Assembly: GCF_003691585.1 (NCBI RefSeq)
Contig: NZ_CP033169.1
Location: 372,001 to 436,000 of the forward strand
Reading direction: 5' to 3'
Length of the DNA stretch: 64,000 nucleotides
From: Biomaibacter acetigenes
GTDB taxonomy: Bacteria > Bacillota > Thermosediminibacteria > Thermosediminibacterales > Tepidanaerobacteraceae
The notes below the pieces were generated by a model. It made no database searches. It saw only the letters and a list, made by a program, of their open reading frames with translations, and was not told the origin of the DNA. The position numbers and the translations under genes were made by a program. The first letter of the stretch is position 1, and each line of letters starts with the position of its first letter. Positions 1-64,000 of the stretch are shown one piece after another.

Positions 1-94
1 ACCTCCCTGTTGATTAAACTGCTTTCTAATATATAATATACGGTCTGCCAGGGTGAAGTACCAAAAAAAAGGCTCTGCCTTTAAAGCGGAATCT

Positions 95-268
95 TTAACT
101 TTTATAGACTCCCACTATACCGGCAACGGCTACCAGAGAAGACCATGCCACTATAGTGCCTCCTTCGGACCATACCGAACCCATCTGGCCTATGGCACCA
201 AGGGCGGCGGCCACATGAGGATCTCCACCGGCCATGGCGCCCGGCATAGGCGGAAGTCCTGTTTTAAC
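95..268 (-). pseudogene. Internally deleted remnant of a permease paralogue
   Basis: The minus strand encodes about 55 residues that match two separate parts of the intact permease at 1630-3021. VKTGLPPMPGA resembles its VKAGLPPMAGA near residue 137. This is followed directly by GAMAGGDPHVAAALG, resembling GAMAGGNHTVAATLA near residue 395. The match ends at AGIVGV, where the intact protein continues. I infer a decayed paralogue that lost its middle and most of both ends. The DNA is diverged from the intact gene, so it is not a recent duplicate. No function is expected. Confidence 0.7.
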
Positions 269-433
269 ATTTTTCTCCTCCCCTATATGATGCTGATCAT
301 CAATGATGAGTCCATTTGTGAAATATATATCATTATACAGCATTCGACAAAAAATCAACAGGTAAATTTTAAAAAATTTTAAATGATAATATTAATTAAC
401 TAAAATAGAAAATCATTTTCAACACAGAAAATA

Positions 434-454
434 TAAAAAAGCCCCTGGAGGGCT
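434..454 (-). terminator. Rho-independent terminator of the small 77-aa gene
   Basis: Read on the minus strand, a 5-bp AGCCC/GGGCT stem with a short loop is followed by six T residues. It lies just downstream of the stop of the gene at 461-694. Confidence 0.6.
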
Positions 455-460
455 AAAAGG

Positions 461-694
461 CTACGGGCGTCTCACATATTCTATAGTAGTCAGTCTTATA
501 TGATAACGTCCCTGTGGATTTTCCACTAAAATATGGTCGACAAAGACCGATACCAGCCTGCCTGATATCATGATACCGGAGGTCAGGCCAACATCTATGG
601 AGGAACCGATCATCTCCCTCAGATGGCCGAGAAAAATCCTGTTTTCACCGCCGAAGAGGAGGGCTTCCGCCTTTGAGTTTTCCGGCAAATTCAT
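461..694 (-). CDS. Small beta-rich protein, resembling DUF2642/spore-coat-like proteins
   Basis: The 77-residue protein has an Ile/Val-rich second half (VGLTSGIMISGRLVSVFVDHI, then GRYHIRLTTIEYVR). This recalls the short SH3/LSm-like fold of DUF2642-type proteins found in spore formers, where a strand-turn-strand segment ends in an IxYV motif. The resemblance is by eye and moderate. An AGGAG sequence lies directly before the ATG at 694. A TTG two codons later (688) has better spacing and could be the true start. The gene has its own terminator and stands alone. Confidence 0.55.
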   Translation of the reverse strand: MNLPENSKAEALLFGGENRIFLGHLREMIGSSIDVGLTSGIMISGRLVSVFVDHILVENPQGRYHIRLTTIEYVRRP

Positions 695-788
695 TCTCCT
701 TTCTTGATAATTGTTTTATCTAATTATATAATATACAGGGGATGATATTTATTGCTATACAGACTAACTACAGGAAATGGGGCAGAAC

Positions 789-1590
789 ATGGAAAGACTA
801 ATTATTGTAATAATTTTTACGGCTACTATTCACATGGTGGATACTCTATCTTACTCCGTACGGCTGGCGGGCATCAGGACAAAGCGCCTGGCTATGGCTA
901 TTTCCCTGTTTAATATAATAGTGCTTATATCCAGGACCGCCAATATGATACAGGCACCGCTCCTTGGAAGCATAGTGGATAAAGCCATAAACCAGGGTTC
1001 ATCCGCATTTTTGCTCCATGACTTTCGGTGGATCATTGCATCGGCTACACTGGGAAGTATGCTCGGTGCCGCTTTAATTCCCAGTTTTGTGGTCATATTT
1101 TCCAAAGGCATAATAAACCTTGAGAAAGCAGGTTCCATCCCGCAATTGATGGGCATGGTGATATTTCAACAACCTATTGCAAAAATAAAAAAGAGCCTGG
1201 TGAAGCCCGGGCTGTCGCTGCTCAAAGGATTAAAACCGGAAAAAATACCGCCCACTTTTCTGGTGTTAAACCTTATCATAACTTCCATATCCACCATCGG
1301 AGTACTGGCAGCCATATATGCGGGGGCACTGGTACCCCCATTACCGCATAACTGCAAGTCAGCTTTCGGGAATCATAAACGGTGCGGCAACCATACTTCT
1401 GGCGGTAGTGGTGGATCCCCAGGCGGCTATCATAACGGACCAAACCCTGCAGGGATTGCGGGAAAGTCAGGAGGCCAACACCATGGTGGCATTTCTGGTG
1501 GGTGGGAAAATATTGGGGACCCTTCTCAGCCAGATAATATTTTTATGGGCTGCCGAAATGGTAGTATTTATAACGAAGATAATAGCGTAA
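789..1590 (+). pseudogene. amj: Lipid II flippase Amj (alternate MurJ), broken by a one-base frameshift
   Basis: Amj is a membrane protein that flips lipid II across the cytoplasmic membrane and can replace MurJ. The N-terminal part shows the family's opening (TLSYSVRLAGIRTKRLA, SLFNIIVLISRTANM) and hydrophobic helices. The reading frame runs to AIYAGALVP near 1334. The conserved continuation YRITASQLSGIINGAATILL is in the next frame and ends at 1590. Removing one C from the run CCCCC at 1335-1339 restores a full-length protein of about 267 residues. The start at 789 follows GGGG with 5-nt spacing; 777 is an alternative. This is either a real inactivating or phase-variable indel or a sequencing error in a homopolymer. 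A terminator follows immediately. Confidence 0.8.
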
Positions 1591-1624
1591 AAAAGGAAGC
1601 GGGATTTTCCCACTTCCTTTTTTT
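1589..1624. terminator. Bidirectional terminator between amj and the permease
   Basis: An A-rich/T-rich inverted repeat (AAAAAGGAAGCGGGA ... TCCCACTTCCTTTTTT) separates the convergent genes and can end transcription on either strand. Confidence 0.75.
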
Positions 1625-1629
1625 AAAGG

Positions 1630-3021
1630 TTACATCAAGAACAACACTCCGACGATGGTGGAAACTACCATGCCTATGACGACAGGAATAAAGTTCTTTC
1701 TCACCAGGTCCAGCACAGGCACGCCCACGATACCGGCTACGGCCACCAGAGAGCTCCAGGCGATAATGGTGCCGCCGCCGGACCAGATGGCACCGATCTG
1801 GCCGATGGAAGCCAGAGTTGCAGCCACGGTGTGATTTCCTCCTGCCATGGCGCCTGCCAGTGTTCCGGTCATGGGAAGGCCGGAAAATCCGGAGCCGTCA
1901 AGGCCGGTGATGATACCAAGAATCAACATACCGAAGGCTGACAGAAATCCCTGAGGAGGAATGGCCTGGGCCAGCATCTTGCCGATATCGAACAGGTATC
2001 CGGGGGCGCCTTCTCCCATGATTTTCACAACGGCTTCGGGATTGCCCAGGAAGAAGAAACCTGCAATGGGAAGTATCTGACCCATGACCTTGAAGGCAAA
2101 CACCAGGCCGTCGGTCAAATGATCCGCAATTTTGTCGAGGCCTTTTACACCTTCAACGAGAAGGGTAGCCACGGTCATGATAAGGATAGCGGTTCCACCC
2201 AGCAGTGCCGATGCATCACCGCCCTTAATATCAAAGACAAACATGGCAAATACTACGGCCGCCATGGAAAGGATCAGAAGCCATACCAGGAAAGGAGCAT
2301 AAGCTTCACCCTGTTTCTCTTTTGCCTGCACCTGCATGGCGGGATGAGCATCATTCGATGCTGCCATTTCCCTGATACCCTCCGCCTGGAATTTGGCGAT
2401 ATCCTTTTGCATCATGAAATAAGCAATTATGATAGCCACAATACCTGTTATCAGAGAAAGTACAGCTACATGGCTGGTCAGCAGAGGAACCGGAATACCT
2501 GCAGCCTTGGCGGATAGACCGGGAGCACCCTGGATGACCATGTCACCGGAAAGGGCCATACCCTGTCCTGCAAGGGCCAGAGCCACAGCGCCCGCCATCG
2601 GAGGCAAACCGGCTTTAACGGCAGCTGGAACCAGCAATGCGCCGATAAGAGGAACTGCCGGTGTGGGCCAGAAGAAAAGCGAAATAACATATGTGGAAAC
2701 TATGATGACGATATAGCTGATTAACGGTGACACCATGAGCTTTTTGAGCGGGGCTACCAGTAGTTCATCCGCTCCCGTTACGCTGAGGGATTTTAACATG
2801 GCTACCATAAGACCGATGATGACGAAAATGCTGCCCAGCTCGGAGAGAGCCGCAATATTGGCATTGAATACGGTGGTTACAGCGCCTACCAGAGAACCCT
2901 TAAATATCAGGCCGATCAAAAAAGTAGAAACAATACATGGGATAAGAACATTGCGGCGGAAAATCATGGTCAATACTACGACTAAAGTACCTAAAGCATA
3001 AATCCAGTGAGCAAGAGTCAT
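1630..3021 (-). CDS. Polytopic permease of the ion-transporter type, substrate unknown
   Basis: The 463-residue protein has about 12 hydrophobic helices. Two glycine-rich re-entrant-like segments sit in the two halves: near residue 137 (KAGLPPMAGAVALALAGQG) and near 385 (GSGFSGLPMTGTLAGAMAGG). This inverted-repeat layout is typical of ion-transporter-superfamily carriers for organic anions, but no family signature fixes the substrate. A hydrophilic loop near residues 205-235 separates the halves. An AAGGAGG lies 6 nt before the ATG at 3021. The remnant at 95-268 is a decayed relative, so the neighbourhood once held at least two such carriers. Function as a carboxylate or citrate-like transporter is only a guess. 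Confidence 0.7.
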   Translation of the reverse strand: MTLAHWIYALGTLVVVLTMIFRRNVLIPCIVSTFLIGLIFKGSLVGAVTTVFNANIAALSELGSIFVIIGLMVAMLKSLSVTGADELLVAPLKKLMVSPLISYIVIIVSTYVISLFFWPTPAVPLIGALLVPAAVKAGLPPMAGAVALALAGQGMALSGDMVIQGAPGLSAKAAGIPVPLLTSHVAVLSLITGIVAIIIAYFMMQKDIAKFQAEGIREMAASNDAHPAMQVQAKEKQGEAYAPFLVWLLILSMAAVVFAMFVFDIKGGDASALLGGTAILIMTVATLLVEGVKGLDKIADHLTDGLVFAFKVMGQILPIAGFFFLGNPEAVVKIMGEGAPGYLFDIGKMLAQAIPPQGFLSAFGMLILGIITGLDGSGFSGLPMTGTLAGAMAGGNHTVAATLASIGQIGAIWSGGGTIIAWSSLVAVAGIVGVPVLDLVRKNFIPVVIGMVVSTIVGVLFLM

Positions 3022-3334
3022 GTTTTTTCCTCCTTAGAAGTATTTTCCATATTCAGTTGTAAAACAGATTGATATTACTTTCACATTGGATAAATTAACC
3101 ACCTCCTCATCAAAGATGAGTACCTTATTAATAATAAATGTATTCGACATAGATTTTCAAATTCCTCCTGTTATATTAGAAATTTTTTAATAAAAATAAT
3201 TTTCATGTGATAATAATAATCACTGACAAAAATTTATCATAACTTACTACACTCCAATATAAATAAATTGTGATATTATGGAAAAAATATAAAAGAATCT
3301 GGGATAAAATGACGAAAATAGGAGGAAAAACCAG
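3022..3334. other. Divergent AT-rich intergenic region
   Basis: The region separates the minus-strand permease from the plus-strand DoxX remnant. It is very AT-rich and must hold the permease promoter, but no clear -35/-10 pair stands out. The palindrome at 3207-3223 lies about 190 bp upstream of the permease start. No gene is visible. Confidence 0.5.
3207..3223. promoter_or_regulatory. AT-rich palindrome, possible metal-regulator (Fur-like) site
   Basis: GTGAT and ATCAC arms flank AATAATA. The sequence is loosely similar to Gram-positive Fur-type boxes and to a second palindrome at 3744-3761. The assignment is tentative. Confidence 0.3.
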
Positions 3335-3633
3335 TTGATAGCCAAAATTTTTCAAAATCCGATATTAAGGCCTGTATGGCTTATACTGAGAGTCTGGCTG
3401 GGAATTCAATGGTTCAATGCTGGATACCACAAATTAATAGACCCGGCGGGAGTATGGGTGGGACCCAGGGCGGGAGTAGCCATTAAAGGTTTCCCAACGG
3501 CCTCATGTACACTGCAGCTATAATCCTCATCCTCGCCGGCATGAACGCAGGTTTCTATGGTCTTGACTACTTTTTGATGTGGCTTTACAGAAAATATTGG
3601 GGCGGAAATCCATTCCCGAAAGGGAGGATATAG
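3335..3633 (+). pseudogene. DoxX-family membrane protein with internal deletion and frameshift
   Basis: The first frame (3335-3523) encodes a typical DoxX-like N terminus (LRVWLGIQWFNAGYHKL, then AGVWVGPRAGVAIKGF) and then stops. Reading frame +1 from about 3505 gives the family's C-terminal helix and tail (YTAAIILILAGMNAGFYGLD, then YFLMWLYRKYWGGNPF), ending with TAG at 3631. Intact members are roughly 150-170 residues, so the middle helices are missing and the ends joined out of frame. DoxX-like proteins are small membrane proteins often linked to thiol redox or quinone chemistry. This copy cannot make a normal product. Confidence 0.75.
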
Positions 3634-3743
3634 GAAGACTCCTGAAGTAAAGCTTCAGGCTCGACTTCAGCCATAGTTTTTGAAATAGCGAGGTCTAGAG
3701 AGGTCTGGTAAGGATATTAAACATTATCCTACTTACTTTTTTA

Positions 3744-3761
3744 TAATGATAATAATCATTA
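3744..3761. promoter_or_regulatory. AT-rich palindrome similar to the one at 3207
   Basis: Seven-base arms TAATGAT and ATCATTA flank AATA. It resembles a Fur-type box and lies between the DoxX remnant and the tRNA. Function is uncertain. Confidence 0.3.
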
Positions 3762-3819
3762 CATGTCGTTGCCCTGGTTATTGACTAATAGAGCCAAACA
3801 GGTTAAAATATATATGCAT

Positions 3820-3894
3820 GCTGATGTGGCTCAGGGGTAGAGCAGCGCACTCGTAATGCGCAGGTCGAGGGTTCGAATCCCTCCATCAGCTCCA
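3820..3894 (+). tRNA. tRNA-Thr (anticodon CGT)
   Basis: A complete cloverleaf can be drawn: acceptor stem GCTGATG/CATCAGC, D arm GCTC..GAGC, anticodon stem GCGCA/TGCGC with loop CTCGTAA (anticodon CGT, reading ACG), T arm GAGGG-TTCGAAT-CCCTC, discriminator T and an encoded CCA end. It stands alone and is followed by a terminator. Confidence 0.95.
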
Positions 3895-3908
3895 TTTAAG
3901 ACACAAAA

Positions 3909-3944
3909 GACGCTTGAGAGAAATTTTCAAGCGTTATTTTTATG
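3909..3944 (+). terminator. Terminator of tRNA-Thr
   Basis: The stem ACGCTTGA/TCAAGCGT with an 8-9-nt loop is followed by a T-rich tract 15 bp after the tRNA 3' end. Confidence 0.8.
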
Positions 3945-4103
3945 TACTTACTATACATTTTTGATCAGCTGATTATTTGCCATATTTGCTATATTGCCCT
4001 TCGAGTTGCCGAAGCTTTTACGCTTGACACATGAATATAAGGATGTAATAAGGGAAAACATAAAAAAAAATGGTCCATAAGACCCATAAAATGTAACAAG
4101 TCC

Positions 4104-4130
4104 CTGTCAAAGGAACCATCCCCGTGACAG
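4104..4130. repeat. 27-bp imperfect palindrome, copy 1 of a dispersed family
   Basis: The arms CTGTCA and TGACAG surround the core GGAACCATCCCC. The same core (GAACCGTCCCC, with TGAGTCA/TGACTCA arms) occurs at 8025-8051 and 34331-34359. This copy lies 20 bp upstream of gerKA, between the tRNA terminator and the germination operon. Confidence 0.75.
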
Positions 4131-4149
4131 TGTTTGGAGGAAGAAGCAA

Positions 4150-5751
4150 ATGCTGGAGAAGCTGTGGCCGTTTAGACTCATAAAAAAGCTGAATAAGAAG
4201 GAAAAAACCGAAGGGGAGTTTCGGGGGGAGTTTCCTGAAAGCAGCACTCCTGTAAAAAAAGACATAAATGCAAATCTTCACTATTTCCAAAATGTGACAA
4301 AGAACTGCCATGATGTGGTAATAAGGCCATTTAAAATAGGAAAAAACCCTGATTTTTCGGCTTTTCTGGTGTACATCGACGGCATGGTTGATAAAGAGCT
4401 CTTAAATAAATCGATTGTTACGCCTCTCATGCTGAATTCTCAGGAAGAAAAGATAAACAATTTTTTAAAAGATAATCCCTATGATTACATAGAAAATCAT
4501 CTGCTGGCTTCCGCCAGTCTAAAGGATACAAAGCAGTTGGAAAAAGCCGTGTTCTTTGTGAATTCGGGCTCCACCGCCATCTTCATAGACGGTCTCGACA
4601 AAGCGTTGATAATAGGCACCGAAGGCTACAGTTCCAGAAACGTGGAAGAACCCATGGTGGAGCCTGTTATACGTGGGCCCAGGGAAGGTTTTACGGAGGT
4701 CTTAAGAACCAATACCGCATTGATCCGCAGAAAAATAAAGTCACCAAAATTGAAGTTAGAGATAATAAAAATTGGCAGTATTACTAATACCGAGGTGGCT
4801 TTGCTCTATATCGACGGCCTTGTCAATAGCAAGATCCTGGAAGAGGTCAAGCGAAGAATAAAGCGCATAAAGATCGATGGTGTTCTGGATACCAATTATG
4901 TGGCGGAATTTATAAGGGATAATTATCTGACTCCTTTTCCGCTGCTTCACCGCACCGAAAAGCCTGATGTGGTGGCAGGGGAAATGTTGTCGGGGAAGGT
5001 TGCCATCATTGTCGACGGCTCTCCCTCCGCCCTTATTGCCCCTTCCCTATTTGTGGAATATATTATAGGTAGTGAAGATTATTATATGAACTTCGTATTT
5101 GCCAGTTTCACCCGATGGATCCGATATTTATCATTGTTGATAGCGGTTTTTTTACCGGCGGTCTATGTAGCCATAACCACATATCATCAGGAGATGATTC
5201 CCACGCCCCTTGCCATCTCCATAGCCGCCGCTCGGGAAGGTGTCCCCTTCCCAACTTTCTTTGAAGCCGTTTTGATGGGTTTAGTCTTTGAAATATTAAG
5301 GGAAGCGGGTACCCGGATGCCCAGAACCATAGGCCAGGCGGTGAGCATCGTAGGCACCCTCATCATAGGAGATGCCGCCGTCAGTGCAGGTCTCACCAGC
5401 CCTGCCATGGTGATAATAACTGCTCTGACGGGCCTGGCAGTATTTACCATCCCAACCCCCGAGTTGGTGGCGGCCCTCATACCCATAAGATTTTTCTTGT
5501 TAATCCTCGGTGCCGTAATAGGGCTTTTGGGGGTTATGCTGGCAACCATCATTATAATAGCATATCTTGCTTCCCTTCGCTCCTTCGGCGTACCGTATCT
5601 TTCCCCCCTAGCTCCCTTGAGTCCCCGGGACCTAAAAGATGTAGGTATAAGGGCTCCCTGGTGGATGATGAGGATGCGGCCCCGCCTCATAGGCTGGAAA
5701 AAGCCCCAGAGGCAGCCCTATGGTCAAAAACCTGAACCCGACAAGAAATAG
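4150..5751 (+). CDS. gerKA: Spore germination protein GerA family (A subunit)
   Basis: The 533-residue protein is the A subunit of a Ger nutrient-germinant receptor in the spore inner membrane. A hydrophilic N-terminal half (about residues 40-310) contains the family's paired VYIDGMVD/LYIDGLVN modules. The C-terminal half has five or so membrane helices with the typical PTPLAISIAAAREGVPFPT and EILREAGTRMP segments. A basic, proline-rich tail ends the protein. The ATG follows GGAGGAAG. It is the first gene of an A-B-C receptor operon. The name gerKA is generic; the germinant cannot be read from sequence. Confidence 0.93.
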   Translation: MLEKLWPFRLIKKLNKKEKTEGEFRGEFPESSTPVKKDINANLHYFQNVTKNCHDVVIRPFKIGKNPDFSAFLVYIDGMVDKELLNKSIVTPLMLNSQEEKINNFLKDNPYDYIENHLLASASLKDTKQLEKAVFFVNSGSTAIFIDGLDKALIIGTEGYSSRNVEEPMVEPVIRGPREGFTEVLRTNTALIRRKIKSPKLKLEIIKIGSITNTEVALLYIDGLVNSKILEEVKRRIKRIKIDGVLDTNYVAEFIRDNYLTPFPLLHRTEKPDVVAGEMLSGKVAIIVDGSPSALIAPSLFVEYIIGSEDYYMNFVFASFTRWIRYLSLLIAVFLPAVYVAITTYHQEMIPTPLAISIAAAREGVPFPTFFEAVLMGLVFEILREAGTRMPRTIGQAVSIVGTLIIGDAAVSAGLTSPAMVIITALTGLAVFTIPTPELVAALIPIRFFLLILGAVIGLLGVMLATIIIIAYLASLRSFGVPYLSPLAPLSPRDLKDVGIRAPWWMMRMRPRLIGWKKPQRQPYGQKPEPDKK

Positions 5752-5770
5752 AAGAAATAGAGGTGACATC

Positions 5771-6868
5771 ATGCTGGAAAAGGGTAAAATCCGGGCAGGC
5801 CAGCTCATGTGGCTGTTGATAACCATAGGAACTGCCCTTTTGGTCCCCATGTCCCAAATCGCTGTAGCTGCCGGCAGCCGCCAGGATTCGTGGCTGGCGG
5901 AAATACTCTCCCTCGCCATACAACTAGTTATGCTCCGCGTTGTTTTAAAGCTGGCCATGCGCTTTCCCGGCATGGAGTTTGCATCCTGCTTAAAGGAAAT
6001 CTGCGGTATCTTTTTGGGTAACTTTATTGCCCTTTTATACATATGGTTTTTTATATTTTCTTCAGCCGCCTTTTTGAGGGAAATTACCAGCTTTTCCATA
6101 GCCATGATCTACATCGAAACTCCCCCTTTCGTTATATCCCTCATAATTTTGTTTACTGCAGGCTACATCGCCTTTTTGGGCCTGGAAGTCATCGCCAGGA
6201 CCAATGAAATAGTATTGCCCATCATCATAATCTTATATTTTACGGCGTTTTTTCTGCTGCTAAAGGAGATAAATTGGGACAATTTAAAGCCTGTCTTAGA
6301 AAACGGCGTTATACCTATCTTAAGGGGCGCTTTTGTGTCCTCAGGTAGTTTTGTCTTTGTTGCTTTCGTAGCGGTGGCCCTGCCCTATATCAACAAGCCC
6401 AGGGAATGCCGGCGATCTCTTGCTCTGGGGAGCATCATTCAGGGGGTTGCCGTGATATTCGCCACCATCGTGGTCGTAGGGGTCATGGGACCCGGCCTGG
6501 CTCAATCTACCTTGTATCGGGGCTATCTAGCCGTCCGCTACATAAGCTATGCCAATTTTGTGGAACATCTTGACCCCATAGCCCTCTCTATCTTTGTGCT
6601 GAGCAGAGTCATAAAGATATCGGTATTTTTTTACGCCTCCTGCCTTGTAACAGGGCAGCTCTTTAACCTCAAATCATATAGATTCTTATATATTCCTGCG
6701 GGAATTGTTATTTTAATATTTTCAAGGGTCTTTTTTAGGGATGCGGCCCAGTTGAACAGGTTTTTTGTCACGATATGGCCCATACATAACTATATATTTG
6801 AGCTGGTATTCCCACTTTTTCTTTTGATACTTGCCATGGTTCGAAAAAAGGGTGAACAGGAAACATGA
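5771..6868 (+). CDS. gerKB: Spore germination permease GerB family (B subunit)
   Basis: The protein of about 365 residues has ten predicted membrane helices and belongs to the endospore-germination branch of the APC amino-acid permease superfamily. B subunits bind the germinant in the spore inner membrane. I chose the ATG at 5771 (MLEKGKIRAGQLMWLL), preceded by GAGGTG, because it gives the usual short N terminus. An upstream in-frame ATG at 5720 would overlap gerKA. The stop overlaps the next start in an ATGA arrangement, so the three genes are translationally coupled. Confidence 0.92.
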   Translation: MLEKGKIRAGQLMWLLITIGTALLVPMSQIAVAAGSRQDSWLAEILSLAIQLVMLRVVLKLAMRFPGMEFASCLKEICGIFLGNFIALLYIWFFIFSSAAFLREITSFSIAMIYIETPPFVISLIILFTAGYIAFLGLEVIARTNEIVLPIIIILYFTAFFLLLKEINWDNLKPVLENGVIPILRGAFVSSGSFVFVAFVAVALPYINKPRECRRSLALGSIIQGVAVIFATIVVVGVMGPGLAQSTLYRGYLAVRYISYANFVEHLDPIALSIFVLSRVIKISVFFYASCLVTGQLFNLKSYRFLYIPAGIVILIFSRVFFRDAAQLNRFFVTIWPIHNYIFELVFPLFLLILAMVRKKGEQET

Positions 6869-8022
6869 GTTTTTGCAAAAAACTGATGCCCTTCATCCTA
6901 ATAATTTCCCTCTTTCTATCAGGATGCTGGGATCGCAAAGAATTAAATGAAATCGGCTTAAGCATAGGTGTGGCCATCGACCCTGCCGAAAGGGACAACA
7001 TCCTTTTGACGGTAGAGACGGTGGTCCCGTCAAATATAAAGACAACGGGCCAGACCGGTGGCGGGGGTGGCGGAGGTGCCAGGGGAAAGCCTTATACCAC
7101 CTTTTCTGCGGTGGGTGAAACCATCTTTCATGCAGTCCGCAGGATCCTCGATTATACCTCCAGGAAGATATTTTATGGCTATAATCAAGTAATTATAATC
7201 AATGAAGATATAGCAAGGGAATACAGGTTAAATCAACTTCTGGATTTCTTTTTCCGGGACCCGGAGCTTCGGGAGAGAAATTGGGTCCTGGTCACTCCCG
7301 ATAAAGCTGCGGATATTCTCAACACCGTCCACCCATTAGAAATGCTGCCGGCAAAAGCCATCGCCGATGAGATAAAAGCCAATACCTTTAAGTCCAAGAC
7401 CATCTCCAATGATCTGCTCCATGTGCATCAGATGATACAGTCTAAAGGTGGAGATGTAGCCGTGCCGGTAGTAAGAAAAGACAAAAAAAATCAGCCCTTC
7501 ATCACCGGTTCGGCAGTCTTTAAAGACGAAAAATTTGCAGGCTATCTAACGGAGATCGAAAGCCGTGGGGTCTTGTGGGTGCTGGGCAAGGTCAGAAGCG
7601 GCATAGTGGTGTTCCCATGGGTAAAAGACGATCCGAAAAACAAAATATCTATCGAAATAATAAAAGTATCCAGCAAGATTATACCCTATTTTAAAGACGG
7701 CAAACCCGGGATAAATGTTAAGATACAACAGATAGGAAATATCGGCGAAACAGACGTTCAACTGGACCTGGAAAAGCCCGGAACCATGGAAAAAATCGCC
7801 GACCTGGAGGAAAAAGCCATAAAGCAGGAAGTGGAAGCGGCATTAAAGGCCGCAAAAAAATACCATGCTGATGTCTTCGGCTTTGGAAATCATGTGCACA
7901 TTTACTTTCCTAAAGAATGGAAGGCTATGGAAGACAGGTGGCGTGATGAGGTCTTCCCCGATCTTCCGGTAAATATCGAAGTTAAATGCAAAATAAATCA
8001 AGTAGGCCTATCCCTGAAGTAG
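6865..8022 (+). CDS. gerKC: Spore germination lipoprotein Ger(x)C family (C subunit)
   Basis: The 385-residue protein starts with a lipoprotein signal peptide; the lipobox LSGC lies near residue 20, followed by WDRKELNEIGL, the hallmark start of mature GerC proteins. The usual three-domain GerC body follows, including RRILDYTSRKIFYGYNQV near residue 100 and a C-terminal KYHADVFGFGNHVHI segment. A glycine-rich insert (GGGGGGGA) near residue 70 is unusual in size. It overlaps gerKB by 4 bp. A 27-bp palindromic repeat begins 3 bp after its stop codon. Confidence 0.92.
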   Translation: MSFCKKLMPFILIISLFLSGCWDRKELNEIGLSIGVAIDPAERDNILLTVETVVPSNIKTTGQTGGGGGGGARGKPYTTFSAVGETIFHAVRRILDYTSRKIFYGYNQVIIINEDIAREYRLNQLLDFFFRDPELRERNWVLVTPDKAADILNTVHPLEMLPAKAIADEIKANTFKSKTISNDLLHVHQMIQSKGGDVAVPVVRKDKKNQPFITGSAVFKDEKFAGYLTEIESRGVLWVLGKVRSGIVVFPWVKDDPKNKISIEIIKVSSKIIPYFKDGKPGINVKIQQIGNIGETDVQLDLEKPGTMEKIADLEEKAIKQEVEAALKAAKKYHADVFGFGNHVHIYFPKEWKAMEDRWRDEVFPDLPVNIEVKCKINQVGLSLK

Positions 8023-8024
8023 TG

Positions 8025-8051
8025 TGAGTCAGGGGACGGTTCTTTGACTCA
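8025..8051. repeat. 27-bp imperfect palindrome, copy 2
   Basis: The arms TGAGTCA and TGACTCA surround GGGGACGGTTC, the reverse complement of the core in copies 1 and 3. It lies directly behind the germination operon and may act as a 3' mRNA structure. Confidence 0.8.
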
Positions 8052-8174
8052 TCGAATTAACTATCATTAAGGGCTTTCTGAGAAGATATTGGCATATTAT
8101 TAACAAAAGTTAAAAAAGATTTAACTCCAGCTCTTTATTTTTTTTGCAACATCTTTTAAAATGTAGTTGTAAAG

Positions 8175-8831
8175 ATGGCCCAGAACCTGGATGAATTCAA
8201 GCCAGAGGAATTTGGATATGTAATTATAGATGAATGTCATCACGGCACGGCAAACACCTATAAAAAGGTGCTGGCATATTTTAAACCGGAATTCACCCTC
8301 GGGCTTACAGCCACACCTGACAGGATGGATGGAGAAAACCTGTTGGAAATCTTTAAAAATGTGGCTCATAAACTTGACCTGAAGACGGCCGTGGAAATCG
8401 GAGAATTGGTACCTATTCGGTGTATAAGGATAAAAACAAATATAGATCTTTCCACTGTCAGGATAAACGGCATCAAATACAATTCTCAGGACCTGTTTGA
8501 ACATATGGATGAAAACGGCAGAGTTAAGCTCGAGGATATTGTCGATTATTTTATTGATTTTTATACTGCCAGAAAAAACAAGGGTCTTGTGGTGGAGAAG
8601 AAATCAAGTATATTTTGCAAAGAGGGCTATACCCGTAAAGATGTGGAACGAAATATACTTATGAATCCTTTTAAACGGTTTGAGGACATGCGCTTCATGA
8701 AGAGGTCCAGGGAAATCGAGTATGTGGAATTTAACCGTCACATATTTAAAAAACTTACCCTGGAGGATATTGCATGGATAAAATCCCACTGTGATAAAAA
8801 GCTTGAGGAGTATTACAAAAACAGGTTTTGA
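8175..8831 (+). pseudogene. Remnant of a superfamily II DEAD/DEAH helicase
   Basis: The frame begins just before motif II (VIIDECHHG, a DECH box) and includes motif III (LGLTATPDRMDG). Walker A and everything before it are absent. After about residue 140 the sequence jumps to a basic C-terminal tail (NPFKRFEDMRFMKRSREIEY, then IKSHCDKKLEEYYKNRF) typical of the end of such helicases, so the motif IV-VI region is missing. I infer an N-terminal truncation plus an internal deletion that kept the frame. It cannot be an active ATPase. It sits alone between the germination operon and the sugar kinase. Confidence 0.75.
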
Positions 8832-8905
8832 AACCATAAAACTAAATAAAAAAGTATGTAAGCTACGGCAACATCTTTTCAAAATATATACAGGGGGGAG
8901 AAAAT

Positions 8906-9871
8906 ATGTTTGATGTGGTGGCACTGGGAGAGCTTTTGATTGATTTTACTCCGGCGGGGCATACACCGGCTGGAAGTCCCGTATTCGAGGCTAACCCCGG
9001 CGGGGCTCCTGCCAATGTTCTTGCTGCCGTATCGAAACTTGGCGGTAAAAGCGCCTTTATAGGAAAGGTTGGTGACGACCAGTTCGGACATTTTCTGGAA
9101 GAAGTGTTGAAATCCCACGGTATTGACACCGCAGGCCTGAGCTTTTCGGATTCGGCGAACACCACCCTGGCCTTTGTGCATCTTGACCAAAAAGGGGAAA
9201 GGAGCTTTAGCTTTTATAGAAACCCCGGGGCCGATATCATGCTGGATGTGCAGGATATCAAACCCGAAATCATTGCCGATACTCGAATATTTCATTTCGG
9301 ATCTCTGTCCCTGACCCATGAACCGGCCAGGAGTGCCACGCTTCATGCGCTGAATCTAGCGAAGAAAAAAAATAAAGTAATATCCTTTGACCCCAACTGG
9401 AGGCCGCCTCTTTGGAAGGATGATGCCGCTGCCAGAGAGGGTATGTTCCTCGGCCTTCAATCTGCGGATATACTAAAATTATCAGAAGAGGAAATGGAAT
9501 TTTTGACCGGAGAACAGGATTTAGAAAAAGGTAGCGGAAAATTATTCGATATGGGGATAAAGCTGGTGCTGGTAACCATGGGAGAAAAGGGCTGTTTCTA
9601 TAGATGTTCATCCGGTACCGGCTCTGTAAAGGCTTATGATGTCAGGGTATTAGACACGACCGGCGCTGGAGACGCTTTTATGGGGGCTCTTTTATACGGT
9701 ATTTGCAAAAGGGGTATCCTCCTTGATGAAATAAATATACAGGAGCTGGAGGGTATTCTGGATTTTGCCAGTGCCGCAGGGGGGTTATGTACGACAAAAA
9801 GAGGGGGCATACCTGCCATGCCCACCCTGGAAGAAGTGAGACTCTGCATGAAGAACATCAAAAAGCTCTAG
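8906..9871 (+). CDS. PfkB-family carbohydrate kinase, fructokinase-like
   Basis: The 321-residue ribokinase-fold enzyme phosphorylates a sugar using ATP in the cytoplasm. Visible motifs are the N-terminal ALGELLIDFTP, the substrate-lid NPGGAPANVLAAVSKLGG near residue 32, and the C-terminal catalytic DTTGAGDAFMGALLYG near residue 248 with the base Asp. Overall pattern, including SFDPNWRPPLW, fits bacterial fructokinases (ScrK type), but 2-keto-3-deoxygluconate or other substrates are not excluded. AGGGGGGAG precedes the ATG. No sugar transporter is adjacent, so its supply route is unclear. Confidence 0.85.
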   Translation: MFDVVALGELLIDFTPAGHTPAGSPVFEANPGGAPANVLAAVSKLGGKSAFIGKVGDDQFGHFLEEVLKSHGIDTAGLSFSDSANTTLAFVHLDQKGERSFSFYRNPGADIMLDVQDIKPEIIADTRIFHFGSLSLTHEPARSATLHALNLAKKKNKVISFDPNWRPPLWKDDAAAREGMFLGLQSADILKLSEEEMEFLTGEQDLEKGSGKLFDMGIKLVLVTMGEKGCFYRCSSGTGSVKAYDVRVLDTTGAGDAFMGALLYGICKRGILLDEINIQELEGILDFASAAGGLCTTKRGGIPAMPTLEEVRLCMKNIKKL

Positions 9872-9927
9872 AACAACAAAGCGAGAATGTTTAGGGTATT
9901 GCCACCCACTGCCCATACGTAATAAGA

Positions 9928-9955
9928 AACCCCGGTTCGCCGGGGTTATGCCTTT
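9928..9955. terminator. Hairpin between the convergent kinase and glycosyltransferase
   Basis: AACCCCGG/CCGGGGTT with a TTCG tetraloop is followed on the plus strand by a CTTTTT tract. The stem overlaps the stop codon of the glycosyltransferase on the other strand. Confidence 0.7.
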
Positions 9956-11361
9956 TTCATGCTGACTTCTGCTATTTCTCTGGTTCTGGGAGTTTTTACC
10001 CATGCCCGGGGCTGACTGTTGAAGGCTCTTAAGATCAGGGCTCCGGTGTAGGGTAGGGGCAGAAGGAATCCCGCCAATGGCAGGACCAGAAGGGATATAA
10101 GGGCCATCAAGGAATTTACGGCGCCTCTTTTTTTCATATACCGATAATATTTAACAATATAGAGATAATATGTAAATCCGAAGTAAATGAAAACCAGAGA
10201 TTTCAAAAATATCCTGAACCCGTCGGGTAATGCCGAAGGGTCTATCAAGCCTTTGTATGAAAGCCATATAACCGCCAGGGGTACCAGCACCGCTATCTGA
10301 TAAAGAGTCCACTCCACTTCCCCTTTTAAAAGCAGCGTCTTCAGAAGGCTGTTTTTTTTCGGTCCGGCGTATTCCGGCGTGTTTTTAAACTTTTCGATGA
10401 CCTGGATGTGTCCTGCCGCCCAGCGCAAGCGCTGCCGGAAGAAAGATCTGTAATTTTCGGGAGTTTGTTCAGTGCTTATATATGGAAAGTAATCAGGCCA
10501 GGCGCCTTCGGCAAGATAAGCCCTTACACCTATTTCAAGGTCCTCGGTCAGAGCTTTGCAGTCAAAGCCCTTTATTCTTTTTAAAAGGTCTGATTCGATA
10601 AAAAGATTTGTCCCGCCGACAAAGGGAAGCATTTTCATAAGAACGGGCATATACCACTCATGGGATAGCGCCTGGTAAAGGGAGGCGATCCTGGTTATAG
10701 GGCTCAGGTAGAAGAAATTCCTGACCTGAAAAACCGGCCCCTGCCAGATGCGGTTGGATTTTTCCGAATTTATCCATTCCTGGGCTATGTATAAAAGGAC
10801 ATCCAGTTCCGGATGGCTTTCGGCATCGTAAAACCCACATATATCCGAAGAACCGTCTATAAAGGAAAGGCCGTAATTTAGAGCCCGGCCTTTGGTGGAA
10901 GGCACCGGTTTTCCCAGGCCCTGTCCCTGAAAATTGCCGTCAAAATCATAGGGGACCATAACATGTTTTAATACGGGACAATTTCCCCTGGTGGTAAATT
11001 CCCTAATTTTATCTTCCACCACCTGCTGAGTAGTATGGCTTTTACCGGAAGAAAGTTCTTTTTCATCAGTTATGACAATTATTTCAAAGAGATCGTGAGG
11101 ATAGTTTAACCCTGCCAGGTGTTCTATAGTCTGTCCTATAACATCGGCTTCCTCCCGGGCCGGCACTAAAATAGAAAACATGGGCAATTTTTTGCCTTTT
11201 TCTTCTGCCAGTTTCTCAAGCTCAAAAGCTGAAAGCACTTTTCTTTTTGACCAGTAGTGTTTATTGGAATAGTGTCTCCATACAAAATATCTCAGAAAGA
11301 GCAGGAAAAAAAACAGGTATAAGCCGATTACACCTAAATAAATGAGCTGTGGGAGCTCCAT
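9946..11361 (-). CDS. Processive family-2 glycosyltransferase (cellulose/hyaluronan synthase-like), membrane bound
   Basis: The protein of about 471 residues has an N-terminal membrane helix, a GT-A catalytic domain and several C-terminal helices. The processive GT2 signature is complete: FSILVPAREE at the start of the fold, the metal-binding DAESHPE, the TEDLEIGVR acidic motif and RQRLRWAAGH (QxxRW). Such enzymes polymerise or transfer sugars at the inner face of the membrane. The start at 11361 (MELPQLIYLG) has a G7 run as ribosome site; longer in-frame starts lack one. The gene stands alone, so the product polysaccharide or glycolipid is unknown. Confidence 0.85.
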   Translation of the reverse strand: MELPQLIYLGVIGLYLFFFLLFLRYFVWRHYSNKHYWSKRKVLSAFELEKLAEEKGKKLPMFSILVPAREEADVIGQTIEHLAGLNYPHDLFEIIVITDEKELSSGKSHTTQQVVEDKIREFTTRGNCPVLKHVMVPYDFDGNFQGQGLGKPVPSTKGRALNYGLSFIDGSSDICGFYDAESHPELDVLLYIAQEWINSEKSNRIWQGPVFQVRNFFYLSPITRIASLYQALSHEWYMPVLMKMLPFVGGTNLFIESDLLKRIKGFDCKALTEDLEIGVRAYLAEGAWPDYFPYISTEQTPENYRSFFRQRLRWAAGHIQVIEKFKNTPEYAGPKKNSLLKTLLLKGEVEWTLYQIAVLVPLAVIWLSYKGLIDPSALPDGFRIFLKSLVFIYFGFTYYLYIVKYYRYMKKRGAVNSLMALISLLVLPLAGFLLPLPYTGALILRAFNSQPRAWVKTPRTREIAEVSMKKA

Positions 11362-11707
11362 GATATTCCCCCCCAAAATATACAAAATCACACGATTATA
11401 TATTATACGCCCGAAAAATATAAAAATAAATCCGGAAAAATGGCCAAAAATAACAGGATAGGCATAAATTTCACAAACCGTTTTGAACATCCAAACTATT
11501 TATATTATCTCTCGAAAATATATTTTCTTCCTTCGGGTTACTCAATAAATTAAAAAAACCTATCAAATACCATAAATAAGTTTCGAAAAGCGCACATATT
11601 TTTTGAGGGTATATAAAAACATGCAGGAAAAAACGAATAAAGGTCGAATAATATCATTATGTCTAAATTTACATAACGTATTTATCAAACAGAAGGGGGT
11701 ATTTTTT

Positions 11708-12691
11708 ATGAAGTATTTTAAGAAACCGTGGTTTTTAGTCGCAGCAATGCTGGTACTGATTTTTGCCATTGTTTTGTCGGGATGCGGAGGGGCCAAGACG
11801 GAACCGGCGAAAACGGAAACTTCTTCACCGGGGACTGGTGCCGCAAATCAGGAGAGTTCCCCGACACCCGCTCCTGAAAACAATGAACTTATCCTTTCCA
11901 CCACCACCAGTACCCAGGATAGCGGCTTGCTGGATGTGCTGATACCTATTTTTGAGCAAAAGACGGGCTACAAGGTCAAACCCATTGCTGTAGGCACAGG
12001 CCAGGCCCTGGCCATGGGAGAAAAGGGCGATGCCGATGTGATGCTGGTGCACGCACCTGAATCCGAGATGGCGCTGGTAGACAAAGGTGCCGCCATCAAT
12101 CGGCAACTGGTGATGCACAATGATTTCATCATAGTGGGCCCCAAAGATGATCCTGCCGGCATAAAAAATGTAAAGGATTCAGTGGAAGCCTTTAAAGCCA
12201 TTGCCGAAAAACAGGCTGTATTTATTTCAAGAGGCGATGATTCCGGAACCAACAAAAAAGAACTGGACATCTGGAAAAAGGCGGGCGAGAAACCCGAAGG
12301 CAAGTGGTACCAGTCCACAGGCCAGGGTATGGGCGCCACGCTGGATGTCGCTTCAGAAAAAGCCGCTTATACCCTCACCGACAGGGGTACCTATCTTGCC
12401 AAAAAGGATAAGCTGCAGCTGGAAATATTGAAGGAAGGAGACGCTTCCCTTCTCAACATATACCACGTGATGCAGACAAATCCGGAATATATTAAGAAGA
12501 ACAATCCCAATGCCGCCAGAATGATAAATGAACAGGGGGCCAAAGCCTTTGTGGATTTTATGGTGGCTCCTGATACTCAGAAGATTATAGGAGAGTTTGG
12601 AAAGGATAAATTCGGCCAGCCTCTGTTCTTTCCCGATGCGGGAAAAGATGAAAAAAACGCTGGGGAAATAATTCGTTATTATTTGCGCTGA
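11708..12691 (+). CDS. tupA: Tungstate ABC transporter, substrate-binding lipoprotein
   Basis: The 327-residue extracytoplasmic binding protein has a lipoprotein signal (LSGCGG near residue 21) and a Thr/Pro-rich linker. The mature part opens with LILSTTTSTQDSGLLDVLIP, the TTTS oxyanion-binding signature of TupA proteins, and continues with GTGQALAMGEKGDADVMLVH and SRGDDSGTNKKE. TupA binds tungstate tightly for tungsto-enzymes such as aldehyde:ferredoxin oxidoreductases. AGAAGGGGG lies upstream of the ATG at 11708. tupB follows after 15 bp and overlaps tupC. Confidence 0.92.
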   Translation: MKYFKKPWFLVAAMLVLIFAIVLSGCGGAKTEPAKTETSSPGTGAANQESSPTPAPENNELILSTTTSTQDSGLLDVLIPIFEQKTGYKVKPIAVGTGQALAMGEKGDADVMLVHAPESEMALVDKGAAINRQLVMHNDFIIVGPKDDPAGIKNVKDSVEAFKAIAEKQAVFISRGDDSGTNKKELDIWKKAGEKPEGKWYQSTGQGMGATLDVASEKAAYTLTDRGTYLAKKDKLQLEILKEGDASLLNIYHVMQTNPEYIKKNNPNAARMINEQGAKAFVDFMVAPDTQKIIGEFGKDKFGQPLFFPDAGKDEKNAGEIIRYYLR

Positions 12692-12706
12692 CTGTGAGGG
12701 ATTTTA

Positions 12707-13414
12707 TTGGACACCGTAATAGAGGGCTTAAAAAAAGGGTTTATTTTACTTTTTTCCCTGGACCGGGAAGTTCTCGGCATTACATGGTTTACACTTAAGG
12801 TTACCGGTGCCGCAACCCTGATAAGCATTGCCATTGCCCTGCCGCTGGCGCTGCTTTTCACGCTCAGGGATTTTCCCGGCAAGAAGTTCGTGATAAGCCT
12901 TGCCAACCTGGGCATGGGCTTACCGCCCACGGTGGTAGGGCTATGGGTGAGCCTCATGCTCTGGAGGAGCGGCCCCTTTGGGATGCTCAAAATAATGTAT
13001 ACGCCCACTGCCATAGTAATCGCCCAGACGGTAATATCTACGCCTATCATTCTGGCGCTTTCTACGGCAGCTCTCCAGCAAATAGACAGGAAGCTCCGGT
13101 GGCAGATCATGGCACTCGGAGCTACACCCCTGCAGATGCTCTTTTTGATGCTGAAAGAAGCGCGCTATTCACTGATGGCGGCGGTTATGGCGGGATTTGG
13201 CGGGTCCATATCGGAGGTGGGAGCATCCATGATGGTGGGCGGCAATATCCAGAACTACACCCGGGTTCTAACTACCGCCATAGTGCTGGAAACCAGCAAG
13301 GGGCATTTTGATATAGCTCTGGCTTTAAGCTTTATATTGATGCTCTTGGCTTATGCCGCCACACTGTGGTTGACCTTTATACAGCAGCGGAGGTACAGGA
13401 ATGTATATTATTGA
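12707..13414 (+). CDS. tupB: Tungstate ABC transporter permease
   Basis: The 235-residue membrane protein has about five helices. The permease EAA-type loop is visible as MALGATPLQMLFLMLKEARYS near residue 140. The pattern LTTAIVLETSKGHFDIALAL at the C-terminal end is typical of TupB. The start codon is TTG, preceded by TGAGGG. It overlaps tupC by 14 bp, indicating translational coupling. Confidence 0.92.
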   Translation: MDTVIEGLKKGFILLFSLDREVLGITWFTLKVTGAATLISIAIALPLALLFTLRDFPGKKFVISLANLGMGLPPTVVGLWVSLMLWRSGPFGMLKIMYTPTAIVIAQTVISTPIILALSTAALQQIDRKLRWQIMALGATPLQMLFLMLKEARYSLMAAVMAGFGGSISEVGASMMVGGNIQNYTRVLTTAIVLETSKGHFDIALALSFILMLLAYAATLWLTFIQQRRYRNVYY

Positions 13415-14525
13415 GGGGCAGGATATATCTGTAAGGGCTGGAAAAAGCCGTATCCTCGAGGTGAAAAGGGTAGGCCTGGAAGAAGGCAAGGTTTTTTCGG
13501 TGATAGGCCCTAACGGGTCAGGTAAGAGCACCCTTTTAAGGGTTATGGCTCTTTTGCAGAATCCTGACGATGGGTGCGTGTACTTCAGGGGTGAAAGGGT
13601 TTTGCCTCGAGACAGGATAAGAATCCGTCGGCGCATGGCGGTGGTTTTTCAGGAACCGCTTCTTCTGGATGCTACGGTAGAGGAAAATATCGTCACGGGC
13701 TTGAGAATTCGCGGGGTGGATGCCGCTTCGGCCAGGCGAAGGGCGGGTTTCTGGCTGGAAAGATTCAAGGTGGCGCATCTTTCGGACCGCTGGGCCCGGG
13801 CTCTCTCCGGCGGGGAAGCCCAGCGTGTGAGCCTTGCCAGGGCTTTTGCCCTGGAGCCTGAGGTCCTTTTTCTGGATGAGCCCTTTGCCAATCTGGACGC
13901 CCCCACCAGGGAGGCTCTGCTGCTGGAGCTTTCCGATGTGCTTCATTCCACAGGCGTCACTACCTTTTTTGTAAGCCATGACTTCAAGGAAGTAGCCTTT
14001 CTGGCGGACAGGACTATGGCGCTGATGGAGGGCCTGCCGGTACAGGAGGCTCCTCCCCAAAGAATACTTGATTACCCCGCGTGCGAAAAGCTCGCAAGAT
14101 TCGTAGGCATTGAAAACATATGGCCGGCAAAAATCCTTGAGGAAAGGCTGGAAACATTAATAGCAGATATAAAGGGTCTTACCATGGTTGTCAAAAAAGC
14201 CGGCGATTATGAATATGAAAGATGTAGTAGCGTAGGTGATGAGGTGAAAATTGCCCTCCGGGGAGATAAAATAAATTTCATCCCACTTGATGCCTGCAGT
14301 AATAATCTTGAGATAGGCTGTTGCCAGGATGGCTCAATAAAACAAAACTGCTGGAATGGAAGGGTAAAGTCGCTTTTTGCTTTCGGAAATGTAATCAGAA
14401 TGACAGTAGACTGCGGAATAGATGTCAATATTTCCGTTCCTGCACAATTTATGAACGCATTCAAAATTGGAGATAACATTAGCTTGTATTTTTCCATCGA
14501 TTCTCCAATCATACTTAAAAAATAG
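13401..14525 (+). CDS. tupC: Tungstate ABC transporter ATP-binding protein with C-terminal regulatory extension
   Basis: The 374-residue protein carries Walker A GPNGSGKST near residue 36, the signature LSGGEAQRVSLARA near 132, Walker B VLFLDEPFANLD and the switch His in FFVSHDFKE. The last 130 residues after FVGIENIWPAKIL form a TOBE/MOP-like region. In molybdate and tungstate importers this often binds the oxyanion and inhibits transport when supply is sufficient; that role here is inference. A strong terminator closes the operon. Confidence 0.9.
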   Translation: MYIIEGQDISVRAGKSRILEVKRVGLEEGKVFSVIGPNGSGKSTLLRVMALLQNPDDGCVYFRGERVLPRDRIRIRRRMAVVFQEPLLLDATVEENIVTGLRIRGVDAASARRRAGFWLERFKVAHLSDRWARALSGGEAQRVSLARAFALEPEVLFLDEPFANLDAPTREALLLELSDVLHSTGVTTFFVSHDFKEVAFLADRTMALMEGLPVQEAPPQRILDYPACEKLARFVGIENIWPAKILEERLETLIADIKGLTMVVKKAGDYEYERCSSVGDEVKIALRGDKINFIPLDACSNNLEIGCCQDGSIKQNCWNGRVKSLFAFGNVIRMTVDCGIDVNISVPAQFMNAFKIGDNISLYFSIDSPIILKK

Positions 14526-14556
14526 AATTTTAAGTACAAATGTCACCCCTGATTTC

Positions 14557-14583
14557 CGGAGCTTTCAAAGCTCCGATTTTTTT
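14557..14583 (+). terminator. Terminator of tupABC
   Basis: CGGAGCTTT/AAAGCTCCG with a tiny loop is followed by a run of eight T residues. Confidence 0.85.
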
Positions 14584-14665
14584 ATTATAATTTTTCTGGA
14601 TAAACATTTTTTTATTTTTTACGTATAAAAATAATGTGAGAAAATAAAACAAAGTGGTGACGGTA

Positions 14666-15955
14666 ATGAGTGGAATCATGGAATTTATAGCAGGAACCAA
14701 AGACTTCTTTCTACAGAACGGAGCCATAGGGCTTTTTATTCTGGCCTTTGCGGAAGCTTCCTTTTTCCCTGTACCGCCTGACATAGTCCTGATTCCCCTG
14801 ACTATTATGTCGCCGGCCAGGGGGCTTTACTATGCGGCCATAACATCCATTGCGTCTACATTGGGAGGCCTGTTCGGGTATTTTATAGGCATAAGGGCGG
14901 GAAGACCTATACTTTCGAGATTTGTAAAGGAAAACAACATTCAAAAAATAGAGGACATGTTTGCCTGCTACGGCGGATGGGCGGTGGCGGTGGCAGGTTT
15001 TACACCCATTCCCTATAAGGTTTTTACCATAGCCTCGGGAGTTTTTCGCATGAATCTAACCACCTTTTTCATAGCGGCACTTTTAAGCAGGAGCGCCAGA
15101 TTTTTCATGGAAAGCGCCATAATAATGGCCATGGGAGAAAATGCCATGGTTTATATAAACAAACTGTTGGGACCGGGTTCTTTCCTGCTGGCGGTGGTGG
15201 CTCTGGTCATTTATATAATGGTTAAAAAGACCAGGATAACCATCCACTTCACACCGGAAAAATTACCGGGATATAGCTTTGCGAAAAAGACTTCGGAAAA
15301 ATATATTGTAAGGTTCGGCGAGTTTGGCATTTACATCATCGGAGGCCTGATCACAGCGGGTATATTTGGCATGATGTTTATCAAACTTGTCACGGAAATG
15401 CTTGAAAAAGAGCTGGGGTGGTTGGACCGGGGGGTTATTGAAATCTTTAAATCAATTCAAAGTCCGGCCATAGATGTTATAGTAAACGCAATCAATGTTC
15501 TGCAGCAACCCCTGGCGCTTTTGGTACTGCTTGCAGCGGGCTTGCTATGGGCAGAATACTTACATAAAAATGCCATGTATCCTGCCATGATATTAATAAC
15601 TTTTTCCGGGAGCTTTGTCATCCAGTGGGGACTGAAATCCCTATTTCAAAGGCCCAGGCTTTTACCGCTGGACCACCCTCTGGGTTTCCTGGCTTATAGT
15701 TTTCCCAGCGGTACGGCGCTGCTCTTCACGGCTTTTCTGGGCTTTTTAGCATTTTTAATCACCAAAAAAGCAAAAAGTCGGCATAAAATCACGGCAGCGG
15801 TTATCTGGCTCATGTTAATAGCCATTATGGGCGCAAGCCGCATATATCTGGGAATGAGCTATCCTACAGACATCCTGGCAGGATTCCTAATCGGTGTGGT
15901 ATGGTTGGCAAGCTGTATAGTGGCCATTGAAGCCATAGAGTATTATTCTCGGTAA
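14666..15955 (+). CDS. DedA (SNARE-associated) domain fused to a degenerate PAP2 domain
   Basis: Residues 1-200 form a DedA/YqaA-type membrane protein (EASFFPVPPDIVLIPL, then AGFTPIPYKVFTIASG). DedA proteins are implicated in recycling polyprenyl or phospholipid carriers across the membrane. Residues 220-429 have the six-helix plan of a type-2 phosphatidic-acid phosphatase, but every catalytic motif is altered: KX6RP reads KSLFQRPRL, PSGH reads PSGT, and SRX5HX3D reads SRIYLGMSYPTD. Both catalytic histidines are therefore absent. The fold is otherwise well kept, so a binding or scaffold role is likelier than decay. ATG 14666 is preferred; GTG 14654 is possible. Monocistronic. Confidence 0.88.
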   Translation: MSGIMEFIAGTKDFFLQNGAIGLFILAFAEASFFPVPPDIVLIPLTIMSPARGLYYAAITSIASTLGGLFGYFIGIRAGRPILSRFVKENNIQKIEDMFACYGGWAVAVAGFTPIPYKVFTIASGVFRMNLTTFFIAALLSRSARFFMESAIIMAMGENAMVYINKLLGPGSFLLAVVALVIYIMVKKTRITIHFTPEKLPGYSFAKKTSEKYIVRFGEFGIYIIGGLITAGIFGMMFIKLVTEMLEKELGWLDRGVIEIFKSIQSPAIDVIVNAINVLQQPLALLVLLAAGLLWAEYLHKNAMYPAMILITFSGSFVIQWGLKSLFQRPRLLPLDHPLGFLAYSFPSGTALLFTAFLGFLAFLITKKAKSRHKITAAVIWLMLIAIMGASRIYLGMSYPTDILAGFLIGVVWLASCIVAIEAIEYYSR

Positions 15956-15984
15956 AAATTAACCTGAAATTAACAACAATGTTA

Positions 15985-16014
15985 TTGACAGTGTATAAGG
16001 AAAATTTATATAAT
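15985..16014 (+). promoter_or_regulatory. Sigma-A-type promoter of the efflux operon
   Basis: A perfect TTGACA is separated by 18 bp from a perfect TATAAT. The palindromic operator starts 9 bp after the -10 box. Confidence 0.85.
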
Positions 16015-16022
16015 ATTTCAGA

Positions 16023-16036
16023 ACCGACCGGTCGGT
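16023..16036. promoter_or_regulatory. TetR-type operator of the efflux operon
   Basis: ACCGACCGGTCGGT is a perfect 14-bp palindrome at the expected transcription start. It matches the CCGACCGGTCGG style of operator seen with many TetR-family regulators. The likely ligand is the TetR protein at 21926-22540, the last gene of the same operon, giving autoregulated repression. The pairing is inference. Confidence 0.8.
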
Positions 16037-16077
16037 CGGCTTTGGGGGTTATTAATACGATAAAAGGAGGATAATTC

Positions 16078-17334
16078 ATGCAGGTAAAGAATAGAAAAAT
16101 GGCTTACATACTGCTCATCCTGATGGCAGTCATAATATTTTCGGGGTGCGGCCAGAAACCCACGGCCACTTCAGAGCCGGAGAAGGTAGTGGCTGTCAGG
16201 ACCGCATTTTCGAAGGTAGAGGACCTGGCAGAGTACCAGTCATTCCCCGGAAAGGTGCAGGCCGCCGGGGAAGTAAGTCTTTCGGCGAAAATGGGAGGAA
16301 AGGTGGAGGATATACTGGTAAAGGAAGGCCAGGAGGTAAAAAAAGGCCAGGTGCTGATAAAGCTCGAGCAAAAGGATGTGGAATCCCAGGTAAATCAAGC
16401 CCAGGCCGCATATAATGCCGCATCGGCGCAGCTTGACAGCCTGAAAAACGGCCAGCTGCCCCAGCAGATCGCGCAGCTGGAATCGGCATTTAATCAGGCC
16501 CAGGCTAATTTTAAGAATGCCGAGGAAAATTACAACCGCATGAAAAACCTGCTGGAACAGGGAGCTGTTTCCAAACAGCAATTTGAAGGCGCCGAGCTTC
16601 AGTATAAAGTGGCAAAAGAACAGTTTGAATCAGCAAGAACCCAGCTCACGCTCACAAAGGAGAAAACAGCGCCGGAAAGCATCTTTGCTGCCGAAGCCCA
16701 GGTGAACCAGGCAAAAGCAGCGCTCTCCGCAGCCCGGGCAGCTCTTGACAACACCCTGATAACCGCCCCTATTGACGGGACCGTGGGATTTATCAACGCC
16801 CGGGTAGGCCAGATGCTCAGCCCCGGTATGACCGTGGTGACTGTGGGAGATCTAAAAAAGGCCGAGATTGAGATAAATGTCACCGAAGACAGGATTAGCG
16901 CTTTACATATAGGCCAGGAGGCCGAAGTCACCGTAGATTCTGCCGGGATTCCGGGAATAAAAGGACAGATTGTCAGTATAAGTCCTTATAAAGACCCCAG
17001 GACTCAGGTATATCCTGTAAAAATATTGGTATCCAACGACAGTGGGCTTTTAAAATCGGGTATGTTCGCCAGGGTAAAGCTGATAGTGGGTTTTCATCAA
17101 AAAGTGGTAACGGTGCCCGAAGATGCGGTGGTGTCCTATGACGGCAACAGGCTTGTATATACGGTGGAGAAAAATGTGGCAAAGGCCCGTCAGGTAGAAA
17201 CCGGAGCCGCATCCATGGGAAAGATAATAATAACAAAAGGGCTGTCGGCGGGACAGCAGATCGTGGTAGAAGGCCAGGACCTGCTGCAGGATGGCGTAAA
17301 AGTTTCTGTTGAGAACCGGGGTGACGTGAAATGA
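16078..17334 (+). CDS. RND efflux membrane fusion (periplasmic adaptor) lipoprotein
   Basis: The 418-residue HlyD/AcrA-family adaptor is anchored by a lipoprotein signal (FSGC near residue 23). A barrel-sandwich lipoyl half (GKVEDILVKEGQEVKKGQVL) begins near residue 68. It is followed by a long coiled-coil hairpin rich in Gln/Ala (residues 100-220) and the second lipoyl half (LITAPIDGTVGFINARVGQ). Beta-barrel and membrane-proximal domains complete the protein. The adaptor links the pump to its exit duct. AAAGGAGG precedes the ATG; the stop overlaps the pump gene by 4 bp. Confidence 0.92.
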   Translation: MQVKNRKMAYILLILMAVIIFSGCGQKPTATSEPEKVVAVRTAFSKVEDLAEYQSFPGKVQAAGEVSLSAKMGGKVEDILVKEGQEVKKGQVLIKLEQKDVESQVNQAQAAYNAASAQLDSLKNGQLPQQIAQLESAFNQAQANFKNAEENYNRMKNLLEQGAVSKQQFEGAELQYKVAKEQFESARTQLTLTKEKTAPESIFAAEAQVNQAKAALSAARAALDNTLITAPIDGTVGFINARVGQMLSPGMTVVTVGDLKKAEIEINVTEDRISALHIGQEAEVTVDSAGIPGIKGQIVSISPYKDPRTQVYPVKILVSNDSGLLKSGMFARVKLIVGFHQKVVTVPEDAVVSYDGNRLVYTVEKNVAKARQVETGAASMGKIIITKGLSAGQQIVVEGQDLLQDGVKVSVENRGDVK

Positions 17335-20300
17335 ATCTGGCTAGTTTTTCCATAAAACGCCCTGTGACCATGCTCATGATTATAGCCATAATGCTAGTGC
17401 TGGGCTTTATTTCGTTCACCAGGCTCGGTATAGACCTGTTTCCAAATTTCGTATACCCCGGGGCGGTGGTGATAACCGAATACAAAGGAGCGTCCCCTCA
17501 GGAAGTGGAAAGTATGATAACACAACCCCTGGAACAAATGCTGTCCACTATCAGTAATGTAAAAAATATCCAGTCCTTCAGCAGCGAGGGGAATTCTACG
17601 GTATTTGTTGAATTCAACTGGGGAACCGATATGGATATGGCGGCCCTGGACATGAGAGAACAGGTAGATTTCATAAAGCCCTTCCTTCCCGAAGGTGCAA
17701 AATCACCCATGGTCATAAAATTTGATCCTTCCATGATGCCGGTGATGCAACTGGCCCTTTACGGGGGAAATGACATAGTTCAGTTAAAAAACATCGCCGA
17801 TGATGTCATCACCAAAAGGCTTTTGAGGCTGGAAGGCGTGGCCTCGGTAAATGTGGTGGGCGGTCTGGAAAGGGAAATAGATATCAATGTTGACCCAGAT
17901 AAGCTGGCTTTTTACGGGCTTTCCATGCAGCAGATAGCCAGGACATTGCAGGCGGAGAACATGAACCTCCCCGGCGGCACCGTATCTCAGGGGAAAAAAG
18001 ACTATCTTATCAGGACCACCGCTCAATTTAAAGACATATCCGAGATAGAAAACCTTCCCATACCCCTGCCCCAGGGAGGAACTATTTCCCTGAAGAACCT
18101 GGCAGAGATTAAAGATACTCATAAAGAGGTTTCCACCATAGCAAGGTTCAATGGCAAACCCAGCATAACGCTGATGATACGCAAACAGAGCAGTTACAAC
18201 ACCGTACAGGTGGCCAACAGGATAAAGGCGGAAATGGAAAAGATAAAAAAGGTGGTGCCCGTGGGAATAGGATATGTGCCGGTGCTGGACCAGGCGGAAT
18301 TCATCGAAAAGTCCATAGGTAACGTCACCAGCAATGCCATAACGGGCGCCCTGCTTGCTGTAATGGTGCTTTACCTTTTTCTAAGGAATCTGCGAACCAC
18401 TGTGATAATTGCACTATCCATCCCGATTTCCATTATAGCCACCTTTGTGCTTATTTATTTCAACCATCTTACCTTGAATATGATGTCACTGGGAGGTTTG
18501 GCTCTGGGCGTGGGCATGCTGGTGGATAACTCTATAGTGGTGCTGGAAAATATTTTCAGGCACCGCCAGGAAGGTGAGGAGGCCATTACGGCTGCCATTT
18601 CCGGCACCAATGAAGTGAGCATGGCGGTGACCGCGTCCACACTGACTACGATAGCGGTGTTCCTGCCCATTATATTTGTTCAGGGCATAACGGCCCAATT
18701 CTTTAAGGAGCTGGCTCTGACGGTAACCTTTTCACTGCTGTCATCCCTGGCAGCAGCCCTGACGGTAGTGCCGCTGTTTTCATCCAGACTAATTCAGGCG
18801 ACCGGGGCTGCGGGAGGAAGTACAATTCGGGGCGCCGCCGGAAATGGTTTATTTCGGATAATAAATATTTCCCTGGATTCATTTTCAAGATTTTATGAAA
18901 GAACCGAGAAAAATTATGGCAGATTGCTGAAATGGTCGCTATCTCACAGAAAACTTGTAGTGATATTTGCTGCGGTGCTATTTATCCTGAGCATTGTGCT
19001 CATTCCCCTGATTGGAACGGAGTTTTTACCCCAATCCGATACCGGAATGATAACCGTATCTGTAAAAATGCCCGATGGTACGAACCTTGACGAGACAGAC
19101 AAATTTGTTTCACAGATAGAGCAAAAGCTAAAAGGGATTAAGGAGATAGATGGAGTTCTTGCCAATGTGGGCTCGTCTACATCATATCTGGAGGACAGCA
19201 GCCAGCAAAGCAAGAATGTTGCAAACATAGCTGTTGTGCTTAAGTCCCTGTCAGAGAGGAAGCGAAGCTCCCAGGATCTAGCTGAAGAGATAAGGAAAAT
19301 AACAGGGAGGATGCCGGGAGCAGAGGTAAAGGTTGATACCATGAGCAGTATGGATTTCGGGGGTGGAGGCACACTGAAGCCCATCTCCATTTCCATCAAA
19401 GGCGATGATTTTGATAAATTAAAAGAGATTAGCGACCGTGTTGTGGATATAGTAAAATCCGTGCCCGGAACCCGGGAGGTGGAAAGCAGTCTGGAGCGCG
19501 GAAAGCCGGAACTGGACATTAAAGTGGACCGGGATAAAGCAGCCCTTTACGGCCTTTCTACAAGCCAGGTAGCTCAGGCGGTGAACTCGGCGGTGGCCGG
19601 CAGTACTGCCACCAAGTATAAGGTGGGCGGTGATGAAGTAGATGTGGTGATAAAAGCTCAGAAAAACCTCATCGATGATATTAGTAAGGTGAGAAACCTT
19701 TTGATACCGAGCCCGTCGGGGGCCCTGATAACCCTTGGCGATGTTGCCAGAGTGGAAAAGAGTATTGGCCCTGTAACCATAGACAGGGATGACCAGACCA
19801 GGGTGGTTACCATAACCGGTGATGTGGTGGGAAGAGCCGCAGGAACCGTAAACAATGAGATTCAGAAAAAACTTGCTGCCATCAGTCTGCCTGAAGGTTA
19901 CAGCTTTAAGATGGGCGGAGAGCAGGAGCAAATGATGGAATCCTTCCGGGACCTGTTCCTGGCCTTTATACTGGCTGTGATACTGGTATATATGGTTATG
20001 GCAGCCCAGTTTGAATCACTATCACAGCCTTTAGGCATTATGTTTACGGTACCTCTGGCCATTATCGGCGTTGTATTTGCCCTGCTGGTAACCCGAAGGC
20101 ATCTAAACATGCCGGCCTTCATCGGTATAATCATGCTGGCGGGCATTGTGGTCAACAACGCCATAGTACTGGTAGATTTTATAAATCAATTGAGGCATAA
20201 GGGCATGAGCAGGGAAGAGGCCATTATAAAAGCTGGGCCCTTAAGATTGCGACCCATACTCATGACAACTCTGACGACCGTACTGGGTCTCTTTCCCCTG

Positions 20301-20498
20301 GCGCTTGGTCTGGGTGAAGGCGGGGAACTTCGGGCCCCCATGGCCACTGCCGTTATCGGCGGCCTGACCTTTTCAACACTCCTGACCCTTGTAGTAATAC
20401 CTGTGATATATACTATACTGGAGGATATCGGAAGCATATGGAAAAGGATACGCATCGGAAGGCGTCGCAGGGCAGTAACGGCCGAAAAATCCCGATAG
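17331..20498 (+). CDS. RND-type multidrug/lipophile efflux pump (AcrB/SwrC family)
   Basis: At 1055 residues it has the full length of hydrophobe/amphiphile RND pumps. Each half has one helix, a large extracytoplasmic porter domain, and five more helices. The start MNLASFSIKRPVTMLMI and the TM4 segment GVGMLVDNSIVVLENIF are diagnostic. The proton-relay pair is D-N, as in Gram-positive SwrC-like pumps, rather than D-D. GIVVNNAIVLVDFINQLR marks TM10. It exports substrates driven by the proton gradient, working with the adjacent adaptor. The substrate is not predictable; detergent-like or lipopeptide compounds are common for the group. Confidence 0.93.
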   Translation: MNLASFSIKRPVTMLMIIAIMLVLGFISFTRLGIDLFPNFVYPGAVVITEYKGASPQEVESMITQPLEQMLSTISNVKNIQSFSSEGNSTVFVEFNWGTDMDMAALDMREQVDFIKPFLPEGAKSPMVIKFDPSMMPVMQLALYGGNDIVQLKNIADDVITKRLLRLEGVASVNVVGGLEREIDINVDPDKLAFYGLSMQQIARTLQAENMNLPGGTVSQGKKDYLIRTTAQFKDISEIENLPIPLPQGGTISLKNLAEIKDTHKEVSTIARFNGKPSITLMIRKQSSYNTVQVANRIKAEMEKIKKVVPVGIGYVPVLDQAEFIEKSIGNVTSNAITGALLAVMVLYLFLRNLRTTVIIALSIPISIIATFVLIYFNHLTLNMMSLGGLALGVGMLVDNSIVVLENIFRHRQEGEEAITAAISGTNEVSMAVTASTLTTIAVFLPIIFVQGITAQFFKELALTVTFSLLSSLAAALTVVPLFSSRLIQATGAAGGSTIRGAAGNGLFRIINISLDSFSRFYERTEKNYGRLLKWSLSHRKLVVIFAAVLFILSIVLIPLIGTEFLPQSDTGMITVSVKMPDGTNLDETDKFVSQIEQKLKGIKEIDGVLANVGSSTSYLEDSSQQSKNVANIAVVLKSLSERKRSSQDLAEEIRKITGRMPGAEVKVDTMSSMDFGGGGTLKPISISIKGDDFDKLKEISDRVVDIVKSVPGTREVESSLERGKPELDIKVDRDKAALYGLSTSQVAQAVNSAVAGSTATKYKVGGDEVDVVIKAQKNLIDDISKVRNLLIPSPSGALITLGDVARVEKSIGPVTIDRDDQTRVVTITGDVVGRAAGTVNNEIQKKLAAISLPEGYSFKMGGEQEQMMESFRDLFLAFILAVILVYMVMAAQFESLSQPLGIMFTVPLAIIGVVFALLVTRRHLNMPAFIGIIMLAGIVVNNAIVLVDFINQLRHKGMSREEAIIKAGPLRLRPILMTTLTTVLGLFPLALGLGEGGELRAPMATAVIGGLTFSTLLTLVVIPVIYTILEDIGSIWKRIRIGRRRRAVTAEKSR

Positions 20499-20543
20499 AG
20501 TTTATGCTTCCATGACAATAAAAATATATTGAGGATGATGAAT

Positions 20544-21836
20544 ATGGTCAACTTAATAAAGAAACAAAAGCTGGTTTTGATTTCGGTAATCATAACATCG
20601 CTCGTGGCTACGGGTTTTGCCTTTGCTCAGGGGGAGAAAAAGGCTGAAGAGCCGCAAGTAATTAAACTTTCTCTTGCCGATGCATTGAAGATGGCGGAGG
20701 AGAACAATCCCCAGGTGGCGCTGTCAAAGCTGGCAGTGGAAAAGGCGGAACTGGCGCAAAAAGAATTGAAGTATAGAGAGAAAAAAGATAAAGAAAGCGA
20801 AGAAGAGAGTAATAATGCACCGTCATTGGGCCTACCGCAAATAGATATGTTTAAAATAAGCACCTCGGACTTTGATTATAAATATAACATGGAAATGGGC
20901 AAGAAAAATGCCGAGTTTGGCCTCAAGATGGCGCAGGCGGGTGTTGAAGCCACTTTAAGGAATATCCGGTTTGGGGTCGAGGCCGCTTATTACGGAGCCC
21001 TGGCTGCAAGGGACAATGTGAAAATAGCACAGGATGCCCTTAAAAGGCAGGAGGAATTGTTGAAAATTGCGGAAGTCAAACTTAAAGCCGGCATGATAGC
21101 AAAAAGGGACCTGATGGATGCCCAGGTGCAGGTAGCCAGGGCTCAAGCGGCGGTATCCACGGCGGAGTTGGGTAAGCAAAAGGCTTACATCAACTTTAAA
21201 AAGCTTTTGAACATAGACCTTGAAAAAGAAATAGAACTTACGGATGCCTTTGATTACAAGCCTGCGGAAAATGCTGTAGACCTCAACAAGCTGATTGAGG
21301 ATGCACAGCAAAAAAGAATGGACATAGTTGAAGCTCAAGGTAAGCTAGATATTGCGCAGCTGGACTTTGACCTGACAAGCAAGGTGTATCCATCAAACAC
21401 ATTCAAATATAAGGAAAAAGAATATGCCCTTCAGGAAGCAAAGATGAATCTGGAAAATACCAAACAGGATGTTGAAGCCGAAGTAAGAGAGATTTTGCTT
21501 GACCTGCAGGAAGCCGTGGCAAATATCCCGGTGCTGGATAAATCCGTTGAGATGGCAAAAGAAAGCCTGCGCCTGGCAAAATTGAGCTTCGAAGCCGGGA
21601 TGATGCGAAGAGTGGATGTGTCGCAGGCGGAGGAAACGCTGAAACAGGTGGAGCTTCAGAGGAATCAGGCAATTTGCAATTATAATCTGGCGAAGATAAG
21701 GCTCGAAAATGTAGTATATATTCCGGTATCAGGCGGCATTTCCACCGGCGCTGGTAGTACATCCACTCCGGGAGGGTTCCCCTCTCAAAACGAACTACAA
21801 AATACGGGGTCAGCCACAGGAGGAGCACTGTATTAA
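20544..21836 (+). CDS. TolC-family outer-membrane-efflux-like protein
   Basis: The protein of about 430 residues has a cleavable signal peptide (ending AFAQG near residue 29). Two long alpha-helical repeats of the TolC/OEP fold follow, each starting with a segment like LSLADALKMAEENNPQV, and the second containing FEAGMMRRVDVSQAEETL. In diderms such proteins form the exit channel. The tail is Gly/Ser-rich. GAGG upstream favours ATG 20544; a TTG at 20529 is also in frame. Its presence in a spore-forming Firmicute operon is notable: either the cell has an outer membrane or the protein works in a wall-spanning form. Confidence 0.88.
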   Translation: MVNLIKKQKLVLISVIITSLVATGFAFAQGEKKAEEPQVIKLSLADALKMAEENNPQVALSKLAVEKAELAQKELKYREKKDKESEEESNNAPSLGLPQIDMFKISTSDFDYKYNMEMGKKNAEFGLKMAQAGVEATLRNIRFGVEAAYYGALAARDNVKIAQDALKRQEELLKIAEVKLKAGMIAKRDLMDAQVQVARAQAAVSTAELGKQKAYINFKKLLNIDLEKEIELTDAFDYKPAENAVDLNKLIEDAQQKRMDIVEAQGKLDIAQLDFDLTSKVYPSNTFKYKEKEYALQEAKMNLENTKQDVEAEVREILLDLQEAVANIPVLDKSVEMAKESLRLAKLSFEAGMMRRVDVSQAEETLKQVELQRNQAICNYNLAKIRLENVVYIPVSGGISTGAGSTSTPGGFPSQNELQNTGSATGGALY

Positions 21837-21867
21837 TATGTGATGGAGGGGCGGAAATGTAGACCAT

Positions 21868-21895
21868 TCCGGCCTCCAACCTCCGAATTCCGGCC
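21868..21895. repeat. Degenerate heptamer array (TCCNNNN x4)
   Basis: Four head-to-tail heptamers share TCC at the same positions: TCCGGCC, TCCAACC, TCCGAAT, TCCGGCC. It lies between the TolC-like and TetR genes. Similar arrays occur at 24413 and 50616. Confidence 0.6.
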
Positions 21896-21925
21896 TTCGA
21901 TCATAGGGAGATGAGAATAAAATAA

Positions 21926-22540
21926 ATGGAAACCGAAAGCAGATTTAGAGAAAGAAAAACTGAAAGGTATGAAGAAATTATCGAAGCAGCTTTTGAAGTA
22001 TTTATAAAGAAAGGCTTTCACCAGACAAAAATGGAGGAGATTGCCCAGAAGGCGGGCATCGGAAAAGGCACCATATACGAATACTTTCCGGGCAAAAAAG
22101 AGCTTTTCTGCGGCATGGTGAAACAATGCATGACATGGTATTACGACTCCATAAAGCAAAGTGTGGAAGAGGGCGGAGATTTCAAGCAAAAACTTGAAAA
22201 TATGATGGACACCCATATGAAATTTGCCACTCATGCTAGAAGCCTGGCGAACCTCATGTTCCATGACTTTGCATATATCAGCCGTGACCTTCACATGTGG
22301 ATTATAGAAGGGCAGAAAAAAATGGTCAAGCTGGTGGAAGATGTTTTACAGCAGGGTGTTGACGAAGGCAGGCTGCGCCATGTTGATTTACACCTGGCGG
22401 CGGTGATGTTTCTGACTTCCTGGAGAATATTTTTTGCTGAGACTGTCTTTAATGATAATGATGATACTGAACTTTCTCTGGAAAAAATGAAAGAAAAAGC
22501 CCTGGACATTTTATTAAACGGCATATTGAAGAAAATGTAG
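21926..22540 (+). CDS. TetR/AcrR-family transcriptional regulator
   Basis: The 204-residue protein has the N-terminal TetR helix-turn-helix (IIEAAFEVFIKKGFHQTKME, then IAQKAGIGKGTIYEYFPGKK) at about residues 13-58. A C-terminal all-helical ligand-binding and dimerisation domain follows. It is the last gene of the efflux operon and most likely represses it from the palindrome at 16023. The ribosome site is weak: GGGAG lies about 12 nt upstream of ATG. A four-codon frame (ATG AGA ATA AAA TAA) ends directly at the start codon and might couple translation. Confidence 0.9.
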   Translation: METESRFRERKTERYEEIIEAAFEVFIKKGFHQTKMEEIAQKAGIGKGTIYEYFPGKKELFCGMVKQCMTWYYDSIKQSVEEGGDFKQKLENMMDTHMKFATHARSLANLMFHDFAYISRDLHMWIIEGQKKMVKLVEDVLQQGVDEGRLRHVDLHLAAVMFLTSWRIFFAETVFNDNDDTELSLEKMKEKALDILLNGILKKM

Positions 22541-22635
22541 CAGCAATATTACAACATTATTACAATACTGTTACATCTTCCAGATAACCTCATATTTTCC
22601 ATATCTTTTACGATATTATATAATGAAAAAACAAA

Positions 22636-22656
22636 TCCCTGTTCCGGAACAAGGGA
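22636..22656 (+). promoter_or_regulatory. Leader hairpin before the first SLH gene
   Basis: TCCCTGTTCC/GGAACAAGGGA forms a near-perfect stem about 20 nt upstream of the ribosome site, without a T tract on this strand. Stable 5' hairpins are common before abundant surface-protein mRNAs and may protect the transcript. Confidence 0.4.
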
Positions 22657-22689
22657 AAAAAGAAAAAAATGGGAAATAGGAGGGTATGT

Positions 22690-24342
22690 ATGAAGAAAAT
22701 AACCGCGAGACTCACAGTCATGCTACTGGTAATGCTGATGGCTCTGACAATGGTGGTACCTGCCGCCTTTGCCAAAGGCGCCGAGGGAAAAAACTTCAAG
22801 GGTAACCTTCAGGGCAAAGCTCAATGGAAAATGGGTTTTTCGGATGTGGATGAGACCCTGGACTGGGCGAGAATGGCCATTGACAAAATGTATGCAAAAG
22901 GGATTTTCAAAGGCTATCCAGGAGATGTATTTAAACCTAGAAACAATATATCCAACCTGGAAGCCATTGTGATTGCCCTGAGAATCATGGGATGGGAGGA
23001 AGAAGTAGATGGAGTCAAAGTCCTTCCCAATTCAGTTAAGAACCTTCAGGTGCCGTGGTTAAAGGGATATTACTATATTGCGCTGGCAGTTCAAAAGGGC
23101 CTGGTGAAGCCCGATGAATTGAAAGGTTTCAACCCCAACGCTCCCGCAAAAAGATATGAGGTAGCAAGATATGTGGTAAGGGCCCTGGGTAAAGAAGCTG
23201 AAGCCCGGGAACATATGAAGGATAAGCTGTCCTTCAAGGATGCCAAAGCAATTCCCAAAGATGCCGTAGGATATGTATATGTGATAACAGATCTGGGTTT
23301 GATGAAAGGTGACGACAAAGGACTATTCAAACCCCAAAATCCTATCACACGGGCGGAAATGGCAGTGCTCGTCAACAGGCTTGACGGCACTCTGGAACCG
23401 GAAGACAAAAACGAACTGGTAGGCACTGTGGAAGATGTAAACATTGAGGAGCTGACCATAACCATAAAAAACAGTTTCGGCGAAAAGACCTATGATGTAT
23501 TAAAAAATACGCCGGTTTACATCGATGGAAAGTACAGGGATATGGAAGATTTAAACGAGGGAGACAGAGTGGAACTGGTGCTGAATGACGACGGCGATGT
23601 GGTGTTTATTCAGGTGCTTGAAAAGAACGAAGAGCCAATCACTGTAAGCGCCAGGGGCCTTGTCACCGATGTGGATGAAGATGACAAAACCGTGTCACTG
23701 TTCACCTATGTTAAAGATAATGATAAGGGATTTGTGGGGATTCTGGAAAAGAATAATGTAGAAGGATGGCACTATGAACTTTCCACAGAAGCCGGCACCT
23801 TCGCACTCATCGGAGATACCGACGGATTGGAAGACTATGTGGGTAAAAGAATAGTTGTGGTGGGCACATTGAAAGCCCAGGCTTCCATATACATGAGGGG
23901 AGACCTCATAGAAGTGGAAGACTTTTACCCCGTAAAGACATCAAATGTGGTGACATTCAGGGTAAATGAAGACACCGAGATTACCGTCGATGGAAAAACA
24001 GCAGAGCTTTCTGACATAGAACCAGGCGACATGGCGGAGGTTAAAGCCCAGGATGGAACAGCCCTTGAGATTAAAGTTTACAGTTTCCGGGATAGAATAC
24101 AGGACCGGGAAAGGGAAAGAAAAGAGATAAAAGATGGCAAATTAAAAGGAGAAGTAGTATCTCTCACACTCAGAACACAATGGGAGATAACCGTTGAAAA
24201 TGAAGACGGGATATACACATTTGTACTGGACAGCGATGTAGACCTGGACAATATAGATAAAATTTCAGATATAAAGGCGGGCATGGAAATAGAACTGAGG
24301 ATAAAGAACGGCAAAGTTACAGAGATAAAAGCCGAAGAATAA
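22690..24342 (+). CDS. S-layer-homology protein 1 with beta-repeat C terminus
   Basis: The 550-residue secreted protein has a signal peptide ending AAFAKG. Three SLH domains (about residues 35-90, 105-165, 175-230) include WARMAIDKMYAKGIFKGYPG and ITRAEMAVLVNRL. SLH domains bind pyruvylated secondary wall polymer. The rest is made of beta-rich modules with the pattern GTV-x-D ... ITI ... Y ... YIDGK ... DLNEGDRVEL, about three degenerate copies. These resemble modules in the next two proteins. The ATG at 22690 follows AGGAGGG. A terminator closes this gene separately. Confidence 0.92.
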   Translation: MKKITARLTVMLLVMLMALTMVVPAAFAKGAEGKNFKGNLQGKAQWKMGFSDVDETLDWARMAIDKMYAKGIFKGYPGDVFKPRNNISNLEAIVIALRIMGWEEEVDGVKVLPNSVKNLQVPWLKGYYYIALAVQKGLVKPDELKGFNPNAPAKRYEVARYVVRALGKEAEAREHMKDKLSFKDAKAIPKDAVGYVYVITDLGLMKGDDKGLFKPQNPITRAEMAVLVNRLDGTLEPEDKNELVGTVEDVNIEELTITIKNSFGEKTYDVLKNTPVYIDGKYRDMEDLNEGDRVELVLNDDGDVVFIQVLEKNEEPITVSARGLVTDVDEDDKTVSLFTYVKDNDKGFVGILEKNNVEGWHYELSTEAGTFALIGDTDGLEDYVGKRIVVVGTLKAQASIYMRGDLIEVEDFYPVKTSNVVTFRVNEDTEITVDGKTAELSDIEPGDMAEVKAQDGTALEIKVYSFRDRIQDRERERKEIKDGKLKGEVVSLTLRTQWEITVENEDGIYTFVLDSDVDLDNIDKISDIKAGMEIELRIKNGKVTEIKAEE

Positions 24343-24356
24343 ATATAAAAATAAGG

Positions 24357-24383
24357 AAAAGGGCGGAAATACCGCCCTTTTTT
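24357..24383 (+). terminator. Terminator of SLH protein 1 gene
   Basis: AAAAGGGCGG/CCGCCCTTTTTT with a five-base loop follows the stop codon by 14 bp. Confidence 0.9.
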
Positions 24384-24412
24384 GCAAAAAAAGAAGGATA
24401 TATCCTCTACAT

Positions 24413-24433
24413 GTAGAATATAGAAAGTAGAAT
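24413..24433. repeat. Degenerate heptamer array (NTAGAAW x3)
   Basis: GTAGAAT, ATAGAAA and GTAGAAT follow one another without gap between the terminator and the second SLH gene. Confidence 0.5.
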
Positions 24434-24456
24434 TTATGATGAGCGGAGGGAAACCC

Positions 24457-26559
24457 ATGAAAAAACCGGGAATTTTATCAAAAAAAGTCTTTTCGGTGGT
24501 GCTTATTGCGGCAATCTTTACTATGATGAGTTTCAGCCAGGCCTTTGCGGTGAATTTGAAGTTTAAAGATATAACCGCATCAAAGTATGATTGGGCAAGA
24601 CCTTACATAGAAAAAATGTACCTTTTCGGTATAGTGAAAGGTGTGGATGCCGCCGGAACAGAGTTTGCCCCGGATGACAGTGTAAAACGCGATGAAATCG
24701 TAACCATGATTATAAGGCTAATGGGTCTCGAGGAGGAAGCCAAAGGTAAAAATCTTCCGGCTGATTTCCCCAAAGCATTCACCGTGCCTATATGGGCCAG
24801 GGGGTATGTGGCCGAAGCCGTGGAAAAAGGTATAATTTCAGGCAAAGATTTGGAGGATTTCAGGGCAGAAGATCCGGCTAAAAGATACGAGGTAGCGGTT
24901 TTTGCGGTTAAAGCTCTGGGTCTGGAGGAAGAAGTTCAGAGCAGAAAAAACGTGGACCTGACCTTCACCGATACCTATGCCATTCCGCTGGAAGCCAGAG
25001 CTTATGTACAGGTTGCCGTGGAGAACGGCATAATAAAAGGGTTTCCGGAAGCCAACGGCCGCTTTAGTTTTAAACCCAATGACAAACTGACGAGGGCTCA
25101 GGCCGCCACCCTATTAAGCAACCTTTCGAAGAAAATGGACAACACCGATATGGTGGCCGGTACTGTAGAGGATGTAGACGCACTACTTCTTCCATCAATA
25201 ATGATTAAACTTTCAAACGGAAGTTTTGAAACATACAACGTCAACACCTCCACATCCATATATAAGGAAGATGATAAAGGTTCTTTGAAAAAGATTGCTT
25301 TAAATGACATAAAAGTGGGAGATAATGTTAGAATCATTCCCGATACTTCGGGGGTTAAGCTGGCTTCTTACGTGGAGGTAACTTCAAAAGAGACTTCCAC
25401 CGTATCTGAGGGAACCCCCATGGAAGGCACCATTAAAGATATAGACACTGCCCGCAGTATTTTAACTATGGAAAAATCCGGCGGCACGGATATAGTACTG
25501 TCCTTAAAGAACAATGTTAAAATTAACGTAGACGGCAAAACCGCTTTACTGAGCGACCTTGCCGTGGGGCAGCCGGTAAAAGTTTATGTGATAGGTACGG
25601 ACATAGTAAAAATTGAAGCGCAAAATATTGAGAAAAAGATAAAAGGTATTTTAAGGTCCATTATTACTTCCACAAACAGCATCCTTATCATAGACAATGA
25701 GGATACCAGCAAGCGGGAAAGCTACACCATAAGCAGCAATGTCAGTGTCAAAAAAGACGGAAAAAGCGCCGGACTTTCAGATCTTATACCTGACGACATG
25801 GCCACCATAACCATCGCCGGAAGCAAGGTGGTTAAGATAGAAGCCGAAAGCGCCAGAAAAGAGGTCAGCGGCACCATCAAGGCCATCAGCTTTTCAGGAA
25901 AAAATCCTTTGATCACTATAGAAGATAAAGATGGAAATAATAGAGATTTTGAACTGGATAAAGATGCGGATATAAGGAAAAATAGCAGGTCTGCCGACAT
26001 AAAGGACCTTAGAAAAGGTGACGAAGTTGACGTTACCCTGGAATACAACAAAATTGTTGAAATAAGTGCAAAGAGCGTAAAAAGGGATATCAGCGGCACG
26101 GTGAAAGTTATAACCATATCGGATACACCAGCGGTAACCATAACGGATGAAAAAGGTGAGGATTACACCTTCAATATCACCCCCGATACTGAAATAGTAA
26201 AAGACAGAAAGGAAATAACCGTATATGACCTGCGGGCCGGATATTATCTTGACATGGAAGTAGAAGGCGATGATGCTGTGAGCATCGATGTCACCACCCG
26301 GGAGGTTCAGGACAAGATTGAAGGCACGGTGCTATACATTCATAAAGATGCAAAAGTTATAGTAATAAGCGTAAAAAATGCGGATGGCACCAAAACCTCA
26401 AAGGAAATCCACTACACCGACGATACCGTATTTATGAAAGGTTCCAGTAAAATAAGCATTAGCAGGATTTACGAAGGAGACCAGGTAATTGCCACAGGGA
26501 AATATGACAGCGGCCTGTTTTTTGCGGATACCATCATAGATCTGACCATTTCCAACTGA
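24457..26559 (+). CDS. S-layer-homology protein 2 with tandem beta-repeat array
   Basis: The 700-residue protein has a signal peptide (ending QAFAVN) and three SLH domains in the first 230 residues (WARPYIEKMYLFGIVKGV; VAEAVEKGIISGKDLEDF; LTRAQAATLLSNLSKKM). At least five tandem modules of about 70-80 residues follow, each of the form GTI ... ITI-D-x-G ... Y-x-I ... V-K-D-G-K-x-x-x-x-D-L ... GD-x-V. This suggests a string of small beta domains extending from the wall. GGAGGG precedes ATG 24457. It probably heads an operon with the next SLH gene and the protease. Confidence 0.9.
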   Translation: MKKPGILSKKVFSVVLIAAIFTMMSFSQAFAVNLKFKDITASKYDWARPYIEKMYLFGIVKGVDAAGTEFAPDDSVKRDEIVTMIIRLMGLEEEAKGKNLPADFPKAFTVPIWARGYVAEAVEKGIISGKDLEDFRAEDPAKRYEVAVFAVKALGLEEEVQSRKNVDLTFTDTYAIPLEARAYVQVAVENGIIKGFPEANGRFSFKPNDKLTRAQAATLLSNLSKKMDNTDMVAGTVEDVDALLLPSIMIKLSNGSFETYNVNTSTSIYKEDDKGSLKKIALNDIKVGDNVRIIPDTSGVKLASYVEVTSKETSTVSEGTPMEGTIKDIDTARSILTMEKSGGTDIVLSLKNNVKINVDGKTALLSDLAVGQPVKVYVIGTDIVKIEAQNIEKKIKGILRSIITSTNSILIIDNEDTSKRESYTISSNVSVKKDGKSAGLSDLIPDDMATITIAGSKVVKIEAESARKEVSGTIKAISFSGKNPLITIEDKDGNNRDFELDKDADIRKNSRSADIKDLRKGDEVDVTLEYNKIVEISAKSVKRDISGTVKVITISDTPAVTITDEKGEDYTFNITPDTEIVKDRKEITVYDLRAGYYLDMEVEGDDAVSIDVTTREVQDKIEGTVLYIHKDAKVIVISVKNADGTKTSKEIHYTDDTVFMKGSSKISISRIYEGDQVIATGKYDSGLFFADTIIDLTISN

Positions 26560-26573
26560 GAAGAGGATGAGCC

Positions 26574-27449
26574 ATGAAGACTCCAAAAGCCTCAAACAGA
26601 CCGTCATTATTGACATTTGCATTCATGCTGGTATTGATTTACAGCATTGCTGCAAATCCTGAATATGTCTTTGCCCAGAGGCTTTCTGACATAGAGGGCA
26701 ATTTCGCGGAAAGTGAAATCTCCATGCTCTTCGCCAGGGGCATTGTAACCGGAGCCGGGGCCAGGTTCTTTCCGGCAAGACCTGTGACAAGGGCAGAATT
26801 TGCAAAAATGCTTGTAACCACCCTGGGATATGGGGATGACGCTCGGGAAATTCAAAATTATTCAGGAGCGTTTTCCGACATTGACGGACACTGGGCGGCG
26901 GGTTATATAACAGAGGCATGGGAACTGGGCATAGTGAAAGGCGAAGGTGGTCGCTTCTATCCCGACAGGAGCATAAATCGGGCCGAAATGGTGGCGATGC
27001 TCCTCCGGGCTTTTAATGTGAAGGAAGGCAATGATGGTGAAAAAAGCCAGCAGGTACTTGAAAAATTCAGGGACAGGTCCTGGATACCAGTATGGGCCGC
27101 ACCCTATGTAGCTGCTGCCGTCGAAAAAGGGATAGTAAAAGGCACACCGGAGGGGCGGTTCGAGCCCCTCCGGCCGGCTGCCAGGGCTGAAGCGGCAAAA
27201 GTCCTGGCGGCTATAGCTGCTAAAAAAGGATATATATATGACTACTTTGGTCTGCTTACGATAGCCGATGATAAACCGGGAGAAATAAATATAACAATAA
27301 ATGGCAGTCCTGTGACATTCCGGTTGTCTCCAGACGCGGCAGCCTATAAAGGAGAGGAAAAAACGGACATAAAGGATTTAAATGGGAACAAGGTTTTTGT
27401 AATAGTAAATAACGAAGAAGTGGAATTTATTAAATATATCGAGGAATGA
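26574..27449 (+). CDS. S-layer-homology protein 3 (short form)
   Basis: The 291-residue protein has a signal peptide (ending VFAQR) and three SLH domains (FAESEISMLFARGIVTGAGA; WAAGYITEAWELGIVKGEGG; YVAAAVEKGIVKGTPEGR). A single C-terminal copy of the beta module found in its two upstream neighbours follows (INITINGSPVTFRLSPD). It starts 15 bp after SLH protein 2, and its stop overlaps the protease start, so the three form one transcription unit. It may be a short wall anchor or partner for the protease. Confidence 0.9.
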   Translation: MKTPKASNRPSLLTFAFMLVLIYSIAANPEYVFAQRLSDIEGNFAESEISMLFARGIVTGAGARFFPARPVTRAEFAKMLVTTLGYGDDAREIQNYSGAFSDIDGHWAAGYITEAWELGIVKGEGGRFYPDRSINRAEMVAMLLRAFNVKEGNDGEKSQQVLEKFRDRSWIPVWAAPYVAAAVEKGIVKGTPEGRFEPLRPAARAEAAKVLAAIAAKKGYIYDYFGLLTIADDKPGEINITINGSPVTFRLSPDAAAYKGEEKTDIKDLNGNKVFVIVNNEEVEFIKYIEE

Positions 27450-30436
27450 TTACCATGCTCAGAAAATTGCAAATAATAATCATAATTTTAATGCTGTTAT
27501 CACCTGTTCAGGTGCATGCCCAGGAAGAGGCAAATTTTGATGTAAATGCGGGAATGAAGGAAGCCCTGAGAGTTATAAGAGCGGATGTTTTCAGGGAAAA
27601 TACAGGCGCTGATGGCCGTGGAATCAAGGTGGCAGTAATAGACACGGGAGTTGATGTCAGCCACCCCGACCTTCAAAAGACACCTGAAGGAAATATAAAG
27701 ATAGTGGATTATGCGGATTTCACCGATGAGGGTCGTGTGGATACGAAATATTCCGTAGCTGCCGGGGGAAATACCGTGTCAGTTGAAGGCAAAGAATTTA
27801 ATGTGGCCGGGATAATATCCAAAAGCGGAAAATTTCATCTGGGATTTTTGAAGGAAAGCCAGCTCAACGAGAGGGGATACATAAATCAGGACCTGAACAG
27901 GGATGGAGACAACAATGATTCCTTCGGTGTGCTGATCACAGATCCCATACTGCCGGGAATATACGATACCGTCTACGTGGATGGCAACCTGAATTCCAAT
28001 TTTACCGATGACAAACCCTTAAAAGTATACAACAGAGGATTTCAATGGGCGAACTTTGGTAAGGATAACCCCGACACCGATTATGTTGAAGAATCGTCTT
28101 TTGTGGTTTCGGAAATAAGTCCCGGAGGAGATTTGGTAAGGCTGAGTTTTGATGGCAATGGTCACGGCACCCATGTAGCGGGGATAATAGGTGCCTACGG
28201 GACCCTAAAGGGTACCGCCCCGGGTGTGCAAATTCTGGCCATAAAGGCTCTGGGTTCCTCGGGAGATGGAAGTTGGGACAGCATCGCCAGCGCGGTGGAT
28301 TACGCCAAAAAACACGGCGCCGACATTATAAACATAAGTATAGGCAATATATCATCTTCCGGAGAAGAGCAGATGGCACAGTCCAGACTTCTTAAAAAAA
28401 TATCGCTTGACAGGAAGACACTGGTGGTAATGGCAGCGGGAAATACGGGACCAGGCCTTTCCACTGCCGCCGATGCCGGCGACAGTGGAAGTGTTATAAC
28501 GGTGGGAGCCTATATGTCCTCTGCTCTCTGGAATATAAACTACAATGCACAGGTTCCTGGAGAAACCCTGTGGTACTTTTCGGGCATGGGCCCGGCCTCC
28601 AGCGGTTCCCCCTTACCTTCGGTGGTGGCTCCCTCCAGTGCTGTTTCCACAGTGGCAAGATGGGACAGCGGGGGATATTTTTTAATGGACGGCACGAGTA
28701 TGGCTGCCCCTTTTGTATCAGGCAGCGCTGCACTATTACTGCAGAAAGCCCGGACGGAAGGCATATCCGTTTCTGCTGCAGCCTTAAAAAAGTCCCTGGA
28801 GAAGGGGGCAAGAAAGATAGATGGCTATGCTCCGGTAGAACAGGGAAATGGCCTGATAGATGTTGTTAAATCATGGGATATATTGAAAAACAACAGCCTG
28901 AAAGATCTTAACATCCGGCAGGTGGAAATCAAGCTGCCGGAAAGCCCGGGGTATAAGGGTGGAGTATTATTAAGAAATAAACTTGCGGGTAAGATAGGCA
29001 TACTTTTGACCAACCTGTCCGATTCTCTTTTGAAATTGAAACTGGAGTCAGATCCGGGCTGGGTGAGGCTGAACAAAGATTATGTGCTTCTTCCCAGAGG
29101 TAAACCCCGCGAGATAATGCTTTCTTATGATTTTCCGAAACAACCCGGCCTTTACACTGCCAGGACAGCAGGATATTTAAAAATAGGTGAGAGTCCTGCG
29201 GTAGACTTTATCACCACAGCAGTGGTGCCATATAACCTGGCAAGTTCCGATTCTATGAGCTTTAAAAATTCTCTGCTGCCCGCCAGGTGGTACCGCTACT
29301 TTTTCAAAACTGCACCGGGAATGTCTGAGGTGAATTTCAGCCTTACTATATTGAAGGAAAAAAATAATGCTATCGGTCGGGGCCTTTTTTACATATACGC
29401 TCCTGACGGGCAAAAGGTGTTTGAAGATTATGCCGGATCGGATTATATGGCTTCACGGGATAGAGTGGCATTTACGGCAAAAAATCCGGCTCCGGGAGTA
29501 TGGGAAGTCGTGGTAGTATCTGATTACAATTTGTCCGATTTTGGAGCGGACAGGACGTCCTATAACCTGTCAGTATCAGCATCGGGAGCTTTTACCGAAA
29601 GTGACTATGTGACTTTGTCCGCTAAAAAGGGACAAAAACAAATTTCCCGGGAAATATTGTTGAAAAATGGCAACAAAGCCTTTCGGGGACATGTGATAGG
29701 ATTCGGCCTGGCAGAAGAAACCCGGGATATCGTGTCAAATCAGGTAGAGGTAAAGCAGGGAGAACTTACCTCCGGACCGGCTTTTACGGTGCCACCGGAT
29801 GCCATGAGCCTAAATATTGAAGTGGAGCCCGTGGGGACTTTTAGCGGAGATGTGGACCTTTACCTGTATAAGAAGAACGATAAAACCGGCAAGTATGAGG
29901 AAGTCGCGTCCTCGGCAAGAGTCGATGTGGCAGAGGAGAAAATCAAGATGGTAAGGCCGTCGCCGGGAGAATATATCGCATATATTGATGGTTTTTCCAT
30001 CCCCGGAGGTAATGCCGAGTTCAGGATAAAAAGACAGGTTCTGACGGACCGTAAGGACATTGCTGTTCAAGACCCTTTGACAGCGCATCCACCGGGGATG
30101 TCCTGGAAGGTAAAACTGAATATAAATGTGCCCGAAAGCGGAACAAATTTTATAGGATATCTTGCTGTAAAAGATGAAAGCGGGAATGAATCATCCTGGA
30201 TTCCAGTAAAGCTCAGAGTGCAGGACCGGGAACTTCTGGTGCAGGTAATACCTGGAGGTAGCATCACCGTTCGGGAAAAAGATACCCTCAAACCGGTGGA
30301 CACCAGCATCATTATAAATGGTATGGCATACCCGGTTAAAAAAGGAAGTGTCCGAATCCCGGAGCATGTCAAAATCAAGTCCCTGGAAATATATGATGAC
30401 CGATATACTCCTGTTATCATACGGTATGAACAGTAG
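27446..30436 (+). CDS. Large secreted subtilisin-like serine protease (S8)
   Basis: The 996-residue protein has a signal peptide (to about VHAQ, residue 26). The S8 catalytic triad is complete: Asp in VAVIDTGVDVSHPDLQ near residue 65, His in GHGTHVAGIIGAYG near 240, Ser in GTSMAAPFVSGSAALLLQ near 420, with the oxyanion Asn in VMAAGNTGPG. About 170 residues are inserted between Asp and His. The last 500 residues are beta-rich domains, likely P/Homo-B-like or Ig-like. Start at 27446 (ATGA overlap) or 27455. No SLH domain is present, so wall attachment, if any, may rely on its SLH neighbours. Confidence 0.93.
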   Translation: MITMLRKLQIIIIILMLLSPVQVHAQEEANFDVNAGMKEALRVIRADVFRENTGADGRGIKVAVIDTGVDVSHPDLQKTPEGNIKIVDYADFTDEGRVDTKYSVAAGGNTVSVEGKEFNVAGIISKSGKFHLGFLKESQLNERGYINQDLNRDGDNNDSFGVLITDPILPGIYDTVYVDGNLNSNFTDDKPLKVYNRGFQWANFGKDNPDTDYVEESSFVVSEISPGGDLVRLSFDGNGHGTHVAGIIGAYGTLKGTAPGVQILAIKALGSSGDGSWDSIASAVDYAKKHGADIINISIGNISSSGEEQMAQSRLLKKISLDRKTLVVMAAGNTGPGLSTAADAGDSGSVITVGAYMSSALWNINYNAQVPGETLWYFSGMGPASSGSPLPSVVAPSSAVSTVARWDSGGYFLMDGTSMAAPFVSGSAALLLQKARTEGISVSAAALKKSLEKGARKIDGYAPVEQGNGLIDVVKSWDILKNNSLKDLNIRQVEIKLPESPGYKGGVLLRNKLAGKIGILLTNLSDSLLKLKLESDPGWVRLNKDYVLLPRGKPREIMLSYDFPKQPGLYTARTAGYLKIGESPAVDFITTAVVPYNLASSDSMSFKNSLLPARWYRYFFKTAPGMSEVNFSLTILKEKNNAIGRGLFYIYAPDGQKVFEDYAGSDYMASRDRVAFTAKNPAPGVWEVVVVSDYNLSDFGADRTSYNLSVSASGAFTESDYVTLSAKKGQKQISREILLKNGNKAFRGHVIGFGLAEETRDIVSNQVEVKQGELTSGPAFTVPPDAMSLNIEVEPVGTFSGDVDLYLYKKNDKTGKYEEVASSARVDVAEEKIKMVRPSPGEYIAYIDGFSIPGGNAEFRIKRQVLTDRKDIAVQDPLTAHPPGMSWKVKLNINVPESGTNFIGYLAVKDESGNESSWIPVKLRVQDRELLVQVIPGGSITVREKDTLKPVDTSIIINGMAYPVKKGSVRIPEHVKIKSLEIYDDRYTPVIIRYEQ

Positions 30437-30616
30437 TATATAAAACATATTTTTATTAAAATTGCAAATAAATCATAGATGAAAGAAGGAAAAATTATGT
30501 TTGTATAGAATAATATTAATTGTATTTATCCGATTATTCTGGGGGTGGTGAATTCAAAAGCTAGAGAAAGTATATGGCGTAGATAAAGATTTGCCGATAA
30601 AGGGGGATAGAAGTCC

Positions 30617-31048
30617 TTGGAAAGATGCAAGGTGATGGTTGTGGACGACCAGCTATGGGTAAGGACCATGTTGCTGGAAGCTCTTAGCTCTTCGGGATAT
30701 TTGACTTTTGGGGTCTCTAATGGCAAGGACGCTTTAAAAATGGTGCATCAGGAGAAGCCAGATATAGCCCTAATCGACATGACCATTCCGGGAATCGACG
30801 GCTTCACCCTTTTGGCACATTTAAAAAAGGAAAAACCCGATGTGGCCGCCATTTTTATGTCCGGTTCTTCCGATATGGAGTATATAGACCGGGCCAGAAG
30901 AGAGGGAGCCTCCGGTTTTCTTGTTAAACCTTTTGATATGGAGGAATTGAAAAGTGTATTAGAAGAACTTTCGACAACTTTAGATCTGGCATCGAGAGGG
31001 GAAGACAGATGGGAGAAGGATTCCGGGATGGGACCAATGATTTCGTGA
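30617..31048 (+). CDS. Single-domain response regulator (CheY/Spo0F-like)
   Basis: The 143-residue receiver has the acidic pair (VVDDQ), phospho-acceptor Asp in ALIDMTIPGIDG near residue 54, the switch Ser in IFMSGSS, and Lys in FLVKPFDMEEL. There is no output domain, so it passes phosphate on or acts by protein contact. The start is TTG after AAAGGGGGA. Its 3' end overlaps the kinase gene by 40 bp in another frame, tying their expression tightly. A Spo0F-like phosphorelay role is inference. Confidence 0.88.
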   Translation: MERCKVMVVDDQLWVRTMLLEALSSSGYLTFGVSNGKDALKMVHQEKPDIALIDMTIPGIDGFTLLAHLKKEKPDVAAIFMSGSSDMEYIDRARREGASGFLVKPFDMEELKSVLEELSTTLDLASRGEDRWEKDSGMGPMIS

Positions 31049-31962
31049 AATATGCCAAAGCATTTGAGGAAATGTTCACGGATAATATACATACCATCAG
31101 TGAGGATCCGCCGATTCTGGTCAAAGAAGGAAAACATGTGGTGTACCTTGAAAATGAGAGTGACGATCATGATGAAAAAGAGCCTCTCGTTTTTGATGTC
31201 ACTACTTCTCTGGTGGAGGATTCCGGTGGTAAACTTGGGGCTATAATAACTTATGAAGATAAAAATGAGCTTGAAAAGCTTCGTAAAAATATATCACGGC
31301 TGGAAAATATGACAGTAATGGGGGAACTGGCCGCCAGTGCTGTCCATGAAATAAAAAACCCCATTTTTTCCATCAGGGGTTTTTTGCAGCTTCTTGAAAG
31401 CAGCCTGATGCATGACGATAAACGAAGAGAATATACGAAAATCATGGTCAATGAACTTGACCGCCTGGCCAAGCTCGTAGATGATTTTCTGGCATTGACA
31501 AAAGAGCAGAGAAAAAAGTATGATAATATTTTTATAGATAAAATGTTAAAAGAAATCATCAAACTATTTAAACCCCGGTTTGATTTAAAGGGTATATCAT
31601 GTCATATTAAGGCAGATGAAAAAACAATCCCGGTTTATATAGATGCGGACCAGTTAAAGCAGGTTTTCATAAATATCATTCAAAATGCCATTGATGCAAT
31701 GCCATCAGGTGGAAATATTTATATAAATGTATACTCGGGAGTCAATACGGTAATAACGGAGATAAAGGATGATGGAACCGGTATAAAGAAAGAGAATATG
31801 AGCGAAATTTTCAAGCCTTTTTTTACCACGAAAGAAAGTGGTACAGGCCTTGGTTTATACATATCCAGAAGGATTATATCAAGTTTTGGAGGCACAATAA
31901 AATTTGAGTCTGAAGAAGGCCGTGGGGCAACATTTATTATAGAATTGCCAGGAGTAATTTAG
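31009..31962 (+). CDS. Soluble sensor histidine kinase (sporulation-kinase-like)
   Basis: The 317-residue kinase has no membrane segment. An N-terminal PAS-like region (residues 20-85, ending GAIITYEDKNELEKL) precedes the dimerisation/phospho-acceptor H box ASAVHEIKNPIFSIRGFLQL. The ATPase domain shows N box NIIQNAIDAM, G1 DDGTGI, F box FKPFFTTK and G2 GTGLGLYIS. It is paired with the overlapping receiver gene. The architecture resembles cytosolic sporulation kinases, but the signal is unknown. A terminator lies 97 bp downstream. Confidence 0.9.
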   Translation: MGEGFRDGTNDFVKYAKAFEEMFTDNIHTISEDPPILVKEGKHVVYLENESDDHDEKEPLVFDVTTSLVEDSGGKLGAIITYEDKNELEKLRKNISRLENMTVMGELAASAVHEIKNPIFSIRGFLQLLESSLMHDDKRREYTKIMVNELDRLAKLVDDFLALTKEQRKKYDNIFIDKMLKEIIKLFKPRFDLKGISCHIKADEKTIPVYIDADQLKQVFINIIQNAIDAMPSGGNIYINVYSGVNTVITEIKDDGTGIKKENMSEIFKPFFTTKESGTGLGLYISRRIISSFGGTIKFESEEGRGATFIIELPGVI

Positions 31963-32058
31963 ATTTGGCCCGATAATGCAAACTTATCAAATATTGACGT
32001 TATAAGATATAAATGGTATAATAACTAACAAAAGGCAAATCCTCCTCGGTGTATCTAT

Positions 32059-32092
32059 AAAAAGGAGGCCCGGCTGTGGGTCTCCTTTTTTA
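32059..32092 (+). terminator. Terminator after the histidine kinase
   Basis: AAAAAGGAGGCCC/GGGTCTCCTTTTTT forms a strong stem followed by T residues. Confidence 0.85.
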
Positions 32093-32201
32093 AAAATTTT
32101 TTTCGGGTGAATATTTTTCCCCTCCGTGCGCATAATCTTTGATAGAACCACACCTATCAGCTTTTCCCGCATAACTCCGTCAGAAGAAAAGGAGTGAAAA
32201 T

Positions 32202-33467
32202 TTGTTAATTACAGAACTTGAGAAGAAAACCATAGCTGAACTACATGAAATTGCAAAGGAGAAAAAGATACCTGGATATTACAAGTACCGCAAGCGTGAA
32301 CTCATAATCAAGATCATGGAGACCTTGGCCGAAGAACCCGGGGATACTATGGCCGAAGGCGTCCTGGAAGTTCTACCTGATGGATATGGTTTTTTACGCA
32401 TTGAAAATTACCTGCCGTCAGATGATGACATATATATATCTCCATCTCAGATCCGCCGCTTCCACTTAAGAACGGGTGATATGATTTCCGGAAAAATAAG
32501 GCCTCCTAAAGAAGGGGAAAAATACAGGGCCATACTGCAGATATCCGAGGTCAATGGCCTGGATCCGGAACATGCAGTGGGGCGTTTCCACTTCGACTCG
32601 CTGACTCCCATCTTTCCCCAACCCCGGTTAACCCTTGAAAATGACCCCCAGGACCTTTCCACCAGGATCATAGATATCATTTCTCCCATAGGAAAGGGCC
32701 AGCGGGCCCTCATAGTTTCTCCACCTAAAGCAGGCAAGACCATGATGCTTAAAAAAATCGCCAACAGCCTCACTAAAAACCATCCGGATGTGCAGCTAAT
32801 TGTTCTTTTAATAGATGAAAGGCCTGAAGAGGTCACCGATATCAGGCGTTCCGTGGATGGCGAAGTGGTAAGTTCCACCTTTGATGAACTTCCCGAAAAC
32901 CACCTGAGGGTGGCGGATATGGTCTTGGAAAGGGCCCAAAGGCTGGTAGAAAGCAGGAGGGATGTGGTAATCCTGCTGGACAGCATTACACGCCTGGCCA
33001 GAGCCAATAACCTGGTGGTTCCTCCTACCGGCAGGACATTATCCGGCGGGCTGGACCCCAGCGCCCTACACAAGCCCAAGAGATTTTTCGGGGCAGCTCG
33101 AAATATTGAGGAGGGCGGAAGCCTCACCATAATTGCCACGGCTCTGGTGGAGACCGGTAGCCGCATGGATGATGTCATATACGAGGAATTTAAGGGCACC
33201 GGCAATATGGAAATCCATCTGGACAGGAAACTTTCCGAGCGCAGGATATATCCAGCCATAGACATAAAAAAATCCGGTACTCGCCGGGAAGAATTACTTT
33301 TATCAAAAGATGAACTGGAAGCGGTCTGGGTCTTGAGAAAAGCCCTGGCACCGCTGGATACTGTGGAAGCTGCCTCGACACTCATCAGCCGCCTGAAAAG
33401 GACCAAGACCAACCGGGAGTTTTTTGAAAATCTTGCCGCCACGGTAAACGAACTCCAGCTCACATAA
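32202..33467 (+). CDS. rho: Transcription termination factor Rho
   Basis: The 421-residue protein is the RNA-dependent hexameric ATPase that ends transcription. It has an N-terminal Rho_N helical domain ([20 protein letters not shown]), a cold-shock RNA-binding domain ([12 protein letters not shown]), Walker [16 protein letters not shown] near residue 175 and Walker [19 protein letters not shown]. The Q/R-loop region [20 protein letters not shown] follows. The start is TTG, with AAAAGGAG upstream. It is a single-gene unit. Confidence 0.97.
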
Positions 33468-33478
33468 ATAAAAGAACT

Positions 33479-33496
33479 AGCGAGAACCATCTCGCT
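33479..33496. terminator. Hairpin between convergent rho and mazG-like genes
   Basis: AGCGAGA/TCTCGCT forms a 7-bp stem with ACCA loop. No long T tract follows, so termination efficiency is uncertain. Confidence 0.45.
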
Positions 33497-33500
33497 TGCA

Positions 33501-33836
33501 CTAAAATAAATATCCCTTTGATTTCAATTTCTGGATATGCTGCTCAATCTTTTCCTCCAGGTCAATGTTATAATTTTCTTCCAGCACGAACATCATGGAA
33601 ACGGCCACCTGGGCCACATCTAGAAGTTCCCTGGCCATCCTGTCCACCGCTTCTTTTTCCTCCATCCTAATTTTTTCACCGCTCCGGCCCCGGAATTTGC
33701 CAATGGCCTGAGCCAGCTCTCCGGCTTCCTCCATAAGCTTCAGAGCAGTGGATTCAAGAGTGGGAGTTAAGCCATTCAGTTTTGGCAAACTAATGACCTT
33801 GAAGCTGTTTCTGCCTTGTTTGTTCATATTAGTCAC
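33501..33836 (-). CDS. MazG-like nucleotide pyrophosphohydrolase
   Basis: The 111-residue all-helical protein has the metal-binding EExxE of MazG/dUTPase-like enzymes in KLMEEAGELAQAIGKFRG, and downstream acidic ARELLDVAQVAVSMM (ExxD type). Such enzymes hydrolyse non-canonical or surplus NTPs to NMP and pyrophosphate. A GTG start (33836) overlaps the preceding membrane-protein gene by 4 bp; ATG at 33827 is an alternative. The link with two Gate-domain proteins, a family named nucleoside recognition, suggests a shared nucleotide theme, though this is inference. Confidence 0.8.
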   Translation of the reverse strand: MTNMNKQGRNSFKVISLPKLNGLTPTLESTALKLMEEAGELAQAIGKFRGRSGEKIRMEEKEAVDRMARELLDVAQVAVSMMFVLEENYNIDLEEKIEQHIQKLKSKGYLF

Positions 33837-34294
33837 CCTACTTTTTGTGATATTATTTCGTCCTGGTTCTTTATAAGCCGGGAAGCAAGGAAAGTAAAAA
33901 ATGCCGCCACCAGAAGGCGGGTTATAAGGAGAAGTGTGCCGCTGGCACCAAGGGCCATAAATATGGCCGTATCCTCAAAAACTGCGTGAGCCGAAACCAG
34001 AAAATAAGTAATGAGATAAAGGTCCCTTTTTGGGAGGTTGTCTTCCCGGGATGACCGAAAGATGACACCGGCTCCGTAAGATAGCCCTATGATGATTCCT
34101 ATCACCAGCGGAAATCCCGACTCTTTTTTCATGCCATATATTTTAACCACAGGAGAAAAGAGGTCCGCAATTTTATTCAGGATCCCCATGTCTTTCAATA
34201 TTTCCATGAATACCATGAGCGGGATTACAATAGTGGCGATTTGTTTTACCGACATGAAACTGCCCACTGCAGCTTCCTTTAAAATATCAACCAT
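33833..34294 (-). CDS. Gate (nucleoside recognition) domain membrane protein, SpmB-like
   Basis: The 153-residue membrane protein has about four or five helices and the Gate-domain pattern (IATIVIPLMVFMEILKDMGI; GLSYGAGVIFRSSRED; VSAHAVFEDTAIFMALGASG). Related SpmA/SpmB pairs affect spore core dehydration, and others accompany transporters. GGAGGAACTGAA precedes the ATG. It forms a row with the second Gate protein upstream and the MazG-like gene downstream. The molecular function of the family is not settled. Confidence 0.8.
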   Translation of the reverse strand: MVDILKEAAVGSFMSVKQIATIVIPLMVFMEILKDMGILNKIADLFSPVVKIYGMKKESGFPLVIGIIIGLSYGAGVIFRSSREDNLPKRDLYLITYFLVSAHAVFEDTAIFMALGASGTLLLITRLLVAAFFTFLASRLIKNQDEIISQKVG

Positions 34295-34330
34295 TTCAGT
34301 TCCTCCATAGAAAGTAACTAATGAGTCAGG

Positions 34331-34359
34331 GTGAGTCAGAGAACCGTCCCCTGACTCAC
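34331..34359. repeat. 29-bp imperfect palindrome, copy 3
   Basis: The arms GTGAGTCA and TGACTCAC surround GAACCGTCCCC. The repeat overlaps the last codons: the TGA stop of the Gate-domain gene on the minus strand (34356-34358) lies inside its arm. It falls between two genes of one apparent operon. Confidence 0.8.
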
Positions 34360-34796
34360 CCCAATATAAGGTTGAATGCTATCCCCGACAAAATTGCAAG
34401 TCCTGCCCTCACGGCGATGACATTGATGGCTGAAAGGCCTATTTTTTTTGCCAGGGCAGTTTCCACAGGCAAACTATGACAGAAGGAAAGCATGATGGCC
34501 AGTACGGTGATTTCTTTTAAAGTGAGGGAAAGGGAAACCATTGCTCCGATGGCCGCATACAGGTTGACCACATTGCCCAAAACAAGGACAATGGCGGCTT
34601 TTCCGGGCAAACCGAAAACTCTCATCAATGGTGAAAATAAGCCGGATATAATGTCGAGCACAGGAGTGTGTTTTAAAAAAGTAACAACAAAATAGATGGG
34701 TATGACGATCCGTGCCAGTTGCCAGGTTACATCAATACCGGCCAGCAGTCCCCTCTTAATAGTGCCGGTAGAGAGAGATTTTTGAGCGTTTTGCAA
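34356..34796 (-). CDS. Gate (nucleoside recognition) domain membrane protein, SpmA-like
   Basis: The 146-residue polytopic protein pairs with the one at 33833-34294. Family segments are WQLARIVIPIYFVVTFLKHT, LGNVVNLYAAIGAMVSL and AIMLSFCHSLPVETALAKKI. The start is TTG at 34796, with a GGGGG run upstream. The stop codon lies within a dispersed palindromic repeat, so the extreme C terminus may have been redefined by that element. It is the first gene of a three-gene minus-strand group. Confidence 0.8.
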   Translation of the reverse strand: MQNAQKSLSTGTIKRGLLAGIDVTWQLARIVIPIYFVVTFLKHTPVLDIISGLFSPLMRVFGLPGKAAIVLVLGNVVNLYAAIGAMVSLSLTLKEITVLAIMLSFCHSLPVETALAKKIGLSAINVIAVRAGLAILSGIAFNLILG

Positions 34797-34892
34797 GAAA
34801 AGTACCCCCGATTCATAGCTGTATTTTATCTAATAATCAATTATAACATATAATGTCAGGTATAGGAATATGGAAATCAATTTCCTCAAATT

Positions 34893-34940
34893 ACCGTTTG
34901 GGGATAAATTTAGACCGTTCAGCATGAATTTTATACCGTT
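34893..34940 (+). promoter_or_regulatory. Three ACCGTT direct repeats at 21-bp spacing: LytTR-type binding sites
   Basis: ACCGTT occurs at 34893, 34914 and 34935, exactly 21 bp apart, so all lie on the same DNA face. LytTR-domain regulators (AlgR, AgrA and relatives) bind such direct repeats; ACCGTT is the AlgR-type core and AgrA repeats also have a 21-bp period. The array sits just upstream of a weak promoter for the 35032-cstA operon. A LytTR regulator is encoded 4 kb downstream. Confidence 0.75.
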
Positions 34941-34951
34941 AAAAGTGATAT

Positions 34952-34982
34952 TTAACAACATTTATATTTTCGGACGTATAAT
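34952..34982 (+). promoter_or_regulatory. Promoter of the first CstA operon
   Basis: TTAACA and TATAAT are separated by 19 bp. The imperfect -35 and long spacer fit a promoter needing an activator bound at the adjacent ACCGTT repeats. Confidence 0.5.
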
Positions 34983-35031
34983 ATATTTAATAATATATAA
35001 AATATTCGGCTAAGTGCGGAGTGAAAAAAGT

Positions 35032-35538
35032 ATGATTCCGGATAAATATCTTGATATTCTGGAGAAAAGGCATAGAAAATTTTTCGATGTTTATAGGAAT
35101 CACCGAATTGGTGACATGATTTTGGACCTATATACGGAATTCCATGTTAAAAATGAAAGGTTTTTTTTCATAGATGTGCTGGACGTGTATGAAGCCCATG
35201 AATACCGTTTTGTAAAAAGCTTTGCATCTCTGGAATTGCAAGATATAGAGGGTTTCACCGAATGGATGAAAGGTGAAATAGAAAATCTGGTAAAACCCGA
35301 TACCACACACATGTGCACTACATTGACGGGGGTAATTATAGCGGAAAACGGTATAGATCCGAAGGTCGAAAAATATATAAACAGATATAAATACACCCGA
35401 TATTTTAATTTTGGTATAAAAGGGTGGTGTGACATAAGGCTTATCGGGGTGGATGGAGTTTCTGACAGGGTTGTGGCAAATAAAAAAGGAAGAGAGGTGA
35501 TCAAGGATTTTGAACCTGTCCTGCCACCTCCCGGTTAG
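35032..35538 (+). CDS. Uncharacterised soluble protein upstream of CstA
   Basis: The 168-residue protein has no signal peptide or membrane helix. I do not recognise a family. It is rich in aromatic and charged residues (RHRKFFDVYRNHRIGDMILD; EKYINRYKYTRYFNFGIKG) and ends in PVLPPPG. The ATG at 35032 is favoured by GGAG at 35018; the GTG at 35014 is in frame. It lies 30 bp before the CstA gene and shares the LytTR-type promoter region. A role linked to that carrier or its regulation is inferred from position only. Confidence 0.75.
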   Translation: MIPDKYLDILEKRHRKFFDVYRNHRIGDMILDLYTEFHVKNERFFFIDVLDVYEAHEYRFVKSFASLELQDIEGFTEWMKGEIENLVKPDTTHMCTTLTGVIIAENGIDPKVEKYINRYKYTRYFNFGIKGWCDIRLIGVDGVSDRVVANKKGREVIKDFEPVLPPPG

Positions 35539-35568
35539 ATTAATAAAAAAAGAAAAAGGGGGATAACA

Positions 35569-37209
35569 ATGAGTGGTATAATGTTACTGATTGGTGCAAT
35601 CATACTTTTCCTGATAGCCTATACAGCGTATGGCGGTTGGCTTGCAAAACAATGGGGCCTTGATATTAAACGTGAAACGCCTGCCCATACCATGTATGAT
35701 GGAATCGACTATGCTCCTGCAAAAGCACCTGTATTACTGGGCCATCATTTCGCATCCATAGCGGGGGCTGGCCCTATAAATGGCCCCATACAGGCCGCCG
35801 TATTCGGGTGGGTACCGGTGGCCCTCTGGATTGTAATAGGCAGCATATTTTTCGGTGCGGCTCATGATTTTGGTTCCTTGATAGCCTCTCTCAGGCATAA
35901 GGGAAAATCCATAGGAGATATTATCGAAGTAAATGTAGGTATGACAGGGAAGAGGCTGTTCCTGTTGTTTTCATGGCTGACCCTGGTGCTCATAGTCGCA
36001 GCTTTTGCAAATATAGTAGCCGATACATTTGTGTCAACACCGCAGGCGGCCACAGCGTCATTATTATTCATACCCCTGGCGGTGGCTTTTGGTTTCGCCG
36101 TATATCGCAGGAACGCGTCTCTTACTGTAAGTACTGTAATAGGTGTTATAATCCTGGCTCTCTGTATTGTCATAGGTTATTACGCACCATTATCCCTTGC
36201 AAAAACCACATGGATTTTTATTTTATCTATTTACATTATTGCGGCTTCTGTTATGCCCGTATGGATACTGCTTCAGCCCAGGGATTACCTGAATTCTTTC
36301 CTTCTTTACGGCATGATGATCGGTGGCATCGTGGGTATACTGTTGTATAACCCAAATATACAACTGCCGGCGTTCACCAGCTTTAAAGTGGGAACCCAGT
36401 ACCTGTTCCCGATGCTGTTTGTGACCGTGGCATGCGGTGCCATTTCGGGATTCCATTCCCTGGTAGCATCCGGTACAACTGCAAAGCAGCTTGACAGGGA
36501 AGGAGATGCGAAACTTATTGGATACGGTTCCATGCTCATAGAGGGAGTACTGGCGACTATAGCCATAATAACTGCCGCATATCTGGCTAAAGACAAGTTT
36601 GCGGCTTTGATGAAGGGTGGTCCCACCAATGTTTTTGCCGATGGCCTTGGTACTTTTATGACAAGTTTCGGGCTTAATTTTACCATAGGCAAGACCTTTG
36701 CCGCTCTGGCTGTTTCAGCCTTTGCCATGACAACTCTGGATACTGCCACGAGGCTGGGAAGGTTTGCCTTCCAGGAGTTTTTTGAAAATATTTCAGAAGC
36801 AGGTGAAAAGGGGCACGTAGGGAGTCCCGCAGCAAAGTTCTTCGGTGATAGGTTCGTAGCTTCTTTAATAACTGTTGCGGCATCGGTAATCCTGGCTTTC
36901 ACCAGCTGGAAGGTCATATGGCCCATATTCGGCGCGGCCAACCAGCTTCTGGCGGCTATTGCTTTGCTGGCGGTGGCGGCCTGGCTGGCCAATGCGGGTA
37001 AAAACAACAGCATGCTCATCATTCCAATGATATTCATGTTTGCCGTAACCCTGACAGCACTGGGTTTCCTCATCAAGGCCAATGCAGCTACAGGCAATTA
37101 TCTACTGGTAGTATTTGCGGTGCTGCTGTTCATTCTGGCCATACTTCTCATTATTCAAACCTATGGTGTTTTGACCGGAAAGAATAAAAAAACAACCGTG
37201 GGGATGTAA
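35569..37209 (+). CDS. cstA: Carbon starvation protein CstA-family carrier (1)
   Basis: The 546-residue membrane protein has about 15 helices. The CstA signature near residue 45 (DYAPAKAPVLLGHHFASIAG) continues as AGPINGPIQAAVFGW, and a conserved CGAISGFHSLVASGTTAKQ lies near residue 285. CstA and BtsT carriers import pyruvate and have been linked to peptide use. AAGGGGG precedes the ATG. The gene follows an uncharacterised gene and is followed by a hairpin, then by lytS/lytT-type genes. A second CstA lies beyond them. Confidence 0.93.
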   Translation: MSGIMLLIGAIILFLIAYTAYGGWLAKQWGLDIKRETPAHTMYDGIDYAPAKAPVLLGHHFASIAGAGPINGPIQAAVFGWVPVALWIVIGSIFFGAAHDFGSLIASLRHKGKSIGDIIEVNVGMTGKRLFLLFSWLTLVLIVAAFANIVADTFVSTPQAATASLLFIPLAVAFGFAVYRRNASLTVSTVIGVIILALCIVIGYYAPLSLAKTTWIFILSIYIIAASVMPVWILLQPRDYLNSFLLYGMMIGGIVGILLYNPNIQLPAFTSFKVGTQYLFPMLFVTVACGAISGFHSLVASGTTAKQLDREGDAKLIGYGSMLIEGVLATIAIITAAYLAKDKFAALMKGGPTNVFADGLGTFMTSFGLNFTIGKTFAALAVSAFAMTTLDTATRLGRFAFQEFFENISEAGEKGHVGSPAAKFFGDRFVASLITVAASVILAFTSWKVIWPIFGAANQLLAAIALLAVAAWLANAGKNNSMLIIPMIFMFAVTLTALGFLIKANAATGNYLLVVFAVLLFILAILLIIQTYGVLTGKNKKTTVGM

Positions 37210-37222
37210 AAATAAACCTATC

Positions 37223-37246
37223 GAAGCCTGCCGCAGGGCAGGCTTC
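37223..37246 (+). terminator. Hairpin after the first CstA gene
   Basis: GAAGCCTGCC/GGCAGGCTTC is a perfect 10-bp stem with a GCAG loop, 13 bp after the stop codon. There is no T tract, so it may be a 3' stabiliser or a partial terminator before lytS. Confidence 0.55.
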
Positions 37247-37364
37247 AGGATTTACAAACGGTGTAATACAATACCCGGATAAAAATGGATTTATTGCTTT
37301 TGTCATAATGTGATATATTTAATATAGAAGTTATAATATATGGCGGCTTTCAGGAGATGAAAAC

Positions 37365-39092
37365 ATGATTCTTTCTATACTCATAAATCTTGTTAACAGG
37401 CTGGGCTTCTTTATAGTGATTGCATACCTGCTGTCAAGAAACAGGCCCTTTAAAAACCTGATACTCAAGAATGAAGTATCCCTGAAAGACAAGCTGATAC
37501 TTTCGGCAATTTTCGGGGCATTCGGCATCCTGGGCACTTATCTGGGCATACCCATTTACGGTGCCATAGCCAACTCCAGGGCTGTGGGTGTCATTATCGG
37601 GGGGCTGCTGGGCGGACCCTTTGTGGGAATCCTGTCCGGTTTTATTGCCGGATTTCATCGCTGGGCCATAGATATAGGCGGATTTACAGCTGTGGCCTGT
37701 TCGGTGTCAACCTTTACAGAAGCCACCATAGCGGGATTAATTCATAGAAAATTAAAACACGGCAGAGTGGAATGGACAACAGCTTTTTTGATAGGCGTGG
37801 CTCTTGAACTTCTACAAATGGTTATTATTCTCGCTATAGCCAGACCTTTTAATGCGGCTCTGGAACTGGTCAAGGTCATCTGGTTTCCCATGACCGCGGT
37901 TAATGCGGCGGGTATAGCCATCTTCATAGTGATTGTGGAAAATATATTCAAGGAGCAGGAAAGGGCGGGAGCTTACCAGGCGCAGCTTGCTCTGGACATA
38001 GCCTCGGAGACACTGCCCTACCTTAAACGGGGCATGAATGAACTGTCTGCATATAAAACTGCAAAGATCATCTACGAAAAGGCCGATTTCGATGCGGTGG
38101 CAGTAACCGATGAAAAGCAGATTCTTGCCCACATTGGAGCCGGTGAGGACCATCATAAACCAGGGCATAAAGTTCTTACCGAGGCCACCCGCAGGGCTCT
38201 GGCCACCGGTGAGTGCCAGGTGGCCTCATCCAGGTCGGAAATAGAATGCCCCGATGAAAATTGCCCGTTGAAATCTGCCGTCATAGTGCCCTTACGGGAA
38301 GGGGAAAATGTTATAGGAAGCCTGAAACTGTATAAAAACCGTGAAAATAGCATATCCAGCGTGGATGTCAAGCTTGCGGAAGGACTGGGGCAGCTGTTTT
38401 CAACCCAACTGGAACTGGGAAGGGCAGAATATCAGTCCAGACTTCTGGCCAGAGCCGAACTCAAGGCACTTCAGTCTCAGATCAATCCTCATTTTTTATT
38501 CAATGCATTAAATACAATCATATCAATTTTGAGAAAGGACCCGGGCAGAGCCCGGGAACTGCTCATAGATTTAAGTGACTTCTTCAGGAAAAACTTGAGC
38601 ATGAGCCTGGACCTGGTGCCCCTGGAACAGGAAATAGAACATGTAAAGGCGTACCTTGCCATTGAACAGGCGCGCTTCGGCGAAAGATTGAAGGCGATTT
38701 TTGAAATACAGGCGGGAATCGACATCCTGGTACCGCCGCTCATCCTGCAGCCTCTGGTGGAAAATGCGATAAAACACGGGCTTTTACCCAAAAAGAACGG
38801 AGGGACGGTCCGCATCAGTGCCAGGAATTTAGAAAAAGGTGTAGAAATATCCGTGATAGACGATGGCGTGGGTATGGAAGAAAGCATAGCCGAAAAAGTG
38901 CTCTCCCGTTCAGCCTGTCGCGATAAAATAGGTCTTTGCAATGTCAACGGCAGGCTTGAAAGCCTTTACGGCAGCCAAAGCCGTCTTGTCATATCTTCAA
39001 AACCGGATATGGGTACGGAAGTGAAATTTTTCATTCCCACGCAAAAAGCAGGGAGGAACGATAGTGGAATTTACAGTGCTGCTGGTAGATGA
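37365..39092 (+). CDS. lytS: LytS-family sensor histidine kinase
   Basis: The 575-residue kinase has an N-terminal 5TMR-LYT sensor (residues 1-190, with GIPIYGAIANSRAVGVIIGG and GGPFVGILSGFIAGFHRW). A GAF domain (about 215-345, with DENCPLKSAVIVPLREGE) follows. The His_kinase segment is LKALQSQINPHFLFNALNTI, and the ATPase domain shows LQPLVENAIKHGL and IDDGVGM. LytS/BtsS kinases sense extracellular metabolites such as pyruvate or envelope state. Flanking CstA carriers support a nutrient role. It overlaps the regulator gene by 29 bp. Confidence 0.93.
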   Translation: MILSILINLVNRLGFFIVIAYLLSRNRPFKNLILKNEVSLKDKLILSAIFGAFGILGTYLGIPIYGAIANSRAVGVIIGGLLGGPFVGILSGFIAGFHRWAIDIGGFTAVACSVSTFTEATIAGLIHRKLKHGRVEWTTAFLIGVALELLQMVIILAIARPFNAALELVKVIWFPMTAVNAAGIAIFIVIVENIFKEQERAGAYQAQLALDIASETLPYLKRGMNELSAYKTAKIIYEKADFDAVAVTDEKQILAHIGAGEDHHKPGHKVLTEATRRALATGECQVASSRSEIECPDENCPLKSAVIVPLREGENVIGSLKLYKNRENSISSVDVKLAEGLGQLFSTQLELGRAEYQSRLLARAELKALQSQINPHFLFNALNTIISILRKDPGRARELLIDLSDFFRKNLSMSLDLVPLEQEIEHVKAYLAIEQARFGERLKAIFEIQAGIDILVPPLILQPLVENAIKHGLLPKKNGGTVRISARNLEKGVEISVIDDGVGMEESIAEKVLSRSACRDKIGLCNVNGRLESLYGSQSRLVISSKPDMGTEVKFFIPTQKAGRNDSGIYSAAGR

Positions 39093-39828
39093 CGAGTCTC
39101 CGGCCCGAGAGGAGCTCCGGTATCTGCTGGAATCTTATACTGAAATAAAAATTATCGGTGAGGCTTCCTCAGGGCAGGAAGCCATCGAAAAAATATTGAC
39201 TTTGAAACCCGATGTTATTTTTCTCGATATCCAGCTTTCCGACATGGATGGGTTTGAGGTGGCCTGGCAAGTATTCTCGGAAGGCGTGACACCGGTGGTG
39301 GTATTTGCTACGGCTTATGATGAGTACGCTGTCAGAGCGTTCGAGATAAATGCCCTGGATTACATTTTAAAGCCCTTTTCGGAAAAAAGGCTGGATAAAA
39401 CCGTAAAAAGGCTCTTCGAGGTATTCGGGGAAAGAAAACAGAAACAGGAATCACTCAAGGTTTCGGAATATCTTCAAAAGACCAGAAAAACAGCCTGCAG
39501 CAAGCTTTCACTGTGGAAAAACGACAGGATTTACCTGGTGTGCCCTGAGGAAATATGCTATTGTGAAGCCATCGAAAAGGGAAGCAAAATAAAGACTGAA
39601 AAAGGGGAATTTTTGAGCCCCTATACTCTTTCGGAACTGGAGGAAAAGATAGGAAGCCCTGATTTTGTTAGGACCCATAAGAGTTACCTGGTGAATTTTG
39701 ACAAGGTGAAAGAGATTATCCCGTGGTTTAACGGCACCTTCATCCTGTCCATCAAAGGCTATGAAAAGGATGAGGTCCCGGTCAGCAGGAGGCATGCCAA
39801 AGAAATAAGGGAAATGTTTGAAATTTAA
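39064..39828 (+). CDS. lytT: LytTR-family response regulator
   Basis: The 254-residue regulator has an N-terminal receiver (VDDESPAREELRYLLE; phospho-Asp in VIFLDIQLSDMDGFEV; Lys in YILKPFSEKRL). A C-terminal LytTR DNA-binding domain follows (about 145-254, with SPDFVRTHKSYLVNFDKV and VPVSRRHAKEIREMF). GTG start, GGGAGG upstream. The three ACCGTT repeats at 34893-34940 match the kind of site this domain recognises. A single further ACCGTT lies at 39841, just after its stop and 140 bp before the second CstA gene. Confidence 0.93.
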   Translation: MEFTVLLVDDESPAREELRYLLESYTEIKIIGEASSGQEAIEKILTLKPDVIFLDIQLSDMDGFEVAWQVFSEGVTPVVVFATAYDEYAVRAFEINALDYILKPFSEKRLDKTVKRLFEVFGERKQKQESLKVSEYLQKTRKTACSKLSLWKNDRIYLVCPEEICYCEAIEKGSKIKTEKGEFLSPYTLSELEEKIGSPDFVRTHKSYLVNFDKVKEIIPWFNGTFILSIKGYEKDEVPVSRRHAKEIREMFEI

Positions 39829-39856
39829 GTTTGAGTTTTTACCGTTTAAGATAGTG

Positions 39857-39882
39857 AAAAGACCGCCCGGGTCTTTTTTTTT
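39857..39882 (+). terminator. Terminator after the LytTR regulator
   Basis: AAAAGACC/GGTCTTTT with a five-base loop is followed by a T run. An ACCGTT half-site lies just upstream at 39841. Confidence 0.85.
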
Positions 39883-39980
39883 GCCTTTCGGCGCAAAAAT
39901 CGACAATAATGTATGTTTTTGATTTAAAATAAAATTAAGAAAGGTCCGCTTTGGCGGAACTAATAGAAGGGGGTTTTTAA

Positions 39981-41414
39981 ATGTTTTCATTTATAGGTTC
40001 CATTATCGTCCTTATACTGGGTTATGTCATTTATGGCGCCCTTGTGGAGAAAGTTTTTGGTGCCGATGAAAATCGAAAGACACCCTGCTATACGGTGGCA
40101 GATGGTGTTGACTACGTCCCTATGGATAAGTACCGCAACGCCCTTATCCAGCTATTAAATATCGCAGGCCTGGGGCCTATTTACGGTGCCATTTCCGGGG
40201 CGCTGTGGGGACCGGCAGCTTTTATGTGGATAGTGCTCGGAGGCATTTTCGCCGGGGCTGTACACGATTACCTGTCGGGCATGATATCGCTCCGAAATAA
40301 CGGCGCCAATGTGCCTGAGCTGGCTGCAAAGTATCTTGGCGAAAAGAGCAGGATCATTGTAAACGTATTTGCCGTAGTGCTTCTTGTGCTGGTCGGTGTG
40401 GTATTTGTCAGCGGTCCTGCGGGTCTGCTGGCGATTCTTACTCCTGAGGTTTTAACAAAAAATGTGTGGGTATGGATAATTTTTGCCTACTATTTTCTGG
40501 CGACACTGCTGCCCATCGACAAGATTATAGGGAGAATTTATCCCATATTTGGAGCCATATTGCTGATAATGGCGATTGGAATCGGGGGATCTTTATTATT
40601 TGAAGGTTATAAAATACCGGAACTCACCTTTGCAAATCTTCATCCAAAGGGAGCGCCGCTCTGGCCGCTGCTTTTCATCACCATAGCCTGCGGAGCCATA
40701 AGCGGTTTTCATGCCACACAATCACCTATAGTTTCACGCTGCGTAAGAAATGAAAAAGAAGGAAGATTTATTTTCTATGGAATGATGATAGTCGAATCCA
40801 TAATAGCCCTCATCTGGGCTGCCGCCGCCATGAGCTTCTACGGCGGAACGGCAGGCCTCGCCAAGGCTCTGGCAACTCCTGCAGGCCCCTCAGCGGTGGT
40901 AAAGGAAGCATCTTTTGCCATGATGGGAGCTTTTGGAGGAATACTGGCCATACTGGGCGTTGTGGTGCTTCCCATAACTTCAGGCGATACTGCCTTTAGA
41001 GCGGCAAGGTACACCATTTCGGAAATGCTTAAACTGGACCAAAAGCCCATTGTGAACAGGTATAAAATAACAATACCGCTGTTTGCTGTTGGTATAATAC
41101 TTTCTCAAATCAACTTTAACATTCTTTGGAGATACTTTGCATGGTCGAATCAAACGCTGGCTATGATAATGTTGTGGACAGGCGCCGTATATCTTGTAAA
41201 AGAAAACAAGCTGCATTGGATTGCCACAATACCTGCTACATTCATGACGGCCGTCAGTGTGACATATATATTCCAGGCGCCGGAGGGCTTCGGCCTTCCC
41301 ACCTCGGTATCGTATCCCATAGGTATAATGGCCGCCGCTGCAGCATTTATCTACTTTTATAGCAAAACAAGATATTTTAACGGAAAAATAAAAGTAGCGG
41401 AGCAAAAAATATAG
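39981..41414 (+). CDS. Carbon starvation protein CstA-family carrier (2)
   Basis: The 477-residue paralogue is shorter than the first copy. It has the CstA signature as DYVPMDKYRNALIQLLNIAG followed by GPIYGAISGALWGP, and CGAISGFHATQSPIVSRC near residue 240. The C-terminal helices differ from copy 1, so it is an old paralogue, possibly with another substrate. GAAGGGGG precedes the ATG. A small hairpin (GTCCGC/GCGGAC-like, about 39944-39959) lies in the leader. It is separated from the regulator gene by a terminator and so needs its own promoter. Confidence 0.93.
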   Translation: MFSFIGSIIVLILGYVIYGALVEKVFGADENRKTPCYTVADGVDYVPMDKYRNALIQLLNIAGLGPIYGAISGALWGPAAFMWIVLGGIFAGAVHDYLSGMISLRNNGANVPELAAKYLGEKSRIIVNVFAVVLLVLVGVVFVSGPAGLLAILTPEVLTKNVWVWIIFAYYFLATLLPIDKIIGRIYPIFGAILLIMAIGIGGSLLFEGYKIPELTFANLHPKGAPLWPLLFITIACGAISGFHATQSPIVSRCVRNEKEGRFIFYGMMIVESIIALIWAAAAMSFYGGTAGLAKALATPAGPSAVVKEASFAMMGAFGGILAILGVVVLPITSGDTAFRAARYTISEMLKLDQKPIVNRYKITIPLFAVGIILSQINFNILWRYFAWSNQTLAMIMLWTGAVYLVKENKLHWIATIPATFMTAVSVTYIFQAPEGFGLPTSVSYPIGIMAAAAAFIYFYSKTRYFNGKIKVAEQKI

Positions 41415-41496
41415 ATAGATTTGAAAAAAACCTTTGCATAAGCCCACCTGATTGTGGTAAAATAGTCAAGGAAAACTTTTTGAGGAGGTTTTATCC

Positions 41497-41685
41497 TTGA
41501 AGGTATATGTAGATCAGGATTTATGTATCAGCTGCGGACTCTGCATCGATACCTGCCCGGCGGTTTTTGACTGGAACGATGACGGTAAAGCTCAATCAAC
41601 AGTAGACGAAGTGCCCGCCGACGCGGAAGACGAAGCAAGAGAAGCATTGGAGAACTGCCCCTCGGAAGCTATAAAAGAGGAATAA
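41497..41685 (+). CDS. 4Fe-4S ferredoxin
   Basis: The 62-residue acidic protein has one cluster motif, CISCGLCIDTCPAVF, and the fourth ligand in ALENCPSEAI. This is the pattern of single-cluster [4Fe-4S] ferredoxins that serve as low-potential electron carriers in anaerobes. The start is TTG after GAGGAGGT. Monocistronic, with a strong terminator 3 bp after the stop codon. Confidence 0.93.
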   Translation: MKVYVDQDLCISCGLCIDTCPAVFDWNDDGKAQSTVDEVPADAEDEAREALENCPSEAIKEE

Positions 41686-41687
41686 CC

Positions 41688-41731
41688 AAAAAAATTGAGT
41701 TTCATCATAACGATGGAACTCAATTTTTTTG
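41688..41731 (+). terminator. Terminator of ferredoxin gene
   Basis: AAAAAATTGAGTT/AACTCAATTTTTTT with inner CATC/GATG pairing forms a long stem and T tract. Confidence 0.85.
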
Positions 41732-41793
41732 TCAACAGGTTGGGGTCAGGCCCTTTTATTGAGCAAATTCCTGGCGACAGTCTATAAAACCCG

Positions 41794-41833
41794 CATTTCG
41801 CACCCTTCCATATGCTGAACCATCAATTTTTAC
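41794..41833 (+). repeat. 40-bp direct repeat, left boundary of the 5-oxoproline island
   Basis: It begins CATTTCGCACCCTTCCATAT and ends CAATTTTTAC. It is identical in 36 of 40 positions to 49571-49610 in the same orientation. The two copies bracket the AT-rich block of pxp genes and the IS element. The surrounding 41735-41980 contains no gene. Confidence 0.75.
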
Positions 41834-41982
41834 TAAAACGACAAAAATCTCATTCAATAAGATAATGCGAATGTTCCCTAATCGAAGTATAAATCTCCGG
41901 TGTTAAACCGACTAAAGAAAGTATCCTACTTCCTGACATTCATTTAGCAGTTGCTCTTTAAATTCTCCGGCATATTGTTTCT

Positions 41983-42756
41983 TTATCGTTTTTTCTCGAT
42001 AAAACCTAATTGGTGGGAAATTAACGACGCATATTGTTGTAGCTTTTCTACAAAAAAGTTAATTTTGTCTTCTGTCATACGAAAGATCGGGCCAGCTGCG
42101 CTTAATGAAGCAATAATTGAACAGGTTTGGTCATAAATTGGTACGGCAATTTCCATGGAAGTTGGCCATAATTCTTCTTTGCTAATAGAAAATTTGTTTC
42201 TACGTATGAAAAGTATTTTTTCCCATATCTCTTCTTTTGACACCGGAGTCTTATCAGTAAACTTCTTTAGTGGTTTATCTAACAAAGAATTTATTTTTTC
42301 ATCAGCCAAACCAGCAAGCAATACTCGCCCACTTGCCCCAGCATACAAAGGAGCCCGTCTTCCCTTGGCGGTATACAACCGAAATACTTGATCAGGATCA
42401 ATTTTTTCAATGTAAAGTGCCTCATCTCCGTCTCTTACTACGAGTTGTATTGCTTCATTTATTTGATCTTTTAATTCTTTCATAAACGGAAGAGCGACCT
42501 TATTTAATTCAATATTCTCATAAACCTGCATTCCTAATTCAAACAGTTTAATACCCAGTTGATAACGACGATCCGATTCATATTCCTTGCTCCGAGTTAC
42601 AAAACCACATTTTTCAAGTGCACAAAGTAGACGATATACACTAGCTTTAGGATAACCCGAAAGGCGAGAAAGTTCATTTAGCCCAATAATAGGCCGATCA
42701 GTAGTAAAGTAATTTAATAACTTTAAGGCTTTTATAACTGTATTATCACCGCTCAT
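41983..42756 (-). CDS. IclR-family transcriptional regulator
   Basis: The 257-residue regulator has an N-terminal winged helix-turn-helix (TVIKALKLLNYFTTDRPIIG, then LSRLSGYPKASVYRLLCALE). A C-terminal IclR effector domain contains RRAPLYAGASGRVLLAGL near residue 130. AAAGGAG precedes the ATG. It is divergent from pxpABC and probably controls it in response to 5-oxoproline or a related compound; this is inferred from the shared 148-bp intergenic region. The gene is AT-rich like the rest of the island. Confidence 0.9.
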   Translation of the reverse strand: MSGDNTVIKALKLLNYFTTDRPIIGLNELSRLSGYPKASVYRLLCALEKCGFVTRSKEYESDRRYQLGIKLFELGMQVYENIELNKVALPFMKELKDQINEAIQLVVRDGDEALYIEKIDPDQVFRLYTAKGRRAPLYAGASGRVLLAGLADEKINSLLDKPLKKFTDKTPVSKEEIWEKILFIRRNKFSISKEELWPTSMEIAVPIYDQTCSIIASLSAAGPIFRMTEDKINFFVEKLQQYASLISHQLGFIEKKR

Positions 42757-42904
42757 ATAAAATCTCCTTTGTTACGAAAATATCAACTATAACAATTTTA
42801 ACACAAAAAATTTTTTTACGTCTAGAAGGAATTTTACTTAAATATGTAGAATATATTATAAATAAACCAGTGGTCCGAATAGTAAACCAATAGGGGGCGG
42901 CGCC

Positions 42905-43669
42905 TTGAAAATTGATATATGTTGTGATATGGGTGAAAGTTTTGGTAGTTTTCGGGTGGGGATAGACGATGAGGTAGTGAAGTTTATATCTTCAGCTAAC
43001 ATCGCGTGTGGTTTTCATGGTGGGGATCCCATGGTTATTGATAAAACAGTTAAAATTTCTAAAGAACACCATGTAGCTGTTGGAGCTCACCCCGGTTTTC
43101 CCGATTTATTAGGGTTCGGCCGGAGAAATATGGATCTTACCCAACAAGAAATAAATAATTATGTAATTTACCAAATTGGTGCTCTTAAAGTTTTTGCAGA
43201 AGTTAACGGAATTGCGTTACAACATGTGAAGGCTCATGGGGCACTTTACAATATGGCGGCGGTTAATGAAACAGTTGCCCTTTCTGTGGCCGAAGCCATT
43301 GCGTCAGTTGATCCGAATTTAATATGTGTTGGTATGGCAAACACAGCAATGCAACGTGCTGCAGAAAAAGTTGGATTGAGATTTGCATGCGAAGTTTTTG
43401 CCGATCGTAACATCAACCCAGATGGGACATTAGTTTCTCGAAAACTTCCCAATGCAATGATTTATGATCATGAGGTAGCTTGTGCCAGAGTACTAAGGAT
43501 GATCAAGGAAGGAGTTGTTGAAGCTATAGATGGAAGTCTGTTACCAGTAAGAGTAGACACTATTTGTGTTCATGGGGACAATCTGGAAGCGGTAAAATTT
43601 GCACAAACTATCAAAACTGCTTTAGAAGAAAATGGTGTGGAGGTTACCCCTATGGGAACTTTCCTCTGA
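42905..43669 (+). CDS. pxpA: 5-oxoprolinase subunit A (LamB/YcsF family)
   Basis: The 254-residue protein is one of three subunits that open 5-oxo-L-proline to glutamate with ATP. The start [19 protein letters not shown], then [20 protein letters not shown] and [11 protein letters not shown] are family hallmarks containing the conserved His and Asp residues. TTG start with AGGGGGCGG upstream. pxpB follows after 15 bp. Base composition is visibly more AT-rich than flanking metabolic genes, a sign of transfer. Confidence 0.95.
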
Positions 43670-43684
43670 TGGGGGCACATAGTT

Positions 43685-44410
43685 ATGTATGAAAAACCTA
43701 GGATATTGATGTGCGGTGATAAAGCTATCGTTGTAGAATACGGTAATGAAATTAGCGAAGGATGCAATAAACAAATTATAAGTTTGTACAGGTTTTTGGT
43801 TAGAGAAAAAGTGAACGGCATTGTGTCGCTAATCCCTACTTACAGGTCTTTGTTAATAAAATTTGAACCCACACAAATATCCTTTCAACAATTAGAGGAT
43901 ATTCTTAGCCGTTTCAATCCAAAAGAAATTGAAAAAGATTTTAATCCGTTAGTAATAGAAATACCCGTGGCTTATGGAGAAGAATTTGGGCCTGATTTAC
44001 AGTATGTGGCCGAATTTCACTCTTTGACGAATGAAGAAGTTATTCAAATTCATACAGAACCACTATATCGAATCTATATGTTGGGTTTTATTATAGGGTT
44101 TGCTTATTTAGGAAATATGTCTGAAAAAATTGCAACCCCACGCCTTGATAAACCCCGAACGATTATCCCCGCAGGTTCTGTGGGAATTGCTGGTGCGCAA
44201 ACCGGAATCTACCCTCTTGATAGTCCTGGGGGGTGGCGGTTAATAGGAAAGACACCGGTCAGACTATATGACCCACAAAGAGAAAGACCGATTTTATTTC
44301 AAGCCGGTGATTATGTTCGATTTAAGCCAATTAGCCGTGAAGAATTCTTCGAAATTGAAGAAGAGGTTAAAAAAGGATCTTTTCAAGTACGAACCTATCC
44401 GTATAGCTAA
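43685..44410 (+). CDS. pxpB: 5-oxoprolinase subunit B (KipI family)
   Basis: The 241-residue protein has the KipI/PxpB plan: an N-terminal domain (MCGDKAIVVEYGNEISEG) and a C-terminal cyclophilin-like domain with YMLGFIIGFAYLGNM, TPRLDKPRTIIPAGSVGIAG and TGIYPLDSPGGWRLIGKTP. It acts with PxpC, which follows 29 bp downstream. In Bacillus KipI was first described as a kinase inhibitor, but in the ABC arrangement it is an oxoprolinase subunit. Confidence 0.95.
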   Translation: MYEKPRILMCGDKAIVVEYGNEISEGCNKQIISLYRFLVREKVNGIVSLIPTYRSLLIKFEPTQISFQQLEDILSRFNPKEIEKDFNPLVIEIPVAYGEEFGPDLQYVAEFHSLTNEEVIQIHTEPLYRIYMLGFIIGFAYLGNMSEKIATPRLDKPRTIIPAGSVGIAGAQTGIYPLDSPGGWRLIGKTPVRLYDPQRERPILFQAGDYVRFKPISREEFFEIEEEVKKGSFQVRTYPYS

Positions 44411-44439
44411 TCTATGAACAGCACAAGTGAGGGATATAA

Positions 44440-45444
44440 TTGAACGTATTCCGAGTAAATCAGCCAGGCATTTTTACCACAATTCAAGACCTTGGTCGTT
44501 TTGGATATGAAAATCAAGGGGTGCCGGTTGCCGGAGCAATGGATGAATTTGCGTTTCGAGTTGCAAATATATTAGTTGGTAATAATGAAAACACTCCTGC
44601 CTTGGAGATAACTTTATTGGGCCCCACTTTGGAGGTGCTAGAAGATACAATCGTGGCCGTAACTGGTGCTAAAATGACGCCCTTTGTGAATGGAATGAAA
44701 CGGGATTGTTGGAGTTCCTTCCCTCTTAGAAAGGGTGATATCTTATCTTTTGATTATCCCTCATCAGGCGCCCGTGCGTATCTATCTGTTGCCGGAGGCT
44801 TTTTAGGAGAATTTGCATTAGGAAGTTACTCTACATACACCAGGGGAAAAATCGGCGGAATACGTGGGAGACGCCTCGAAAAAGGAGATATTTTATCTTG
44901 CAGGTTTCCTCTTCAGTTCCCAAAAACGCAAATAGTACCCAACGAATTGATTCCGGTATATTTATCAGAAGAAGAGGTGCGGGTTATCATCGGTCCTCAA
45001 CACGATTACTTCTCACATGAAGCAATTGAAAAATTTTTGAACTCTATATTTACGATTACTAAAGATTCGGACCGAATGGGGTATAAATTGGATGGACCGG
45101 AAATCAGGGCAACGGGAAAACACGATATTATTACAGATGGATTGGTGCCTGGCGCAATTCAAGTTCCTTCAAATGGTCAGCCCATCATAATGATGAAAGA
45201 TGCGCAAACTACCGGAGGATATGCAAAAATTGCGGTAACGATTACAGCGGATCTATCTAAACTGGCACAATTAAAACCCGGCGATCGGGTGCGCTTTAAA
45301 TCAGTTGATATTAAAGAGGCTTATAAGGCATTAAAGGATCAGGAAAGAGTTCTTAAAGAAATCTACCTCCATTTAAGACCAATCAAATTTTATAATCTAA
45401 AAATCAATGGTAGAAGTTTTGAGGTTAGTATCTCCCAAATATAA
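44440..45444 (+). CDS. pxpC: 5-oxoprolinase subunit C (KipA family)
   Basis: The 334-residue protein has the family start VNQPGIFTTIQDLGRFGYEN and then VPVAGAMDEFAFRVANILVG. The conserved SDRMGYKLDGPEI and TDGLVPGAIQVPSNGQPIIM lie in the second half. The start is TTG after GTGAGGG. It completes a contiguous pxpA-pxpB-pxpC set; the full enzyme couples ATP hydrolysis to ring opening of 5-oxoproline. Confidence 0.95.
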   Translation: MNVFRVNQPGIFTTIQDLGRFGYENQGVPVAGAMDEFAFRVANILVGNNENTPALEITLLGPTLEVLEDTIVAVTGAKMTPFVNGMKRDCWSSFPLRKGDILSFDYPSSGARAYLSVAGGFLGEFALGSYSTYTRGKIGGIRGRRLEKGDILSCRFPLQFPKTQIVPNELIPVYLSEEEVRVIIGPQHDYFSHEAIEKFLNSIFTITKDSDRMGYKLDGPEIRATGKHDIITDGLVPGAIQVPSNGQPIIMMKDAQTTGGYAKIAVTITADLSKLAQLKPGDRVRFKSVDIKEAYKALKDQERVLKEIYLHLRPIKFYNLKINGRSFEVSISQI

Positions 45445-45517
45445 AACTAGTTATGACAAATTATTTCCGGTTACTCCGAATGTTTTAATGTTAAATAAAC
45501 TGAGGAGGTGAAGGCCT

Positions 45518-45529
45518 ATGGGTGCGTAA
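45518..45529 (+). other. Three-codon minigene behind a strong ribosome site
   Basis: GAGGAGGTG is followed at ideal spacing by ATG GGT GCG TAA. The frame ends 53 bp before the symporter gene. A second frame without a ribosome site (45536-45586, 16 codons) overlaps the symporter start as ATGA. These could be leader peptides or the remains of a lost gene start. Confidence 0.35.
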
Positions 45530-45582
45530 CAATTGATGATCTTATTAAGATGCTTTAATTTCAAAAAAGGGGGCATGGAAAC

Positions 45583-47025
45583 ATGATTAACTGGACTAAC
45601 ACTATCATCATTGGCGCATTTATATTGGCTAATAGTGCTGTGGGTTATTACTTTGGAAAAAAACAAACTCAAACAAGTGAAGACTTTACCGTTGGCGGAC
45701 GTAAAATGGGAACAGCTTTTTTATCTGCAGTCCTTATTGCCACTTGGGCTAGCAGCTATACCATTTTGGCCTGTGCAGAAACAAGTTATTTGAACGGTAT
45801 TAGTGGCACTATTTGGTACGCTTTTGCTGTTGCTTTCCCTATCTTGTTTTATGTATTCCCCATGCGTCTGGCAAAAAAAATTCGACAGGTTATACCGGAA
45901 GGGCATACCGTAGTAGAGTTCATTTCAATGCGATTTGACAATAAAATGCAACAACTGGCGCTTATTGTGATTCTTCTTGGAAGTGTTGTGGAAATTGTTG
46001 CCCAAATTTATGGGCTTGCACTTGTCTTTTTCCCATTTTTGGGAATCCCTATTAATATTAGCATATGGATTATCGGTTTTGCTTTTATTGTATATGTTTC
46101 CACCGGTGGTCAATGGTCGGTGGCTATAACCAGTTTCTTACTTCTGATTGTTATCTGTATCTCCTTGCTTTTGACAATCTTCTCCGGTATGTCCGTAGTT
46201 GGCAGCCCGGCAGCCATTGCTACAGCTCTCCCTGCTACTCATCATAACTTCTTTCAGTGGGGACTTTCCAGCATGATTAACTTCTTCCTGGCACTTACTG
46301 CTTTGACTCTTACAGAGCCCGTAATCTGGCAGCAAATTTTTTCAGGAAAAAATGATAGAGTAGTTGAGACTTCAACAAAGGTTATGGCTTTAGGATGGGC
46401 TCCCCTAGCCTTAGGCGGTGGTGTTATTGGTTTAATGGCAGCTAAGTATTATGGGGTTGGGAAGTTAGCTAATCCCGCTTCTGCCTCAGTGCAATTTGTG
46501 AATGACGCTTTGCCTTCTTGGATTGGCGTGATCTTCATGATTGGTTTGACTGCTGTAATTTTGTCGACCGCAGCTAGCTATCTTTCTTCGGCAGTATCTA
46601 TTGCTGTGGTTGATATTTTGAAAAAATATTTTAGACCTAATGCAACCTCCGAACAACAACTTCGTTTTGCTCGTTGGGCAACGGTTGTTATGGGTGTTGC
46701 TTCCATCTTGATTGCTTCTTATGCCCGCTCAATGGTAGAATTGTTGGTTATCCAATCAACTTTTAAAGTATCCATTCTATTCCCCTTGATTTACGGACTT
46801 TATGTTAGCAAAGAAAAGTTCACTCCCAATGGTGCATTCATTGGCACTTTAGTAGGACTTGTTGCTGCGATGCTGGTTTATGCTACAAAATTTACCCCGT
46901 TTTCATGGATGGGCTTCGATCTATTTGCTACACTATCCGCCTTGTTCCTATCAGTTATATTTTCTTTGATTGTGTCCATAATGGAATGCTCCAGCGGAAA
47001 ATCAATCGGTCAAAAAATCTCTTAA
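45583..47025 (+). CDS. Sodium:solute symporter (SSS family), probable 5-oxoproline or related importer
   Basis: The 480-residue protein has about 13 helices. SSS features are YYFGKKQTQTSEDFTVGGRK near residue 25, ATWASSYTILACAETSYL, and SISIAVVDILKKYF-like SSAVSIAVVDILKKY near residue 340. It imports a small organic solute with sodium. Its place between pxpABC and pcp suggests 5-oxoproline or pyroglutamyl compounds; this is inference, since SSS substrates cannot be read from sequence. AAAAAAGGGGGC lies upstream of ATG 45583. Confidence 0.9.
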   Translation: MINWTNTIIIGAFILANSAVGYYFGKKQTQTSEDFTVGGRKMGTAFLSAVLIATWASSYTILACAETSYLNGISGTIWYAFAVAFPILFYVFPMRLAKKIRQVIPEGHTVVEFISMRFDNKMQQLALIVILLGSVVEIVAQIYGLALVFFPFLGIPINISIWIIGFAFIVYVSTGGQWSVAITSFLLLIVICISLLLTIFSGMSVVGSPAAIATALPATHHNFFQWGLSSMINFFLALTALTLTEPVIWQQIFSGKNDRVVETSTKVMALGWAPLALGGGVIGLMAAKYYGVGKLANPASASVQFVNDALPSWIGVIFMIGLTAVILSTAASYLSSAVSIAVVDILKKYFRPNATSEQQLRFARWATVVMGVASILIASYARSMVELLVIQSTFKVSILFPLIYGLYVSKEKFTPNGAFIGTLVGLVAAMLVYATKFTPFSWMGFDLFATLSALFLSVIFSLIVSIMECSSGKSIGQKIS

Positions 47026-47045
47026 ACGAAGGGGAGGTATGAACA

Positions 47046-47180
47046 ATGACGCAACCCGTATGGTTCTTGGGAACAACCGCTTTTTATGCAGTGGTTATAT
47101 TAAGTTTGATTGGTGCGTCTGGAGTAGCCTTGTATCTATCAATTGTCGGATGGATTGAACGTAAAGAGTTACTTAAGTAA
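47046..47180 (+). CDS. 44-residue membrane protein, likely symporter accessory subunit
   Basis: The frame encodes MTQPVWFLGTTAFYAVVILS followed by a second hydrophobic stretch (LIGASGVALYLSIVGWIERK) and ends LLK. A single long helix spans residues 12-35, with a WxxRKE-type charged C terminus. AAGGGGAGGT lies 8 nt before the ATG. It starts 20 bp after the symporter and ends 15 bp before pcp, so it is part of the operon. Short one-helix proteins accompany some SSS and related sodium symporters, which is the likely role here. Confidence 0.75.
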   Translation: MTQPVWFLGTTAFYAVVILSLIGASGVALYLSIVGWIERKELLK

Positions 47181-47195
47181 ATTGGGGGATAGATA

Positions 47196-47849
47196 ATGAA
47201 TAAGATCATTTTACTAACCGGATTCGAACCATTTGGTGGGGATTCGATAAACCCTTCGCTAGAAATTGCGAAGAATCTTCAAGGAAAAGATTTTGATGGA
47301 TTTATCGTTAAGGCGTTGGAGGTTCCTGTTCGTGATACAAAATGTTTAAATGTAATGGAAAATGCGATCAAAGAATATCAACCGTCAGTTATTATAAGTG
47401 TAGGGTTGGCATGGGGAAGGTCAGCAATTTCATTGGAGAGGATCGGCATCAATACAAGAGATTATCCAATTCCTGACAATGATGGCCAGCAACCGATCAA
47501 TCAGCCGATCGATCCTGAGGGGCCTGCAGCTTATTTTTCAACATTACCGATTCGAGCTATTGTTAAGGAACTCCGTGATAGTGGCATCCCTGCCTATATT
47601 TCCAACACAGCAGGGACCTATTTGTGCAATCAAGTTATGTACGGGACTTTAAACTACATTACAAAAAATCAACTGCCTATTAAATCTGGTTTTATTCATA
47701 TACCATATCTTTCTTCCCAGATTGCACAAAAAGGAGAAATAATCCCATCTTTGCCATTTGAGACATTAGTAAATTCAATTGAAATAGCAATAAAAACCTC
47801 AATTAGGCAACAAGAAGACATTCTGTTAATAGCAGGTGCGGTAAATTGA
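47196..47849 (+). CDS. pcp: Pyrrolidone-carboxylate peptidase (pyroglutamyl peptidase I, C15)
   Basis: The 217-residue cytosolic cysteine peptidase removes N-terminal pyroglutamate from peptides. The family start LLTGFEPFGGDSINPSLEIA and all three catalytic positions are visible: Glu in ISLERIGINTRDYPIPDNDG, Cys in SNTAGTYLCNQVMYG and His in GFIHIPYL. ATTGGGGGA precedes the ATG. It closes the island operon by supplying 5-oxoproline to PxpABC. Two hairpins follow its stop. Confidence 0.95.
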   Translation: MNKIILLTGFEPFGGDSINPSLEIAKNLQGKDFDGFIVKALEVPVRDTKCLNVMENAIKEYQPSVIISVGLAWGRSAISLERIGINTRDYPIPDNDGQQPINQPIDPEGPAAYFSTLPIRAIVKELRDSGIPAYISNTAGTYLCNQVMYGTLNYITKNQLPIKSGFIHIPYLSSQIAQKGEIIPSLPFETLVNSIEIAIKTSIRQQEDILLIAGAVN

Positions 47850-47856
47850 TATGATC

Positions 47857-47916
47857 TGAAGAGGCAATAGCCTCTTCACAGACTGTCGACAAAGTAGCTG
47901 TCGACAGTCTTTTTTG
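47857..47916 (+). terminator. Double hairpin after pcp
   Basis: TGAAGAGGC/GCCTCTTCA with AATA loop (47857-47878) is followed by GACTGTCGAC/GTCGACAGTC (47881-47909) and six T residues. The second is a strong terminator and might also mark the left end of the IS element. Confidence 0.75.
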
Positions 47917-47987
47917 TAAAAAGGGTATAAAAATGATCATTTTTATAGTAAAATTAAAGAAATAAAAACATACGGTGGGGCGATGAA

Positions 47988-49465
47988 ATGTTAACGAAGA
48001 AAAGACGAGAAATAATAGAGCAGATAGAATTAGTAAGCATTGATAGCTTAGTACCTAAAGACCATCTCCTCAGGACAATAGAAGAAAGCATCAACTTTAA
48101 CTTCATATATAACGAAGTAAAAGACCTATACAGCGAAAATACAGGCAGACCCAGCATTGATCCAGTGGTATTAATAAAACTGCTCATGCTCCAAGCACTG
48201 TATGGAATCCGCTCTATGCGCCAAACCATCAAAGAAGCAGAAGTCAATATGGCTTACCGCTGGTTTCTAGGATATGGGCTCCAAGAAAAAATACCTCACT
48301 TCTCGACTTTTGGAAAAAACTATGAACGGCGGTTTAAAGAAAGCGATCTATTTGAAAAGATATTCGAACGAATATTAAAAGAAGCCATAGAGTGCGGGTT
48401 TATCAAAGAAGACGCGGTATTTATCGATGCCACCCACATAAAAGCCAGTGCCAATAAGAATAAATACATAGAGAAAGTTGCAAAAAAGCAGGTACAAAAA
48501 TACAAGAAAGAACTTTTAAAAGAAATCAACGCCGAAAGAGAAGCCAACGGCAAAGAACCGTTTGAAGAAGATGACGATGAAGCTAGCGGCGATGCCGAAG
48601 GAGGAAACAGCTCCACCAACGGAAAACGAGTAAAGATAAGCACCACCGATCCTGAAAGCGGCATATTCCAAAAAGGAGAAAAAGAGCGCTGCTTTGCCTA
48701 CACGGCTTCTGTAGCCTGCGACCGCAACAACTTCATCCTTGGCTTCAAAATAGCACCTGGAAATGTACACGACAGCCAGGTATTCTCCGATCTTTTTCAA
48801 GAAGTAAACGATAAATTTCCCGAAATAAAAGCAGTAGTGGTTGATGCAGGCTACAAGACCCCGGCATATGCAGAGAAATCATTGAAGCGGAAATACTTCC
48901 TGTCATGCCATATAAAAGGCCAATGACCAAAGATGGCTACTTTAAAAAGAGAGAATACGTATATGACGAATATTATGACTGCTACATATGCCCTAACAAC
49001 CAAGTATTAAAATACAGCACCACCAACCGGTCAGGATACCGGGAATACAAGAGCGATCCACAAATATGCCGGGAATGCCCCATGCGTTTGAGATGCACAC
49101 AGAGCAAAAACTACACGAAAGTGGTAACCCGGCACATATGGGAGCACTATGTGGAAATAGCAGAAGATATAAGGCACACCGAATTAGGCAAAGAATTATA
49201 CAAGATGCGCTGCCAGACCATCGAGCGGGTATTTGCCGATGCCAAAGAAAAGCATGGTATGCGTTATACGAATCTAAGAGGCTTGAGCAAAGTAGGACAT
49301 TATCTCACGCTTCTTTTCGCATGCATGAATTTAAAAAAGCTGGCCATGTGGAAGAGAAAACGTGGGATGTTTCCACCGGCAGCCCCTGCTTTGCATTCAT
49401 TTTTCTTTATGATTTTAAAATTTTTTGCTTCAAATAAAAAACCGCTTTTAGGTTGTGCGTTCTAA
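47988..49465 (+). pseudogene. IS1182-family transposase, broken by a one-base frameshift
   Basis: Part one (47988-48926) has the N-terminal helical domain (KKRREIIEQIELVSIDSLVP; GRPSIDPVVLIKLLMLQALY) and DDE-type segments (FIDATHIKASANKNKY; VVVDAGYKTPAYAEK). Part two continues from MPYKRPMTKDGYFKKREYVY with the Cys-rich CRECPMRLRC and the final acidic TIERVFADAKEKHGM. Adding one A to the AAA at 48876-48878 restores AEKIIEAEILPVMPYKRPM in one frame, so a single deletion split the gene. Unless frameshifting rescues it, the element cannot move by itself. Confidence 0.85.
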
Positions 49466-49480
49466 AAGCGGTTTTTGTCT
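49437..49480 (+). terminator. Terminator of the transposase gene
   Basis: AAAACCGCTTTTAG/CTAAAAGCGGTTTTT is a 14-bp stem overlapping the last codons, followed by T residues. A second small hairpin (GCTACGG/CCGTAGC) lies at 49490-49506. Confidence 0.8.
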
Positions 49481-49510
49481 ACAAGCTGAGCTACGGAAAC
49501 CGTAGCTTAT

Positions 49511-49970
49511 TTTTTCAGTCTTTTTTGCTTCATCAATCGCTTTAATAAAAATTTTAAAAGTTACTACCTACATTTCGCACCCTTCCATATAATGGACCAA
49601 CAATTTTTACCAAGTGAAATATAGTTACCTAAGTTGTTCCCATATGGCGGAGATAACCGGTGCTGGGCCTGCGTTAAATATTTTCATTTTGTTTATCATA
49701 ACATCACCAGTTATCATAATACAACAATTCTGATAAAAGTACAAGTCTATTTCTTTCCAATTGAGAGGTTTTATGAAAAAAGTTTTTTGAAGGGAATTCT
49801 CTTTAAAAAAATATCTGTTAGGAATTCAAAGGGGTGCGAAAAGTGTGATAAAAAGTTGCATGAAAAGTTATAGAAATAAGTCCGTTTAAAGAAGGAATAT
49901 TATGTTTCATGTAGAATATATATATTAATTGCGAAACGTAGTATCATAATATGAAACAAGGAGGATTTTT
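49511..49970. other. AT-rich region between the IS element and kdgA
   Basis: It contains the right 40-bp direct repeat (49571-49610) and no convincing gene. Before kdgA an inverted pair TGTTTCAT (49903) and ATGAAACA (49951) surrounds an AT-rich promoter-like stretch and may be an operator pair for a sugar-acid regulator. Confidence 0.5.
49571..49610 (+). repeat. 40-bp direct repeat, right boundary of the 5-oxoproline island
   Basis: It is the same orientation and 36/40 identical to 41794-41833. The first 20 bases are identical. It lies 64 bp beyond the right hairpin of the IS element. Confidence 0.75.
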
Positions 49971-50612
49971 ATGGATAAGTTAAAAGTTATGCAGCGCATC
50001 ATGGACTGCGGCATTGTGGCCGTGGTCAGGGCCGACTCTCCCGATCAGGCGCTGAAAATCGCCGATGCCGTAAAAGCCGGTGGGGTGGAAGCCATTGAAA
50101 TAACTATGACGGTGCCTGGAGCCATTGATGTAATAAGGGAACTCAAGAAGGCTTATCCGAAGGGAGAGATACTCATCGGGGCAGGCACGGTGCTGGACCC
50201 GGAGACCGCCAGGGCTGCCATGCTGGCAGGAGCCGAGTTTTTTGTAAGCCCCTACTTTAACCCCGAGATGGTAAAGCTGTGCAACAGGTATCAAAAAGTT
50301 ACCATGCCGGGAGCCATGTCTATAAAGGAAGTGGTGGAGGTCATGGAATCCGGTGCTGATTTTGTAAAACTATTCCCCGGCAGCGCTTTTGGGCCTTCCA
50401 TGGTTAAGGCCATCATGGGACCGCTTCCCTATGCTCCCATTATTCCCACCGGCGGTGTGAGCCTTGAAAATGTAGGCGAGTGGATTAAAGCAGGATGTGT
50501 GGCCGTCGGCGTCGGTGGAGAGCTCACCAAAGGAGCAAAGAAAGGAAACTATGAAGAAGTCCAGGAGACCGCCAGGAAGTTCGTGGAAGCCATAAAAGAG
50601 GCACGCAATTAA
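49971..50612 (+). CDS. eda: KDPG aldolase (2-dehydro-3-deoxyphosphogluconate aldolase)
   Basis: The 213-residue class I aldolase splits 2-keto-3-deoxy-6-phosphogluconate to pyruvate and glyceraldehyde-3-phosphate. The catalytic Glu lies in VEAIEITMTVPGA near residue 43. GAGTVLDPETARAAMLAGA is typical, and the Schiff-base Lys is in ADFVKLFPGSAFGP near residue 130. IPTGGVSLENVGEW binds phosphate. AAGGAGG precedes the ATG. It forms a unit with KDG kinase 115 bp downstream. Confidence 0.93.
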   Translation: MDKLKVMQRIMDCGIVAVVRADSPDQALKIADAVKAGGVEAIEITMTVPGAIDVIRELKKAYPKGEILIGAGTVLDPETARAAMLAGAEFFVSPYFNPEMVKLCNRYQKVTMPGAMSIKEVVEVMESGADFVKLFPGSAFGPSMVKAIMGPLPYAPIIPTGGVSLENVGEWIKAGCVAVGVGGELTKGAKKGNYEEVQETARKFVEAIKEARN

Positions 50613-50615
50613 TTT

Positions 50616-50643
50616 GAGGTTCGAAGTTCGAGATTCGAGGTTA
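50616..50643. repeat. Degenerate heptamer array (GARRTTC x4)
   Basis: GAGGTTC, GAAGTTC, GAGATTC and GAGGTTA follow one another without gaps, just after the eda stop codon. Confidence 0.6.
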
Positions 50644-50727
50644 GATTTAGCAGGATATGGCAAGGTCAAATCCCTGGAAATTCAAGCTGAATTACATTAA
50701 AAATAATTTTGAAAGGAGAGCGTTGCT

Positions 50728-51753
50728 ATGCCCAATAAAATAGTTACTTTTGGTGAAATCATGCTGCGGCTTACACCACCAAATTACCTCAGGTTTGTGC
50801 AGGCCGATTCCTTTGATGTGACTTACGGCGGTGGAGAGGCCAATGTGGCGGTATCTCTTGCCAACTACGGTGAAGATGCCTACTTTGTGACAAAGGTGCC
50901 GGACAATCCCATCGGACAGTCGGCCATAAACCACCTTCGCCGCTATGGTGTGCATACCGATTATGTGGTGAAAGGTGGAGAGAGGCTGGGCATCTACTTC
51001 AACGAAATTGGCGCATCTCAGAGGCCATCTCTGGTGGTCTACGACCGGAGCCATTCGGCCATAGCGGAATCCAGCCCCTCGGATTTTAATTGGGAAAAGA
51101 TTCTAGCAGGAGCAAAGTGGTTCCACTTCACAGGCATAACCCCTGCTCTTGGGGACAATACCGCCCAGGCGTGCCTTGATGCTGTCAAAACCGCTAAAAA
51201 TCTGGGCGTTACCGTGAGCTGCGATCTCAACTACAGGAAGAAGCTCTGGTCCACCGAAAAGGCCGGTAAGGTAATGACAGGCCTTATGGAATACGTGGAT
51301 GTAGCCATCGGCAATGAGGAAGATGCCGAGAAAGTATTTAATATAAAGGCTGGGACCTCCGATGTGACCAAAGGAGAGCTCAGCGAAGAAGGTTATAAAG
51401 ACGTGGCAAGGCAGCTCCAGGAGAAGTTCTCTCTGAAAGGCGTGGCTATAACCTTAAGGGAAAGCTTCTCGGCTTTCGACAACGGCTGGTCAGCCCTCTA
51501 TTACGATGGTAAAGAATACTACAAGTCCAGAAGATACCAGATTCACATTGTTGACCGCGTGGGCGGCGGCGATTCCTTCGGTGGCGGATTAATCTATGCC
51601 CTGTGCAATGGTTATGCTCCCCAGGATGCGGTGGAATTTGCCGTGGCGGCATCCTGCCTGAAACATTCCATCGTCGGCGACTTCAACCATGTGACATTGA
51701 AAGAAGTTCAGACCCTGGCCAAAGGCGACGCCTCCGGCAGGGTGCAGAGGTAA
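50728..51753 (+). CDS. kdgK: 2-keto-3-deoxygluconate kinase (PfkB family)
   Basis: The 341-residue ribokinase-fold enzyme makes KDPG from KDG and ATP, feeding the aldolase upstream. Motifs are TFGEIMLRLTPPNYLRFVQA at the start, the lid TYGGGEANVAVSLANYGEDA near residue 32, and the catalytic RVGGGDSFGGGLIYALCNG near residue 275, where the usual DTTGAGD is changed to DRVGGGD with the base Asp kept. This variant and length are typical of KdgK. AAAGGAG precedes the ATG. Confidence 0.9.
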   Translation: MPNKIVTFGEIMLRLTPPNYLRFVQADSFDVTYGGGEANVAVSLANYGEDAYFVTKVPDNPIGQSAINHLRRYGVHTDYVVKGGERLGIYFNEIGASQRPSLVVYDRSHSAIAESSPSDFNWEKILAGAKWFHFTGITPALGDNTAQACLDAVKTAKNLGVTVSCDLNYRKKLWSTEKAGKVMTGLMEYVDVAIGNEEDAEKVFNIKAGTSDVTKGELSEEGYKDVARQLQEKFSLKGVAITLRESFSAFDNGWSALYYDGKEYYKSRRYQIHIVDRVGGGDSFGGGLIYALCNGYAPQDAVEFAVAASCLKHSIVGDFNHVTLKEVQTLAKGDASGRVQR

Positions 51754-51780
51754 ATAAGAAATTAGATAGAATTATAACGC

Positions 51781-51812
51781 GGGAAGGACTTGTATAGGCC
51801 TTCCTTTTTTTT
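51781..51812 (+). terminator. Terminator after kdgK
   Basis: GGAAGG/CCTTCC followed by eight T residues lies 28 bp after the stop. The following 51813-51960 is AT-rich and without genes. Confidence 0.8.
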
Positions 51813-51971
51813 AACTAGATTGATTATGAGTTAAACATGATGAATTATGATTTTAGCCTTACCGCATATGGCGCAGCACTTTTTTTATTTTATTTTTTTT
51901 GTTAAAAAAATTTTAAGATTAAGCAGGAATTTTAAAATTAACATCGAATATATATTATAAAAATGACAACG

Positions 51972-52003
51972 ATTGCACAAACGTTTCTACAAACCATTGC
52001 ACA
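51972..52003. promoter_or_regulatory. Candidate LacI-family operator upstream of the regulator gene
   Basis: ATTGCACA occurs twice, 24 bp apart (51972 and 51996), and a palindrome AAACGTTT lies at 51979-51986. A TATTAT -10-like box sits at 51953-51958, so the site would cover the transcription start, as expected for autorepression. Binding by the LacI protein encoded at 52114 is inference. Confidence 0.5.
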
Positions 52004-52113
52004 ATCCTTATCAGGAGAGAAATGGTCTTAAAGGAAATTATTTCAAGTTAGAAACAATTATTGTAGATTAGCAAAACTCAATCCTTTAAAGCTTTAAGCA
52101 AGGAGGTTTTGAA

Positions 52114-53106
52114 TTGGTCACTATCAAAGAAGTGGCAGAGAGGGCGGGAGTATCTACCAGCACGGTATCCCGGGCCCTCAGCGGCAAGATACCGGTAAAT
52201 GATGAAACAAAGCAGAAGGTTCTTCTGGCTGTAAAAGAACTAAACTACCAGCCCAATGTGTTGGCACAGGGGTTAAAAGATGGTAAAAGCAGAACCCTGG
52301 GGCTTATCATTCCCAATGTGCGCAACCTGGTGTTCCCTGCAGCCATCCGCGGCATAGAGGATATGGCCAAAAAACATGGATACACCGTGGTCCTGTGCAA
52401 CACCGATGAGGATGTCGAAACCGAAAAGTTTTATATAGACAATCTCCGGCGGCGCCTCATAGACGGATTTATCTTTTCCACCGCCCGCCCTGGCCATGAA
52501 CACTTGTTGGAATTAAAAAGAGAGGGCTTTCCCGTGGTGTTTCTCATAAGGCAGATGGGGGAAGATGTGGATACCATAACCGTCGACAATTATAAGGGTG
52601 CCTATGACGCTACAAAATACATGCTGTTACGAGGTTTAAAAAATATAGCCTTTATAAACGGCCATATGGATATCTTCCTTTACCAGCAGAGGTTCGAAGG
52701 ATATAAGAAAGCCCTGGAAGAGGCCGGGTTCCCTTTCAAAGAAGAAATGGTGGTCCATGAAGTCTATGGATGGGAAGATGGCTATCAGGCCATGACAAAT
52801 CTCCTGAAAAAAAACCTCAAAATTGACGGCGTTTTTGCCACCAGCGACCCGAAAGCTATAGGGGTTATCCGGGCGATAAAGGACTTCGGCCTCAAGGTCC
52901 CGGACGATATTTCTGTCATGGGCTTTGATAACTCTGATATGGCACCGCTTTTAGATCCGCCTTTAACCACCGTTTCCCAGCCCTTCTATGAGATGGGGGC
53001 AAAGGCCTGTGAAAGGCTCATAAAGATAATAGAGGCCAAAAAGAAGCCGAAAGCAAAGGTGGAAGTTCTGCCAGCAGAGATAGTAGTAAGAAAGTCGGTT
53101 GTATAA
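52114..53106 (+). CDS. LacI-family transcriptional regulator
   Basis: The 330-residue regulator has the LacI helix-turn-helix at residues 1-22 (VTIKEVAERAGVSTSTVSRA), a hinge near 50, and a periplasmic-binding-protein-like effector domain (SRTLGLIIPNVRNLVFPAAI; VMGFDNSDMAPLLDPPLTTV). TTG start with AAGGAGG 7 nt upstream. It lies between the KDG genes and the TRAP transporter and probably controls both. The effector may be KDG, KDPG or the imported sugar acid. Confidence 0.92.
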   Translation: MVTIKEVAERAGVSTSTVSRALSGKIPVNDETKQKVLLAVKELNYQPNVLAQGLKDGKSRTLGLIIPNVRNLVFPAAIRGIEDMAKKHGYTVVLCNTDEDVETEKFYIDNLRRRLIDGFIFSTARPGHEHLLELKREGFPVVFLIRQMGEDVDTITVDNYKGAYDATKYMLLRGLKNIAFINGHMDIFLYQQRFEGYKKALEEAGFPFKEEMVVHEVYGWEDGYQAMTNLLKKNLKIDGVFATSDPKAIGVIRAIKDFGLKVPDDISVMGFDNSDMAPLLDPPLTTVSQPFYEMGAKACERLIKIIEAKKKPKAKVEVLPAEIVVRKSVV

Positions 53107-53294
53107 CATAGTGCAACATAGTGAGCACTTTCACATTGATTTTTCTACCAAATTAAGATAAAAGAAGAATTTTATATTTTATCAATGGATTTTCTATAAA
53201 TTAGTATCAAAATGCGGAAAGGAGGGTAGATTTTAATTTCACAGATTTACATAATAAAGCAAATCATATCAAAAAATTGAGGGAGGATTGTTTT

Positions 53295-54347
53295 ATGCAT
53301 CTTAAAAAATTTCTTGTAATTTGTCTAGTTTTACTACTTTCAGTATCTCTTCTTGCAGGTTGTGGCCAGAAGGCCCAGCAGCCCCAGCAGAGCCAGAGCA
53401 ATAGTCAACCTTCGGGTAGTAACCAGTCGGGTAGCCAGGATAAAATCATTATTAAGCTTGGCGACGTGCTGGCAGAAGATCACCCTCATACCCAGGCTTA
53501 CCATTTCTTTGCAAAAAGGATGAGTGAACTCACCAACGGAAAAGTTGAAGTCCAGGTATTTCCAAACTCACAGCTTGGCAACCAGAGGGATATGGTAGAG
53601 GGTATGCAGATGGGTACCCTTCAGATGGGCAAATCCATGATGACGGTGCTCTCCGGTTTTCTACCTGAAGTTCAGGTATTTGACCTGCCGTATATTTTCA
53701 GAGACAGAGACCATTTTTATAAGGTTCTGGATGGCCCCATAGGCCAGAGCTTCTTGCATGAGAAATTGCCTAAGATCGGTTTAATAGGTGTGGCGCTCTT
53801 TGATGCAGGTGTGAGAAGCGTGTATAATTCAAAAAGACCTATTAAGACATTGGATGACATGAAAGGCCTTAAACTTAGAGTTCCTGAAAGCCCCATTTAT
53901 ATCGATATGATGTTCGCTTTCGGTGCCACCGGAACACCCATGGCAGTTGGCGAAATGTATACTGCCCTTCAGACCCATGTAATCGATGGCGCAGAGAACG
54001 CCCCTATATTTTATAATTCTCAGAAACACTATGAAGTTTCAAAGTATTTCTCATATACAAACCATATCATGACTCCGGACGTTTTATTGATGAGCAAAAA
54101 ATTCTATGATACTTTGCCAAAAGATGTTCAAGAAGCAGTATTAAAAGCCGGACTGGAAGCCCAGCAGTATGAGAGAAAACTATGGCAGGACCTTGAAAAT
54201 AAGACTATAGAAGAACTGAAGGCCAAAGGTGTAGAATTCAATGAAGTTGATACTACCCCATTTAAGGAAGCTGCTAAAAAGGTATGGGAAAAATACCAGG
54301 ATAAACTGGGCAAAGATTTGATCCAGCAGATTGTGGATACGAAGTAA
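53295..54347 (+). CDS. dctP: TRAP transporter solute-binding lipoprotein (DctP family)
   Basis: The 350-residue extracytoplasmic protein has a lipoprotein signal (LLAGC near residue 21) and a Gln/Ser-rich linker. The DctP fold shows IKLGDVLAEDHPHTQAYHFF, the conserved ligand-binding Arg in MKGLKLRVPESPIY and the QTHVIDGAEN segment. TRAP systems import carboxylated substrates with an ion gradient; linkage to eda/kdgK points to a sugar acid. ATG 53295 after GAGGGAGG is preferred over an upstream TTG. A hairpin separates it from dctQ. Confidence 0.92.
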   Translation: MHLKKFLVICLVLLLSVSLLAGCGQKAQQPQQSQSNSQPSGSNQSGSQDKIIIKLGDVLAEDHPHTQAYHFFAKRMSELTNGKVEVQVFPNSQLGNQRDMVEGMQMGTLQMGKSMMTVLSGFLPEVQVFDLPYIFRDRDHFYKVLDGPIGQSFLHEKLPKIGLIGVALFDAGVRSVYNSKRPIKTLDDMKGLKLRVPESPIYIDMMFAFGATGTPMAVGEMYTALQTHVIDGAENAPIFYNSQKHYEVSKYFSYTNHIMTPDVLLMSKKFYDTLPKDVQEAVLKAGLEAQQYERKLWQDLENKTIEELKAKGVEFNEVDTTPFKEAAKKVWEKYQDKLGKDLIQQIVDTK

Positions 54348-54353
54348 GATAAA

Positions 54354-54377
54354 GGGGTTTGGCTTGAGCCAAACCCC
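54354..54377 (+). promoter_or_regulatory. Strong hairpin between dctP and dctQ
   Basis: GGGGTTTGGCT/AGCCAAACCCC is an 11-bp perfect stem with a two-base loop and only a weak T tract. It probably stabilises the dctP message or partly terminates, giving more binding protein than membrane subunits. Confidence 0.7.
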
Positions 54378-54403
54378 GGATTTTACTCCGAGGGAGGGAT
54401 ATT

Positions 54404-54883
54404 ATGGAGGCTTTGAGAAAATATCTTATCAAGTTTGAAGAACACCTTCTTTTTCTGCTCATGGGGGTAATGACGGTAGTTACTTTTGCGCAAGTTTTTT
54501 TCCGGTTTGTGCTGAATTCACCTCTGGCATGGTCGGAAGAATTGGCAAGATATCTCTTTGTTTGGATAACTTTTATTGGTGCAAGTGTAGCCCTGCATCG
54601 ATGGGGGCATTTTCAGGTGGATATAGTAGTAAATCTTTTTCCCGATAAAGTTAAAAGAATAACTGAAATAGTTGTTTATTTATTGATCATGATTTTTGCT
54701 TTTATCATGGTGTATTACGGATTTATTCTGGTTCAATACACTTCTACCCAGCTATCTCCTGCACTTCAGTTGAATATGGCAATACCGTATTTTGCATTGC
54801 CTTTGTCCGGCATACTGATCTTTTTTCACACTCTTGAAAGACTTTTATTTAAAGATAATGGAGGGAAAGGGGAAGAAAAATAA
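54404..54883 (+). CDS. dctQ: TRAP transporter small membrane subunit (DctQ family)
   Basis: The 159-residue protein has four helices. The family segment AWSEELARYLFVWITFIGAS lies near residue 45, followed by ALHRWGHFQVD. It forms the membrane complex with DctM, whose start codon overlaps the last base of its stop. GGGAGGG precedes the ATG. Confidence 0.93.
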   Translation: MEALRKYLIKFEEHLLFLLMGVMTVVTFAQVFFRFVLNSPLAWSEELARYLFVWITFIGASVALHRWGHFQVDIVVNLFPDKVKRITEIVVYLLIMIFAFIMVYYGFILVQYTSTQLSPALQLNMAIPYFALPLSGILIFFHTLERLLFKDNGGKGEEK

Positions 54884-56157
54884 TGGCCATATTATTCCTG
54901 CTACTGGCAGTATTTTGTCTTATGGGATTGCCTGTAGCCTTTGCCATAGCACTGGCTTCCACTTATGGCGTCATATCTGCAGGCAACATTCCGCTTATGG
55001 TAGTGGTTCAGAGAATGTTTACCCAGATCGATTCCTTTCCCCTCATGGCTGTACCCTTTTTCATGCTGGCAGGGAACCTGATGGACCGGGGCGGGATTTC
55101 ACTAAAGATCATAAACTTTGCCAGTAATCTTGTAGGCCACATTAAAGGAGGCCTGGCAATGGTATCGGTGGTAGCCTCCATGTTTTTTGCCGGCATATCG
55201 GGTTCCGCATCTGCCGATAGTGCAGCCATAGGTTCGGTTTTAATTCCGGCTATGGAAAAAAAGAACTATGGAAAAAGCTTTGCGGCATCCCTGACTGCCA
55301 CTGCCGGGTCCATAGGAGTAATAATCCCCCCAAGTATCCCAATGGTAATATACGCTATTACCGGAAGTGTCTCCATAGGCAAATTATTTTTAGGTGGATA
55401 TATTCCCGGATTGATGATCGGTCTTGGTTTAATGGCAGTAAGCTTCTATTTTGCCATAACAAGGGGATACCCGGCAGAACCCAGAGCAAGCCTGAAAAGC
55501 CTCTGGAAAAGCTTTGTAGAATCCATATGGGCACTGCTCATGGTGGTAATAATTATGGGAGGAATCTTAACCGGGGCTTTTACTGCCACCGAAGCTTCAG
55601 TGGTAGCTGTCGTTTATGCTATCATTGTAGGCATGTTTGTCTATAAGCAGTTGAAATTAAGCGACCTTCCCAGGATTTTCATCGAAAGCGGTGTAACCAC
55701 AGCGGTGGTAATGTTCTGTGTGGCCGCTACAGCCATACTATCATGGATTTTAACAAACCAGCAGGTTCCAGTTAAAATGGCTGCTGCAATTTTAGCTATT
55801 ACGCAAAATCCAATTATAATATTGATATTAATTAATATAATACTATTATTTTTAGGCACAATTCTTGATACCACACCGGCTATTATCCTAATAGTTCCCA
55901 TCCTGTTGCCTATCGTGACGAAGTTGGGGGTAGATCCCATACATTTTGGCCTCATAACTGTTACAAACCTGGCTATAGGTATGAGCACTCCACCGGTAGG
56001 TATTACTCTATTTGTATCGTCCGGTATCGCAAACTTGCCTATGTCAAAAATGTTAAAATCCTTAGTGCCCTTTTGGGCTGTAATGGTTTTCATACTCGGA
56101 TTGATCACATTTGTTCCGGGAATAACCATGTATTTACCAAACAAGTTCATGCCATAA
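54883..56157 (+). CDS. dctM: TRAP transporter large membrane subunit (DctM family)
   Basis: The 424-residue transport subunit has about 12 helices. DctM features are GLPVAFAIALASTYGVISAG at the start, MLAGNLMDRGGISLKIINFA, ATAGSIGVIIPPSIPMVIYA and NLAIGMSTPPVGITLFVSSG. It carries the ion-coupled transport path. The dehydrogenase gene follows after 14 bp, so transporter and enzymes are probably co-transcribed. Confidence 0.95.
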   Translation: MAILFLLLAVFCLMGLPVAFAIALASTYGVISAGNIPLMVVVQRMFTQIDSFPLMAVPFFMLAGNLMDRGGISLKIINFASNLVGHIKGGLAMVSVVASMFFAGISGSASADSAAIGSVLIPAMEKKNYGKSFAASLTATAGSIGVIIPPSIPMVIYAITGSVSIGKLFLGGYIPGLMIGLGLMAVSFYFAITRGYPAEPRASLKSLWKSFVESIWALLMVVIIMGGILTGAFTATEASVVAVVYAIIVGMFVYKQLKLSDLPRIFIESGVTTAVVMFCVAATAILSWILTNQQVPVKMAAAILAITQNPIIILILINIILLFLGTILDTTPAIILIVPILLPIVTKLGVDPIHFGLITVTNLAIGMSTPPVGITLFVSSGIANLPMSKMLKSLVPFWAVMVFILGLITFVPGITMYLPNKFMP

Positions 56158-56171
56158 AGGAGGAAAACATA

Positions 56172-57257
56172 ATGCCATTTGCTATGGTACTGGAAGAGTT
56201 CAATAAACCCCTGGTCTTGAGGGAGTTTCCTGAACCGGATTTAAAGCCTGGGGAGGTATTGGTAAAAATTGAAGCTGCAGGAGTATGCGGTTCCGATGTG
56301 CATATGTGGAGGGGAAATGATCCCAGGACACCACTTCCCATAATTCTGGGTCATGAAGGTGTGGGAAGAGTAAAAAAAATAAATGGAAAGAAAAGAACTG
56401 TCTTAGGAGAGAAAATCAAGGAAGGGGATATGATCCTCTGGAACCGAGGAGTTTCATGTGGCCACTGTTATTTCTGTTCGGTCAAAAAAGAACCTTCTCT
56501 CTGTACCAACAGGTGGGTCTACGGCATAAATGTGAGTTGCGGTGAGCCTCCTCATCTAAAGGGTTGCTATGCGGAAGAAGTGCTGCTAAGTTCTGATACG
56601 GATATTTTTAAGGTACCGGAGTCGGTAGACCCGGCGGTTCTGGTGCCTGTTTCATGTTCCGGAGCTACTATCGCCCATGCCTTTGATCTGGCAAAACCGG
56701 AAGAAGGAGATAAAATACTTATCCAGGGTCCCGGACCACTTGGCATTTTCGCCACTGCCTTTGCAAAGGCATATGGAGCCAGCGAAATCATCATCATCGG
56801 CGGTACTGAAGAAAGACTGGAGATGGCCAAGCGCTTTGGTGCCACTTTTGCTATAAACCGAAAGAAATTAAGTCCTGAACAAAGAAAGGAAATGGTTATG
56901 GAAAGGACCCATGGTCTGGGAGCGGACATAGCAGTGGAAGCTACCGGCCAGCCCGATGCCGTAAGCGAGGGTATAGACCTTGTACGCCGCGGTGGTAAAT
57001 ATCTAATGGCGGGTTTTGGAGACCCTAATGGTACCGTTACACTGGACTGCTATAAAGATATAGCCCACAAAAATATCAATATACAAGGGGTCTGGGTTAG
57101 TGATACAAAGCATACTCATATGGCCTTAAAACTTCTATTAAATAATTTGAACCTATTTTCCGAACTGGTAAGTCATCGGCTGCCGCTTGATAAAGCTAAT
57201 GAAGCGCTGGAACTTATGGAGAGTAAAAAGGCAACAAAGGTAGTATTGACACCATAG
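56172..57257 (+). CDS. Zinc-dependent alcohol/polyol dehydrogenase (MDR superfamily)
   Basis: The protein of about 361 residues is an NAD(P)-linked medium-chain dehydrogenase. The catalytic-zinc region is AAGVCGSDVHMW and GHEGVGRV. The structural-zinc cysteines are in CGHCYFCSVKKEPSLC. The Rossmann motif is IQGPGPLGIFATAFAKAYGA near residue 185. The start at 56172 follows AAGGAGG. By context it may oxidise the imported sugar acid or polyol at a secondary hydroxyl; the substrate is not known. Confidence 0.9.
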   Translation: MPFAMVLEEFNKPLVLREFPEPDLKPGEVLVKIEAAGVCGSDVHMWRGNDPRTPLPIILGHEGVGRVKKINGKKRTVLGEKIKEGDMILWNRGVSCGHCYFCSVKKEPSLCTNRWVYGINVSCGEPPHLKGCYAEEVLLSSDTDIFKVPESVDPAVLVPVSCSGATIAHAFDLAKPEEGDKILIQGPGPLGIFATAFAKAYGASEIIIIGGTEERLEMAKRFGATFAINRKKLSPEQRKEMVMERTHGLGADIAVEATGQPDAVSEGIDLVRRGGKYLMAGFGDPNGTVTLDCYKDIAHKNINIQGVWVSDTKHTHMALKLLLNNLNLFSELVSHRLPLDKANEALELMESKKATKVVLTP

Positions 57258-57277
57258 ATTTTAAAAGGGGTGAGAAA

Positions 57278-58447
57278 ATGGCAGATATTTCTACAACTTA
57301 TCTTGGACTAAAACTTGAGAGTCCCCTCATAGCCGCCTCTTCAGGTGTAACAGGAACTGTAGAGCGCATGAAAAGGGCACAAGAACAGGGAATCGGTGCA
57401 GTTGTGGTGAAATCAATGTTTGAAAACTCCATAAGCAGGGAATCGCCGACACCGCGCTTTAAAATAATAAATAGGAACCTAAAAAGTCAGAGGTCTTTTG
57501 TCTTTTATTCTTATGAACAGGCCAGTGAATTTGATATAGATAGATATGTGGAGGAGATTTATCGAGCAAAAAAAGAGCTTTCGATTCCGGTAATACCAAG
57601 TATAAATTGTATAACCGATGACGGTTGGAAGGAATATGCAAAGAAGTTGGAAGAAGCAGGTGCCGATGCTCTAGAATTGAATGTGTCATGTCCTCACGGT
57701 TCCATCATTTTTACGGGCAAAGACAATGTTGCTGATGAAATGATAAGGATAACTCGAATGGTAAGACAGACAGTGCAAATCCCTATAGCAGTGAAAATGA
57801 GTGCTCAGTTGACTGCACCTCTGATAGTGGCAAAGGGCCTTCAGGATGCCGGTACCGACGGAGTTGTGATGTTCAACAGGCTGGTGGGACTTGATATAGA
57901 CATAGATGAGGAAAAGCCCATCCTTCACGGTGGCTATGCAGGTCATGGCGGCCCCTGGGCGATTCATTATCCTCTTCGATGGATAAGTGAAGCATCACCT
58001 GTTTTAAACATAGATATATGCGGTACCAGTGGCGTGGCAAATTACGCTGATGTGGTAAAGTATATACTGGCCGGTGCAAAAGCAGTAGAGTTTTGCACCG
58101 CGATCTTTTTGGAAGGATATATGATTATCAAAGAATTCAATAAAGGCCTGGGTGAGTGGATGGATAAAAAAGGATACAAGTCCATCGAAGATTTTAGAGG
58201 AAAAGTTTCCGGAAAAGCCATTCTTGGCACCAATGAAATCGATAGAAGGCATGGTAAAGTAGCATTGATTGATGAACAAAAATGTATCGCTTGTGGAAAG
58301 TGTGAAAAGGTATGTCTGTATGATTCGGTAGTGCCGTCAGGAGGAAAATTCAAGATAAAGGACACCTGCGATGGTTGCGGCATGTGTGTTCAGGTATGTC
58401 CGGTGAAAGCCATAGATATGGTAAAATATAGCAATGATTTTACTTGA
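57278..58447 (+). CDS. Dihydroorotate/dihydropyrimidine-dehydrogenase-like flavoprotein with 2 [4Fe-4S] clusters
   Basis: The 389-residue protein has an FMN-binding TIM barrel (residues 1-300; TTYLGLKLESPLIAASSGVT; ALELNVSCPHGS; VKMSAQLTAPLIVAKGLQDA; ICGTSGVANYADVVKYILAG). A C-terminal 2[4Fe-4S] ferredoxin domain follows (CIACGKCEKVCLYD and CDGCGMCVQVCP). This resembles PreA of dihydropyrimidine dehydrogenase, but no PreT partner is next to it. It probably reduces or oxidises a C-C double bond with ferredoxin-type electrons. It lies 20 bp after the dehydrogenase. Confidence 0.85.
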   Translation: MADISTTYLGLKLESPLIAASSGVTGTVERMKRAQEQGIGAVVVKSMFENSISRESPTPRFKIINRNLKSQRSFVFYSYEQASEFDIDRYVEEIYRAKKELSIPVIPSINCITDDGWKEYAKKLEEAGADALELNVSCPHGSIIFTGKDNVADEMIRITRMVRQTVQIPIAVKMSAQLTAPLIVAKGLQDAGTDGVVMFNRLVGLDIDIDEEKPILHGGYAGHGGPWAIHYPLRWISEASPVLNIDICGTSGVANYADVVKYILAGAKAVEFCTAIFLEGYMIIKEFNKGLGEWMDKKGYKSIEDFRGKVSGKAILGTNEIDRRHGKVALIDEQKCIACGKCEKVCLYDSVVPSGGKFKIKDTCDGCGMCVQVCPVKAIDMVKYSNDFT

Positions 58448-58500
58448 TAAAGGTTTGTTTTTATAATGTAAACTTGAATTGAGAGAACGAGGGATATGAT

Positions 58501-58737
58501 TTGAAGATAAATAATATTGATTTTTTAAAGGGTACCGACTTTCCTGCAGGCAGACATACTCGAGTGTTGGTAGGCCCCGGAGCTCAGATCGAAGCTCAGA
58601 ATTTTGTCATGGGGCATGTAACAATATATCCCGGGGGATGTGTGCCGTTACATTCCCATGAGCAGGAAGAAGTATATTTGATTTTAAGTGGAAAAGGCTT
58701 AATTTTTATTAATGATTTAAATCTACCTTTATTTTAA
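58501..58737 (+). CDS. Cupin-domain protein, apparently C-terminally truncated
   Basis: The 78-residue protein has the first cupin motif with metal ligands (GGCVPLHSHEQEEVYLILSG), then ends after GLIFINDLNLPLF. Small cupins normally continue with a second motif carrying another His, and this is missing, so the barrel is incomplete. Start is TTG. The tail and the following AT-rich 90 bp look like a deletion or frameshift scar. The intact relative might have been an isomerase or sensor for the sugar acid. Confidence 0.65.
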   Translation: MKINNIDFLKGTDFPAGRHTRVLVGPGAQIEAQNFVMGHVTIYPGGCVPLHSHEQEEVYLILSGKGLIFINDLNLPLF

Positions 58738-58826
58738 AAAGGAATATATAATATTTATTTATTTATGTCACTATGCAGCATAAATCTTTTAATGTTAAGA
58801 CATGTAATTTTCCGGAGGAAGAAGAT

Positions 58827-60663
58827 ATGAAAATCTTAGATTGCGACATCCTTGTAGTTGGCGGCGGGGGTGCCGCCCTGAGGGCTGCCATAGCCGCAAA
58901 GGAATACAATAAAGATTTAAGGGTGCTGATTGCCACCAAAGGCAAGCTTGGAAAAAGCGGAGTCACCGCTACGGCCTGTTCCGACCGCATGGCCTTTCAT
59001 GCCACTCTTGACCATACCGAGCCGGGCGGACCCGGCAGCTGGCGGTATCATGCCGACGACATATACCGCATAGGTGGGAAAGTCTCGGATTACAAACTGG
59101 CCGAGGGTCCTGGCCAGAAACGCAAAAGACGCCTTTGAATACCTGGATAAGCTGGGGGTACCCTTTGTGAAGAAAAACGGACTGCCGGACCAGTTTGTGA
59201 CCGACGGTTCGGAATATGCCCGGGCGTGTTATACGGGGCCTTATACTGCCGTTCATATTGAAGAAGCTTTGATAAAAAGATTCGAAGAAATGGATATCAA
59301 TGTGCTGGATTTTTGCATGGTAGCTCGCCTGGTGAAGCATGATGGGCGGGTGGTCGGAGCGGTGGCCCTGGATACCCGGGAAAAAGATTTGGAAAAAGCT
59401 GCTATAGCCATATCTGCCGGGGCAGTCATCCTTGCCACCGGTGGAGGAGGCATGATCTATGAACACAATGTTTTTCCAGCGGGTATGACGGGAGATGGTT
59501 ATGCTCTGGCTTATGAAGCAGGGGCGGAGCTGGTGAACATGGAGTTCATACAGATAGGAATAGCTTCCGTCAAAACCAAATTTAACTGCTCAGGAAGTAT
59601 GATGAGGGCTGTACCGCGTATTATCAACGATGCCGGCGAGGAATTTTTGAAAAAGTACTTTCCCGAGGGCACATCCTGTGAAGAAATATATAACACCTTA
59701 TTTAAAAAGGGTGCCAGCTGGCCGGTTTCTTATGAGCACAAGACCCACATTATCGACATTGCTCTTTATAAGGAAATGAAGGCCGGACACAGGGTGTTCC
59801 TTGATTACGGCAGAAACCCCGAAGGATTCAGATTCGATATGCTCTCTGAGGAAAACCGGACCCGATACCGCCGGGAACAAACCCGTGATATTGGTGAACA
59901 AAAGAGAAACGAGTCCCCATTATACAGGCTGATGGAAATAAACGAGCCCTCTGTAAAATGGTTTTCGGACAGGGGCATAGATTTGACAAAAGGCGAGCTC
60001 ATAGAAGTGGCAGCATGCGCCCAGCATTTCCAGGGAGGCGTGAAGATCGACGAACATGCCAGGACTACCGTGCCGGGATTGTGGGCGGTGGGAGAATCCG
60101 CCGGAGGCCAGCATGGAGCCAACAGGCCCGGCGGCAATGCCCTCCTTGACTGCCAGGTGTTCGGCAGGATAGCGGGAGAGGACGCTGCACAAGAGGTATT
60201 AAAAAAAGGTAGTAGTATAAATGATGCAACAGATTGCATCGATGCCGATGCCGGAAAGCTCATACAACTGCTGAATTCTGCAAACAGCGGTGAAATTAGC
60301 GCGGAAAAAATGCGAAAAAACCTCCAGAAGATAGTGGAGGGCGGAGCAGGAGTGGTGAGGACCGGCGAAGGACTTCAAAAAGCCCTGCAAGAACTAAAGG
60401 ATCTTAAAATAAAAAAGCATTTTATCGATGAACACGGCTCAGCATATTTTATAGAAAATCAAAACATGATGATGGTGGCCGAAATGGTCCTGTCCGCAGC
60501 CCTTATGCGGGATGAAAGCCGGGGGCCGCACTTGAGGTTTGATAGGTATGATGATAACACTCCAATAGCGAGAAAAGATCCCGAATGGGAAAAATATATC
60601 GTGATTTATAAAAAGGGCGAGGATATGGTTCTTGAAAAAAGGCAGCCGATAATATCATCCTAG
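58827..60663 (+). pseudogene. FAD-binding flavoprotein of the FrdA/SdhA/AprA type, broken by a one-base frameshift
   Basis: The N-terminal FAD site is VVGGGGAALRAAIAAKE. The frame then reads DYKLAEGPGQKRKRRL and stops. The expected VLARNAKDAFEYLDKLGVPF is in the next frame; deleting one G at 59105-59107 restores a protein of about 612 residues. The rest has GAVILATGGGGMIYEHNVFP, GLWAVGESAGGQHGANRPGG and a C-terminal helical domain. At the position where fumarate reductases have QFHPTG this protein has QIGIAS, so it is not a normal fumarate reductase. GGAGGAAG precedes ATG 58827. Confidence 0.8.
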
Positions 60664-60673
60664 TAGATATAGT

Positions 60674-60705
60674 AAAAGCCCCATTGTATCATCTTTGGGG
60701 CTTTA
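60674..60705. terminator. Hairpin after the flavoprotein gene
   Basis: AAAGCCCCA/TGGGGCTTT stem with a 12-nt loop lies between convergent genes. It can serve both strands, though the T tracts are short. Confidence 0.65.
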
Positions 60706-60753
60706 TGCGTATAAGAGCGAGGAATAAAATTCTTGTAAAAATATAAAAGCCGT

Positions 60754-61299
60754 TTATTTTATCCCCCACGGAGCCACACCAAACAGATAATGCGAGAATA
60801 TAGCCAGGTCTTCCTTTTCATGGTTCATGATTATACACAAAAGGTCGATCACTTCCTGGTTACGGCTTGCGGCAATCTGTTCCTGATATTCGTTGATAGT
60901 TTCGGCTTCGAGCTTCACCGCCTCCGAAAGATAGGATATAGCCGCATTTCTTCTATCGGGGTCAATCTCAAGGTTGCCCTTCTCGGGAGCAGGATCGGTT
61001 ATGACGAGTTCCACATCATGCTGTCGAAACTCCTGTGCCTGCACCGGGTCCAGCTTTGCCAGCATCCGCATCAGCAAAATTATGTGCTGGGCTTCATCCA
61101 GGGCTTCTGCCCTGAACACCTCCGAAAGTTCACCAGATAAATCTCTACTGGCCTTCATATAGTAATTGACCGCTATTATCTGCCTTATTATATCCCTTCG
61201 CAAAAAAACAAGTTCTATATTAACCGGACAATCAGATGGGATAACAGGCCCTTCTGACACCCAGGGCGGCTTAGGAAAAACAAAAATGGTTTTCGGCAT
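60754..61299 (-). CDS. Ferritin-like (rubrerythrin-fold) protein
   Basis: The 181-residue helical protein has acidic/His pairs spaced as in ferritin-like diiron or manganese proteins (FRAEALDEAQHIILLMRMLA near residue 64; EAVKLEAETINEYQEQIAAS near 130; MNHEKEDLAIFSHYLFGV at the end). The N terminus (IFVFPKPPWVSEG) is an extension outside the fold. Possible roles are metal storage, peroxide defence or a spore-coat component. GGGAGGT precedes the ATG. Confidence in the fold is good, in function low. Confidence 0.75.
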   Translation of the reverse strand: MPKTIFVFPKPPWVSEGPVIPSDCPVNIELVFLRRDIIRQIIAVNYYMKASRDLSGELSEVFRAEALDEAQHIILLMRMLAKLDPVQAQEFRQHDVELVITDPAPEKGNLEIDPDRRNAAISYLSEAVKLEAETINEYQEQIAASRNQEVIDLLCIIMNHEKEDLAIFSHYLFGVAPWGIK

Positions 61300-61393
61300 G
61301 TATATTACCTCCCACGGTTATTTCCATTTTAATATATTATATGAATGCAAAACATTAAAGGATTTGTAATTGTTTTAAAATAACCGTCGAGGT

Positions 61394-62701
61394 TTAAAAC
61401 TCGGGCTTCTCATCAACCATGGACACGAAAAAAAGACCCAGCAATGAGATTATAGCCGCCACATAAAAGGCAGAAACCAGGGAACCGGTCAAATCTCGGA
61501 TGAAACCGCTCACCATGGGCGCTACTACTGCGGACATCATGCCGGAAAAATTAAAGACTCCCACGGCAGTGCCCAGGGCATCTTTGTTCATGGCGGCGGC
61601 GTGGTCTCCTGTCCATGCTATGGCTATCGGGTCCCAGGAGGATTTGCCGAAAATACCGTAGGCTATCAATGCGGAGATGATGGCCAGGGTTGAATGCATA
61701 TAAGCCATGAGGAAGATGGTTAAAGCCCCCAGGGGAAACAGCAGCAGGGCCATTTTTTTTCTGCCGATTCTGTCGGAAATCCTGCCGGAGATGAGGGAGG
61801 GCATTATGGCGCTTATTCCGGCAATGGCTACGAATAAGCCGGCAAGTTCCATGCCGATGCCCCTTTCTTTTTGAAAAAAGGCGGCTCCCCAGGTGACCGC
61901 CACCCAGTAACCATAAAGGGCACAAAATTGGGCTAAGTTGATGAGCATGAGGTTTTTATTTTTTAGCACCTCAGCTATAGGGAAAGAAGAAGTTTTTTTG
62001 AGTTCATCGAAAGTGATTTCATTATTTGACCTATGCGAAGAAAGGCCGATGATGCGGGATTTACCATCGCTGCTTTTTTCGTCCGGGGCAAGGTCATCCG
62101 TTTCAGGGAGAGCTTTATAATAGATTAAAGCCATAAAGACGGTGATGATACCAAGCACTGTAAAGATTCCGCCGTAGCTTCTTGTATAAAGGTATATGGG
62201 GCCGCTCGTGGCAAGACCGATAATGAGCCCAAAGGACATACCCAGGTTTACTATTGCTGCGGCAGTAGCCCGGGCCTGGGGCGCTACGGTTTTCAACATG
62301 ATGCCATAGGCGGAAGGATAATAAGCACCGGCGCCGAACCCATGTAAGGCCATAAGGAAAATCATCATGACGTAATTCCCGGTAAAAAGCCCAAAGCAAA
62401 GCAAAGCGAATCCGGAAATGGCATACATGGCGGTCAGAAGCCGTTTTTTGCCTATTCGGTCGCCCAGCATGCCCGAAGGTATCTGCATAGCCACATAAAC
62501 AAGAAAATAGCTGCTGGTGATGGTGCCGAGCTGAGTGCCGCTGAGGGAAAATTTTTCTCCTATGACGGAAAGCAGGGGGTAAAGGGTGGTCCTGTCGGTG
62601 TAGAGCAGTGTCCAGCCGGCACACAGGAGTATCATAAGATTGATGGTCCGTTTATTAAAAAATTCACGAATAATATCCGCCTCCTTCAATAGAAACCCCA
62701 A
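61394..62701 (-). CDS. Major facilitator superfamily transporter
   Basis: The protein of about 430 residues has 12 helices and the MFS loop motif GMLGDRIGKKRLLTAMYAIS near residue 95, repeated in the second half as GRISDRIGRKKMALLLFPLG. The pattern is that of organic-anion or sugar-acid carriers. The TTG at 62701 has no ribosome site. A perfect AAGGAGG lies inside the frame at 62686-62680, placing an ATT codon at 62674 or 62671 at ideal distance; the next ATG is at codon 23. It follows the C39-like peptidase gene by 20 bp. Confidence 0.85.
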   Translation of the reverse strand: MGFLLKEADIIREFFNKRTINLMILLCAGWTLLYTDRTTLYPLLSVIGEKFSLSGTQLGTITSSYFLVYVAMQIPSGMLGDRIGKKRLLTAMYAISGFALLCFGLFTGNYVMMIFLMALHGFGAGAYYPSAYGIMLKTVAPQARATAAAIVNLGMSFGLIIGLATSGPIYLYTRSYGGIFTVLGIITVFMALIYYKALPETDDLAPDEKSSDGKSRIIGLSSHRSNNEITFDELKKTSSFPIAEVLKNKNLMLINLAQFCALYGYWVAVTWGAAFFQKERGIGMELAGLFVAIAGISAIMPSLISGRISDRIGRKKMALLLFPLGALTIFLMAYMHSTLAIISALIAYGIFGKSSWDPIAIAWTGDHAAAMNKDALGTAVGVFNFSGMMSAVVAPMVSGFIRDLTGSLVSAFYVAAIISLLGLFFVSMVDEKPEF

Positions 62702-62721
62702 AAGGAAAAATAGGGATGGCC

Positions 62722-63855
62722 CTATTGTTTCCGTATAATATATACTATCCCTTTCCAGGCCTTTAAGAACTGATCAACCCTGTACTCGCGCTTTACCGTT
62801 TCATGAGTAGGGGCTGCAGGGTCGTTTACTATCACATGATCCGCCCCGTTTTTTGTAGTAAATCCCCGCACCACTATGAGATGGCCGTCGGTATCCTCGA
62901 TAGGAGCATTGTCGAGCTCACCTTTATCAAAACTTATACTGGCGATTACAGGCCTTCCCTCAAATATTTCTTTTCTTATGTCATCCAGACTTTCGAACCT
63001 ATCCACGTAAGCTGTGAAACCCCGGCTTGCAGCAAAGGCGGTGTTGAAGGGCCAGTTGCCGTAGATCTTTGCGCCATTGTCAAATACCCCTTCAGCTGCA
63101 TTCTCTGCAGAGATGTCAAGGCTGTAATATTGCATTACCATGGAGACCGAAGTGGGACTGCAGATGACATTGGCGATCTTTGGATTTTGCTGCATCTGGG
63201 ATATCATGGGAACATCCAGGTCCTTTTCCAGATGAGTTTCCCCCGGTATCCTGTCGGTGTTGTTATAAGCAACAAAGGAAACCATGCGGACTACAGGGGA
63301 AACGGCTCCGTCGCCTAACAGGGCAACCCTGTATCTTATGCCATTTCCGCTGGCCTCACCGTTTAAGGCTATAGTGTCGATCATGACCCTGGAAATATCA
63401 TCCTCCTGCTTTTTTTCACTTTCGGATTTGATCCCTGTACCCCAATTTGCGATAGTAAACCAGGAAGACCATTTGTCTCCAGAACGCACCTGGGCCTGGA
63501 TCTTGATATATGTTTTTCCGGGAGTGTCGGCGTTCCAGGAAACCACGGCATATTTAAAAGGCGCTGTATCAAATGTTTGAGAAGTGTATGTACCTTCTTT
63601 CAGATAAGACCCATTCTGCTTTTCGAGCTCCAGCGCGCCATCTTCATGGGATGATACCCTGACGCCCTTCAAATCTCCCTTACCGAAATCCTCTACAGAA
63701 GTGTCCATGTGAAATGACCTGCCGGAGGATTGCTTAATACCGGTTTTGTTTTTGTCCATTTTGAAGAACCCCTTTCCTAAAATAATAATTGAAATTATTA
63801 AGATAATTATGATGAGAGGCATGTGAAATGTTTTTCCGGGTTTAATCAATATCAA
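62722..63855 (-). CDS. Membrane-anchored C39-like cysteine peptidase
   Basis: The 377-residue protein has an N-terminal membrane anchor (residues 12-30), a beta-rich middle domain, and a C-terminal peptidase-C39-like domain. The catalytic Cys is in ANVICSPTSVSMVMQYY near residue 233, the His in TDGHLIVVRGF, and VIVNDPAAPTHETVKREY carries the third residue. The family includes exported proteases and peptide-bond hydrolases of the envelope. The start is TTG, GAGGG upstream. The role is unknown; co-transcription with the MFS carrier is likely. Confidence 0.85.
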   Translation of the reverse strand: MILIKPGKTFHMPLIIIILIISIIILGKGFFKMDKNKTGIKQSSGRSFHMDTSVEDFGKGDLKGVRVSSHEDGALELEKQNGSYLKEGTYTSQTFDTAPFKYAVVSWNADTPGKTYIKIQAQVRSGDKWSSWFTIANWGTGIKSESEKKQEDDISRVMIDTIALNGEASGNGIRYRVALLGDGAVSPVVRMVSFVAYNNTDRIPGETHLEKDLDVPMISQMQQNPKIANVICSPTSVSMVMQYYSLDISAENAAEGVFDNGAKIYGNWPFNTAFAASRGFTAYVDRFESLDDIRKEIFEGRPVIASISFDKGELDNAPIEDTDGHLIVVRGFTTKNGADHVIVNDPAAPTHETVKREYRVDQFLKAWKGIVYIIRKQ

Positions 63856-64000
63856 TACCCTCTTTGGAACCGGTATGTTGGTTTATTTGTTGACTTATAC
63901 GGCATCACTTGTTTATACCGTTGTCCTTTAAGTATCAGATTAAAAGGAGTATAACATGATTATATTGTAATTGTATCAGAAAAGATAAAAGAATAATAGA
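63856..64000. other. Terminal intergenic stretch
   Basis: It is AT-rich and has no gene. A ribosome-site-like AAAAGGAG precedes a four-codon frame (ATG ATT ATA TTG TAA) at about 63956, probably chance. Confidence 0.4.

Follow-up and report, generated by a model that had tools for sequence, protein, structure and literature searches.

Several oxidoreductase genes of Biomaibacter acetigenes lie beside genes for the metabolism of KDG and KDPG, and this locus raises the question of whether the encoded enzymes act together in sugar-acid catabolism and, if so, on which compounds and by which chemistry. The locus was analysed within a stretch of 64,000 nucleotides (contig NZ_CP033169.1, positions 372,001 to 436,000; hereafter the window) and compared with other genomes of the phylum, which are given below as G-numbers (G000 is the window genome, G001 belongs to the same genus and G004 to the same family). 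The features, with their positions in the window and their strand, are as follows:

49971..50612 (+): eda, KDPG/KHG aldolase; NF005119 294 bits (cut-off 238), TIGR01182 191 bits (cut-off 156)
50728..51753 (+): kdgK-like PfkB sugar kinase; PF00294; orthologues adjoining the module at 93-95% in G001/G004 and 65-72% in G137/G145/G396
51970..52007 (+): putative LacI operator array 5' of lacI, CGATTGCACAAACG and CCATTGCACAATCC; comparable arrays at the corresponding position in G001, G004, G109, G228, G255 and G278
52114..53106 (+): LacI-family regulator; PF00356/PF13377; orthologues at 84-93% within the family and at 53-63% with the module elsewhere
53295..54347 (+): dctP, TRAP solute-binding protein, putatively of the hexuronate-binder type; TIGR00787; relatives include 4mhf, 4n15 and 4n91; two Arg and one Asn kept
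54404..54883 (+): dctQ, TRAP small permease; PF04290
54883..56157 (+): dctM, TRAP large permease; PF06808
56172..57257 (+): Zn-dependent dehydrogenase (ZnDH), part of the module core; PF08240/PF00107; best solved relative 1vj0, 416 bits
57278..58447 (+): PreA-like FMN barrel with two 4Fe-4S motifs, without a PreT partner; PF01180 and Fer4; under the curated PreA cut-off
58504..58737 (+): cupin remnant, second half missing by alignment to the whole cupins of G001/G004
58830..60663 (+): gene of an FrdA-like FAD protein, with a break near 59,105 that leaves two overlapping frames; intact orthologues of 612-620 aa are 82-85% identical

Gene order and regulation

The order claimed by the original prediction (DctP, DctQ, DctM, ZnDH, PreA-like, cupin-like and FrdA-like on one strand with short gaps) was confirmed, as was the location of eda, kdgK and the LacI gene upstream of the TRAP and redox genes. 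Because the arrangement recurs in other genera and families, it is more than a chance association. The prediction had also held that eda and kdgK share the LacI regulator with the redox genes. The LacI gene is present, and comparison of lacI upstream regions showed an array of ATTGCACAA-type sites 5' of lacI in the window and in six relatives. However, no LacI-type operator was found 5' of eda or dctP in the window, and a scan for CG-centred palindromes gave no operator. As the conserved putative operator lies only 5' of lacI, shared control of eda and kdgK is not established. Terminator prediction gave nothing in the lacI-dctP interval, and the genes from lacI to the FAD gene may possibly form a single transcript.

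Conservation, partner exchange and gene damage

The FrdA-like family was present in 23 of the 398 genomes and 12 of the 267 genera of the phylum. It is accompanied in 18 other loci by a ZnDH 49-62% identical to that of the window, in orders such as LacI-ZnDH-FrdA-OYE and PreA-FrdA-ZnDH. Close stand-alone PreA relatives (46-57%) occur in G000, G057, G247, G338 and the g140 genomes, and the PreA-like gene adjoins the FrdA-like gene in all 10 genomes with such a relative (five families), with the cupin remnant between the two in the window. A different partner, an OYE-like protein of about 450 aa that carries the conserved motif C-x2-C-x2-C plus another cysteine, was found in G004, G109, G121, G137 (on another contig), G145, G228, G255, G278, G323 and G396. 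The PreA-like and OYE-like proteins have FMN-barrel and Fe-S motifs in common, and the two were together in none of the 18 genomes tested; G001 and G183 have neither. The PreA label changes at least twice on the FrdA tree, and within the window's small family one member has PreA, one has OYE and one has no partner. The mutual exclusion of the two partners goes back to few independent events. A swap of DHOD-type and OYE-type FMN/Fe-S partners around one FrdA-like protein would be an unusual non-orthologous replacement within an enzyme set.

The co-occurrence check proposed with the original prediction thus showed that the PreA-like and FAD genes are conserved together, mostly with the ZnDH gene and sometimes with KdgK/Eda, so that the refuting condition named in the prediction does not apply to these three; the cupin accompanies the module in no family other than that of the window. 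A single-sequence scan of genome contigs reached mostly distant PreA homologues, a plasmid search gave only relatives at 30-33%, and no close FrdA relative was found in ten named genomes searched. No description of the module was found in literature searches.

Two genes are damaged in the window. The FrdA-like gene consists of two overlapping frames (58830-59138 and 59074-60663), whereas in relatives it is an uninterrupted frame of 596-664 aa. The cupin gene encodes 77 aa, about 50 residues fewer than in its relatives, and lacks the second of the two motifs expected of a complete cupin such as a KdgF-type enzyme. Whole copies of both genes are present in G001 and G004. More sequence has been lost by truncation of the cupin than at the FrdA frame break. 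The FrdA codons before and after this break showed dN/dS of 0.05-0.12, indicating strong purifying selection, and the window sequence, entered in the FrdA tree as its two open pieces joined end to end as they stand, has a short terminal branch. Constrained codons and a short branch imply that the break is either very recent or a sequencing error; unless it is the latter, the strain probably has an impaired module. A serious alternative, although not the preferred one, is that the locus is here a decaying remnant, in which eda, kdgK and lacI would still serve a UxaB/UxaA route and the oxidoreductases would no longer cooperate. Such decay would agree with the half-deleted cupin, the broken FrdA frame and the absence from the window of an AroE-like gene that stands at the G001 and G004 loci; it fits less well with the constraint on the FrdA codons, which would make any loss very recent, and with the ZnDH and PreA-like genes, which are undamaged.

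Sugar-acid context and candidate pathway

KdgK, mostly together with Eda, adjoins the module in G000, G001 and G004 (the window's family) and in G057, G137, G145 and G396. In G145 and G396 (f53, one genus), the order Eda-KdgK-ABC transporter-ZnDH-FrdA-OYE reads as one operon. Altronate dehydratase adjoins the module in G109, and both altronate dehydratase and tagaturonate reductase do so in G255 and G278. In the g140 genomes, the neighbours of the module include a true beta-glucuronidase, scoring 855 bits against a cut-off of 544, as well as a PcRGLX homologue. Neighbours of other kinds are a UroD/MtaA-like gene in several genomes and, in G001, CoA-transferase-, enoyl-CoA hydratase- and MaoC-like genes. 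The adjacent transporters vary widely (TRAP, ribose-type ABC and Liv-type ABC), which may mean that different genomes use different substrates.

Hexuronate binders (4mhf, 4n15 and 4n91) are among the solved proteins closest to the window DctP; its very best matches are 4x8r and 4n8y, which we take to be uronate-bound structures. Alignment to the closest solved proteins showed that two Arg and one Asn of known glucuronate binders are retained; these are the residues named for glucuronate/galacturonate-type TRAP binders (PMC7660916). Taken together, the KdgK/Eda, UxaA/UxaB and beta-glucuronidase neighbours and the DctP relationship support the proposed tie of the redox genes to sugar-acid catabolism, and from these several signals we infer hexuronate-type sugar acids as the substrate class. 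On this sequence evidence, we give about even chances to the reading that the window genes are one form of an uncharacterised redox module acting on such acids. Uronates make up a major part of both pectin and glucuronoxylan, and the recurrence of the module in several distantly related anaerobic bacteria suggests an undescribed step in plant sugar-acid breakdown.

The original prediction stated that no dehydratase or isomerase feeding KDG is present. This is true of the locus but not of the genome, since G000 encodes at about 2.22 Mb a tagaturonate reductase (UxaB, 683 bits, cut-off 359) and an altronate dehydratase (UxaA, PF04295 178 bits over cut-off), together with an IolB-family protein and a second TRAP system. 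KDG in G000 can therefore be fed by the predicted UxaB/UxaA encoded elsewhere in the genome. For UxaC and UxuA, no PF02614 or PF03786 match was found in the G000 genome. The Pfam search alone is insufficient for UxaC, as the model missed a divergent neighbour of UxuA/UxuB in some relatives; this divergent UxaC-like protein is also absent from the G000 genome. The sole IlvD/EDD of G000 adjoins a gene reading as the acetolactate synthase small subunit, as expected for a biosynthetic enzyme. Of the families tested, G145 and G396 showed no UxaC, UxaC-like variant, UxuA, tagaturonate reductase, UxaA or KduI-family protein, and G145 has a lone IlvD. Apart from that IlvD, these two genomes have none of the tested KDG-feeding families, which makes them the strongest candidates for genomes whose module itself forms KDG; it is mainly for such genomes that KDG formation by the module enzymes is plausible.

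The classes of the enzymes point to oxidation, elimination or electron transfer, and C=C reduction, from which a speculative order of steps may be drawn. A hexuronate or close derivative would be imported via the TRAP transporter, ZnDH would act on a secondary alcohol, and the FrdA-like flavoprotein would perform a C-C redox step near the carboxylate. The FMN/Fe-S barrel protein (PreA-like in the window, OYE-like in relatives) would reduce a C=C bond or pass electrons, and the product would feed into the branch of KdgK and Eda, with its entry point at KDG itself or at the level of tagaturonate and altronate.

Two further readings concern what the module does. The first, a serious contender although not the preferred one, is that KDG arises by the ordinary tagaturonate-altronate route and that the module handles a co-entering compound, such as a uronate carrying a modification (O-methylation or unsaturation, for instance) or a glucuronide aglycone, using a toolkit like that of bile-acid and isoflavone reduction. 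The UxaB/UxaA genes carried by G000, G001, G255 and G278, the adjoining UroD/MtaA-like gene and the beta-glucuronidase of the g140 genomes are in keeping with this, as is a weak resemblance of the OYE-like protein to BaiCD and bilirubin reductase. However, the KdgK/Eda operon of G145 and G396 occurs without any tested alternative source of KDG, and no corrinoid protein was recognised, by eye, beside the UroD-like gene. Unsaturated-uronate reduction as the sole role of the FrdA-like protein is not favoured, because by textbook chemistry one reductase suffices to reach KDG from the open form of such a uronate.

The second reading, which we consider rather unlikely, is that hexuronate is converted to KDG by redox steps that bypass the known isomerases and dehydratases. 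The three oxidoreductases would remove a hydroxyl via oxidation, elimination and C=C reduction, the G145/G396 operon would be a complete pathway, and the PreA-like and OYE-like proteins would be interchangeable reductases. 

According to a published metabolic reconstruction of Caldicellulosiruptor, the conventional galacturonate steps after UxaC are missing in that genus (PMC8579813). The g140 genomes, which by gene content appear to resemble Caldicellulosiruptor, possess UxaC and UxuA. With few candidate enzymes, and with intact copies in relatives of this strain, a conserved module such as this makes gaps like that in Caldicellulosiruptor galacturonate breakdown directly testable.

Comparison with known enzymes

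The PreA-like protein resembles PreTA/dihydropyrimidine dehydrogenase in its DHOD-type FMN barrel fused to two 4Fe-4S motifs, but it scored 229 bits against a curated PreA cut-off of 335. No cysteine was found in the loop after SCPHG, presumably the position of the catalytic cysteine as in the pig enzyme, either in the window protein or in nine relatives. For these two reasons its identity as a dihydropyrimidine dehydrogenase was rejected. It differs further in its sugar-acid neighbourhood and, as had been predicted, in the lack of PreT, no PreT-type or NAD(P)H domain being found in or beside the gene; fused PreA forms with an NAD(P)H domain occur in G037 and G057.

The FrdA-like protein shares with the FrdA/SdhA/NadB flavoproteins the overall FAD fold, the C-terminal domain (superfamily matches PF00890 and PF02910) and the arginine of HGANRPGGN. 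It differs in having neither FrdB nor a membrane subunit and in a capping region that cannot be aligned, the region of E. coli FrdA Arg287 included. The predicted absence of the fumarate-site HPT was borne out, the window stretch reading NMEFIQIGIAS, and FrdA His355 aligns with Gln. The best curated FrdA/SdhA/NadB score, obtained with the intact G004 protein, was 313 bits against a cut-off of 718, and identity as a fumarate reductase was likewise rejected. Given these mismatches in scores and active-site residues, function cannot be transferred to either protein from its name. That the two are an ordinary pyrimidine dehydrogenase and an ordinary fumarate reductase lying by chance beside sugar-acid genes is highly improbable, because beyond superfamily matches (PF01180, Fer4, PF00890 and PF02910) it meets sub-cut-off scores, altered active-site residues in both proteins and a conserved adjacency with sugar-acid genes.

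The closest solved relative of the window ZnDH is the Thermotoga maritima Zn-dehydrogenase 1vj0 (416 bits versus 135 for the next), for which the literature found reports no function. In bile-acid and isoflavone reduction, BaiCD-type/OYE Fe-S flavoenzymes act with FrdA-like partners. The module is like these systems in combining an OYE-type Fe-S reductase, an FrdA-like reductase and an alcohol dehydrogenase, but its OYE-like protein scored 79 bits against a BaiCD cut-off of 825, apparently lacks an NAD(P)H domain and has a sugar-acid neighbourhood. With the isomerase pathway (UxaC, UxuAB, UxaAB, KdgK and Eda), the module shares KdgK and Eda, a TRAP binder of the putative hexuronate type and, in relatives, UxaA/UxaB neighbours; it contains neither an isomerase nor a dehydratase from this pathway and has ZnDH, the FrdA-like FAD protein and an FMN/Fe-S protein in addition.

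Candidate uronate isomerases

In the genome to which the window belongs, the genes for tagaturonate reductase and altronate dehydratase are joined by one for an IolB-family protein (TIGR04378 match, 237 bits) at ~2,217,700-2,221,700 of contig C1 (locus L113:11662-15671), and this gene order was repeated in G001, a genome of the same genus, and in G255 and G278. This protein may be the missing uronate isomerase of a genome that lacks UxaC. At another locus (L108:2769-4022), a conserved protein of ~418 aa adjoins UxuA/UxuB-like genes. It had no Pfam or NCBIfam match, its relatives are present in G057, G121 and G338, and it looks like a divergent uronate isomerase.

Flank and intergenic gap of the window cluster

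Two features lie upstream of eda:

42866-47849: by eye, an apparent 5-oxoproline operon (LamB/YcsF, PxpB-like, PxpC-like) together with apparent SSS transporter and pyroglutamyl peptidase genes
47988-49465: just 5′ of eda, an IS1182-like transposase whose coding sequence is broken into two frames that overlap

Between dctP and dctQ, a strong hairpin of 10 pairs without a clear T run (54354-54377) is perhaps a processing or attenuation element.

Module neighbour and other PreA-like arrangements

A UroD/MtaA-like gene adjoins the dehydrogenase-flavoprotein module in several genomes (L082, L084, L085, L087), possibly indicating a link to methylated substrates. Two further PreA-like arrangements were found:

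L023:4898-7474 and L025:8596-11145: ~850-aa single-chain fusions in which a PreA-like barrel is combined with a GltD/PreT-like domain and with Fe-S motifs at the C-terminus, Gfo/Idh-type sugar genes lying nearby
L028:6797-17371 and L118:5315-15555: another pairing of PreA-like and FrdA-like genes, distinct from that of the module, accompanied by aconitase X-like, RraA-like, UbiD-like and TRAP genes (named by eye)
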